Below, piece by piece: positions 1-32,027 of a stretch of DNA of 32,027 nt (position 1 is the first letter of the stretch; each line of letters begins with the position of its first letter). The notes under the pieces are model-generated. The model was given only the letters and a program-made list of their open reading frames with translations. It was not told the DNA's origin and did not search any database. Position numbers and translations under genes: made by a program. This stretch comes from a virus, in IMG/VR virus record IMGVR_UViG_3300024317_000013, positions 1-32,027 of that record. One strand, written 5' to 3'.

Positions 1-360
1 GCCGAACTTGGAGCCGGGGAAGCCCCCTTCCACCAACGACGCCAGGAACTTACCCGCCGGAGTGTTGTCACCGATGCCGCAATCCTCGTCGTGGTCCGTC
101 GCGTAGAGCGTCGTCTCGTCTTCGAAGTCGTAGTTCTCCGCATTGCCCGCGAAGAGATTCTGCGTGATGTCCTCATCAGCCCCGTCGAGACGAGCACTGA
201 TTTCGAGGAACAGCGAGTGGAACTTGTCGTCCTTGGTGCCGGGTTTCTTCCCGGGCACGAAGTCTTCGCCGTTGAACTGGTCGGTCCAGCGGTAGCCGCT
301 GAGCACGCCGTCCACACCGTTGAGGAAGCCGCCGCCGCCCTTCTTGAGATTCAGACCCAA
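1..360 (-). CDS. Conserved phage protein of the replication module, C-terminus cut by window edge
   Basis: Reading the minus strand from a TTG at 360 gives 120 residues that stay open to base 1, so the 3' end of the gene is missing. The start is chosen because AAGGAG lies 8 bases upstream and no ATG is near. The N-terminus is Gly/Lys-rich (a run of four glycines at residues 8-11) and is followed by an acidic region with many Asp and Glu. A segment reading PAGKFLASLVEGGFP (101-115) has the look of a recurring phage protein often found beside RepA-type helicases, but I cannot attach a function. It is the last visible gene of the minus-strand replication block, 78 bases after the preceding gene. 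A DNA-binding or replication-accessory role is only a guess from position. Confidence 0.75.
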   Translation of the reverse strand, partial: MGLNLKKGGGGFLNGVDGVLSGYRWTDQFNGEDFVPGKKPGTKDDKFHSLFLEISARLDGADEDITQNLFAGNAENYDFEDETTLYATDHDEDCGIGDNTPAGKFLASLVEGGFPGSKFG

Positions 361-438
361 ATCACACGCTCCTTGTTTGCGAGGTTCGAACGTCGCGTAC
401 CTGTACCCTAGTGATTAGTGCAAGCCGCGTGCCAGGGA

Positions 439-831
439 TTATCCTCGCTCGACACGCTGCTTATAGACATCCGCCTGCACCTTACCACAAGCGGTGTCCT
501 TGTTCTGGGACGCCGTTGTCTCCTGTCCCGAGGTCAGGGTTCCCGGCTTCAGTGCGTCGGCCAACTGAAACCACAGGGGGCTGGCCTTGCTGTTGGTCGA
601 GAAGGCCAGGGACGCCTGGATGCACCGGGCCTCATCCAAGCTCAGGTCCAGCAGGATGCGGTCAGGCTGCGGGATGAACTCTGAGACGAACTCGGTGATG
701 TATTCCACCCCGAGCCCGTCTCGCTCGACCACGCGCCCCGCGCGCTCCAGGACCAGGGCAACCTCGTAGCGGACCTCCCTCTCGACCATTGTCTGTTTCG
801 CGTCTTGCGCAACTCGTCGTGCAGTAGCCAT
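439..831 (-). CDS. Hypothetical protein, 130 aa, helical
   Basis: The ATG start is preceded by a strong GGAGGAG ribosome binding site 5 bases away. The N-terminal 40 residues are helix-prone and charged (many Arg, Glu, Val). The middle contains an acidic segment with hydrophobic spacing (EYITEFVSEFIP), and the C-terminus is Lys/Gln-rich and probably flexible. No catalytic motif, signal peptide or membrane segment is visible. It lies 24 bases after the preceding minus-strand gene and 78 bases before the truncated gene at the left edge, so it is probably transcribed with the replication block. I do not recognise the family. Position suggests a small early phage protein, perhaps accessory to replication or recombination. 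Confidence 0.75.
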   Translation of the reverse strand: MATARRVAQDAKQTMVEREVRYEVALVLERAGRVVERDGLGVEYITEFVSEFIPQPDRILLDLSLDEARCIQASLAFSTNSKASPLWFQLADALKPGTLTSGQETTASQNKDTACGKVQADVYKQRVERG

Positions 832-855
832 CAGTCTCCTCCTCGGAATTGGGGT

Positions 856-1095
856 TTACGTCGTTTCGTCCGCATTGTAGTCCAGAGCGTTACGGTACCG
901 CACGCATTCGTAGTCGGTACATTCTCGCCAATTCTTCTCCTTATGAAAACGCCAGAGGTCAGAGTTATCGTGCTGGCGCTGATGATTGTTCTCAGCCGCC
1001 TCTGCGAGTGCGGCTCTCACGTTTAAGAGTTTGATATCCATTAATGCACCAATAGCGGCACCGGCACCCGCACGGCGGGCGGAATCGGTACCCAC
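856..1095 (-). CDS. Hypothetical small protein, 79 aa (start uncertain)
   Basis: A GTG at 1095 with CGGAG five bases upstream gives 79 residues. The N-terminal part is Ala/Gly/Arg-rich (RRAGAGAAIGAL) and the C-terminal part is charged, containing WRECTDYECVRYRNALDY. An ATG at 1041 would give 61 residues but has no good ribosome binding site. It does overlap, in a TAATG arrangement, with the stop of a 40-codon proline-rich frame running from 1163 to 1041. I prefer the GTG because its Ala/Gly-rich reading looks more like protein than the alternative frame, which is 12/40 proline. Two cysteines five residues apart are the only possible metal-binding hint. Function unknown; probably cotranscribed with its neighbours. 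Confidence 0.6.
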   Translation of the reverse strand: MGTDSARRAGAGAAIGALMDIKLLNVRAALAEAAENNHQRQHDNSDLWRFHKEKNWRECTDYECVRYRNALDYNADETT

Positions 1096-1156
1096 TGTAA
1101 CTCCGGCAGGCGCACCGGAGGGCAGATGAGCGGGGTCGGCGGGAGCGGGCGTAGAG

Positions 1157-1357
1157 TCAGCATAGCCCCCTCGCCCCTTGAAGCAGAATGATGGCGAACT
1201 CATTCGCCTCTGACGCCTCCATATCAATCAGGAGCTTTGACTCCCGATTCTTGAACAGTTCCAGGCGTACGAGCCCGTTGGCGTCGGCCTCGGAGACCTC
1301 GGCCTGATAGATGCTATCCAGAACCACGGATTGCGAGCGCTTGATGTCTTGCTGCAC
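1157..1357 (-). CDS. Hypothetical small protein, 66 aa
   Basis: The GTG start at 1357 shares one base with the TAG stop of the upstream 38-residue gene (TAGTG). It has GGGAGG six bases upstream, so translational coupling is likely. The protein is a compact, mostly beta/helix-mixed sequence. It reads SVVLDSIYQAEVSEADANGL, then VRLELFKNRESKLLIDMEASEANEFAIILLQGA. The alternation of hydrophobic and charged residues suggests a folded domain. There is no signal peptide, metal site or catalytic motif. A longer reading starting upstream is possible but would run through the coupled upstream gene, so I reject it. Function unknown. Confidence 0.7.
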   Translation of the reverse strand: MQQDIKRSQSVVLDSIYQAEVSEADANGLVRLELFKNRESKLLIDMEASEANEFAIILLQGARGLC

Positions 1358-1473
1358 TAACACCCTCCCTTTGCAAAGTAGATGAGCAGCGCGCATCGGA
1401 GACAGAGCTTGTAGGAGCACGTCCCCGTCGCGTTATGGTAGTAGACCCAGCGGTGCGCGCAGGGGCTAGCCAA
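1357..1473 (-). CDS. Zinc-binding microprotein, 38 aa
   Basis: This 38-codon frame starts with a TTG inside the last codons of the upstream gene and ends one base into the GTG of the downstream gene. It is therefore tied to both neighbours by overlap. A GGGAG lies only four bases before the TTG, a short but usable spacing. The protein contains a Cys-x-His near residue 5, then WVYYHNATGTC, then CLRC (26-29 region), giving several Cys/His ligands in 38 residues, as in small phage treble-clef or zinc-ribbon peptides. It is below usual gene-calling length and would normally be missed. The tight overlaps and Cys/His spacing are the support. Function is unknown; structural zinc binding is inferred. 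Confidence 0.5.
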   Translation of the reverse strand: MASPCAHRWVYYHNATGTCSYKLCLRCALLIYFAKGGC

Positions 1474-1690
1474 GGGGCTCCCGCTCGGTGATGCGGAAGT
1501 AGCCGTGGAGCCGCACGAGCCCCTTGGTCCGCACACTACGACGCACCCGGTCAAAGCCCACGATATCGGTCCATGAGCTTCCGGTGACCAAGACGGTCCC
1601 CCGATGGCGCACACCACTTGCGCCTTCACCTTCTACGACATCTCCCGTCTTCAGCGGGAGCTTTTGTCCGCACGCATGGCATTTCTTCAT
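1466..1690 (-). CDS. Small protein with N-terminal CxxC, 74 aa
   Basis: The ATG at 1690 follows CAGGAGG with a 5-base spacer; a longer TTG start at 1810 lacks such a site and is rejected. The product begins MKKCHACGQKLPLKTGD, placing a CxxC knuckle at residues 4-7. The remainder is a basic, beta-rich domain that reads RGTVLVTGSSWTDIVGFDRV and then SVRTKGLVRLHGYFRIT. No second Cys pair follows, so a metal site would need other ligands or a partner; the adjacent 38-residue Cys/His peptide is one candidate. It is the first gene after a 285-base gap downstream of the helicase gene, and the first of a chain of overlapping small genes. Function unknown. Confidence 0.7.
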   Translation of the reverse strand: MKKCHACGQKLPLKTGDVVEGEGASGVRHRGTVLVTGSSWTDIVGFDRVRRSVRTKGLVRLHGYFRITEREPLG

Positions 1691-1872
1691 GTCTGCCTCC
1701 TGTTCAAATTGACCGAAGCGTTTTTGAGTAGCATCCAGTCCGAGTTTGGAATGAACACTGCGTCTACCAATCGAATGTTCAGCGTAGCGTTCTGAGACCA
1801 ATAGCCCCAAGTTCGCCCTACGTGCCCGCTATATCTCGTCACCGTCACATACATATCGGTCTCCGGGGCAAC

Positions 1873-1902
1873 CTCCCACCCCTATTACATAGGGGGTGGG
1901 GG
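1873..1902 (-). other. GC-rich inverted repeat in the 1691-1975 intergenic gap
   Basis: The arm CCCACCCCTA is followed by a short TTACA-type loop and then TAGGGGGTGGG, a strong hairpin with a single-base bulge. There is no T tract on either side. It may terminate, process or attenuate minus-strand transcription between the helicase and the small-gene chain. I see no gene in the remaining 1691-1975 gap. Confidence 0.5.
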
Positions 1903-1950
1903 ATGTCCAATCCGGCCTGACAAGCCTTTGTTTTCAACAACTTAACTCAA

Positions 1951-1976
1951 GTCCCACCCCAAAAAACTCGTGGGAC
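1951..1976 (-). terminator. Hairpin at the 3' end of the helicase gene
   Basis: GTCCCAC (1951-1957) and GTGGGAC (1970-1976) form a perfect 7-bp stem around a 12-base loop containing six A/T. It begins at the stop codon of the minus-strand helicase gene. The following T run is weak, so this may be an inefficient terminator or an mRNA-stabilising hairpin. Confidence 0.45.
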
Positions 1977-2932
1977 TAAATCACCGAGGAAACCCGATAT
2001 TCCTTGTTTTCCTTAATGATTTTGCCACTTTCCTTGAGTCCCGCGAGATAGCGCGAAAACGTCGTACGGGGCATTCCAGCGCGTGCGCTCATGGTACCAA
2101 ACCACTCGTCCCAGGAGAGCGGGCCTTCGTCCCTCAGTACCGCGAGCATCTCGGTCGCCTTGCTCACGACGGCGATGGAGCGCGACTCGTTCACGATGAC
2201 TACCGTGTCTTGCTCCGGCATCGGCTTGGTATGCAATTCGATGTCTTCGAACTCCTCGGCGTCTTTCTGCTTGTTGCACGCGAGGATGAGCTTACCCTTT
2301 TTGTTGCTAAGGGAAAGCATAGTATCCGCAGCACCCCGGAAGGCAGTATTGCCACGTTCACGGTCGCCATCGAGTCGGGTGTGGTGAACCACGAGGACGG
2401 TGGAATCGAACTCCTTTCGAAGTCGGTCAACCCCCGCCACGAACCGACCCATGTCAGCTTGTTGGTTTTCGTCACCATCAAAGCATCGGGCCAGTGTGTC
2501 GATAACGATAAGGTCCGGGACAATATCTGCCTCCTCAATGCGCTCGATGACGCGGGCCATCCCATCACTGTCGGCATAGACGGGCACGCTCTCGGTGAGC
2601 CACGCCCCCCGTACCCGGGATGCCTTTAGTTTGCGGTATTCCAGCCAGCCGTTGATGCGCTTGCCCATCCCGGACGCGCCTTCCGCGCACACGTAGAGGG
2701 GGAAGCCCTGGGTCACCTTATGCCCCTGCCACAGACCTCCAGCAGCCACGGAGAGCGCGAGGTCGGCAGCGACGAAGGACTTCATCACCCCGGGCGGGCC
2801 ATACAGCCCACAGAGCCCGCCAGCGGGGATAATGCGGTCTATCAGCCAGGACGGTGCGGGGAGATGCATCATCTCCTCGGTCGAGAACATACGCATCGTA
2901 CCAGGCGACGTAAAATGTAGGTTGAGTGCCAA
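1976..2932 (-). CDS. RepA-type replicative helicase-like ATPase (AAA_25/RecA fold)
   Basis: This 318-residue protein has a Walker A loop GPPGVMKS (45-52) and a Walker B strand LIVIDTLAR (141-149). It also has VVHHT (181-185) and a RERGNTAFRGAAD segment (192-204). Together these are typical of the RepA/RecA-like AAA_25 ATPases that phages and plasmids use as hexameric helicases or helicase loaders. The last 55 residues (about 262-318) look like a winged-helix domain (RTTFSRYLAGLKESGKI). The expected role is ATP-driven DNA unwinding at phage replication forks in the cytoplasm. The start is a TTG with GGAGG 11 bases upstream; ATG codons 13-15 residues in are alternatives without a ribosome binding site. 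It is flanked by hairpins on both sides, suggesting its own transcript level. Family call is strong; its precise role, helicase versus loader, is inferred. Confidence 0.88.
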   Translation of the reverse strand: MALNLHFTSPGTMRMFSTEEMMHLPAPSWLIDRIIPAGGLCGLYGPPGVMKSFVAADLALSVAAGGLWQGHKVTQGFPLYVCAEGASGMGKRINGWLEYRKLKASRVRGAWLTESVPVYADSDGMARVIERIEEADIVPDLIVIDTLARCFDGDENQQADMGRFVAGVDRLRKEFDSTVLVVHHTRLDGDRERGNTAFRGAADTMLSLSNKKGKLILACNKQKDAEEFEDIELHTKPMPEQDTVVIVNESRSIAVVSKATEMLAVLRDEGPLSWDEWFGTMSARAGMPRTTFSRYLAGLKESGKIIKENKEYRVSSVI

Positions 2933-2959
2933 GGGGTCGGTACCTCCGGGATAGAGAAT

Positions 2960-2992
2960 GAGCCCGCCTCAGTGGGGGACCGAGACGGGCTC
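2960..2992 (-). terminator. Hairpin between the winged-helix gene and the helicase gene
   Basis: GAGCCCGCCTC pairs with GAGACGGGCTC (10 of 11 positions) around an 11-base loop. On the minus strand the stem is followed by ATTCT. It lies after the 3059-3250 gene and before the helicase start, so it could partially terminate or attenuate the minus-strand transcript. Confidence 0.5.
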
Positions 2993-3058
2993 TGGGTGCT
3001 GGGGTAACAGGCTCACTGCCTCTACGAACCTCCCTGTCACAACCCCAGCGTAAGCGGC

Positions 3059-3250
3059 TTAAAGGGCGCCGACGAGGCGGTAGAGCCCGCCGTTGTCTCG
3101 GGCGTCGTCAATGCGGTAGCCCATGGTGCGCAGGCGGATGACATCGCGGCGGATGCTCGCCTGGGGCGCGTCCAGGTTCGTGGCGAGGGTCTGGGCCGAC
3201 GCGGGGCCGCTGGTCAGGGTGTCGAGGATGAAGCGCTGTCTGTTGCTCAT
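3059..3250 (-). CDS. Small winged helix-turn-helix DNA-binding protein, 63 aa
   Basis: The product is essentially a single helix-turn-helix domain. RQRFILDTLTSGPASAQTLA leads into a helix-turn segment (ATNLDAPQASIRRDVIRLRTMGY), followed by a wing (RIDDARDNGGLYRLV). This is the layout of HTH_11/DeoR-like and phage wHTH proteins that bind DNA as small regulators. The ATG at 3250 has GAGGA eight bases upstream; a GTG five codons earlier overlaps that site and is less likely. It sits in the minus-strand early operon just upstream of the helicase gene with a hairpin between them. It could regulate the early genes or help load the helicase at an origin. DNA binding is well supported by sequence pattern, the target is not known. 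Confidence 0.78.
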   Translation of the reverse strand: MSNRQRFILDTLTSGPASAQTLATNLDAPQASIRRDVIRLRTMGYRIDDARDNGGLYRLVGAL

Positions 3251-3301
3251 AGTGTCTGTCCTCACAAGGTTACGGGTTATCGTGGCCTACCAGGGGTTAC
3301 T

Positions 3302-3499
3302 TCAAGAATCGTGCCGTACCCGGGCGTCGTTCACGTCGGCCTCTTGGTCGTGCCAGTCGGGGTCGTGCGCCGGGGTGTTCCAGCCCATGTCCATCAAGTA
3401 GGACACGGTGCGGTGACAGTAGTGACAGCCGTGTTCCCCGGCGACCACCTTGTGGCGCCCATCCGGGGAGTCCTTGCACGAGTGGATGCGGTCGGTCAT
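3302..3499 (-). CDS. Small putative zinc-binding protein, 65 aa
   Basis: The ATG overlaps the stop of the preceding gene as TAATG and has GGAG seven bases upstream, indicating coupled translation. The sequence holds a cluster of potential metal ligands: Cys16, then GEHGCHYCHRTV with a CxxC-like CHYC, and later AHDPDWHD. The spacing resembles small HNH-less zinc fingers found in phages, where CHYCH-type knuckles are common, but I cannot match a named family. The C-terminus is acidic and polar. A structural zinc site is inferred. Function unknown; cotranscribed with the minus-strand early genes. Confidence 0.68.
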   Translation of the reverse strand: MTDRIHSCKDSPDGRHKVVAGEHGCHYCHRTVSYLMDMGWNTPAHDPDWHDQEADVNDARVRHDS

Positions 3500-3711
3500 T
3501 ACCGCGCTCCCAAGAACAGCCACTTCATGCGGCCCCAGAAGCCCAGGCTCACGAACTGGATGAACGCGCCGCGGGTGATGGCGCCGTCCCTGCCCACGCG
3601 CATCGCAATCTTCGCTGTCCGACGCTCGATTCGCTTCTCACTCATGCGGTCCTCCAGTCCTCGCAGTTGGCCGGTCGTGTTGGTCTTGTGGCGGCTATAG
3701 GTACCTGTCAC
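3499..3711 (-). CDS. Small basic protein with hydrophobic C-terminus, 70 aa (start uncertain)
   Basis: Two starts are plausible. GTG 3711 overlaps the upstream stop as GTGA and has GGAGG six bases before it, giving 70 residues. ATG 3645 has GGAGG five bases before it and gives 48 residues. I list the longer one because it leaves no gap and its extra codons look coding. The conserved-looking core is a basic helix (SEKRIERRTAKIAMRVGRDG) followed by an aromatic, hydrophobic segment (FIQFVSLGFWGRMKWLFLGA) that could touch a membrane or pack in a core. No known family is recognised. Both GGAGG sites may be used. Confidence 0.6.
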   Translation of the reverse strand: MTGTYSRHKTNTTGQLRGLEDRMSEKRIERRTAKIAMRVGRDGAITRGAFIQFVSLGFWGRMKWLFLGAR

Positions 3712-4001
3712 TGGCATCCTCCAAATCGGTTCTTCACAAGCCGCCCATCGACCACGATGATGTCGGCAGCGGCGATATCCGTTGTGCGCAGGCTCCGATA
3801 TACGGCCATCGTCGTCGTGATAACGGTCACGCCGCGTTTGCGTCTATCGGCCTCCTCTCGGAAGCGGCTGAGCACGCTGCACAGTGCCGTGGAGCCGAAG
3901 GTGTATTGGAGAATGTCCCGGATGTCGTTGAAGGAAAATTCCTTCTGATTGTCCGCGTCATCCGTACTGGTCGCCGTACTCGCCGCGTTATCTGGTCTCA
4001 T
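3708..4001 (-). CDS. Hypothetical protein, 97 aa
   Basis: The ATG at 4001 overlaps the upstream stop (ATGA) and has GGAGG seven bases upstream. The first 20 residues are Ala/Thr/Asp-rich and probably disordered. The rest forms a mixed helix/strand domain. It reads EFSFNDIRDILQYTF, then SVLSRFREEADRRKRGVTVIT, then a hydrophobic strand ADIIVVDGRLVKNRF. The frame could extend upstream as an open frame but that stretch lies in the preceding gene and has poor composition. No motif points to an enzyme. It belongs to the same tightly overlapping minus-strand chain as the genes on either side. Function unknown. Confidence 0.72.
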   Translation of the reverse strand: MRPDNAASTATSTDDADNQKEFSFNDIRDILQYTFGSTALCSVLSRFREEADRRKRGVTVITTTMAVYRSLRTTDIAAADIIVVDGRLVKNRFGGCQ

Positions 4002-4207
4002 AGCACATCCTCCGTCTCGGGGCCGTCCTGGGCGTAGCGCTTCTTCCACGCATTGGCGTCCCGCATCCAGTCTTCGTCGTTGATAATCTGCACCCCGCCC
4101 CAACGCTTCACAGGCGGGTAGTAGGTGACGGGGAACGGTCGGCGGATGAGCGCCTGTCGTACCTCGTGGGTGGGCAAGAGTGCGCGTCGTGATGTGGCTG
4201 TGCTCAC
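3998..4207 (-). CDS. Hypothetical protein, 69 aa
   Basis: GTG 4207 overlaps the TGA of the preceding gene (GTGA) and follows GGAGG by four bases. The product is basic in the first half (SRRALLPTHEVRQALIRRPF) with an aromatic VTYYPPVKRWGG segment. It ends in an acidic tail (EDWMRDANAW, then DGPETEDVL). No domain is recognised. The gene sits second in the leftward operon that starts at 4410, with coupled translation on both sides, which supports it being real despite its size. A DNA- or protein-interacting early phage peptide is possible, but nothing in the sequence proves it. Confidence 0.68.
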   Translation of the reverse strand: MSTATSRRALLPTHEVRQALIRRPFPVTYYPPVKRWGGVQIINDEDWMRDANAWKKRYAQDGPETEDVL

Positions 4208-4410
4208 TGGTCCTCCAAGGGAATGCCACACGCTTCCAGGAAGCGCTCGTGGTTAAAACGGGAGTTGTCCTGCGCCATCATGTCGGCCAAGCGGTGCGCA
4301 ATCGTGTGGCGCGTCCGACGATTCATCTGCGCGTCTGCCGCCGTCGCGCAGTTGATAAGGGCTCCATCGTTGATGGCGTGGGCGATAGCGAGGTAGTCTT
4401 TCTTGGTCAT
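4204..4410 (-). CDS. Conserved small phage protein, 68 aa (recurrent early-gene family)
   Basis: The sequence starts MTKKDYLAIAHAINDGA and ends SRFNHERFLEACGIPLEDQ. This closely follows the pattern of a very common small phage protein: MTKKxF-x-x-IA at the start, a central helix with HxLADxxAxDN, then PRFxxxRFLxACG at the end. Its function is not known to me. The ATG at 4410 is picked on this family pattern; the upstream ribosome binding site is weak (CACGGG). The open frame continues to 4848 but that extension is Arg/Ser/Gly-rich and lies across repeats, so it is treated as non-coding. It is the first gene of the leftward operon, so its promoter should lie in the 4411-4952 intergenic region. 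Confidence 0.82.
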   Translation of the reverse strand: MTKKDYLAIAHAINDGALINCATAADAQMNRRTRHTIAHRLADMMAQDNSRFNHERFLEACGIPLEDQ

Positions 4411-4499
4411 GGCCCGTGAGACTGCATCGCGTGTGCCAAGACCTGTCTTCCGTTCTATTGAATGAAAAGCGACCCGCCAGGGTCGCGTAGTCACCCACT

Positions 4500-4575
4500 G
4501 GGGACAAATGCGTCCTGACCATCCGTACCCCTTTAGAGACTCCGGGGTCAAATGGGCGCTGACCATCCGTACCCC
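4500..4575. repeat. Pair of 32-bp imperfect direct repeats
   Basis: Copies lie at 4500-4531 and 4544-4575, 28 of 32 bases identical, spaced 44 bases start to start. Each runs from GGGG to CCCC with the shared core CTGACCATCCGTACCCC. They lie about 90-165 bases upstream of the leftward operon's first gene, the right distance for operators or promoter-associated sites. Confidence 0.85.
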
Positions 4576-4611
4576 ATTGGAGCCGCGGCCTCCTGCATGC
4601 CTGCCTGCATG

Positions 4612-4625
4612 GTCGAGCGCTCGAC
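4612..4625. promoter_or_regulatory. 14-bp perfect palindrome (operator candidate)
   Basis: GTCGAGCGCTCGAC is a perfect palindrome in the divergent control region. Its central GAGCGCTC recurs inside the palindrome TAGAGCGCTCTA at 9231-9242, in the other intergenic region bounding the rightward early operon. Such two-fold symmetric sites commonly bind dimeric repressors. Confidence 0.5.
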
Positions 4626-4632
4626 TATTCAT

Positions 4633-4677
4633 AGAGCGAATGTCCATCACGCGAAGGTCGAGCACGCGAAGGTCCAT
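4633..4677. repeat. Degenerate 15-bp tandem repeat
   Basis: On the minus strand the unit GACCTTCGCGTGCTC is followed by GACCTTCGCGTGATG and a diverged GACATTCGCTCTATG. The shared 12-mer CACGCGAAGGTC sits at 4648-4659 and 4663-4674 on the plus strand. It lies beside the 14-bp palindrome and may be part of the same control site. Confidence 0.6.
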
Positions 4678-4952
4678 AGATGATGGTACGGCGTTTGCTA
4701 ATGCAGGGCGTATGCCAATCGGCTCGATAAGCACGTCTCGTGCCAAGCCCCGTGTACCACACCATGTGCTAGGACGGGACACGGGTATCCTGGGCGCTGT
4801 CAATGGTTTGCGCGGAATGGAACACGAGCGCGTACCAAGATGGCGCATCGGACCTGCACACTATTTTTTAAGTTGTTGATTCTAAAGGACCGCGCATCGG
4901 GCATGCCGAGTGCTACTGATGTAGGCTAAAAACTGCAAACGTGATTACGAAA

Positions 4953-5177
4953 ATGTCGGCCAACCAAATGGAGATGAAATTGACGCCCGAAGTAGTCAAC
5001 CGCTATGGAACCGTGAACGGTTGCGACGTGCACAACCGCGTCTCGTGCGAGCGTTGCACGAGCTTGACGCCTAAGCAAACCGCCTACAATCTCCGCACTC
5101 GTAAGCTCGTGCCGACTGGTGACGCCCAGAGGGATAGACTCGTGCGGGCTAAGCTCGCAGTCAGGAGCGACCGATAA
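4953..5177 (+). CDS. Small putative zinc-finger protein, 74 aa (start uncertain)
   Basis: This is the first gene of the rightward accessory operon. The sequence contains GCDVHNRVSCERCTSLTPKQ, with a C-x2-H followed by C-x2-C, a plausible single zinc site, and then a basic segment (NLRTRKLVPTG). An ATG at 4953 and an in-frame GTG at 4941 are both possible. Neither has a ribosome binding site, so translation may be leaderless or start at a downstream TTG (4980) that does have GGAG nearby. The stop TAA overlaps the next ATG (TAATG), which supports the reading frame. No named family is recognised; a small nucleic-acid-binding role is possible from the basic character. Confidence 0.68.
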   Translation: MSANQMEMKLTPEVVNRYGTVNGCDVHNRVSCERCTSLTPKQTAYNLRTRKLVPTGDAQRDRLVRAKLAVRSDR

Positions 5178-5443
5178 TGTTTGCGCCACGAGACTACGTA
5201 ATCGCGTGTCACGGATGCGGAAACATTCGGAGCGAGCGGACCGCCTTTCTAAGTGCGGCTTTATCCCTAGGCGCGACACGCGGCGACAAAACGTATTGTG
5301 TTCCCGCGCTCGCGTGCGACGACTGCAAGGCGATTCCGGGGCGCATCCGTTCTGCCTTCGATAACGGTCCTTCTGCTGATGCGCGGGCGACGTTTGACGC
5401 CCAGCTAGACGGTTGGCTAACGCGCATCGAAGGGGACCGCTGA
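5177..5443 (+). CDS. Small zinc-ribbon-like protein, 88 aa
   Basis: The ATG is part of a TAATG overlap with the preceding stop and has AGGAG nine bases upstream. Two Cys pairs, CHGC (residues 11-14) and CDDC (47-50), are separated by about 32 residues with an intervening TYCVPALACDDC strand. This gives a likely zinc-ribbon or treble-clef fold. The C-terminal half is a helix-prone acidic/Ala-rich segment (SADARATFDAQLDGWLTRIEGD). It probably acts with the adjacent zinc-containing proteins of this operon, but its function is unknown. The stop TGA overlaps the next ATG (TGATG), another sign of coupled translation. Confidence 0.72.
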   Translation: MFAPRDYVIACHGCGNIRSERTAFLSAALSLGATRGDKTYCVPALACDDCKAIPGRIRSAFDNGPSADARATFDAQLDGWLTRIEGDR

Positions 5444-5667
5444 TGTCTCGTCAAGGCGTATCGCTTGCCGATGTCTTCACCCGCTGTTCAAGTCAACATC
5501 TCTTAGGCGAGCTTGCCCAGGAGTGCCGCGTAATCGTCCACCGTGCCGAGCGCGCACTTGGACCGCTACCGAAAGCCTCATACGTTGACTTGTGCGCGGA
5601 CAATATTGCGCATGCGTCGATTGCCGACATTAAAGCCGCGCTCGTGGTTGCGGGAGTAGGGTACTAG
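5443..5667 (+). CDS. Hypothetical protein, 74 aa
   Basis: The ATG at 5443 shares bases with the upstream TGA and has AAGGGG seven bases before it; an earlier in-frame start at 5413 lies inside the previous gene and is rejected. The protein is helical throughout. It reads SLADVFTRCSSQHLLGELAQ, then VIVHRAERALGPLPKASYVDL, then IADIKAALVVAGVGY, with no Cys pairs or catalytic signature. One base separates it from the following large gene, so it is firmly in the rightward operon. Function unknown. Confidence 0.7.
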   Translation: MSRQGVSLADVFTRCSSQHLLGELAQECRVIVHRAERALGPLPKASYVDLCADNIAHASIADIKAALVVAGVGY

Positions 5668-5668
5668 C

Positions 5669-7336
5669 ATGCCGTTTTTCCTTCACGTCAAAGGCGTTAC
5701 GGAGCGCGCCCTGCTCGATTACTTCGATGCGCTACCGCCGTCGGATTTTACCGTGCACTCACAAAGCGCAACGTTTCCGCTACTGTGGCCGATATTGCAG
5801 GTATTCCGCACGAGCGAGCTTGCCGATGAAGGCGCAAGTGATTACCGCGCCGATGTCCCGTTATGGGCTTGCTCACAGACGTGTCCGGCATGCTGTTACG
5901 AGCACTGGGCAGACCGTTTCAATACACCGTCGTATCGTGCGACTGATGAAGACCGCGCCCGCATCCGTAAGGCTATGGGCGAAGACGCGCCATCACCCCC
6001 GCTTGCGCCGTACGTGAGCGTACATCCAACCGCTCAGCTTGCGCGGGAAGCACTGGAGCGACAACTACCGCCGTCGGCCTATACGGTGACGTTCGCCGCT
6101 ACCGCTCAGGAGATTAAGACATATCGGGAGCGAGAATCCAACCGATGCGCTCGGCAGGGTATCGCCGGATGTCAGGTTCTGCCGTGGGCTGATTTGGATT
6201 GGCAGGTAGAACTAAACAAGGCGCACTTTGCCTTTCTGTCAGTCACCTTTCCCGGCAAAATCAGCTATACACCGTCACACGAATGGGGCGTAACGGACCG
6301 TCAATTGAGTGTCCGGCCCGGGCGCTACCTTGAACAGTTTGCGCCTTCGCTGAGCGCCCGTGAACGTGATGAGCTGTGCGCGCAAGTTAAGGCAGCAAAC
6401 GACCGTAACGCAACCAAGTACGCCACAACCGAGTCAGATGTGGTGCGCGTCTACCGCGAAGGTCCAAACTCGTGTATGTCGCACGCACCTCGCACGTATG
6501 CGTCAAGCTCGCATCCGGCAATCGTCTACGCGCAGTCTCCTGACTTGCAACTTGCGTATCTCGGCACACTGGGCGATTACGACGACAAAATCCGCGCTCG
6601 TGCGCTCGTGTGGCCGGACCGTAAAATACACTCCCGCGTCTATGGTGACGAGACGTTGCGAATTTTGCTGGAGCGCGAAGGGTATCGCAAGGGCGACGTA
6701 TTCGGCGCTCGTGTGCGCGCACTCGTAGACGAGAACCACGAGGACGCCTATATCATGCCCTTCGTAGACGGTTGCGGTTGGGCTAAGCTCGTAGACAAAG
6801 GTAAGCATTTTCAGTTTGTTGAGGATACGGACGGCGGAGATTACGAGTGCCAGAACACCAACGGCTTAACCGACGGCGGTATCTCTAGCCAAGAGGGTAC
6901 CGACGACGACGGCGACGATTACGAGACGCACTTTTGCGCGCACTGCGGCGATAACGCGGTAGACGACGCAGGCGACGAGTGCCAACGGTGCGACGACATG
7001 CGCTACTCGTGCGCGCACTGTGATGAGGTATTCCACGACCAGAACCCAAGCGGGATAGACAACTACGGTGTGGTTTGTGATGACTGCTATGGCAACCTAG
7101 AGCGCACCTGTGACGAGTGCGACACGAGCTATTACGCCGAATCGATGAATCGCGCCACGATTGCCGAGCGCAAAGAATACGGCGCTACGCATTTGTGCGG
7201 AGACTGCGGCGAGACGTTCATTGCAGACGTGAAAGCCGCCAACATTATCGAAGCGGATAACGTCCGACGTGCCGCCATCTGCTACGCCTTGGAAACCGCC
7301 CTGCAAACCAATTCGTTTCGTGGAGACGCTGAATGA
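5669..7336 (+). CDS. Conserved phage protein with C-terminal multi-zinc-ribbon region, 555 aa
   Basis: The largest gene of the accessory operon, starting at an ATG with AGGG seven bases upstream. An N-terminal CPACC (about 73-77) precedes a central domain. A segment beginning GPNSCMSH (about residue 270) runs through YLGTLGDYDDKIRARALVWP and SRVYGDETLRILLEREGY to AYIMPFVDGCGW. I recognise this arrangement from unnamed proteins shared by many phages; no activity is known to me. After an acidic linker (EGTDDDGDDYE), the last 140 residues contain six CxxC knuckles (CAHC, CQRC, CAHC, CDDC, CDEC, CGDC), enough for about three zinc ribbons. That makes protein or nucleic-acid binding plausible. Its stop overlaps the next start (ATGA), so it is probably made together with the metallopeptidase that follows. 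Confidence 0.85.
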   Translation: MPFFLHVKGVTERALLDYFDALPPSDFTVHSQSATFPLLWPILQVFRTSELADEGASDYRADVPLWACSQTCPACCYEHWADRFNTPSYRATDEDRARIRKAMGEDAPSPPLAPYVSVHPTAQLAREALERQLPPSAYTVTFAATAQEIKTYRERESNRCARQGIAGCQVLPWADLDWQVELNKAHFAFLSVTFPGKISYTPSHEWGVTDRQLSVRPGRYLEQFAPSLSARERDELCAQVKAANDRNATKYATTESDVVRVYREGPNSCMSHAPRTYASSSHPAIVYAQSPDLQLAYLGTLGDYDDKIRARALVWPDRKIHSRVYGDETLRILLEREGYRKGDVFGARVRALVDENHEDAYIMPFVDGCGWAKLVDKGKHFQFVEDTDGGDYECQNTNGLTDGGISSQEGTDDDGDDYETHFCAHCGDNAVDDAGDECQRCDDMRYSCAHCDEVFHDQNPSGIDNYGVVCDDCYGNLERTCDECDTSYYAESMNRATIAERKEYGATHLCGDCGETFIADVKAANIIEADNVRRAAICYALETALQTNSFRGDAE

Positions 7337-8331
7337 CCCCGGAATTAAACCGTCTAATCGAGATGCACACGTACAAACGCCCTGCCGGGAGTCGGCACGA
7401 GCGGAAGTTTATCAACCGCTACCTCGTATCCGCCGGTTGCGTGTCCGATGCGTTTGGTAACTATTCACTCGTGGTTGGCAATCGGCCTGATGTCGTGTGG
7501 AGCACACACACTGATACCGTGCACAAAGTGACCGGACGCCAACGTGTCTACCTGGAATCCGACGGCACACTCGGCACGCACGGAGGTGACTGCTTAGGCG
7601 CCGACGATACTGCGGGTGTGTGGTTGCTGTGCGAGATGATTCGGCGCGGAGTGCCGGGGCGGTATCTGTTCCACTATGGTGAAGAAAGAGGTTGCATCGG
7701 TTCCCGCTCGCTCGTGGCAAGTTCGCCCGTGTGGTTGGCCGATGCGCGCATGGTGATTGCCTTAGACCGCAAGGGAACCGGCGACGTAATCACGTATCAG
7801 TGTGGGAATCGCACTTGCTCGGATGACTTTGCGCACGCAATCGCGGACCAATTGAATGCTCAGGGCATGTGCTACGAACCGTCCGACTGGGGCATGTTCA
7901 CTGACAGCGAGTCTTACGCCGACGACGTAGCGGAGTGCACCAATCTGAGTATCGGCTATTCAGGCGCACACTCGGCACGCGAAACACTCGATACGCGGCA
8001 CGCGCTCGCTTTGCTGGATTGTTTGTGCGCGCTCGATACGTCGATCCTGCCGATTATTCGCACTCCCGGCGATACCGATGGCACGCAAGCGCTCGTACTG
8101 GAATATCTCACCAATGAAGATATCGCCGACGACGACGACACACGCCCAGTCGCACGCACTCCGCTCCATTGGTGCCGTGAATGCGGCGCGGACATCACGC
8201 ATGCGTGGCAATCGGTCTGTTGGGATTGCGGGTGTGATGACCCTATCGACGTAGTAGGCGAACGTGATTTCATTGATAGTGCCTTCGCCCGGGCGCAGAC
8301 CGCGTTACGCGCCCAGGTGAAAGGTAAGTGA
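7333..8331 (+). CDS. M20/M28-type zinc metallopeptidase-like protein with C-terminal zinc ribbon, 332 aa
   Basis: The start overlaps the previous stop (ATGA) and has GGAG seven bases upstream. The protein carries what looks like the full co-catalytic metal set of the M20/M28/M42 peptidase clan. H59 and D61 lie in STHTD, and D91 in LGADDTAG. E117-E118 lie in HYGEERG, D145 in IALDRKG, and H213 in YSGAHSARETLD. These families are two-zinc exopeptidases or deacylases acting on peptides and amidated compounds. At 332 residues it is short for M20 with its dimerisation domain, closer to the catalytic core. C281-C284 and C296-C299 form an added zinc ribbon absent from typical members. A phage-encoded enzyme of this type might process a host peptide or signalling molecule. 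Catalysis is inferred from motifs; substrate unknown. Confidence 0.82.
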   Translation: MTPELNRLIEMHTYKRPAGSRHERKFINRYLVSAGCVSDAFGNYSLVVGNRPDVVWSTHTDTVHKVTGRQRVYLESDGTLGTHGGDCLGADDTAGVWLLCEMIRRGVPGRYLFHYGEERGCIGSRSLVASSPVWLADARMVIALDRKGTGDVITYQCGNRTCSDDFAHAIADQLNAQGMCYEPSDWGMFTDSESYADDVAECTNLSIGYSGAHSARETLDTRHALALLDCLCALDTSILPIIRTPGDTDGTQALVLEYLTNEDIADDDDTRPVARTPLHWCRECGADITHAWQSVCWDCGCDDPIDVVGERDFIDSAFARAQTALRAQVKGK

Positions 8332-8588
8332 TGACAATGCGCGTTCGCTACGTAGTCCGACGGCTCGATACGCATGCGAAGAATGTGACGTTCGGCCAAT
8401 GGTGCCGAATGACAGACTTCGATACCGCACAACAGGCGTTCGCCTTCATTGGCCGCGCTCAGGGCGTCACGCAACGGCTCAAGATGTTCACGGAGTTTAT
8501 CGACGTGCCGGTATTACATAAACACACCACAGAACAGCAACCGAATGGTTGCGTAATCCCTAGCAATCGGAAGGACACGCGCTCGTGA
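8331..8588 (+). CDS. Hypothetical protein, 85 aa
   Basis: The ATG at 8331 overlaps the previous stop (TGATG) and has AAAGG six bases upstream; a GTG one codon earlier is possible. The sequence begins with a beta strand (MRVRYVVRRLD) and contains a helix-prone segment (FDTAQQAFAFIGRAQGVTQRLKMF). It ends in a polar, probably flexible tail. The pattern, a strand then a helix with an aromatic core, resembles small phage proteins that carry a transposed single-domain fold. I do not recognise a family. The stop lies next to a gap of about 80 bases before the next convincing gene. Confidence 0.68.
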   Translation: MTMRVRYVVRRLDTHAKNVTFGQWCRMTDFDTAQQAFAFIGRAQGVTQRLKMFTEFIDVPVLHKHTTEQQPNGCVIPSNRKDTRS

Positions 8589-8669
8589 CGGCTCGCGCTA
8601 ACCGCCTTGCGTATCAAGCACTTATGATGCGTATTATCCTTAGCCAATCAACCAATGATGGGAGAATCC

Positions 8670-8885
8670 ATGAAACAGCGGGAGACCAAGATACGCGCAA
8701 ATTCGGCACGCGCTCCAGCAACCGCCGACGATATTCTTATCATCGAAGCATTGCGCATTGCGAAAGCAGAGGTGATAGCGGGCGCCGATGCGCTGGAGAA
8801 ATTGTGGCCGTCGTCTCCGCTCGTAGAACGGTTGCGCGTATTCGCGGATGAATTTGCAGACCTTCAACGCCGGTATCAACAGTAG
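8670..8885 (+). CDS. Small helical protein, 71 aa
   Basis: The ATG at 8670 follows GGGAG with about five bases spacing. The product has a basic N-terminus (KQRETKIRANSARA). It is followed by helices with clear hydrophobic spacing (DDILIIEALRIAKAEVIAGADALEKLW and LVERLRVFADEFADLQRRYQQ), consistent with a coiled-coil or helical hairpin. An overlapping frame from 8585 to 8851 reads Arg/Ser-rich through this region and is judged a shadow. The interval 8589-8669 holds no gene I can support. Function unknown; probably the penultimate gene of the rightward accessory operon. Confidence 0.68.
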   Translation: MKQRETKIRANSARAPATADDILIIEALRIAKAEVIAGADALEKLWPSSPLVERLRVFADEFADLQRRYQQ

Positions 8886-8919
8886 TCGGGCAATGACGCC
8901 CAGTCAGAGGGAGAATCGC

Positions 8920-9108
8920 ATGTATATCATCAAAGGCAACCTCATCACCTTCAACGGCTCCGTTGTCAACGTCTACGTGACTGCCGACGGTGTGAGCTTG
9001 CATCAGCGTGATGCGCGCCGATACGACAACGCCGGTGACGCGGTTGCCGATTGCGCGCACGGGTTCCGTGTCGTGTCGCTCGTGCCGAAGCGCTACACCG
9101 ACGACTAG
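8920..9108 (+). CDS. Small beta-rich protein, 62 aa
   Basis: The ATG at 8920 has GGGAGA five bases upstream; the open frame extends to 8848 but the extra residues overlap the previous gene. The product starts with alternating beta strands (MYIIKGNLITFNGSVVNVYV) and continues with a helix (DNAGDAVADCAHGFRVVSLV) and a short charged end. The fold looks like a minimal beta-alpha-beta domain. No motif or family is recognised. It is the last gene before the strong terminator at 9124, so it closes the rightward accessory operon. Confidence 0.72.
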   Translation: MYIIKGNLITFNGSVVNVYVTADGVSLHQRDARRYDNAGDAVADCAHGFRVVSLVPKRYTDD

Positions 9109-9123
9109 CACGCACTCGCCCAG

Positions 9124-9163
9124 GGCGCCGATACTCATACGCGAGTGTCGGCGCCTTTCCTTT
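9124..9163 (+). terminator. Rho-independent terminator of the rightward accessory operon
   Basis: GGCGCCGATACTC pairs with GAGTGTCGGCGCC over 13 positions (one G-U) around a 6-base loop, followed by TTTCCTTT. It lies 15 bases after the stop of the last gene in the operon. Confidence 0.9.
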
Positions 9164-9390
9164 GTGCCTTCACTTTATCAAGCAGAGTGCTTTCGTCAAG
9201 CGCGCTACTTTGTGAGAGTGCTTTATATCATAGAGCGCTCTACCAATGCGCGCACTTTACCCCCAGGGGACACCCCCGGCGCCAAAAAGTTGCCGGGGCC
9301 GAAGGGTGCCTGCGCTAAAATTTTTATGGGGGGAAAAGGGGTGTGCTGTCCCCCTCTATTGGTTGGTGGGATAACTCTCGGGACGGCTAG
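9164..9390. other. Convergent intergenic region with short repeats and nested inverted repeats
   Basis: There is no gene here. The left part repeats AGAGTGCTTT at 9184-9193 and 9215-9224 (period 31), with related CACTTT and CTACTTT elements and the perfect palindrome TAGAGCGCTCTA (9231-9242). The right part holds CCCCGGC (9274-9280) facing GCCGGGG (9292-9298). An outer arm AGGGGACACCCC (9265-9276) is complementary, with a bulge, to 9338-9355, and an AT-rich CTAAAATTTTTAT lies between. The arrangement would suit a replication origin or a structured RNA; neither is proven. Confidence 0.5.
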
Positions 9391-9606
9391 CTAGTAGAGC
9401 TTCTCTCCGCGCTTCTGCATGGTGAGCGCCTTGCGGAGCTTCCCGAGTGTGCGCGTGCGGTTGTGGTCCGCGGTGTGGTCGCCCCGGTCCTTGGCTTCCA
9501 GGTTCAGGGGCGAGTTGTTCGATGTGTCCTCGTCCTTGTGGTGCCGGACCTCGCCCGGGGCGACATCCAACACCTTCGTGTGGGCGTCGGACTTACGGTC
9601 ACGCAT
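9391..9606 (-). CDS. HNH endonuclease-like protein, 71 aa
   Basis: The product carries an HNH pattern. VRHHKDEDTSNNSPLNLEA (about 21-39) supplies the tandem His and the N-S-P-x-N-L turn, and GDHTADHN (about 43-50) supplies the downstream His. HNH proteins cut or nick double-stranded DNA with a single divalent metal in a beta-beta-alpha fold. At 71 residues it is only the catalytic core, like stand-alone HNH proteins that assist phage terminases, although this one lies far from the terminase gene. Its ATG lies inside the last codons of the upstream membrane-peptide gene, with AAGG six bases before it. It is the last gene of the leftward operon. The usual second zinc knuckle (CxxC pairs) is missing. 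Confidence 0.8.
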   Translation of the reverse strand: MRDRKSDAHTKVLDVAPGEVRHHKDEDTSNNSPLNLEAKDRGDHTADHNRTRTLGKLRKALTMQKRGEKLY

Positions 9607-9757
9607 GGGGCACCTTGGTCGCTTGGCGTTCGGCTTCCGCCTTCAGCCATTCCTCGCGGGTGTGCTCAACGCCGAGGTCGTAGGCCCACTGGAGCCCAAG
9701 CGCGATGAGCAACGTGAACAAGGAGACCGTAGCGATAGCCATGAGCAAATCAAACAT
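9599..9757 (-). CDS. Single-pass membrane peptide, 52 aa
   Basis: An ATG at 9757 with AGAGG five bases upstream opens a 52-codon frame whose stop overlaps the start of the HNH gene. Residues about 3-25 (DLLMAIATVSLFTLLIALGLQW) form one clear membrane helix, followed by a charged helix rich in Glu, Lys and Arg (HTREEWLKAEAERQ). Size and topology fit a small phage membrane protein such as a holin-like, spanin-like or lysis-accessory peptide. Its position next to a membrane-anchored metalloprotease and a hydrolase-like protein fits a host-envelope role. No lipobox or known holin motif is seen, so the lysis role is inference. The gene falls below usual length cut-offs. Confidence 0.7.
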   Translation of the reverse strand: MFDLLMAIATVSLFTLLIALGLQWAYDLGVEHTREEWLKAEAERQATKVPHA

Positions 9758-9807
9758 ATCTGCCTCTCAATCGGTATGGGACGCGGCTTGCGCTTCGCGC
9801 TGCGCCG

Positions 9808-10314
9808 CTAGTTATGCATCGTGGCTGCGGTCGCATAGATGGACGGCCATTCCGCGAGGAACACCCCCAGGCACGTCCACTTCGTGCCGTGGAGGTAGCG
9901 GGCGTGTTCGCGCAGGGTGCCAGTGAGGACCGCTGCCACGCCCTCCGCGTAGCAGTCACCCTCCTCCGCATTGACCCAGAAGGGCTGATGCGTGTGGCCC
10001 GCCTCATGGGTCAATACGTCGTAACGCGCATCCCAGGAGAGGCTGCTATCGATGGCGATGGCATGCTCCTCAAAGGAGGTCACCCCGTAGACGCGCTGGC
10101 CGTCCAGGTAGAGGGGCGTCCCGTAGACGACGGTGAACCCCAGCCGATTGAGCCGCACGCCCAAGTCGCCCACATCCCAGTAATGGTCATTCGTGGTGAC
10201 CACACGAGTGGCTCCCGGAAACACGACGAACATCTCTGCGCTCAAGGCCATGATGCGGTATGGCAGAATGGACAGGAGAATCGCTAACCCCGCACCCAGA
10301 ATCGCGTTCTTCAC
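9808..10314 (-). CDS. Membrane-anchored HEAGH zinc metalloprotease-like protein, 168 aa
   Basis: GTG 10314 overlaps the previous stop (GTGA) and follows AGGAG by seven bases. Residues 5-24 form a hydrophobic signal-anchor or signal peptide after a Lys. The mature part contains HEAGH (103-107) and, 17 residues further, E124 in GDCYAEGVA. This is an HExxH-plus-Glu zinc site as in gluzincin-type peptidases. It would act at or outside the inner membrane. A cell-wall or envelope-protein substrate during entry or lysis is plausible, as is maturation of the neighbouring hydrolase. The rest of the sequence (residues 40-100) is beta-rich and unfamiliar. No lipobox is present. Peptidase assignment rests on the motif; the biological role is inferred from the neighbouring genes. 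Confidence 0.75.
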   Translation of the reverse strand: MKNAILGAGLAILLSILPYRIMALSAEMFVVFPGATRVVTTNDHYWDVGDLGVRLNRLGFTVVYGTPLYLDGQRVYGVTSFEEHAIAIDSSLSWDARYDVLTHEAGHTHQPFWVNAEEGDCYAEGVAAVLTGTLREHARYLHGTKWTCLGVFLAEWPSIYATAATMHN

Positions 10315-11399
10315 AAAAACTCTCCTGTAGGGCGCGAAGCCCCGTTGTAGTAGCCGTTGGCGTAGGCGCCGTCACGCGCCCGGGCGCCCATGAGCGCGTA
10401 GCCTACCGCGTCACCGTCGTGCTCGGAGATGACGCCGTTGAACACGTCTTGTTCGTTGTATTCTGCGATGACCAGTTGGAACGGCTTCTGCGTGCCGCCC
10501 CGGGTCGATTGTCCCATATCCCCACGGCCATCGCCTCCACGAAACGGGTTGAGCGTATCCAACACCATGTTCTGCCAGTCGAGCGTGCGCGAGCGAGCCG
10601 CAACCGTGTCGCCCTGCATGTGGCCTCCCGTGAGATACGGGCTCATCGCTTGCCACCACGTAAAGCGGTCGTGCACGTTGAGGGTTTGGTACTGGTCCGA
10701 CCAAACCTCGCCCCCATCCCACCACCACGCCATGGCGTCCCGGACCCAGTGCGTGTAGAGCGGGACGGTCGCCGGGAGCGCTTCCGCCAGATACTTGATG
10801 ATGCGGATGAGCGAGTTTCCCGGCACATTGTATTGGTCAAGCTGCCAGCCCACGCAGGCTTGGTCTACGACGCCTGCGCCCACGAGCCGTGGCAGATGCG
10901 GGTCAATCAGTGCCTTCCAGAACTCCATTGGCTGGTTGGCGCCTCCCGGCACCACGTCCTCCCCGGCGAGAAACCAGTGGTCTACGAACAGGCCCACGCT
11001 CTGGGCTCTCTGGGCCAGCGCGATGTACTGGTCCAAGGTCGCTCCGTAATGGAGCGCGTGGAATAGACTGAACTGCACATGCGTGTAGGCGGCGACGTAT
11101 TGCGCGAGGAACGCCTCCTGTATCGCCTGAGGATAGTTCAGCAGGAGACTCGACATGACGTGCGCCGGATTCTGGTCGTTACTTCCCGGTACCGCAGGGG
11201 CGCCTGGAATCGTGATGCCGAAGTTGCCCCGGATGAAGTTCAGGTCTCGGGCTTGCGGGAATTGCGTCCAGTCGGGCAGCGCGTAATTCTCTGGCTGCGG
11301 GAGTGCGCCCAGCGGGGCGCGCACTCCAGGCTTCCAGGCAGGACGCGGAGGTCGTACACCCCCATGCCCACTGAAGAGAGCGGTATTGAATGGCTTCAT
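10311..11399 (-). CDS. Phage TIM-barrel glycoside-hydrolase-like protein, 362 aa
   Basis: The ATG at 11399 overlaps the previous stop (ATGA); the longer upstream frame is a shadow of the 89-residue gene. After a Pro/Gly-rich N-terminus (1-55), the protein has RGNFGITIPGAP (57-68) and a central ACVGWQLDQYNVPG (181-194). It also has VPLYTHW, GGHMQGD and a C-terminal GYYNGASRPTGE. This order matches a family I know from phage genomes as a TIM-barrel, hydrolase-like protein (RGNFxGIxVPGxP ... CVGWExDxWNxPG ... LYQGD ... GNGxRxPTG). Members are usually found among virion or adhesion genes and may act on surface glycans, but I know of no proven reaction. Here it lies on the strand opposite the tail genes, beside an envelope-type metalloprotease. 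Fold assignment is fairly firm; activity is inferred. Confidence 0.75.
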   Translation of the reverse strand: MKPFNTALFSGHGGVRPPRPAWKPGVRAPLGALPQPENYALPDWTQFPQARDLNFIRGNFGITIPGAPAVPGSNDQNPAHVMSSLLLNYPQAIQEAFLAQYVAAYTHVQFSLFHALHYGATLDQYIALAQRAQSVGLFVDHWFLAGEDVVPGGANQPMEFWKALIDPHLPRLVGAGVVDQACVGWQLDQYNVPGNSLIRIIKYLAEALPATVPLYTHWVRDAMAWWWDGGEVWSDQYQTLNVHDRFTWWQAMSPYLTGGHMQGDTVAARSRTLDWQNMVLDTLNPFRGGDGRGDMGQSTRGGTQKPFQLVIAEYNEQDVFNGVISEHDGDAVGYALMGARARDGAYANGYYNGASRPTGEFL

Positions 11400-11665
11400 C
11401 CAATCACCAGATAGCCACGCGGCGTGCCGCCCGAACTCCGGTAGACGAGCTTGTCGCCCAGCAGGGACGCTTGGGTCCACGGCGAGTCCCAGTTGGACTG
11501 CCCCGCGGGAATCGTGCGCACCTGAGAGCCGTCCGGTTCGACCACGATGGAGGAGCCGTCCTCCTTGATGCCGAGGAACATGCCGGGAGCCGCCGTGCTG
11601 GGCACGATGGAGCACGGAATCAGCGAGACGGCGGGGACGTGCATGTCGATGATGTACTTATTCAT
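11396..11665 (-). CDS. Hypothetical beta-rich protein, 89 aa
   Basis: The ATG at 11665 lies within the last codons of the upstream gene (eight-base overlap), and the stop overlaps the next start as ATGA. The sequence is beta-strand-rich. It starts NKYIIDMHVPAVSLIPCSIVP, continues MFLGIKEDGSSIVVEPDGSQVRTI and ends SLLGDKLVYRSSGGTPRGYLVIG. Repeated G-D-G turns suggest a small sheet domain, as seen in phage decoration or tail-associated proteins. It probably partners with the TIM-barrel protein encoded immediately downstream. The family is not recognised. The ribosome binding site is weak, which with the overlap argues for coupled translation. Confidence 0.7.
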   Translation of the reverse strand: MNKYIIDMHVPAVSLIPCSIVPSTAAPGMFLGIKEDGSSIVVEPDGSQVRTIPAGQSNWDSPWTQASLLGDKLVYRSSGGTPRGYLVIG

Positions 11666-11840
11666 GGAGTTCGGCCCTCACGAGGATGTTGTGATACATG
11701 GTTAAGAGTCGGAACGCTTCTCTCAGGTCAAGCCTTTCTTGCACGGTCATCGGCACGGGAAGATTTTGCTGCGTTTCTGCGAGTCGGCTGAGGGTTCGAA
11801 GCACCTGTGCGCGGGCGCGATTCGAAGCCAACAGGGACAT
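11658..11840 (-). CDS. Small helical protein, about 60 aa, overlapping the upstream gene
   Basis: The C-terminal part is convincingly coding, with amphipathic helices (RARAQVLRTLSRLAETQQNL and TVQERLDLREAFRLLTMYHN). The start is uncertain: ATG 11840 gives 60 residues, ATG 11882 gives 74, and a TTG at 11831 has AAGG nine bases upstream. Whichever is used, the gene overlaps the 3' end of the 110-residue upstream gene by at least 100 bases in another frame. That is long for this genome, where overlaps are usually 1-14 bases. Either the two genes truly overlap or a frameshift, real or sequencing-derived, joins them. It ends overlapping the start of the next gene. Function unknown. Confidence 0.55.
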   Translation of the reverse strand: MSLLASNRARAQVLRTLSRLAETQQNLPVPMTVQERLDLREAFRLLTMYHNILVRAELHE

Positions 11841-12060
11841 CCTTGTCTGGACTGCCGTCGGGTCGCAATTGGTAGCGTTCATAGTAACTCGGATACAGGT
11901 GAATGAAGTCGAACCAATCATACTGGTCCGCTGGGTCCCAGGTGATGCAGTCTTCTGGGGCGACTCCGTAGAGCGCCATCAGGTCGGCTGCGGTGATGTC
12001 GATACGGTCGGTCGCTTTTGGACTCTTCGGCGGCAACGAGCCGGGGTGCAGGGCGTACAC
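11728..12060 (-). CDS. Hypothetical acidic protein, 110 aa
   Basis: GTG 12060 overlaps the preceding TAG (TAGTG) with GGAG eight bases upstream, so the start is well supported. Residues about 20-80 look like a real folded domain with aromatic, acidic character. They read RIDITAADLMALYGVAPEDC, then WDPADQYDWFDFIHLYPSYY. The last 30 residues (RPRTGASNPQPTRRNAAKSS onward) are Arg/Ser/Pro-rich and lie where the next gene's helical frame is more convincing. The true C-terminus may therefore be shorter or frameshifted. No enzyme motif or known family was recognised. It belongs to the leftward cassette that begins at 12795. Confidence 0.65.
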   Translation of the reverse strand: MYALHPGSLPPKSPKATDRIDITAADLMALYGVAPEDCITWDPADQYDWFDFIHLYPSYYERYQLRPDGSPDKDVPVGFESRPRTGASNPQPTRRNAAKSSRADDRARKA

Positions 12061-12308
12061 TAGTCACGCTCCAGTCGGGTGCCTCCATGTGACGGCAGTG
12101 GGTCGTTGAGGTAGTACCCGTTCCGTTGCGTGGACTTCGCCTCCAGCAGTTGGGCGCGGCATGACTGAAGCGCCTTTACATACCACCAGAGCGCTTCCTT
12201 GAGCATCTGTTTCGAAGTCCAGTGGTCCCGCTGAGCAAGGTCAAAGAACCGCCGCAGTCCCGGCTCCTCGATAGCAAGCTCCTCTAGGTCCCTCCAACTA
12301 TGAGTCAT
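12060..12308 (-). CDS. Helical protein, 82 aa
   Basis: The ATG at 12308 overlaps the stop of the zinc-ribbon gene upstream (ATGA). The product is mainly helical and charged. It reads SWRDLEELAIEEPGLRRFFD, then HWTSKQMLKEALWWYVKALQ, then SCRAQLLEAKSTQRNGYYL. A run of Trp and Tyr in the middle suggests a packed helical bundle. No motif links it to a named family. Its place in a chain of overlapping genes, upstream of the TIM-barrel and metalloprotease genes, suggests a shared operon, but no specific role can be given. Confidence 0.72.
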   Translation of the reverse strand: MTHSWRDLEELAIEEPGLRRFFDLAQRDHWTSKQMLKEALWWYVKALQSCRAQLLEAKSTQRNGYYLNDPLPSHGGTRLERD

Positions 12309-12499
12309 TGGCTGTATCCGTTCTTCGCGTTGAAGCCCTTCACCGTGAAGTTCGGGGCACAGGGTTTCTTGGTCATCACGAGTCCGCACTCGACGCACGG
12401 AGAGACGCCGACGGGCGCGTTCAGCGCATCCCGATAGGACGAGACCCAGACGTTCTCACGGACGTGGCCGTTGGCGCACTCGAAATCATATCTGGGCAT
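12305..12499 (-). CDS. FmdB-type zinc-ribbon protein, 64 aa
   Basis: The N-terminus MPRYDFECANGHVREN closely follows the start of FmdB-family zinc ribbons (M-P-x-Y-x-F-x-C-x-x-C/G-x). The second knuckle CVECG lies at about 35-39. The usual first pair CxxC is reduced here to a single Cys8 followed by G-H, so zinc may be held by C8, H12, C35 and C38. FmdB-like proteins are small putative regulatory zinc ribbons of uncertain function, and phages often carry one. The ATG at 12499 sits inside the last codons of the upstream 35-residue gene, with AGAGG ten bases before it. The family call is from the N-terminal pattern; function is unknown. Confidence 0.8.
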   Translation of the reverse strand: MPRYDFECANGHVRENVWVSSYRDALNAPVGVSPCVECGLVMTKKPCAPNFTVKGFNAKNGYSQ

Positions 12500-12593
12500 C
12501 AGTGTTGAACCTCTTGCAGCGCGGACACCGCGACGTGTCGGCGGTCCAGTTCCAATCGAGACAGAGCTTGCACTTCCACCACTTAAACGCCAT
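12486..12593 (-). CDS. Zinc-ribbon microprotein, 35 aa
   Basis: This 35-codon frame begins at ATG 12593 with GAGG six bases upstream. It overlaps the upstream gene's stop by 11 bases and the downstream gene's start by 14. The peptide holds two knuckles, CKLC (8-11) and CPRC (23-26), separated by a Trp-rich turn (LDWNWTADTS). This is the classic C-x2-C...C-x2-C layout of a minimal zinc ribbon. It is basic and could bind nucleic acid or a protein partner. The combined ribosome binding site, overlaps and paired cysteines make it a credible gene despite its size. Function unknown. Confidence 0.7.
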   Translation of the reverse strand: MAFKWWKCKLCLDWNWTADTSRCPRCKRFNTDAQI

Positions 12594-12795
12594 CCGGAAC
12601 CTCTTTGTAGAGCAGATGGCGGGCGAACTCCTTGGTGAAGACCATCGCCTTCGGCCCACCCTCGCAGAAGACCGATTCCTTCATCTTGGTTGCGGCCTGA
12701 ATCTGAGCGGCGCTATCGAGTCTCCCCAGGATGCGCCGGAGCCCGGACACCTCCACCACGACGACGCGCTTCTCGATGACTCCTTCTGCGGACAT
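12583..12795 (-). CDS. Hypothetical protein, 70 aa, first gene of leftward cassette
   Basis: The ATG at 12795 has a strong GGAGGG six bases upstream. The product has a beta strand followed by helix-prone segments. It reads EKRVVVVEVSGLRRILGRLD, then SAAQIQAATKMKESVFCEGG, then KAMVFTKEFARHLLYKEV. There is no recognisable motif. It is the promoter-proximal gene of the leftward operon that runs to 9391, and its upstream region is shared with the divergent late operon. A likely leftward -10-like sequence (CATACT on the minus strand) lies about 27 bases before the start codon, but its -35 is poor. Function unknown. Confidence 0.7.
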   Translation of the reverse strand: MSAEGVIEKRVVVVEVSGLRRILGRLDSAAQIQAATKMKESVFCEGGPKAMVFTKEFARHLLYKEVPDGV

Positions 12796-12840
12796 TGGCT
12801 ACCCTCCATAGAGGTAGTATGCAACAACCATACCATAAAG

Positions 12841-12869
12841 TGGACACGAAGCAAAAATCATGCCATACT
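12841..12869 (+). promoter_or_regulatory. Candidate promoter for the packaging/head operon
   Basis: TGGACA (12841-12846) and CATACT (12864-12869) are separated by exactly 17 bases, and a TG one base before the -10 makes it an extended -10. The ACTTAGAAATGGAG that follows resembles the sequences after TATACT at 18163 and 31849. Confidence 0.65.
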
Positions 12870-12887
12870 TAGAAATGGAGGCTATCT

Positions 12888-13541
12888 GTGGCTGTTTCTC
12901 GTAAAAAGAAGGCTCGACGGAATGGGCGACCGAGGACGTTGGGTCCCCGCGTGTCCTCGTTGGGCATCACGCCTGCGGTGCCGTCCCTCCCTCCGGCACC
13001 CGGCGATGAGACGCCACAGGTAGCCTCCACCCTAGAACGCCCGACTACCCGTCCACCCGTGGGTGACCCGCGACGGGCGTGGTGGTTGCCGGACGATAGC
13101 CTCGTCCGGCAGCAGGCGCTCCAGATTATCGCCATGCGGTTGAACGGCATGGAGGACGTGGACATTGCGAAGGCGCTGAACATCAGCATCAACAGCGTGT
13201 CCCCCTACGTGTATCGAGCGACCAAGAATGGCTGGCTCGACATCGACTACAACCCGAAGGAGCGTGTCCAGTTTCAGATGATGCACAAAGTCGTGCAACG
13301 TCTGGAAGAGGGTCTCGACAGTAACGGAGTGCTCAATACGGGCATGAAAGAGCGCACTGCGGTCGCGCTCAAGGTTGCTGAAGGGACCCTCTTCAAGCAG
13401 TTTGGGGAGCAGCCGCCGCAAGCAGCCGGAACCACTGTGGTTGCCGTACAGGTTGTCATGCCTGATGGTCCCCGCCAAATCATTCGTGCCGATACCACGG
13501 GCGGCACACCCGCCTATATCGACGCTGAAGTCGGAGAATAA
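12888..13541 (+). CDS. Small terminase subunit candidate (HTH protein), 217 aa
   Basis: The GTG start has GGAGG six bases upstream and follows the promoter candidate by 18 bases. The N-terminal 70 residues are basic then Pro-rich and probably disordered (RKKKARRNGRPRTLGPR). A helix-turn-helix lies at about 84-113 (MRLNGMEDVDIAKALNISINSVSPYVYRAT in two parts), followed by a helical region likely to drive oligomerisation. Position immediately upstream of the large terminase gene, separated only by a 67-residue gene, together with the DNA-binding fold, is the standard profile of a small terminase. That subunit recognises the packaging site and stimulates the large subunit. The sequence alone does not prove this role; a regulator is the alternative. 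Confidence 0.7.
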   Translation: MAVSRKKKARRNGRPRTLGPRVSSLGITPAVPSLPPAPGDETPQVASTLERPTTRPPVGDPRRAWWLPDDSLVRQQALQIIAMRLNGMEDVDIAKALNISINSVSPYVYRATKNGWLDIDYNPKERVQFQMMHKVVQRLEEGLDSNGVLNTGMKERTAVALKVAEGTLFKQFGEQPPQAAGTTVVAVQVVMPDGPRQIIRADTTGGTPAYIDAEVGE

Positions 13542-13542
13542 C

Positions 13543-13746
13543 ATGCCGTACAACGAAGTGATGCCGAAATTCGGGAAGGGACTCCTGCACAGTGGCAGTA
13601 AGTCTGGTCCCGCCGTGACCAACCCGAAGCAAGCGGTCGCTATCATGTATAGCGAGAAGAAAAAGGCCGGTGCGGGCGTCAAGGAATACAAACCGAAGCG
13701 ACACTCGCTCGCAGGACTGGAGCAGGCCGCTCAGAAGAAGGGCTGA
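13543..13746 (+). CDS. DUF6496-like small protein, 67 aa
   Basis: The ATG at 13543 follows GGAG by six bases, one base after the preceding stop. The sequence KFGKGLLHSGSKSGPAVTNP then KQAVAIMYSEKKKAGAGVKE fits the pattern of short phage proteins containing a repeated-lysine KQAxAIxxSExxKA motif with an upstream HSGSK segment. I associate this pattern with DUF6496. The function is not known to me; such proteins are often found beside terminase or structural genes. The product is strongly basic and ends QAAQKKG. A DNA- or capsid-associated role is possible but unproven. Confidence 0.7.
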   Translation: MPYNEVMPKFGKGLLHSGSKSGPAVTNPKQAVAIMYSEKKKAGAGVKEYKPKRHSLAGLEQAAQKKG

Positions 13747-13749
13747 TTC

Positions 13750-15354
13750 GTGGCGTACAAGAAAACCGTGCGCCTCCCACCCGGATGCGGAGATGCGCTC
13801 AGCGAGCCGTACCTGTACAACCCCTACATTCACGGGGAGGATGGCTTCTTCGCCGCGCTCCGCAAGCGGGTCTGCCTGACGTGCAAGGTCATTGGGAGCC
13901 ATGACGACTTCGGGCAGTTCATCTGCCCCAAGTGTGGGGCCGTCAGCACGTCCAATCTCGCGGCACCCCGCGCATTCAATCGATTTCTCCTCCTCGCCGG
14001 TCGAGGCGGCGGCAAGACACTGGCCGGTGCTCACGCCGTGCGCCAAGAACTGATGATTCCCGGGTCCATCTGGTGGGCGATGGGGCCGACGTTCAAGATT
14101 CTCCACGACTCAACCTTCCCCACACTCATCAAGCTCATCAATCCGGACTGGGTGGAGTCCTGGAGCGAGGAGCACATGGAGTTGCGCCTCAAGAACGGCT
14201 CCATGGTCGCGTTTCGGTCGCTGGAGGACCCGGAGCGCGCACGCGGACCCCATGGTATCAGCGGCGGCTGGCTGGATGAGGCCGCGCAGTCACCGGAACG
14301 CGCCTACGACGTGTTTGAACCGACGCTCATCAAGGCGGGCGGCATCATCATCGCGTCCACAACCGTGTTGGGCTACGACTGGACCTACGACAAGATTGAA
14401 AAGCAAGCCCTCGTCTACAAGGAGCCGGGATACTGGACCACGCGCTGGTGGACGGAGGAAAATCCCCTGTTCCGCAGCAACCCGGTGATGCTCGCGTCGA
14501 TTGAGCAGGCCAAGCGCAAGATGGAGCCTGCGTTCTACGCGCAGGAATACAAGGCTGAGCGCCGGAATGCCACGGGGCTCGTCTACGACTACTCGCTGTT
14601 GGAGCGGCAGACCCTCCTCAACGCGGAACAGGTCAAACAGTTCATCCCGGAGTGGCCTGCGATTGACCCGAGTCGCCCCGTTATCGTCGGACTCGACTCC
14701 GGCGCGGACCATCCGTTCGGCGCAGTGATGATTGTTGCCACGCCCAAGGGCATGGTCGCTGTCGGTGAATACCTGGAACGCCAGAAGGCCATCTCACAGC
14801 ACATTGGGCCGATTGCGCTGAAGTTCGGCTTGGGCCGCTTCACCAACGTGCGGTGGGCCGCGAACAAGAACGAAGCGAACCTCCGGCTGGAGTTCGGGCT
14901 GAAGGGCATCGGCGTGATGCCAGCGGAGAACAAGCACGAGATTGGTATTCAGCGGGTCCAGTCCTGGCTGTATACGAATAAGCTGTTCTTCGCGTATACC
15001 GTGCCGAACACCATCGAGCAGATGCGGGCGTATCGTTACGCCAACAACTCGAAACCGGACGGCACGAAGAAGGCCAAGGAAGAGGTCTTCAAGTTCAAAG
15101 ACGAACTCCCCGACGGCGTGCGCTACGCGATGATGGCATGGCCGGAAATTCCGGAAGCGGAAGAGGTCACCATGACTCAGACCCAGCAGCAACGCTGGGA
15201 CGCCATGCCGGATGACGTGAAGTTCGACATCGAGCGCATGCGCGAGTATCACAAGCGCGAGACCCAGGGCGCAGACCTGGAAGAGACCGACGCCAGCTAT
15301 CCGCTGGGCGGTATGTTCAACCCGATAGACGAGGGACACGGCTATGTGGATTAA
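13750..15354 (+). CDS. terL: Terminase large subunit (packaging ATPase/nuclease), 534 aa
   Basis: The motor that translocates DNA into the procapsid and cuts concatemers. The ATPase shows Walker A GRGGGKT (84-90) and Walker B GGWLDEA with D176-E177. A coupling motif IIASTT follows (199-205). The nuclease domain starts with a strand and acid, VGLDSGADHPFG (D316). A C-terminal DGVRYAMMAW (about 454-463) is typical of the last nuclease motif region. Length is normal for the family. Unusually, residues 42-62 carry CLTCK...CPKC, a zinc-ribbon insertion ahead of the ATPase core. The GTG start has AAGGG seven bases upstream. It follows the small terminase candidate and overlaps the next gene by 11 bases. 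Identification is strong; the packaging type (cos or headful) cannot be told from sequence alone. Confidence 0.95.
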   Translation: MAYKKTVRLPPGCGDALSEPYLYNPYIHGEDGFFAALRKRVCLTCKVIGSHDDFGQFICPKCGAVSTSNLAAPRAFNRFLLLAGRGGGKTLAGAHAVRQELMIPGSIWWAMGPTFKILHDSTFPTLIKLINPDWVESWSEEHMELRLKNGSMVAFRSLEDPERARGPHGISGGWLDEAAQSPERAYDVFEPTLIKAGGIIIASTTVLGYDWTYDKIEKQALVYKEPGYWTTRWWTEENPLFRSNPVMLASIEQAKRKMEPAFYAQEYKAERRNATGLVYDYSLLERQTLLNAEQVKQFIPEWPAIDPSRPVIVGLDSGADHPFGAVMIVATPKGMVAVGEYLERQKAISQHIGPIALKFGLGRFTNVRWAANKNEANLRLEFGLKGIGVMPAENKHEIGIQRVQSWLYTNKLFFAYTVPNTIEQMRAYRYANNSKPDGTKKAKEEVFKFKDELPDGVRYAMMAWPEIPEAEEVTMTQTQQQRWDAMPDDVKFDIERMREYHKRETQGADLEETDASYPLGGMFNPIDEGHGYVD

Positions 15355-15694
15355 CCGAGCGGAGTACGCGGACCTGATTGACAAGGCGGTGCGGGCGCAA
15401 GGCGAGCGAGACGCCATGCAGCGCCAAGTGGACGCGCAGAAGACCAACCAGGAATGGATGGTGCTGCGGCTCACCCAACTGGAGCACGAACGGGCTGCGC
15501 TCATCTACCGCTATATGGATATCAAGATTACGACCCCGGAGATTTCGCTCGACGTGCCCGTGACGCCGGAGTCGGCCTCTATCGGGAACGACCTCCCCTC
15601 CTTCGATGATGTGGGGGATGAGGAAGCGAAGAAACTCGGTCTTGGCTGGGACGTGGATGGCCGCGTCACGCAGCACGGAAAGGCGATTAGCTAA
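15344..15694 (+). CDS. Coiled-coil protein between terminase and portal, 116 aa
   Basis: The ATG has GAGGG eight bases upstream and overlaps the terminase gene end by 11 bases. The stop TAA overlaps the portal start (TAATG). The N-terminal 55 residues form a long helix with heptad-like spacing (AEYADLIDKAVRAQGERDAM and QRQVDAQKTNQEWMVLRLTQ), probably a coiled coil. The rest is a flexible acidic tail. Small coiled-coil proteins are common at this point of phage head operons and may assist portal or terminase assembly, but no function is known for this one. A capsid-assembly accessory role is inferred from position only. Confidence 0.75.
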   Translation: MWINRAEYADLIDKAVRAQGERDAMQRQVDAQKTNQEWMVLRLTQLEHERAALIYRYMDIKITTPEISLDVPVTPESASIGNDLPSFDDVGDEEAKKLGLGWDVDGRVTQHGKAIS

Positions 15695-18132
15695 TGGCGA
15701 TGGACTCTCTCTCACAGCCGTTCCAGATTGCGCAAGACGGGCGCAACCGGGATGCGGCGAAGGCGGCAGCGCTCGCCATTCCCAAGGAAGACGAAGGCAT
15801 GCTGGAGACTGACTCCCCGTTCTCCGACGAGGAGTTGCTGGAACTCTGGCAGCAAATCAAACGGGAGACCGTGGACACGCAGTGGGTGTTCCACCGGCAG
15901 TGGCAGCGAAACATCTGGTACATCCTCGGGCGGCAGTGGATTGAGTATCAGGCGCGGTACGGCGGCTGGCGCGACAAGCGCATGGCCGCGTGGATTCCGC
16001 GTCCTGTCACGAACAAGTGCAAGGAGACGGTGCAGGCGATTCGTGCCATGTTCACCAGCATTGCGCTCAGCGTGAACATCCGGCCCAACGGCGACGAGCC
16101 GGAGAACATTGCGACAGCGGCGACGGCAGACGACCTCGCGGTCCTCCTGCATGAAGTCCACAACATGTCGCAGCGCATGAGCGAGTTCGACTTCTGGCTG
16201 TGCGCGACGGGGAATGCGTTCCTGCACACGTTCCTCGACTACGATATCAAGTACGGTCTGCTCACGATTACCTCGGAGCAGTGCGCGGCCTGCGGTACGG
16301 TCACCGAGTCCGACAAGCTCACGGGTGCGCAGCCCGAGTGCCCGGATTGCGGCGGCACGCAGTTCACGAAGGCGACGGACCCGCTCACCGGAGAGCCCAT
16401 TCCGCCGCGACAGGAAGTGAAAGGCCAGCCGATGACGATTGCGTTGTCGCCGCTGGAGTTCATCTTCCCGAACAACTACATCAGCTTCTCCGATATCCCG
16501 TATGGGGTCCGGGGCCGCTGGCGTACACGGCGCTACTACGAGTCGCAGCCGCACCTGAAGGATGTCGTCGCCAATGTCAAGTGGCAGAAGGCGCCCTCGG
16601 ACCACGCGCTGGCGCTGTATACCGGGTTGGCTCAGATGAACGACCTGGGCATGACCTCCGGATACGGGCTGGACGGCAGTGGGCGCGGTTCGCACGACAA
16701 CGATGGCGTCTCCGAATACGAAATCTGGATGAAGCCGTCGGACAAGTATCCGGAAGGGCTCGTGTTCCGGGTCATCCAGGACGAGTCGCCCATCATCGTG
16801 CATTCGGAAGAGACCGAAGGGCTCCCCGGCGTGCTTCCCTATAAGGATGCGCAGGGCCAGCCGCTCTTTACGTTTACGCATGCGACGTTTGAGCATGTGG
16901 GCGGGCGTATCCTCGGGTCAGGTCCGCTGGATGTCATCATCCAGAAACAGGACCAGTTGAACCAGTTGGATTCGCACACGCTCCTGTGCCTCAGTCGCAC
17001 AGCCAATCCGGTTATCCTGGAGCCCAAGGGCGCGGAAATTCAGCGCATGACGGGCATGCCGGGTGCAGTGTGGAAGTGGAATCCACTTACCGTGGGTGGA
17101 CAGGCCAAGCCGGAGCGCTGGCCCGGGATTCCCATCGACGCCAGCATCATGCAGTTGCGGGAGCAGTATCTCCGCGACATCGAGGAGTTGGCCGGGACGT
17201 TCGACATCCTGAAGGGCATGAAGCCCGCGGGCGTCGAGGCGTTCAGCGCGTTGCAACTCCTGGTTGAGCGTTCGCAAGCACGGTTCTCGTCGGTGTTCCA
17301 GTCACGCGGGAACGCCTACAAGGACTGGGTGAAGTTCGCGCTGGAGCTTGAACGGGCCTATGGGCCTGACGAGCGCACCCAGGCGGTCCTCACACCCGCA
17401 CGCAAGTGGACGTTCCAGACGTTCAAGCGAGCGGACCTTCGGGGCAACGTGAGCGTGGTCGTGGAAGACGGCAGCACGATGCCGAAGACGAGTCTGGGAT
17501 TGCGCGCTGCGGTGGAGCATGCGAACGGGCTGGGCCTGCTCAACATGCACGACCCGGACGTGCAGTACAAGGCGCTCCAGTTGTTCGGGCTGAGCAAGAT
17601 GGTCCCGACGCTGGACATTCACATGCAGGCCGCGCTCCAGAAGCAGGATGCGTTCCAGAAGTGGGTGGTCAACAAGGCCGTGGTGAACGCCGCAGTCGCC
17701 ATTGCGCAAGAGCAGCAAGTGGTGTACGAGGACGCATTGTCCAAATGGAACCAGACGACCTCGCAGCAGTTGGCCGGAAGCACGGACCCGTCGAGTCCGC
17801 TGCCCGCGCCGCTGCCGATGCCGCCGCCTCCCCCGTCGATGTTGGATGGGACGCCGCTCAAGTGGCAACCGTGGTACAACGCACAAATCCACTTGCAGGA
17901 GTTCTTGAAGTGGGCGAACGACGACGCCATCCGGCAACTGATGGTGCAGAACCCGGTCGTTGAGCAATTGCTCCGCATGCACATGCAGGAGATTGTCGCC
18001 GCGATGCCGGTGCAAACGGAACTCGCACCGCCTCCCCCGACGCCACAGGGTGCGGGGATGGCGATGCGAAACTCTAACAAGAACTCGGCTCCCGCGAAAG
18101 TGGCCGGGAAGGAAACCCCAGCGAAAGCGTAA
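15694..18132 (+). CDS. Portal protein, 812 aa
   Basis: The dodecameric ring at the capsid vertex through which DNA enters and leaves. The assignment rests on position after the terminase, size, and motifs. Examples are WIPRPVTNKCKETVQAIRAM (100-119), LIKYG-type beta turns, DVIIQKQDQLNQLDSHTLLC in the central stem, and a helical C-terminal third. Residues 197-219 hold two CxxC knuckles (CAAC, CPDC), a zinc-ribbon-like insert. About 705-725 is Pro-rich (SSPLPAPLPMPPPPP). 812 residues is large, within the range of podovirus portals. The start is ATG at 15694 (TAATG with the previous stop); an ATG two codons later is also possible. A stretch of TTGACT/TATACT promoter-like sequence follows the stop. 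Confidence 0.85.
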   Translation: MAMDSLSQPFQIAQDGRNRDAAKAAALAIPKEDEGMLETDSPFSDEELLELWQQIKRETVDTQWVFHRQWQRNIWYILGRQWIEYQARYGGWRDKRMAAWIPRPVTNKCKETVQAIRAMFTSIALSVNIRPNGDEPENIATAATADDLAVLLHEVHNMSQRMSEFDFWLCATGNAFLHTFLDYDIKYGLLTITSEQCAACGTVTESDKLTGAQPECPDCGGTQFTKATDPLTGEPIPPRQEVKGQPMTIALSPLEFIFPNNYISFSDIPYGVRGRWRTRRYYESQPHLKDVVANVKWQKAPSDHALALYTGLAQMNDLGMTSGYGLDGSGRGSHDNDGVSEYEIWMKPSDKYPEGLVFRVIQDESPIIVHSEETEGLPGVLPYKDAQGQPLFTFTHATFEHVGGRILGSGPLDVIIQKQDQLNQLDSHTLLCLSRTANPVILEPKGAEIQRMTGMPGAVWKWNPLTVGGQAKPERWPGIPIDASIMQLREQYLRDIEELAGTFDILKGMKPAGVEAFSALQLLVERSQARFSSVFQSRGNAYKDWVKFALELERAYGPDERTQAVLTPARKWTFQTFKRADLRGNVSVVVEDGSTMPKTSLGLRAAVEHANGLGLLNMHDPDVQYKALQLFGLSKMVPTLDIHMQAALQKQDAFQKWVVNKAVVNAAVAIAQEQQVVYEDALSKWNQTTSQQLAGSTDPSSPLPAPLPMPPPPPSMLDGTPLKWQPWYNAQIHLQEFLKWANDDAIRQLMVQNPVVEQLLRMHMQEIVAAMPVQTELAPPPPTPQGAGMAMRNSNKNSAPAKVAGKETPAKA

Positions 18133-18141
18133 TTGACTTGC

Positions 18142-18168
18142 AAGAAGTGTACCATATCATGGTATACT
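18142..18168 (+). promoter_or_regulatory. Candidate internal promoter with palindromic spacer before scaffold and capsid genes
   Basis: AAGAAGTG leads into TACCAT-ATC-ATGGTA, a perfect 6-bp inverted repeat, whose right arm overlaps the TATACT -10 (18163-18168), preceded by TG. Upstream TTGCAA lies 19 bases away and TTGACT 24 bases away, so the -35 is poor. The overlap of a symmetric site with the -10 looks like an operator. The motif recurs before the gene at 31873. Confidence 0.55.
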
Positions 18169-18182
18169 GAGAATAGGAGTGG

Positions 18183-18205
18183 CGGGCATGCATAACGCAT
18201 GCCCG
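18183..18205 (+). other. Leader hairpin upstream of scaffold gene
   Basis: CGGGCATGC pairs perfectly with GCATGCCCG over nine bases around an ATAAC loop. It lies between the promoter candidate and the scaffold start at 18255, about 15 bases after the -10. A 5' hairpin could stabilise the mRNA or gate translation. There is no U tract, so it is not an obvious terminator. Confidence 0.6.
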
Positions 18206-18254
18206 GTTACCTCTTTGCCCTGTGCATCCGCAGGTAAAACTAGGAGTAGCAAAG

Positions 18255-19142
18255 ATGGTTAGGAATATTGTTGAACGTCTGCTGAGCAACCCGTATCTTC
18301 TGGATGGCGCCGACGATGGTGCTGGTGGAGGGGGCGGGGGCACGGAGGACGGAACCCAAGTAGCCGACAACAACGGCTCCACAAAGCTTGGTGCGGACGG
18401 CAAAGCAGAACCGAACGGGAACGTCAAACCCGGCGCAGGCGGGAATACTCCTGCGGAAGACGCCCGAGTTCGGGGGCTGCTGGCTGACCTGAAGAAAGAA
18501 CGTGAAGCGCGTCAGAAGCTTGAAGGCTTACACGGCACCACGGCGGCAGAACTGGAGCGGGAACGCAAGCGCGTACTCGCTCTCAGCGGGATTGAACCCA
18601 AATCCAAGGAAGAGGAAGACGAGGCCCTCATTCGTGAGCGCCTGGAACGCCTTTACCCGTGGATGAAGGACCTCACCACTGAGGACATCCAGGCCATCCG
18701 TGAGTCGCGTGGGCAGATGGACGAGATGCGCAACGCGACAACGCATCAGTGGAAGGCCCATGGCACCAAGATGCTCGGAGCCGTGACCACCGGAGTCCAG
18801 AAGGAGCTTGGCGGTAAGCTCAGTGAGCGTCAGATTACCCGCATTCAGGAAGCCTACGTCTCGGAAGCCCGCAACAACGCGGAGTTCCTGGCGCGGCATG
18901 AAGCGGGCGACCTGAGCCTCATTGACGAGTTCGTCAAGGGCTGGATTGAGGACTTCGTGGAACCCGGTCGGCGCAGCGCTATCCAGACGGAAGTGCAGCG
19001 GCGTCCGCGGGTCCCCGGTGGTAAGGACCGTAGCGTGCTTGGCGCTGACAACAAACCCATCGACGTGAAGGACGACAAGGCGGTTGGGGACCTGCTTGTG
19101 CAGGGCTTCAAGGAGCGCGGAGGTCGGTTCGGGCGTCGATAA
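18255..19142 (+). CDS. Putative scaffolding protein, 295 aa
   Basis: ATG 18255 has AGGAG eight bases upstream; an in-frame GTG 33 bases earlier lies within the leader and is rejected. The first 65 residues are Gly/Asp/Asn-rich and disordered (GADDGAGGGGGGTEDG). A long charged helical segment follows (KKEREARQKLEGLHG...ELERERKRVLAL, about 80-110), then a mixed helical domain, and a basic tail ending FKERGGRFGRR. Position between portal and capsid genes, coiled-coil content and lack of enzyme motifs match phage scaffolding proteins, which guide capsid assembly and then leave the shell. No protease is encoded nearby, so it may exit intact. This is inferred from context; minor head protein is the alternative. 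Confidence 0.7.
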   Translation: MVRNIVERLLSNPYLLDGADDGAGGGGGGTEDGTQVADNNGSTKLGADGKAEPNGNVKPGAGGNTPAEDARVRGLLADLKKEREARQKLEGLHGTTAAELERERKRVLALSGIEPKSKEEEDEALIRERLERLYPWMKDLTTEDIQAIRESRGQMDEMRNATTHQWKAHGTKMLGAVTTGVQKELGGKLSERQITRIQEAYVSEARNNAEFLARHEAGDLSLIDEFVKGWIEDFVEPGRRSAIQTEVQRRPRVPGGKDRSVLGADNKPIDVKDDKAVGDLLVQGFKERGGRFGRR

Positions 19143-19161
19143 ACACTTCGGATAGGACAGT

Positions 19162-20520
19162 ATGCATTTTCAGATGTTCGGCTGGCAGAAGCAGTTCTCA
19201 CAGAGCCCGGATGGGTTGCTCCACGGAGCCGACACCATCTCTCTGAGCGGACTCGAAAAGGACGTGTACGAGGACTCCATCTCGGAGGGCGTGAACAACA
19301 ACTTCGACCTGAAGGAGTGGTTCAAGCTGGAAGAGGCGGAGTACAACGGCGGTGCCGGAACCGTCTGGAACCATCACCATGGGCGTAACGTCTCCCCGTT
19401 CTTTGCGAACGAGGATTCGGCGTACCCGGTTGCTGGCAACCAGAACTCCAGCAAGGGTCGTATCGGCATCAAGAAAATCATGGCGCGCATCCGCCTTACC
19501 GAAGAGGCGATGGATGACCTCGTGAGTTCGGAAGCGAGCTTCCGGAACGGGATGACCGACGAAAAGACCCGCGTCGTAGACGACCTCTCGCGTCGTGAGA
19601 ATCAGGCGCTCGGTATGGACGGACGCGGCGTGCTCGCTCTGGCGAACGGCACGGCGACGGGCGCGGTCCTGCCGGTAGACAGCCCGGGCGGAATCGCGGG
19701 CGCCGACTTCGGCAACCGCTTCTTCGACGTGGGCATGTTCGTGGCCTCGCTGAACCCGACGACTGGCGCCCTGCGCACCAGCATCCGGAAGGTGACCGCG
19801 GCGAACGCGGCTGGCACCAACCTGACGTTCGATAGCTCGACCTTCACGGGTTGGGCCGACAACGACTACCTCGTGGCGGCTGCGAACGGCAGCGTCACGG
19901 ATATCCTCGATACCTCGTTCGAAGCGGCGTTCTGGGGTCTCCCGGCGCTCGTGGACGACGGCACGTATCGGGACAACTACTTCGGCGTGCTACGGTCCAT
20001 CGTGCCGTCCCTGTCCAGCTACGTCATCGCCTCACTGGGCGCGATGTCGATGGACGCGGCTCAGCGAACCGCGGACGTGGTGTACAACAAGTTGGGCGGC
20101 ATCATCGATGCCATCTGCATGCACACCAGCACTCGGCGCGAGTGGCTGAAAATCACGGACGCCGACCGTCGGTATTCGGGTGCGGACCTCCGCAATCCGG
20201 ACCCCTCGACCAAGGCGTTCACCCAGGGTGACATCACCGTGGACGACGTGAAGATTAAGGCGCTGCGCACCATCGGTCTCGCGCAGGCGTACTTCCTCGA
20301 CACGAAGAAGGCTGGTTTCAAGCGCTACGTCGCGGAACCCGGCAAGTTCATGGACAAGGACGGCACCATGTGGATGCGTGCGGGCACGGGCTCGACGGCG
20401 CGTCATGCGTACGAGGCGACCTACTTCCGCCGCGTGCAGAACTTCTGCAAGAACCCGGGCGTCAACGCTCGGTGGGACGGCATCACGGGGCAGACCCTCG
20501 TCGTCGTGCGCGACCTGTAA
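19162..20520 (+). CDS. Major capsid protein, 452 aa
   Basis: Located directly after the scaffold candidate, with AGGA just before the ATG, and followed by a tandem-hairpin terminator, as expected for the most abundant late product. The sequence has hallmarks of an HK97-like capsid subunit. It has an N-terminal arm (SLSGLEKDVYEDSISEGVNN), then a long helix region (KKIMARIRLTEEAMDDLVSS, then DEKTRVVDDLSRRENQALGM). The central insertion resembles other phage capsids, and a C-terminal region ends GITGQTLVVVRDL. No maturation protease gene is seen nearby and the protein has no obvious cleaved pro-domain. Assignment is from position, length and pattern; a structure prediction would be decisive. Confidence 0.85.
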   Translation: MHFQMFGWQKQFSQSPDGLLHGADTISLSGLEKDVYEDSISEGVNNNFDLKEWFKLEEAEYNGGAGTVWNHHHGRNVSPFFANEDSAYPVAGNQNSSKGRIGIKKIMARIRLTEEAMDDLVSSEASFRNGMTDEKTRVVDDLSRRENQALGMDGRGVLALANGTATGAVLPVDSPGGIAGADFGNRFFDVGMFVASLNPTTGALRTSIRKVTAANAAGTNLTFDSSTFTGWADNDYLVAAANGSVTDILDTSFEAAFWGLPALVDDGTYRDNYFGVLRSIVPSLSSYVIASLGAMSMDAAQRTADVVYNKLGGIIDAICMHTSTRREWLKITDADRRYSGADLRNPDPSTKAFTQGDITVDDVKIKALRTIGLAQAYFLDTKKAGFKRYVAEPGKFMDKDGTMWMRAGTGSTARHAYEATYFRRVQNFCKNPGVNARWDGITGQTLVVVRDL

Positions 20521-20527
20521 GACAACC

Positions 20528-20590
20528 GATAGGCTCCGGCCTATCACCATCAAGTCCCTCGATAGGCTTCGGCCTATCGGGGGCATTTTT
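20528..20590 (+). terminator. Tandem hairpins after the capsid gene, second one a terminator
   Basis: GATAGGC-TCCG-GCCTATC (20528-20545) is followed 15 bases later by CGATAGGC-TTCG-GCCTATCG (20560-20579), with GGGGGCATTTTT after it. The stems are nearly identical, so one looks like a duplicate of the other. The second has a stable UUCG tetraloop and a T run, typical of a rho-independent terminator. Confidence 0.85.
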
Positions 20591-20606
20591 ACTGGAGGGT
20601 AGAGGG

Positions 20607-20837
20607 ATGGCGAAGCGGTATCGGGTGAAGGGACACCCAGAACATGAGACGAGCGTCCTGGAGGGGCGTATCGTGCTCGCAGTCGAGGACCTCTTCAACG
20701 CGGAGAACCCGGCAGCATTCATCGGAGAGCGGGCACTCGACGCGGCGACTAGCCTGTTCGAACTGTGGGAGAAGCATCACGAGAGCTTGGAAGAAATTCC
20801 GGAATCGGAAATCTTGACTGAGGGAGTCACACACTAA
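20607..20837 (+). CDS. Small head-module protein, 76 aa
   Basis: ATG 20607 has GGAGG eight bases upstream, just after the tandem terminator, so transcription must read through or restart. The sequence starts with MAKRYRVKGHPEHETS and continues with a helix (LFNAENPAAFIGERALDAAT, then SLFELWEKHHESLEEIPESE). It is acidic at the C-terminus and mostly helical. The stop overlaps the next start (TAATG). No domain is recognised. A minor head or assembly protein is inferred from position between the capsid gene and further structural genes. Confidence 0.75.
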   Translation: MAKRYRVKGHPEHETSVLEGRIVLAVEDLFNAENPAAFIGERALDAATSLFELWEKHHESLEEIPESEILTEGVTH

Positions 20838-21289
20838 TGGGAATCTTCTACGACCAGGTAACGCTTGTCAATCGTGCGCCCATCAATCTCACGGTGATGT
20901 TCGACGGACAGGCGAAGACGCTGACCCCGGGCGATAACGTCGTCCCGGAAATCGTCGTCGGCTTTGCCAAGAATCAGAATCCGGTCATGGGGTCGCAGGA
21001 CCCCGGCAATCCGCACATGAGCGGGGCGCGTTATCTCGTGGGCGTCAAGCTTGCGGACGGCCAGCCCTATCCCGGTGACGAGATTGAGCCACTCACCAAG
21101 GAAGAGTGGGAAGACCACTGTAACCGGCCTTGCCGCGAGGATGAGCAGGCCGCATTCGAAGAGAAGTACGGCGGCGACCCCAAGGCGCGTCTCGTCGTCC
21201 ACGGCAAAGGCCGGAAGACCGCGGCCAAGTCTCGCTACGAGGCGGGTGGCAGTTCTCAGGGCACCGCGGACTTTTCGAGCAAGGACTAA
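20837..21289 (+). CDS. Hypothetical head-module protein, 150 aa
   Basis: The start overlaps the preceding stop (TAATG). The N-terminal half is beta-rich (YDQVTLVNRAPINLTVMFDG, then ITLTPGDNVVPEIVVGFAKN-like strands), the middle holds SGARYLVGVKLADGQPYPGD. The C-terminal third is helical and charged with CNRPCREDEQ, then a basic disordered tail (GKGRKTAAKSRYEAGGSSQG). The shape, a small beta domain with a flexible tail, is common for capsid decoration or head-completion proteins. No family is recognised. It is in the head gene block, between the capsid gene and a 195-residue gene. Confidence 0.75.
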   Translation: MGIFYDQVTLVNRAPINLTVMFDGQAKTLTPGDNVVPEIVVGFAKNQNPVMGSQDPGNPHMSGARYLVGVKLADGQPYPGDEIEPLTKEEWEDHCNRPCREDEQAAFEEKYGGDPKARLVVHGKGRKTAAKSRYEAGGSSQGTADFSSKD

Positions 21290-21292
21290 GCC

Positions 21293-21880
21293 GTGGAGTC
21301 CAACAAATTCGTTGGGGTGAATTATTTCGCGGGCGATGTCAGTATTGACGTGCCCCCGGAATACTTCCTCCAGCGACTCGCAGACTACGATTCGCAACTC
21401 GTGGTGTTCCCCAGTCAGGTCAGGCCGTTTGCCTACGTGATTGCGCGACGGCGAGAAAAGACCCCGGGTCTCACGTATGCCGCGCTCGGCGCCATCGTGA
21501 ACCCGGACACCCGCACCTGTGTGACCATGGGGTGGGTGCCGGTGTGCATGATGTTCAAGACGGGCGACTCGTGGAATCCTGACCCCATCATCGCCAAGCT
21601 CCAGGCTCGGGACATCTGGGCACAGGGCGGCGCGGACAAGGTAGCGGATGCGCTAGAAGAACAAGAAGCGGCAGACGAAGCCGCTCGGAAGAAGAAAGTC
21701 CGGGACGACCTGTGGGACCGCAGCGGCGATGCGTGGCGTAGCTACCAAGCGCGCACGGGCGCCTCCAGCATCAAGTTCCACGACAATCTCCCGACGAAAG
21801 CTCCCGTGACGGAGACGACGGTTTCAACTGTCTCCACCCCTAGAAGCACGGCAGGATTGGGTGCGGACGTTTCCGCATGA
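21293..21880 (+). CDS. Hypothetical head-module protein, 195 aa
   Basis: GTG 21293 has AAGGA seven bases upstream, three bases after the previous stop. The first 110 residues form a mixed domain (VGVNYFAGDVSIDVPPEYFL, then FAYVIARRREKTPGLTYAAL, then RTCVTMGWVPVCMMFKTGDS). Next comes a charged helix (DKVADALEEQEAADEAARKK) and a Thr/Ser-rich flexible C-terminus. The helix may form a coiled coil. I do not recognise the family. In order, it lies where other phages keep head-tail connector or neck proteins, so that is a reasonable guess, not a finding. Confidence 0.72.
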   Translation: MESNKFVGVNYFAGDVSIDVPPEYFLQRLADYDSQLVVFPSQVRPFAYVIARRREKTPGLTYAALGAIVNPDTRTCVTMGWVPVCMMFKTGDSWNPDPIIAKLQARDIWAQGGADKVADALEEQEAADEAARKKKVRDDLWDRSGDAWRSYQARTGASSIKFHDNLPTKAPVTETTVSTVSTPRSTAGLGADVSA

Positions 21881-21906
21881 CTATCGGCGGGCGAGGTTAA
21901 GCACAC

Positions 21907-22383
21907 ATGGCTCTCACAGTTCAGGACGGCGTTCTCGTTTGGCAGAAGGTTAAGGCGGCTCTGGTCGGGGCGAACCCCGCCGCGCAGGACGCTTTCCGCA
22001 CCCTCCGCGTCTACATGGCGACTCAGGGTCTCAATCCCCAGCTTCAGTATTGCCCGTTCTCGGCTGAAGATTCGGTCGTTAACGGCGGCACGTCGCTGGT
22101 CGGCGGCGCGTGCACCCTCTACGGATTCTACTGCAAGGGTCGGCGTACGACCGGCACCACGTCGGCGTTCCAGGCCATCCACGACGCGGCTGACAACTCG
22201 GCCACGACTACGACTATCGTGACCAGCCGCTTCAAGGCGACCGGCCAGTCGTTCTACTGGATTTCCCCGACGGGTATCGCTCTGGCGACCGATGCGGTCA
22301 TTTCCAGCGCGACGGCTGTTGGCGGTGCGACTGAATCGGCGGCTGCGGACTCGGGCGACGGGTTCATCATCGTCGGCGCGTAA
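21907..22383 (+). CDS. Probable virion structural protein, 158 aa
   Basis: The ATG follows GAGGTTAAGCACAC, with GAGG about 10 bases upstream. The product has a short helical N-terminus (VWQKVKAALVGANPAAQDAF) and then a Gly/Thr/Ala-rich beta region (TTGTTSAFQAIHDAADNSAT, then SATAVGGATESAAADSGDGF). Low-charge, Thr/Ser/Gly-rich beta sequence is typical of phage decoration or neck-associated proteins. It is followed by a hairpin at 22431, as are its neighbours, which suggests abundant, individually controlled virion proteins. No known family is matched. Confidence 0.72.
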   Translation: MALTVQDGVLVWQKVKAALVGANPAAQDAFRTLRVYMATQGLNPQLQYCPFSAEDSVVNGGTSLVGGACTLYGFYCKGRRTTGTTSAFQAIHDAADNSATTTTIVTSRFKATGQSFYWISPTGIALATDAVISSATAVGGATESAAADSGDGFIIVGA

Positions 22384-22430
22384 CGCTTCGATGCGATAAG
22401 GCATCTCCTTCGTCTCTACGGCCACATGGG

Positions 22431-22452
22431 GTGCGGGGCTTATCCCCCGCAC
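22431..22452 (+). other. Intergenic hairpin between structural genes
   Basis: GTGCGGGG (22431-22438) pairs perfectly with CCCCGCAC (22445-22452) around CTTATC, in the 93-base gap between two structural genes. No T tract follows. Attenuation, mRNA processing or stabilisation are possible. Confidence 0.6.
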
Positions 22453-22476
22453 ACTCAGCCAACAGAGGTTTCTCAC

Positions 22477-23064
22477 ATGTCAGGCATTCGTTCAGTTACT
22501 CGGAAAGCCACGGTCCCCGGATACGCTTCGGCGGGTTCGGCTCCCCTCCGTGTCGATAGCGCAACCAACACTCTCAAGATTATCCCCGGGGGCAGCGGCA
22601 CGACCGAGGTCCAGATTCCCACGGGCGCAGACGCGCCGGTTGCAATCACGGCCACAGGTGCGCTGACGACTGCGGCGCACGCGGGTGTCCCCGTCGTGTT
22701 CAACAACGCGGCTGGCGGCACGTTGACGCTGCCCAACGCCACGGGCTCGGGCGCGAAGTTCCTCATCTTCATCGGCACGTCGCTGACCTCGGGCTCGTTC
22801 GTCCTCCAGGTCGCTCGTGCGGCGGACTACTTCCGTGGACAGGCGTCCACGATTGGTAGCTCGGGCATCACGATTGCCCTCACCGCGAACACCGGCACGC
22901 TGGCGACCGAATCGGACACGCTGACCTGGAACCGTTCGACCACGGGTCTCGGCACGCAGGGCGACTACATCGAGTTGCTCGACTTCGCGGTCAACGTGTG
23001 GTCCATCGACGCGATTTACGCATCGAGCGGTGCGGCAGCGACTCCCTTCTCGGCGGCGGTCTAA
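22477..23064 (+). CDS. Probable virion structural protein, 195 aa
   Basis: ATG 22477 has AGAGG eight bases upstream; the frame reads open to 22426 but the extra codons cross the hairpin. The product is rich in Gly, Ala, Thr and Ser with beta strands. It reads GTTEVQIPTGADAPVAITAT, then AGGTLTLPNATGSGAKFLIF, then WNRSTTGLGTQGDYIELLDF. This layout fits jelly-roll-like or decoration proteins of phage heads or tail spikes. There is no catalytic motif or signal peptide. It is flanked by hairpins at 22431 and 23071. The exact virion role is unknown. Confidence 0.75.
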   Translation: MSGIRSVTRKATVPGYASAGSAPLRVDSATNTLKIIPGGSGTTEVQIPTGADAPVAITATGALTTAAHAGVPVVFNNAAGGTLTLPNATGSGAKFLIFIGTSLTSGSFVLQVARAADYFRGQASTIGSSGITIALTANTGTLATESDTLTWNRSTTGLGTQGDYIELLDFAVNVWSIDAIYASSGAAATPFSAAV

Positions 23065-23070
23065 CCATGT

Positions 23071-23096
23071 GAGTTGGGGGTTTCGGCCCCCGGCTC
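23071..23096 (+). terminator. Terminator-like hairpin between structural genes
   Basis: GAGTTGGGGG pairs with CCCCCGGCTC over ten positions (two G-U) around TTTCGG, followed by CTCTTC. The stem is strong but the T run is poor, so partial termination is more likely than full. Confidence 0.6.
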
Positions 23097-23114
23097 CTCT
23101 TCAGAGGCACTCAC

Positions 23115-23681
23115 ATGTTTATCAATCTCACGTATAACCAGTTGACGGGGAAGTTCGAAGGCGAGTTCCCGTTCTCCGGGGGTGTCAATCCGCTCGTCAC
23201 GGAAGTAGGCGTACAGACGCTCACGAACAAGACGCTGACGGCACCGACGCTCGTCGGGCCAGTCGTGCAGGACGCGAACGCCCTGGCGCGGGTCATCTCC
23301 AATCCGACGGCCAAGACCATTGTGGACGGCTCGGCTACGGCGCTGTTCAGCGTGGCGGTTCCGGCGCTCTCGGGTATCGGCGGCGCGGGCTTCTTCCTGG
23401 TGCGGGCCTCAGACGGCACCGAGTTCCAGGCTGACGCGGGCATGTTCACGTATGCCGCGGAAGCCAAGACTACGACAGTCGTCGCAACTATCACCTATGT
23501 GGCGGCGAACGAAGCCAAGGCCGTTTCCAGTGGTACGCTGACGCTCTCGTTCACGGCTGATGTCTCCGTGGCAAACGTCGTGACCTTCAAGGTGCAGCCG
23601 ACTGGCTCACTGACCGAGACCACGCCGTACACCATCGAGTACACGCTGTTCCCGATTCGTGGCGTCGTCACCATCCTCTAA
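23115..23681 (+). CDS. Structural protein with a tail-fibre-type TLTNKTLTAP motif, 188 aa
   Basis: The ATG has AGAGG seven bases upstream. After a short N-terminus (NLTYNQLTGKFEGEFPF) the sequence contains VGVQTLTNKTLTAPTLVGPV (about 31-50). This short motif is common in phage tail and fibre proteins, where it forms trimeric beta repeats. The remainder is a beta-rich domain (ATALFSVAVPALSGIGGAGF, then ATITYVAANEAKAVSSGTLT). It probably forms an exposed virion structure, fibre or decoration. It is followed by a strong terminator at 23695. The motif supports a structural role; which structure is not known. Confidence 0.75.
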   Translation: MFINLTYNQLTGKFEGEFPFSGGVNPLVTEVGVQTLTNKTLTAPTLVGPVVQDANALARVISNPTAKTIVDGSATALFSVAVPALSGIGGAGFFLVRASDGTEFQADAGMFTYAAEAKTTTVVATITYVAANEAKAVSSGTLTLSFTADVSVANVVTFKVQPTGSLTETTPYTIEYTLFPIRGVVTIL

Positions 23682-23694
23682 TCGACATTTTCAC

Positions 23695-23728
23695 AGGCCG
23701 TCTTGGGGAGACCTGAGACGGCCTTTTT
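23695..23728 (+). terminator. Rho-independent terminator between structural genes
   Basis: AGGCCGTCT (23695-23703) pairs perfectly with AGACGGCCT (23716-23724), followed directly by TTTTT. It lies 13 bases after the preceding stop. Confidence 0.9.
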
Positions 23729-23736
23729 GAGGTCAC

Positions 23737-24201
23737 ATGGCAGAAATTCGAAATCAGCCCGTGCCGGGACCGACGGGACCCATTGCTTATAGCGCGGCTC
23801 AGCAGGGCAATGCGACGTTGGACGGCGCGTTCGCGGAAGGCATCATCTTCCCGTCGGCGTCCCGCGTGGTCGGCGCATACAACTCGCAGGAGTTCGTCAA
23901 CGCGGGTGCTCGTGGTCTGCGTTTGTTCGTCACCAATGACGCGGCGGGCGGTTCCACCGCGACGGTCAAGGTTCAGGTGCGCATGCACGGCACGACCAAC
24001 TGGACGGACCTTGCGGGCGCAGTCACCGCGGCCCTCGGCGCCGTCACTGGCAGCATCATAACCATCTATCCGGGACTCACGGGTATCGCGGACTCGGCGG
24101 GCATCACCATCAACCAGCATCTTGGCGTCTCTTGGCGTCTTGTGTTGACCGTGGGTACGGCGACCGGCACGTCGATGGTCTCCGGCGAATATCTCTTCTA
24201 A
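23737..24201 (+). CDS. Probable virion structural protein, 154 aa
   Basis: The ATG has GAGG four bases upstream, immediately after the terminator tail. The sequence starts MAEIRNQPVPGPTGPIAYSA and contains strands typical of a small beta-sandwich. It reads RGLRLFVTNDAAGGSTATVK, then VQVRMHGTTNWTDLAGAVTA, then GVSWRLVLTVGTATGTSMVS. Low charge and high Gly/Thr/Ala suggest a virion component, similar in make-up to the two structural genes before it and to the 111-residue protein at 30440. No named family is matched. Confidence 0.75.
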   Translation: MAEIRNQPVPGPTGPIAYSAAQQGNATLDGAFAEGIIFPSASRVVGAYNSQEFVNAGARGLRLFVTNDAAGGSTATVKVQVRMHGTTNWTDLAGAVTAALGAVTGSIITIYPGLTGIADSAGITINQHLGVSWRLVLTVGTATGTSMVSGEYLF

Positions 24202-24209
24202 GGGACATC

Positions 24210-25277
24210 ATGGCAACTCCACTAACTACGATTCGGCAAACGGTTCGGGCGCGGTTGCTGGAGACGCTGGCTCTGACGACACCGGGGTCACCCCTGGTGT
24301 CTGTTCAGGGCACTCCCGGCACCACGACCATCACCTACAAGATTGTCGCTAAGAACAATACCGGCACATCGGATGCGTCACAAGGTAAGACCGTGACCAC
24401 GGCCGCGGCAACCCTGACGGGAGTCAATTTCAACCGGCTAACGTGGCAGGCCGTCCCCGGGGAAACGAGCGGCTACGACATCTATCGGTCGGCAACCAAT
24501 GGCGTGAGTCCGGTCACCACGGGACTCATTGCAAGCGTGGCGACGGGCATCACGACCTACGACGATGTGGGCGCAGTTGGGAACAACGTGGCTGCACCCA
24601 CGGTCAATACGAGCGGCATTGCGAGTCCGTTCTGGACAGAACAGGAACTCCTCGACCTCATCACGTTAGGCGCGAAGGACCTGTGGAAGTCCATTATCGA
24701 TTTGCACCAGGGACACTTCACCACGATTGACGAGACCAACGTGTCGGCTGTGGCGAACGCGACGACGCTGACCGGCGTCCCTACGGATTGCTTCCGCGTC
24801 CTGATGATTGAGCCGCGTGACCTGACCCAGTTCAGTTCCACGCGCTATGTCTACTTCAAGCCGAAGCAGTATCATAGCTTGCAGTTTCAGCAGGCGCGGT
24901 CCGAGTCGGGCAACATCAGCACGGACCAGACTACGGCGGTCTATTACGACATTCTCAATGCGGGCTCGCCGGTTGCGGCGCCCAGCATCGTCGTCGCTCC
25001 CGTGCTGACGACGAACTTGAACCTGCGCCTCGTCTACGTGCATATTCTTCCGACACTGCTAGAGAGTGATAACAACCCCATCCCGGGTGAGTCGGACAAC
25101 GCGCTCGTGGCCTGGACCGTGGCCCATGCTCGCGCCAAGGAACGGGATGACCGGATGCCGGACCCTGCGTGGCTGGCGGTCTACTCGACCGAGAAACAAG
25201 GACTCCTCGTGGCCCTGACACCGCGTCAGGAACAGGAAGAGGAAATTGTGGAAGGACTCTTCGATGGCTTCCTCTAA
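24210..25277 (+). CDS. Head-tail adaptor-like protein with an inserted FN3-like domain, 355 aa
   Basis: ATG 24210 has AGGGA four bases upstream; an earlier in-frame start lies inside the previous gene. The start (TTIRQTVRARLLETL) and the part after residue 140 (FWTEQELLDLITLGAKDLWK, then TLTGVPTDCFRVLMIEPRDL and AWTVAHARAKERDDRMPDPA) match the pattern of podovirus head-tail adaptors. These are P22 gp4-like helical proteins that dock on the portal after packaging. Between them, residues about 30-130 form a beta-sandwich with fibronectin type III features (TWQAVPGETSGYDIYRSATN). An adaptor usually lacks this domain. The insertion could bind host surface sugars or decorate the neck. The adaptor call is moderate to good; the FN3 call is from pattern. 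Confidence 0.75.
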   Translation: MATPLTTIRQTVRARLLETLALTTPGSPLVSVQGTPGTTTITYKIVAKNNTGTSDASQGKTVTTAAATLTGVNFNRLTWQAVPGETSGYDIYRSATNGVSPVTTGLIASVATGITTYDDVGAVGNNVAAPTVNTSGIASPFWTEQELLDLITLGAKDLWKSIIDLHQGHFTTIDETNVSAVANATTLTGVPTDCFRVLMIEPRDLTQFSSTRYVYFKPKQYHSLQFQQARSESGNISTDQTTAVYYDILNAGSPVAAPSIVVAPVLTTNLNLRLVYVHILPTLLESDNNPIPGESDNALVAWTVAHARAKERDDRMPDPAWLAVYSTEKQGLLVALTPRQEQEEEIVEGLFDGFL

Positions 25278-25671
25278 GAAAGCGGCCCCCTCGATGCTGG
25301 GGCTCAACGCGGCACTACTCCCGGAAGTGGATGACCCGCTTGGCACGAATCGCAAGGCCCGGGGCATGGACGCCTACATGGAAGCGCAGCGGCAGAGTGA
25401 CCCGCGCTACATGAGCGGCCCGCTCCCGGACCCACAGTGGGAAGGGTTCTTCCAGTCGCTCGCGGACAATGGCGTGACGCGACTCGGACAGGACGTAGCA
25501 CGGCCAGACGGTATCGCGGATGACCCCAGTCAACCGGGCTGGGCTCCTCCCGCAGCGGCTCCCGCGCAATCGTTCACGGCGCAGGACCTCCTGAACCAAC
25601 GGCTGATGAAGTCGAACAACCTTGTAACGCCCGCCTCGTTGACGGGTCTGCGGAAAGCTGCGAAACGCTAA
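25264..25671 (+). CDS. Hypothetical neck/tail-module protein, 135 aa
   Basis: ATG 25264 has GGAAGGA seven bases upstream and overlaps the end of the adaptor gene by 14 bases. The stop overlaps the next start (TAATG). The product is polar and Pro/Gln/Asp-rich (PGWAPPAAAPAQSFTAQDLL), with a short helix near the N-terminus (ALLPEVDDPLGTNRKARGMD) and a basic C-terminal end (GLRKAAKR). It is probably largely disordered. No motif is seen. A linker, chaperone or neck-associated role is inferred from its place between the adaptor and tail hub genes. Confidence 0.72.
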   Translation: MASSKKAAPSMLGLNAALLPEVDDPLGTNRKARGMDAYMEAQRQSDPRYMSGPLPDPQWEGFFQSLADNGVTRLGQDVARPDGIADDPSQPGWAPPAAAPAQSFTAQDLLNQRLMKSNNLVTPASLTGLRKAAKR

Positions 25672-25946
25672 TGGCTGAACTCAAAGTTTCTCATATGGGC
25701 CTCGCCGGGGTCAACGTCGATAAGGACCCGCTGGAACTGGGCGACAATGAGTTGCAGCGCTCGCAGAATGCCGCCTCGGACACGGAAGCAGGGTTTAGCA
25801 CCTTGCGGAAGCGTCCGGGGCTCATCGCCTTTAACGTCGCTGCCATCACGCAAGGAAGCGTGTTGGGCGGGTCGGACGTGCCGCTGCGCAACACCAGCAA
25901 CAGTGGCCTTCGTAATCTCTATATCGGGAGGGGGCCGACCAGCTAA
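25671..25946 (+). CDS. N-terminal fragment-like tail hub protein, 91 aa
   Basis: The sequence GLAGVNVDKDPLELGDNELQ, then SQNAASDTEAGFSTLRKRPG, matches the N-terminus of large beta-propeller-type tail proteins often seen in uncultured podovirus-like phages. In those the same module is fused to a propeller domain. Here it stops after 91 residues with a normal TAA, and the next gene starts in the same overlap (TAATG). It therefore looks like a split piece of a normally single protein. It would contribute to the tail nozzle or hub. The fragment reading is inference from pattern; a stand-alone docking protein is the alternative. Confidence 0.72.
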   Translation: MAELKVSHMGLAGVNVDKDPLELGDNELQRSQNAASDTEAGFSTLRKRPGLIAFNVAAITQGSVLGGSDVPLRNTSNSGLRNLYIGRGPTS

Positions 25947-28822
25947 TGTCTGCATACGTCGCACCAACCGCACAGTTCTATCCGAGCGCGAGTCTTCGCG
26001 TGACGGACGTGACGCTGTACAACCAGATTCGGTCGGATTACAACCTAGGGCAAGGTGGGTCTACGCCCGCCGCCTCAAACATCCTGATTGGCGTTTCGCC
26101 AGTCGCACTCGCCGCGCAGTACGGTATCAACTGGGTGAACAACCCAGTGACCAGTGACTACAATAATCTTCCGGGGGTCTTTACACAGTCAACGCTCTCT
26201 AAGGTCAACGGGGTTTCGATTACGCCGGACGGCACACAGAACGGCGTGCAGACACTCTCGTCCTCGTACACGGACCCGAACGGGCAGACCTTCTCGACGG
26301 TCACCTGGGCATGGCAGGTAGAGGTCCAACTCTTTACCGTTATCAACGGAGGCAAGTTTCAGCAGCAGATTGTGACGTGGACGGGCGATGGCACGAGCAA
26401 TCGGCTCATCCCGACCACATTCGACCTCACGCAAGGCGTCACCGCGGTGTGGGGTGTTGGCGGTATCGATAAGGCAGGTGGGTTCAACTCGGAAGCTAAC
26501 TTCTTCCGGCATAACCAGTCGTCCATGACCGGCACGGCCCTCTTCTTCAGCACGAACCCCGTGTCCACCGCGGAGACGGGCGCGGGCACCGATGGTATCA
26601 CCGCATTCACGTCGGGCGGCTTCCGCGTGTCGGCAGGGTCGTTCGTCGTCAACTATGCGAACACGCTCAATGTGAAATACGCGGCGCTGGTCGTAAATGA
26701 TACCTCGTTTGATAATCGCTACCTGCAAGTCGGGTCGTATCTGGGGATTAATGGCGCGTCTATCCAGGCGAACGTCGTTCACTCTAGCGCAGCTATCACC
26801 TATTTCGGCGGGCCGGTGTGGACTTCGCTTCCGGCCTCGGTGTCCGTGACGGATGGGTCCGGCACGTATACGATGACGTGGAGTGATGCTACGCACGCGA
26901 CTCTCAGTCCGGCGTATAACGGGTCGTCGGGGATTGCCACGTTCAGCGTGGCGACTCCAACTCGTACCGTGGCCGGGATGACCGCCAACTCACACATCTG
27001 GGTGTTTGGCGGCGTGACCACCTATAAGTCTCCCGCGATGGGTGGGACCTTATCCGTGGGCCTGATTTCCGGTGCGAGCGGTGCGGCTCCGAGTACTACG
27101 CTCGGCATTCTCTCTGTCTCGGCAAATGCCTTTGTCGGCGGGGCCAACTGTAACGTCCTGAACCGGAAGCACACGTTCATGGCGATTACGCCAGATGCGA
27201 CGTTGGCGAACCTATTCTTAAGCGGCACCGGGTCTTCGACGGCAGCACAACAAGTCGTCACGGGACTCCCGTTTAGCCCAGGGCTCGTTTTCGGGCGACA
27301 GGGGTCTGCCGTCTATACGGATGGCGCGCACTGGAAACATTCGAGTCAGGCGACCCTGGCGGCCACGTCGTTCCGCTGCCTCATCACGGGTGCAAACGTC
27401 AACGATGATACTCAGGGTATTGTGGCGATTGGCGCGTCGAGCCTCACGTTGGGCGTGAACATCACGGGCTCAGTTGCCGCAGACCCCTTCTGGTACTGGG
27501 GCTGGGCTGGGTCTGGGTCCACGGGGCAAATTGCGGAACCGGGTCCTGCAACCTGGGGCACGACCACTCCGGTGACGATGCCGGATGGGACGACCTCACA
27601 GATTGAGACGATGCTCGTTCAGCAAGGCGACCCGGGAAGTCCGTATACGCTACTCGGGTCTGGTGTCTCGCCGCAATGGTGGTGTAATCCGACATTCGGG
27701 TATTCCGCGTTTCAGATTGATTCGCCCGGAGCCGGGTGGGTTGCGTGTTCTGGACCGGCGACACTGAACGGCTGGTATCTCTCGACGGCGGCGTTCGGGG
27801 CTGCTGACATCATCGTGTCTGGGGGCAACCCCGCGGACCCGCGCCCGTGGTCGAAACTCTCGACCTGGACGGCGATTGGGAACATGGCGGTGTTCGGCGG
27901 CTCTCCGAGTGCGGCGTGCAACATCAACAATCGAATGGTCTATCCGGGCACAGGCTACGTGGTGGGCACGGACTATCCGCCCATCCGTTTGTTCGATGGC
28001 CGGTCCGACAAGGAGTTGTGCAGGCTTCCGCCGACGACGGCCAACGTCATCCCGAAAGCGGTGATGTCGATGTTGGCGGCAAATGGGACGACCTATCTCA
28101 CGACGTGGGATTCGGGTACGACCTCCGCTGATTGGAACGGGCGCGTCTTTCAGCTAGACCCGGAAACGGGCGTGCTGACCGTGTTGGGCACCAAATTCGC
28201 AAACGGAGAAATGCCGTATGCGCTCTGCTGGCATATGGGGCGGCTCTGGTGCGGCACGAACAACAGCATTGGCACCGTGGGGAAGGTCTACTTCTTCCGC
28301 CCCGGTATCGATACCGCTTGGACGCTCGACCATTCGACAGCGAGCGACTCGGCTGGCGGCGTGACCTCGATGGCGTCGTATCTCGGGAAGCTCTACGTGG
28401 GCACCGATAACGCGGCGGCGTCTCGGGGCAAGGTGCTCGTGCGGGATACCGCTGGGGCCTACACCACGTCCCAGACGGGTGCGGGCGGCACGGCCAAGGT
28501 GAACAACGGCTACCTCGCCCTCACGGTGCTGGGAGCAAATCTCTATGCATCGTATTGGAACAACGACACGACAGTCATCTCCCGTATCGAGAAACTGTCG
28601 GCAGGGTCCTGGTCCACGGCGTATACGGGCGTCGGCACCACGCTGGTGCCGTACATCCAACTGCAAGTGGACAACGGGGAACTTTACGCGCTCGGCGGGT
28701 CTGTGCCCTACGACGCGGCCCTCGTGGTAACCAGCGACGGCACAACGTGGACAGACTTGACGCCTGAACTCCCGGCAGAAACCGCAACGCTCTTGCCGAT
28801 GTTCGGCGCAGTGGTGACGTAA
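25946..28822 (+). CDS. Large tail protein with C-terminal beta-propeller-like repeats, 958 aa
   Basis: The start overlaps the previous stop (TAATG). The first 600 or so residues are beta-rich with low charge and many Thr, Ser and Gly (SSYTDPNGQTFSTVTWAWQV, then ATHATLSPAYNGSSGIATFS), like tail-spike or adhesin domains. The last 280 residues contain repeated segments. Examples are MSMLAANGTTYLTTWDSGTT, GRVFQLDPETGVLTVLGTKF, MASYLGKLYVGTDNAAASRG and VDNGELYALGG. These follow the propeller pattern of tail hub proteins in uncultured podovirus-like phages. It is probably a virion tail component that may contact the host. The upstream 91-residue gene and the downstream 538-residue gene look like parts of the same assembly. 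Confidence 0.78.
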   Translation: MSAYVAPTAQFYPSASLRVTDVTLYNQIRSDYNLGQGGSTPAASNILIGVSPVALAAQYGINWVNNPVTSDYNNLPGVFTQSTLSKVNGVSITPDGTQNGVQTLSSSYTDPNGQTFSTVTWAWQVEVQLFTVINGGKFQQQIVTWTGDGTSNRLIPTTFDLTQGVTAVWGVGGIDKAGGFNSEANFFRHNQSSMTGTALFFSTNPVSTAETGAGTDGITAFTSGGFRVSAGSFVVNYANTLNVKYAALVVNDTSFDNRYLQVGSYLGINGASIQANVVHSSAAITYFGGPVWTSLPASVSVTDGSGTYTMTWSDATHATLSPAYNGSSGIATFSVATPTRTVAGMTANSHIWVFGGVTTYKSPAMGGTLSVGLISGASGAAPSTTLGILSVSANAFVGGANCNVLNRKHTFMAITPDATLANLFLSGTGSSTAAQQVVTGLPFSPGLVFGRQGSAVYTDGAHWKHSSQATLAATSFRCLITGANVNDDTQGIVAIGASSLTLGVNITGSVAADPFWYWGWAGSGSTGQIAEPGPATWGTTTPVTMPDGTTSQIETMLVQQGDPGSPYTLLGSGVSPQWWCNPTFGYSAFQIDSPGAGWVACSGPATLNGWYLSTAAFGAADIIVSGGNPADPRPWSKLSTWTAIGNMAVFGGSPSAACNINNRMVYPGTGYVVGTDYPPIRLFDGRSDKELCRLPPTTANVIPKAVMSMLAANGTTYLTTWDSGTTSADWNGRVFQLDPETGVLTVLGTKFANGEMPYALCWHMGRLWCGTNNSIGTVGKVYFFRPGIDTAWTLDHSTASDSAGGVTSMASYLGKLYVGTDNAAASRGKVLVRDTAGAYTTSQTGAGGTAKVNNGYLALTVLGANLYASYWNNDTTVISRIEKLSAGSWSTAYTGVGTTLVPYIQLQVDNGELYALGGSVPYDAALVVTSDGTTWTDLTPELPAETATLLPMFGAVVT

Positions 28823-30438
28823 TGGCATTGTCAATCATTCAGACCGGCTCGTCGCTGCAACTCATGGATGAGGATGGGAACCTGACGGTTCTCACCCTCC
28901 CCACGGGGGTCACGCTCGACGCGACGGTCAAGCCCCGGTGGGCGGTCTACAACCGGAACGTGATTCTCGTCAACACCCCCAGCCAACCGCTGGCAATTGA
29001 CAGCACGGGCACGGTGCGGATTCTTACCCCGAAACCTCCGAGACTCGCGCCCATTCTCGCAGGCGTGGCAGGCGGCACCCTGACAGGGGCCTTCACGGTC
29101 AAGGAGACGTTCGTTACGCTTGATAGCTTTGGCAACATTCTCAGCGAGAGCGACTACAGCCCTCTGAGTGCGAAAACGGCGATTACGAATCAATTCCTGG
29201 GCGTGTCCAACGCGGACGTGAGCCCGGATACGATTACCTTGCGCCGGTTCTACCGGACCACGGATAACGGTGCGGTGTTCTTCCAGTGGGTGGATTTGGA
29301 TGGCAATGTCCTGACTACGATTCAGGACGACCTCCCGGATGCGGGACTAAGCATCTTCTCGGCGCCGATTCTCGGCACACCGCCCCGTCTCACGGCGGTT
29401 GCGCAGTTCCGGGGCCGGTTGTTCGGCGTGGGCGACACGGACATCGATAACCTCCGCTACACGGAGGCGGGCATCCAGTATGCGTGGCCCGTGAAGAACC
29501 TCATTCCGATTCCCGGGTTGGGGTCTGACGAGTTCGGCATCGTGGGCCTCAAGGAGCGCCGAGACGCGCTCGTCATCGGACGGCGTAACGTGCTTGTGCA
29601 GCTTGTCGGCACGGGCGCGGAGAACGGCACGAACACGGACTTTGACCCGGTGGTCGTGTCCAATGAGGTCGGCGTCGAGTCCCAGGAAAGCATGTGTGTC
29701 TTCCGCGACGTGTGTTACTTCTTGTGGAAGGATGGCGTCTATACGTTAGGGCCGGAAGGCGTAACCTGTATCTCGGACGGCTCGTCCGAGGGTATCGGCA
29801 ACGTGCGGTCCTGGTTTGCTACCGACGATTTCTTTAACCGCAACCAGTACTCCATCGCGTTCGCGCACATCGATATCTACCAAGCGAAGTATCGCCTGTT
29901 CCTCTGTTCGGTCGGGAGCACGACGATTGACCGTTGGGTAGAATACGACATTGACGACAAGGTATGGTTCGGGCCGCACAAGACGGACCTCTTCACGCCC
30001 ACGTCCGCGTTCAGTCGCTCAACGGCGGATGATACGCGAGTCCCGCTCATTGGGGGACCGGCGTCAGTGTTCCAACAGCAAGCGACTCGGACCGATGGGA
30101 CGAATACGCCTATCGCGCTCGACGTGGTGAGCAAGGAACACGACATGGGGATTCCCGACGACGCGAAGTACTACGGAGAACTCTCCGTGCTCGTAAAGCC
30201 GGAAGTCTCAGGGGTCCTCACCATTGCGACACGCTGCGGGTCTCGGCCTCGACCGGGCGCCACGGATACGCGGAATCCGGTGACCCAGTACATGAACTTG
30301 ACCAAGCCGCGAGTGCGGATGGGACGCCTCGGCACCGGGTTCCACGCGCAAGTACGATTCCTCAATGCCAATGCGGGCGAGGACGTCAACCTATTGGGGT
30401 ACGAAGTCGACCCCGCATTCATGCTCGGACGGAGATAA
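28822..30438 (+). CDS. Tail hub/nozzle-like protein (P22 gp10-like by position and pattern), 538 aa
   Basis: TAATG overlap with the preceding stop. The sequence begins MALSIIQTGSSLQLMDEDGN, and has TLPTGVTLDATVKPRWAVYN, a segment FRGRLFGVGDTDIDNLRYTE, YFLWKDGVYTLGPEGVTCIS and TIDRWVEYDIDDKVWFGPHK. This set and order is familiar to me from the conserved tail tube/hub protein of many uncultured podovirus-like phages, which resembles P22 gp10-type nozzle proteins. It would lie below the adaptor ring and guide DNA ejection. It has a beta-propeller-like repeat of F/Y-G-V strands. Function is inferred from family pattern and position; no enzymatic motif is present. Confidence 0.8.
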   Translation: MALSIIQTGSSLQLMDEDGNLTVLTLPTGVTLDATVKPRWAVYNRNVILVNTPSQPLAIDSTGTVRILTPKPPRLAPILAGVAGGTLTGAFTVKETFVTLDSFGNILSESDYSPLSAKTAITNQFLGVSNADVSPDTITLRRFYRTTDNGAVFFQWVDLDGNVLTTIQDDLPDAGLSIFSAPILGTPPRLTAVAQFRGRLFGVGDTDIDNLRYTEAGIQYAWPVKNLIPIPGLGSDEFGIVGLKERRDALVIGRRNVLVQLVGTGAENGTNTDFDPVVVSNEVGVESQESMCVFRDVCYFLWKDGVYTLGPEGVTCISDGSSEGIGNVRSWFATDDFFNRNQYSIAFAHIDIYQAKYRLFLCSVGSTTIDRWVEYDIDDKVWFGPHKTDLFTPTSAFSRSTADDTRVPLIGGPASVFQQQATRTDGTNTPIALDVVSKEHDMGIPDDAKYYGELSVLVKPEVSGVLTIATRCGSRPRPGATDTRNPVTQYMNLTKPRVRMGRLGTGFHAQVRFLNANAGEDVNLLGYEVDPAFMLGRR

Positions 30439-30439
30439 C

Positions 30440-30775
30440 ATGGCTAATACACTCAAACGCATTGCGGGACCGGCGTTCATCGCCGCGTCTGCAACGAACA
30501 TCTATACGCCGCCCGCGAGCACGATTTTTACCAAAATCGCGCACATCCATATCGCCAACGTGACGGCGAGCATCATCACGTTTACGCTCTATATTGGTGC
30601 CACGGGCGGGTCCGCGAGCGGCACAGAAATCGCCAAGAACATCAGTGTTGCACCGAACCAGACGTGGGATTACTACGGGGCGCTTTTTATGGCCTCGACG
30701 GACTTCTTGACCGGCATTGCGAGTGCGGGTAGCTCCCTCACGATTCTCGTTGAGGGCGAACAAGGGGTCGTCTAA
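30440..30775 (+). CDS. Probable small virion structural protein, 111 aa
   Basis: ATG 30440 has GGAG five bases upstream. The product is a compact beta-rich sequence without disordered tails. It reads FIAASATNIYTPPASTIFTK, then IAHIHIANVTASIITFTLYI, then FLTGIASAGSSLTILVEGEQ. The size and alternating hydrophobic strands fit a small jelly-roll or plug-like tail component. The stop overlaps the next start (TAATG). It lies between the hub protein and the collagen-like fibre gene, so a tail or fibre-associated role is likely. No named family is recognised. Confidence 0.75.
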   Translation: MANTLKRIAGPAFIAASATNIYTPPASTIFTKIAHIHIANVTASIITFTLYIGATGGSASGTEIAKNISVAPNQTWDYYGALFMASTDFLTGIASAGSSLTILVEGEQGVV

Positions 30776-31815
30776 TGGCGGGACATAAGCGCAAGCAACC
30801 GGCGCGCATTCAGTGGCCGCTCACTGCGTCTCAGGTGGAGTCGGCCGATGAGATGTTCTACGAGTTGTATAAACGGGTGAGTGAGCTAGAAGCAGAACTC
30901 ACGACGGCGGCAACGGCAACGACGACCGCACTTGCAGCGGCGGCGGGAAAGGTCGGTCCTCCCGGACTAAACGGTCTGGATGGAGACGATGGGGCACCGG
31001 GCATTGGGGTGCCCGGTCTCCCCGGCGCAGCAGGACTTCCCGGGGTGGGGATTCCGGGCGCGGATGGGGATGATGGGGTCGCGCTGATGTTTAGCGCGAC
31101 GAGCACACCCCAAGCGTCGGAAGTGACGCTCACCACAACCGGGAACATTGATGATTTGAATCTCGGTCCGGTGTCCGTGTTGCGGATGAACAACGCGACG
31201 CTTGCCACGATTCGTGGCCTCCAAGCCGGGTATCCCGGACAACGAGTGACCATCGTCTCCGTGGGAGCCGGTCAAGTCAATCTCGCGCATCAGAACGCCG
31301 GGTCTGTCGCCACGAATCGGCTCGTGAACGTGGTGACCGGCACGAATACGTCGCTTGCCGCGGGCTCCGGGAATGCCGTGTACGTGTATGACGGCACCCT
31401 CACCCGCTGGCGACTCGACCAGCACGTCCAGGGCGACTGGATAGACGTGCCTTATGCAGCCGGAGACTATACCGGGGGCGGCGGCATGACGTGGACGGTG
31501 GATGCGGCGGATATGAAAACGTTTTGCTACTTGCTCCAAGGAAAGTCCCTCACGGTCGTCACCTATCTGGATACCACGTCCGTCTCAGGCGGGGCCGGTC
31601 AGCTATTCGTGGCAATTCCCGCAGGCTTCGTAGCCACGAGACTCTTTCAGGGTCTCACGGTCGGGTTTGACAACGGGGTTGGTACGCCTACATACAATCG
31701 GGTTGGGTCAGTTAATTTCACCCAAATCGAAGTCGGTCGAGGCGACGCAACGGCCTGGGCGGCGGCTGTCAATAATACCTATATCCGAACCCATTTCACG
31801 TTTCCGGTCACGTAG
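30775..31815 (+). CDS. Collagen-like tail fibre protein, 346 aa
   Basis: After a basic N-terminus (KRKQPARIQWPL) and a helical stretch (about 20-55) that could trimerise the fibre, residues 61-102 form Gly-X-Y repeats (GPPGLNGLDGDDGAP, then GVPGLPGAAGLPG). Two two-residue breaks (GI, GV) shift the repeat register. Such collagen-like segments form triple-helical shafts in phage fibres. The remaining C-terminal domain (about 103-346) is beta-rich with YVYDGTLTRWRLDQHVQGDW and no motif I recognise. It is likely the receptor-binding or shaft-cap domain. It is preceded by a TAATG overlap, and followed by a promoter-like site at 31829. Assignment is good; receptor unknown. Confidence 0.8.
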   Translation: MAGHKRKQPARIQWPLTASQVESADEMFYELYKRVSELEAELTTAATATTTALAAAAGKVGPPGLNGLDGDDGAPGIGVPGLPGAAGLPGVGIPGADGDDGVALMFSATSTPQASEVTLTTTGNIDDLNLGPVSVLRMNNATLATIRGLQAGYPGQRVTIVSVGAGQVNLAHQNAGSVATNRLVNVVTGTNTSLAAGSGNAVYVYDGTLTRWRLDQHVQGDWIDVPYAAGDYTGGGGMTWTVDAADMKTFCYLLQGKSLTVVTYLDTTSVSGGAGQLFVAIPAGFVATRLFQGLTVGFDNGVGTPTYNRVGSVNFTQIEVGRGDATAWAAAVNNTYIRTHFTFPVT

Positions 31816-31828
31816 GTCCGACGATACC

Positions 31829-31854
31829 AAGAAGTATATCAAATACGGTATACT
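31829..31854 (+). promoter_or_regulatory. Candidate promoter before the last partial gene
   Basis: AAGAAGT (31829-31835) is followed by TATACT (31849-31854) with GG before it and AGAGATAGAGAG after it, closely like the site at 18142-18168. GTATA (31834-31838) and TATAC (31849-31853) form an inverted pair. It lies in the 57-base gap before the gene at 31873. Confidence 0.6.
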
Positions 31855-31872
31855 AGAGATAGAGAGTAAATT

Positions 31873-32027
31873 ATGCCCGTTCAGCAGCAGATTATCAACG
31901 GCCAGTACTACGACATGTACTCGCCGCAGTGGTACGACGCCATGCACGCGGAGGCGCTCCGGTCGTCTACCGCCGCAGGCACCGCCGCAGGGTCGAGTGT
32001 CGCCGCCGCCAATGCCGCAGCCGGTTT
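31873..32027 (+). CDS. Partial gene, N-terminal 51 aa visible, Ala/Gln/Tyr-rich
   Basis: ATG 31873, 19 bases after the promoter candidate, with a weak purine-rich GAGAG about 8 bases upstream, opens a frame that runs off the window edge. The first 30 residues (PVQQQIINGQYYDMYSPQWY) are aromatic and polar. They are followed by an Ala/Ser/Thr/Gly-rich stretch (STAAGTAAGSSVAAANAAAG) that is low complexity and likely flexible or helical. This is typical of the start of internal virion or ejection proteins in podovirus-like phages, but only 51 residues are visible. Function not assigned. Confidence 0.7.
   Translation, partial: MPVQQQIINGQYYDMYSPQWYDAMHAEALRSSTAAGTAAGSSVAAANAAAG

Follow-up and report, generated by a model that had tools for sequence, protein, structure and literature searches.

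A lid-less M20-like phage metallopeptidase and its near-obligate partner gene

Introduction

Does a metallopeptidase gene that overlaps the gene of a larger CxxC-bearing protein in a phage genome encode a working enzyme, and do the two proteins act together? The question is raised by one IMG/VR record of 32,027 bases, the whole of which is referred to here as the window. Matches to portal, head, terminase and internal virion proteins suggest that it derives from a podovirus-like phage. The original prediction for this locus held that an M20/M28-type metallopeptidase (P0001) with an apparently intact metal site and an added zinc ribbon is coupled to a multi-zinc-ribbon protein (P0002), and that the two might form a unit directed at a peptide, signal or defence factor of the host. 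The features on which this argument turns are collected in Table 1.

Table 1. Features of the peptidase and partner genes and of the DNA that follows them (positions in the window)
Feature	Position	Strand	Basis
Partner gene P0002, 555 aa: conserved core domain and C-terminal zinc knuckles	5669..7336	+	
Partner core domain, about residues 195-402: S268-C269-M270, Y287, R311, Y325, P364, D367, G399	6251..6874	+	
Partner zinc-knuckle tail, six CxxC, residues 423-513	6935..7207	+	
ATGA stop/start overlap, partner P0002 / peptidase P0001	7333..7336	+	
Peptidase gene P0001, 332 aa, lid-less M20-like (clan MH) metallopeptidase	7333..8331	+	
Peptidase catalytic domain, residues 1-245	7333..8067	+	AF2 model, VIA fold match, ligand conservation
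Peptidase C-terminal CxxC...CxxC zinc ribbon: C281-x2-C284, C296-x2-C299	8173..8229	+	
Three small ORFs 3' of the peptidase with 4-nt overlaps: 8328-8588, 8585-8851, 8848-9108	8328..9108	+	
Terminator-like hairpin, strong, 15 bp stem	9122..9157	+	consensus scan alone

An intact dizinc site in a peptidase without a lid

The peptidase reading frame is real. P0001 matches PHROG 4191 ("peptidase") over its catalytic domain (residues 5-249, E 6.5e-70) and scores 24.8 bits against Pfam Peptidase_M28, above the gathering cut-off of 21.3, in a match confined to residues 54-173. An AF2 model built on a 77-sequence alignment has block mean pLDDT values of 87-98 over residues 1-250, falling below 50 in the poorly modelled residues 263-311, which include the C-terminal ribbon region. 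A chance reading frame is excluded by these matches, by the confidence of the model and by its resemblance to solved peptidases at a Z of 26. The metal-binding set proposed earlier (H59, D91, E117/E118, D145, H213) is present, and each of these residues, like D61, is kept in 100-101 of 101 non-redundant relatives, the exceptions being gaps. The clan MH residues were also invariant in alignments with 10 phage relatives and then with 76 IMG/VR relatives. By analogy with their roles in clan MH, H59, D91, E118, D145 and H213 would be the metal ligands, E117 the general base and D61 an orienting residue.

The predicted fold agrees with this assignment. In the VIA comparison, the best solved match of the P0001 model is the PepT-like tripeptidase 3rza (Z 26.2, 231 residues, 2.3 Å), so that the expected catalytic fold of a dizinc peptidase is found, followed by 3gb0 (Z 25.8) and then by M42 and other M20 enzymes, and no AAP-type M28 structure is present among the best 50 structural rows, although P0001 may still be of the M28 kind. 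Judged from its conserved ligands and its model, P0001 is probably an active M20/M28-type dizinc hydrolase with an intact site, as had been proposed. The model aligns, however, to the catalytic domains alone of the M20 and M42 enzymes. In all but one of 101 relatives, D145 and H213 are separated by 62-70 residues, a stretch too short to hold the lid/dimerisation domain that is inserted in typical dimeric M20 members and that the single-domain model likewise lacks. P0001 is, therefore, called here a lid-less M20-like clan MH peptidase and not a canonical M20 enzyme. The missing lid matters because DapE from which the lid domain has been deleted retains an intact dizinc site but loses its activity (PMC4012986).

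The C-terminal ribbon of the peptidase, which the original prediction had stressed, exists but does not define the protein. Two CxxC knuckles at this end are found in only 2/101 relatives, indicating that the ribbon is an accessory, and its candidacy as the key feature was rejected. It looks like a local habit of this phage, since the terminase TerL (13750-15354; residues 42-62) and the portal protein (15694-18132; residues 197-219) carry CxxC...CxxC ribbons as well. A small ORF at 5177-5443 likewise has a zinc ribbon, pointing to multiple zinc-ribbon insertions within one phage.

A partner with a conserved core and variable tails

The description of P0002 as a multi-zinc-ribbon protein accounts for its seven CxxC knuckles, six of which lie in the tail, but misses its conserved part, a separate core domain of about 200 residues to which the ribbons are appended as variable tails. 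P0002 matches phrog_6980 (E 2e-11); it matches no Pfam family, and its 78 aligned relatives match none consistently. Across 79 partner sequences, C269, Y287 and R311 are invariant, and S268, M270, Y262, D292, Y325, G346, P364, Y365, D367, G399 and C423 are nearly so, a pattern of conservation that suggests an enzyme-like core. The tails, in turn, contain from zero to ten CxxC knuckles among relatives, and in two megaphage partners they hold DnaJ-type CxxCxGxG arrays, whose DnaJ central domain matches fall below the curated cut-off. Comparison of the P0002 sequence with the PDB yielded weak LIM/zinc-finger matches to the tail only.

The core was modelled by AF2 with pLDDT mostly above 90. Foldseek found no significant match to it among solved structures, and its significant matches in BFVD are uncharacterised phage proteins. 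In a second look with VIA, the best 50 rows were all of the GNAT type (RimI, Eis2, RibT, FemX, MprF, ATE1), at Z of 4.6 or less. Homology to GNATs by sequence was rejected, as hhalign scored the core against a GNAT profile (RimI and Mesorhizobium GNATs) no better than against 28 control families; similarly, no GNAT Pfam family occurs among the 25 matches listed for 79 partner members. On inspection, an R-x-Y-G-D segment lies ahead of the matching helix, and the canonical acyl-CoA loop Q/RxxGxG/A is not evident. A GNAT-like fold of the core is thus weakly suggested by the comparison of models, and "GNAT-like" is treated here as a lead and not as membership, given the low Z, the Foldseek result and a profile score at the level of the controls. 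A separate GNAT gene near the pair was also considered and rejected, being found in only 2/20 records.

Two genes that are kept together

The ATGA overlap that had been reported between the 555-residue reading frame and the peptidase gene is confirmed, and the coupling extends far beyond this phage. Among the 81 IMG/VR loci reached via the peptidase, the partner core gene lies within the locus at 76, and at the remaining 5 the contig breaks off no more than about 1.6 kb from the peptidase. Conversely, at 38 of 39 loci reached via the core motif alone the peptidase follows immediately downstream, while the 39th locus is truncated by the end of its contig; the motif was drawn from a close subset of relatives, and the two sets of loci overlap by about a dozen contigs. 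A scan of 84,980 genomes of bacteria and archaea with one narrow pattern gave two hits, a lower bound for bacterial chromosomes, both in Mesorhizobium contigs that each have both genes; one of these contigs, which seemingly is also in IMG/VR, contains two pairs. In records of sequenced phages, the counts for the two proteins are 230 and 229 for Klebsiella, 10 and 10 for Escherichia, and 4 and 4 for Shigella phages. The distance from the partner stop to the peptidase match has a median of 4 nt (117 pairs).

Pairing persists where the genes are no longer arranged in this way. Their order is reversed in Cellulophaga phage Calle_1, a nearby partner lies on the opposite strand at loci L015, L035, L040, L060 and L070, the partner gp1 of Thermus phage P23-45 is about 30 kb from the peptidase gp56, and in the 635-kb genome LR745206 more than 200 kb separate the partner homolog with the highest score from the top-scoring peptidase. 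As the association is kept with reversed order, on opposite strands and across 30-200 kb, it is more than operon inheritance, and the idea that the two are chance neighbours was rejected. Distances within the two families are correlated (Mantel r 0.72, 0 of 999 permutations), to which shared descent contributes. The pairing is near-obligate, and a co-occurrence test set beforehand did not refute the proposed two-protein unit.

The two genes are not always present in equal numbers. Partners outnumber peptidases at L015, L035, L038 and L069 and in three of the four megaphages (LR745206, LR756501, LR756502 and LR756504; 634-735 kb). One of these four equals in size a 735-kb genome reported as the largest of any phage (PMC7162821) and may be identical with it. 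Each megaphage encodes 4-8 peptidases and 5-15 partner domains, with tandem arrays of partners, and four megaphage peptidases lie within 1 kb of a partner, compared with a mean of 1.0 under random placement (P 0.017).

Some individual loci depart from the simple arrangement. L038 (449-4390) has three tandem partner genes followed by one peptidase, the middle copy reading SCV instead of SCM and perhaps being degenerate. The peptidase of L136 (6169-7176) is split into two ORFs, likely by a frameshift or sequencing error, and one peptidase copy of LR756501 (666811-667881, L198) has 13 in-frame stops within the match and is, therefore, interrupted or degenerate. At L009, a stand-alone NFACT-R_1 protein (5098-5487, E 1.5e-16) is encoded between a capsid-like gene upstream and the megaphage peptidase downstream. 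In 13 loci, such as L022 and L006, a large gene lies directly 3' of the peptidase, which in the tested representative, L022, is rIIA-like. A partnership with an amidoligase gained no support, Amidoligase_2 occurring in 0/52 records in a search made without a positive control.

What the pair might do

The explanation preferred here, with a probability of roughly 0.4, is that P0001 and P0002 constitute one functional module of many tailed phages, in which the partner selects or modifies a substrate and the peptidase cleaves it. Because very diverse phages keep both genes, the two proteins probably work as a single machine by which a particular protein or peptide is altered or degraded in the infected cell. 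We infer complex formation, transferase chemistry and a target: the tail of the partner would recognise the substrate, likely a protein or peptide of the host or of a rival phage, and the core would position it or perhaps modify it covalently through acyl or aminoacyl transfer, after which the lid-less peptidase, alone or completed by the partner, would hydrolyse an amide bond in it. A partner that acts as selector fits best with the near-obligate pairing, with a hydrolase that is intact but devoid of a lid, with an enzyme-like partner that has variable tails, and with the expansion of partners, an excess of partners over peptidases fitting several substrate selectors per hydrolase. The genes around the pair are otherwise variable and point to no pathway, which counts against this explanation, as does the weakness of the resemblance of the core to GNATs. 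There is a real chance that the pair is a new system; more doubtful, though conceivable, is the broader notion of a widespread, previously unrecognised phage system of protein or peptide modification coupled to cleavage, in which a new transferase-like family would tag or select diverse targets for a lid-less dizinc hydrolase, and a dozen or more selectors in the largest phages would be the outcome of an arms race, be it against the host or against competing phages.

A serious alternative, although unlikely to be the correct one, is that the partner has no catalytic role of its own and is the lid or specificity subunit, which would dock on P0001 and supply the active-site contacts that a lid normally makes; the complex would then be an exopeptidase or deacylase with a dedicated task. 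Against this, M28 enzymes need no lid to work, the invariant or near-invariant Cys, Arg, Asp and Tyr of the partner core are more typical of a catalyst, and partner copies often exceed those of the peptidase. What lends the idea its weight is the combination of the short D145-H213 spacing, a model that matches M20/M42 catalytic domains only, the near-obligate pairing, and the inactivity of DapE once its lid is deleted (PMC4012986).

Two other explanations are less likely. As the nearest solved relatives of P0001 are PepT and other tripeptidases, it might serve as a PepT-like tripeptidase that recycles amino acids from degraded host protein, next to a functionally unrelated neighbour; an unrelated neighbour would not be co-retained in very divergent phages, even unlinked, and 4-8 peptidases per megaphage look like diversification and not housekeeping, rendering this quite improbable. 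A role in the particle, in which both proteins would either be packaged and enter the cell along with the DNA or act in assembly, processing a virion or envelope protein, is improbable as well. It is prompted by Klebsiella phage fHe-Kpn01, for which the record notes that both gp12 (the partner) and gp13 (the peptidase) were verified by LC-MS/MS in purified particles; within gp02-gp23 only these and gp14 are so noted, and primase, helicase and polymerase are not. Yet the particle list also includes scaffold, RNA polymerase, endonuclease, spanin and endolysin, which makes carry-over likely, and the authors concede that some detected proteins were merely carried over (PMC7291057). Both proteins are thus produced, and may be either packaged or carried over. 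Furthermore, the early region, ahead of the primase, is where the pair is located in phiM1-like and KP34-like phages, which argues against a particle role; in phiM1-like phages, the peptidase alone of six conserved early ORFs has an assigned function (PMC6115819).

Relation to known systems

Taken alone, the peptidase belongs to an already annotated phage family. The PHROG 4191 peptidases of Klebsiella KP34-like, Pectobacterium phiM1-like, Vibrio and Thermus P23-45 phages share its ligands and lid-less architecture; P0001 adds the C-terminal zinc ribbon, and the annotations found do not connect peptidase and partner. What is new is its place in a near-obligate two-part module whose second component is unclassified. 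With M20B peptidase T and tripeptidase (3rza, 3gb0), it has in common the catalytic fold and the dizinc ligands (Z 26, 2.3-2.4 Å, 230 residues), but it is only about 20% identical, is without the lid/dimerisation domain and has a near-obligate partner. M28 enzymes, which are single-domain members of clan MH, have no lid, and P0001 has none either; its match above the Pfam gathering score spans part of the domain, however, and M20 and M42 enzymes head its structural comparison. The SCM core domain of P0002 recurs in phrog_6980 proteins such as KpV48 gp08 and, as a distant relative, P23-45 gp1, whereas the tails differ.

The pair as a unit was not found described in the literature, in which subscription journals were little covered, and PADLOC models match neither P0001 nor P0002. 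The nearest parallel in function is Rac of phiKMV, a podovirus GNAT that provokes cleavage of the host RNA polymerase alpha subunit, the protease being an unidentified host enzyme (PMC7552054). The likeness, an acyltransferase-type protein and the proteolysis of a host protein, is an analogy of working alone: Rac can be recognised as a GNAT, possesses an acetyl-CoA pocket and has no sequence link to P0002. Annotations of the peptidase exist for hundreds of phages, among them Klebsiella phages that are under consideration for therapy, and the retention of the pair from Thermus phages to 735-kb megaphages, where it is amplified, points to a general phage function, of which the literature covered yielded no assay. 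With a clear partner, two short genes and harmless hosts such as Thermus and laboratory E. coli, this function is directly testable.

Downstream of the pair

The three small ORFs that follow the peptidase gene are apparently in the same transcription unit as P0002 and P0001 and are outside the conserved pair; the first of them, 8328-8588, has no Pfam match. The hairpin beyond them would, from its sequence, terminate the unit. Further downstream, on the opposite strand (9808-10314), an ORF of 168 residues with a hydrophobic N-terminus carries a HEAGH zincin motif and weakly matches phrog_1233 and the DUF6782 metallopeptidases.
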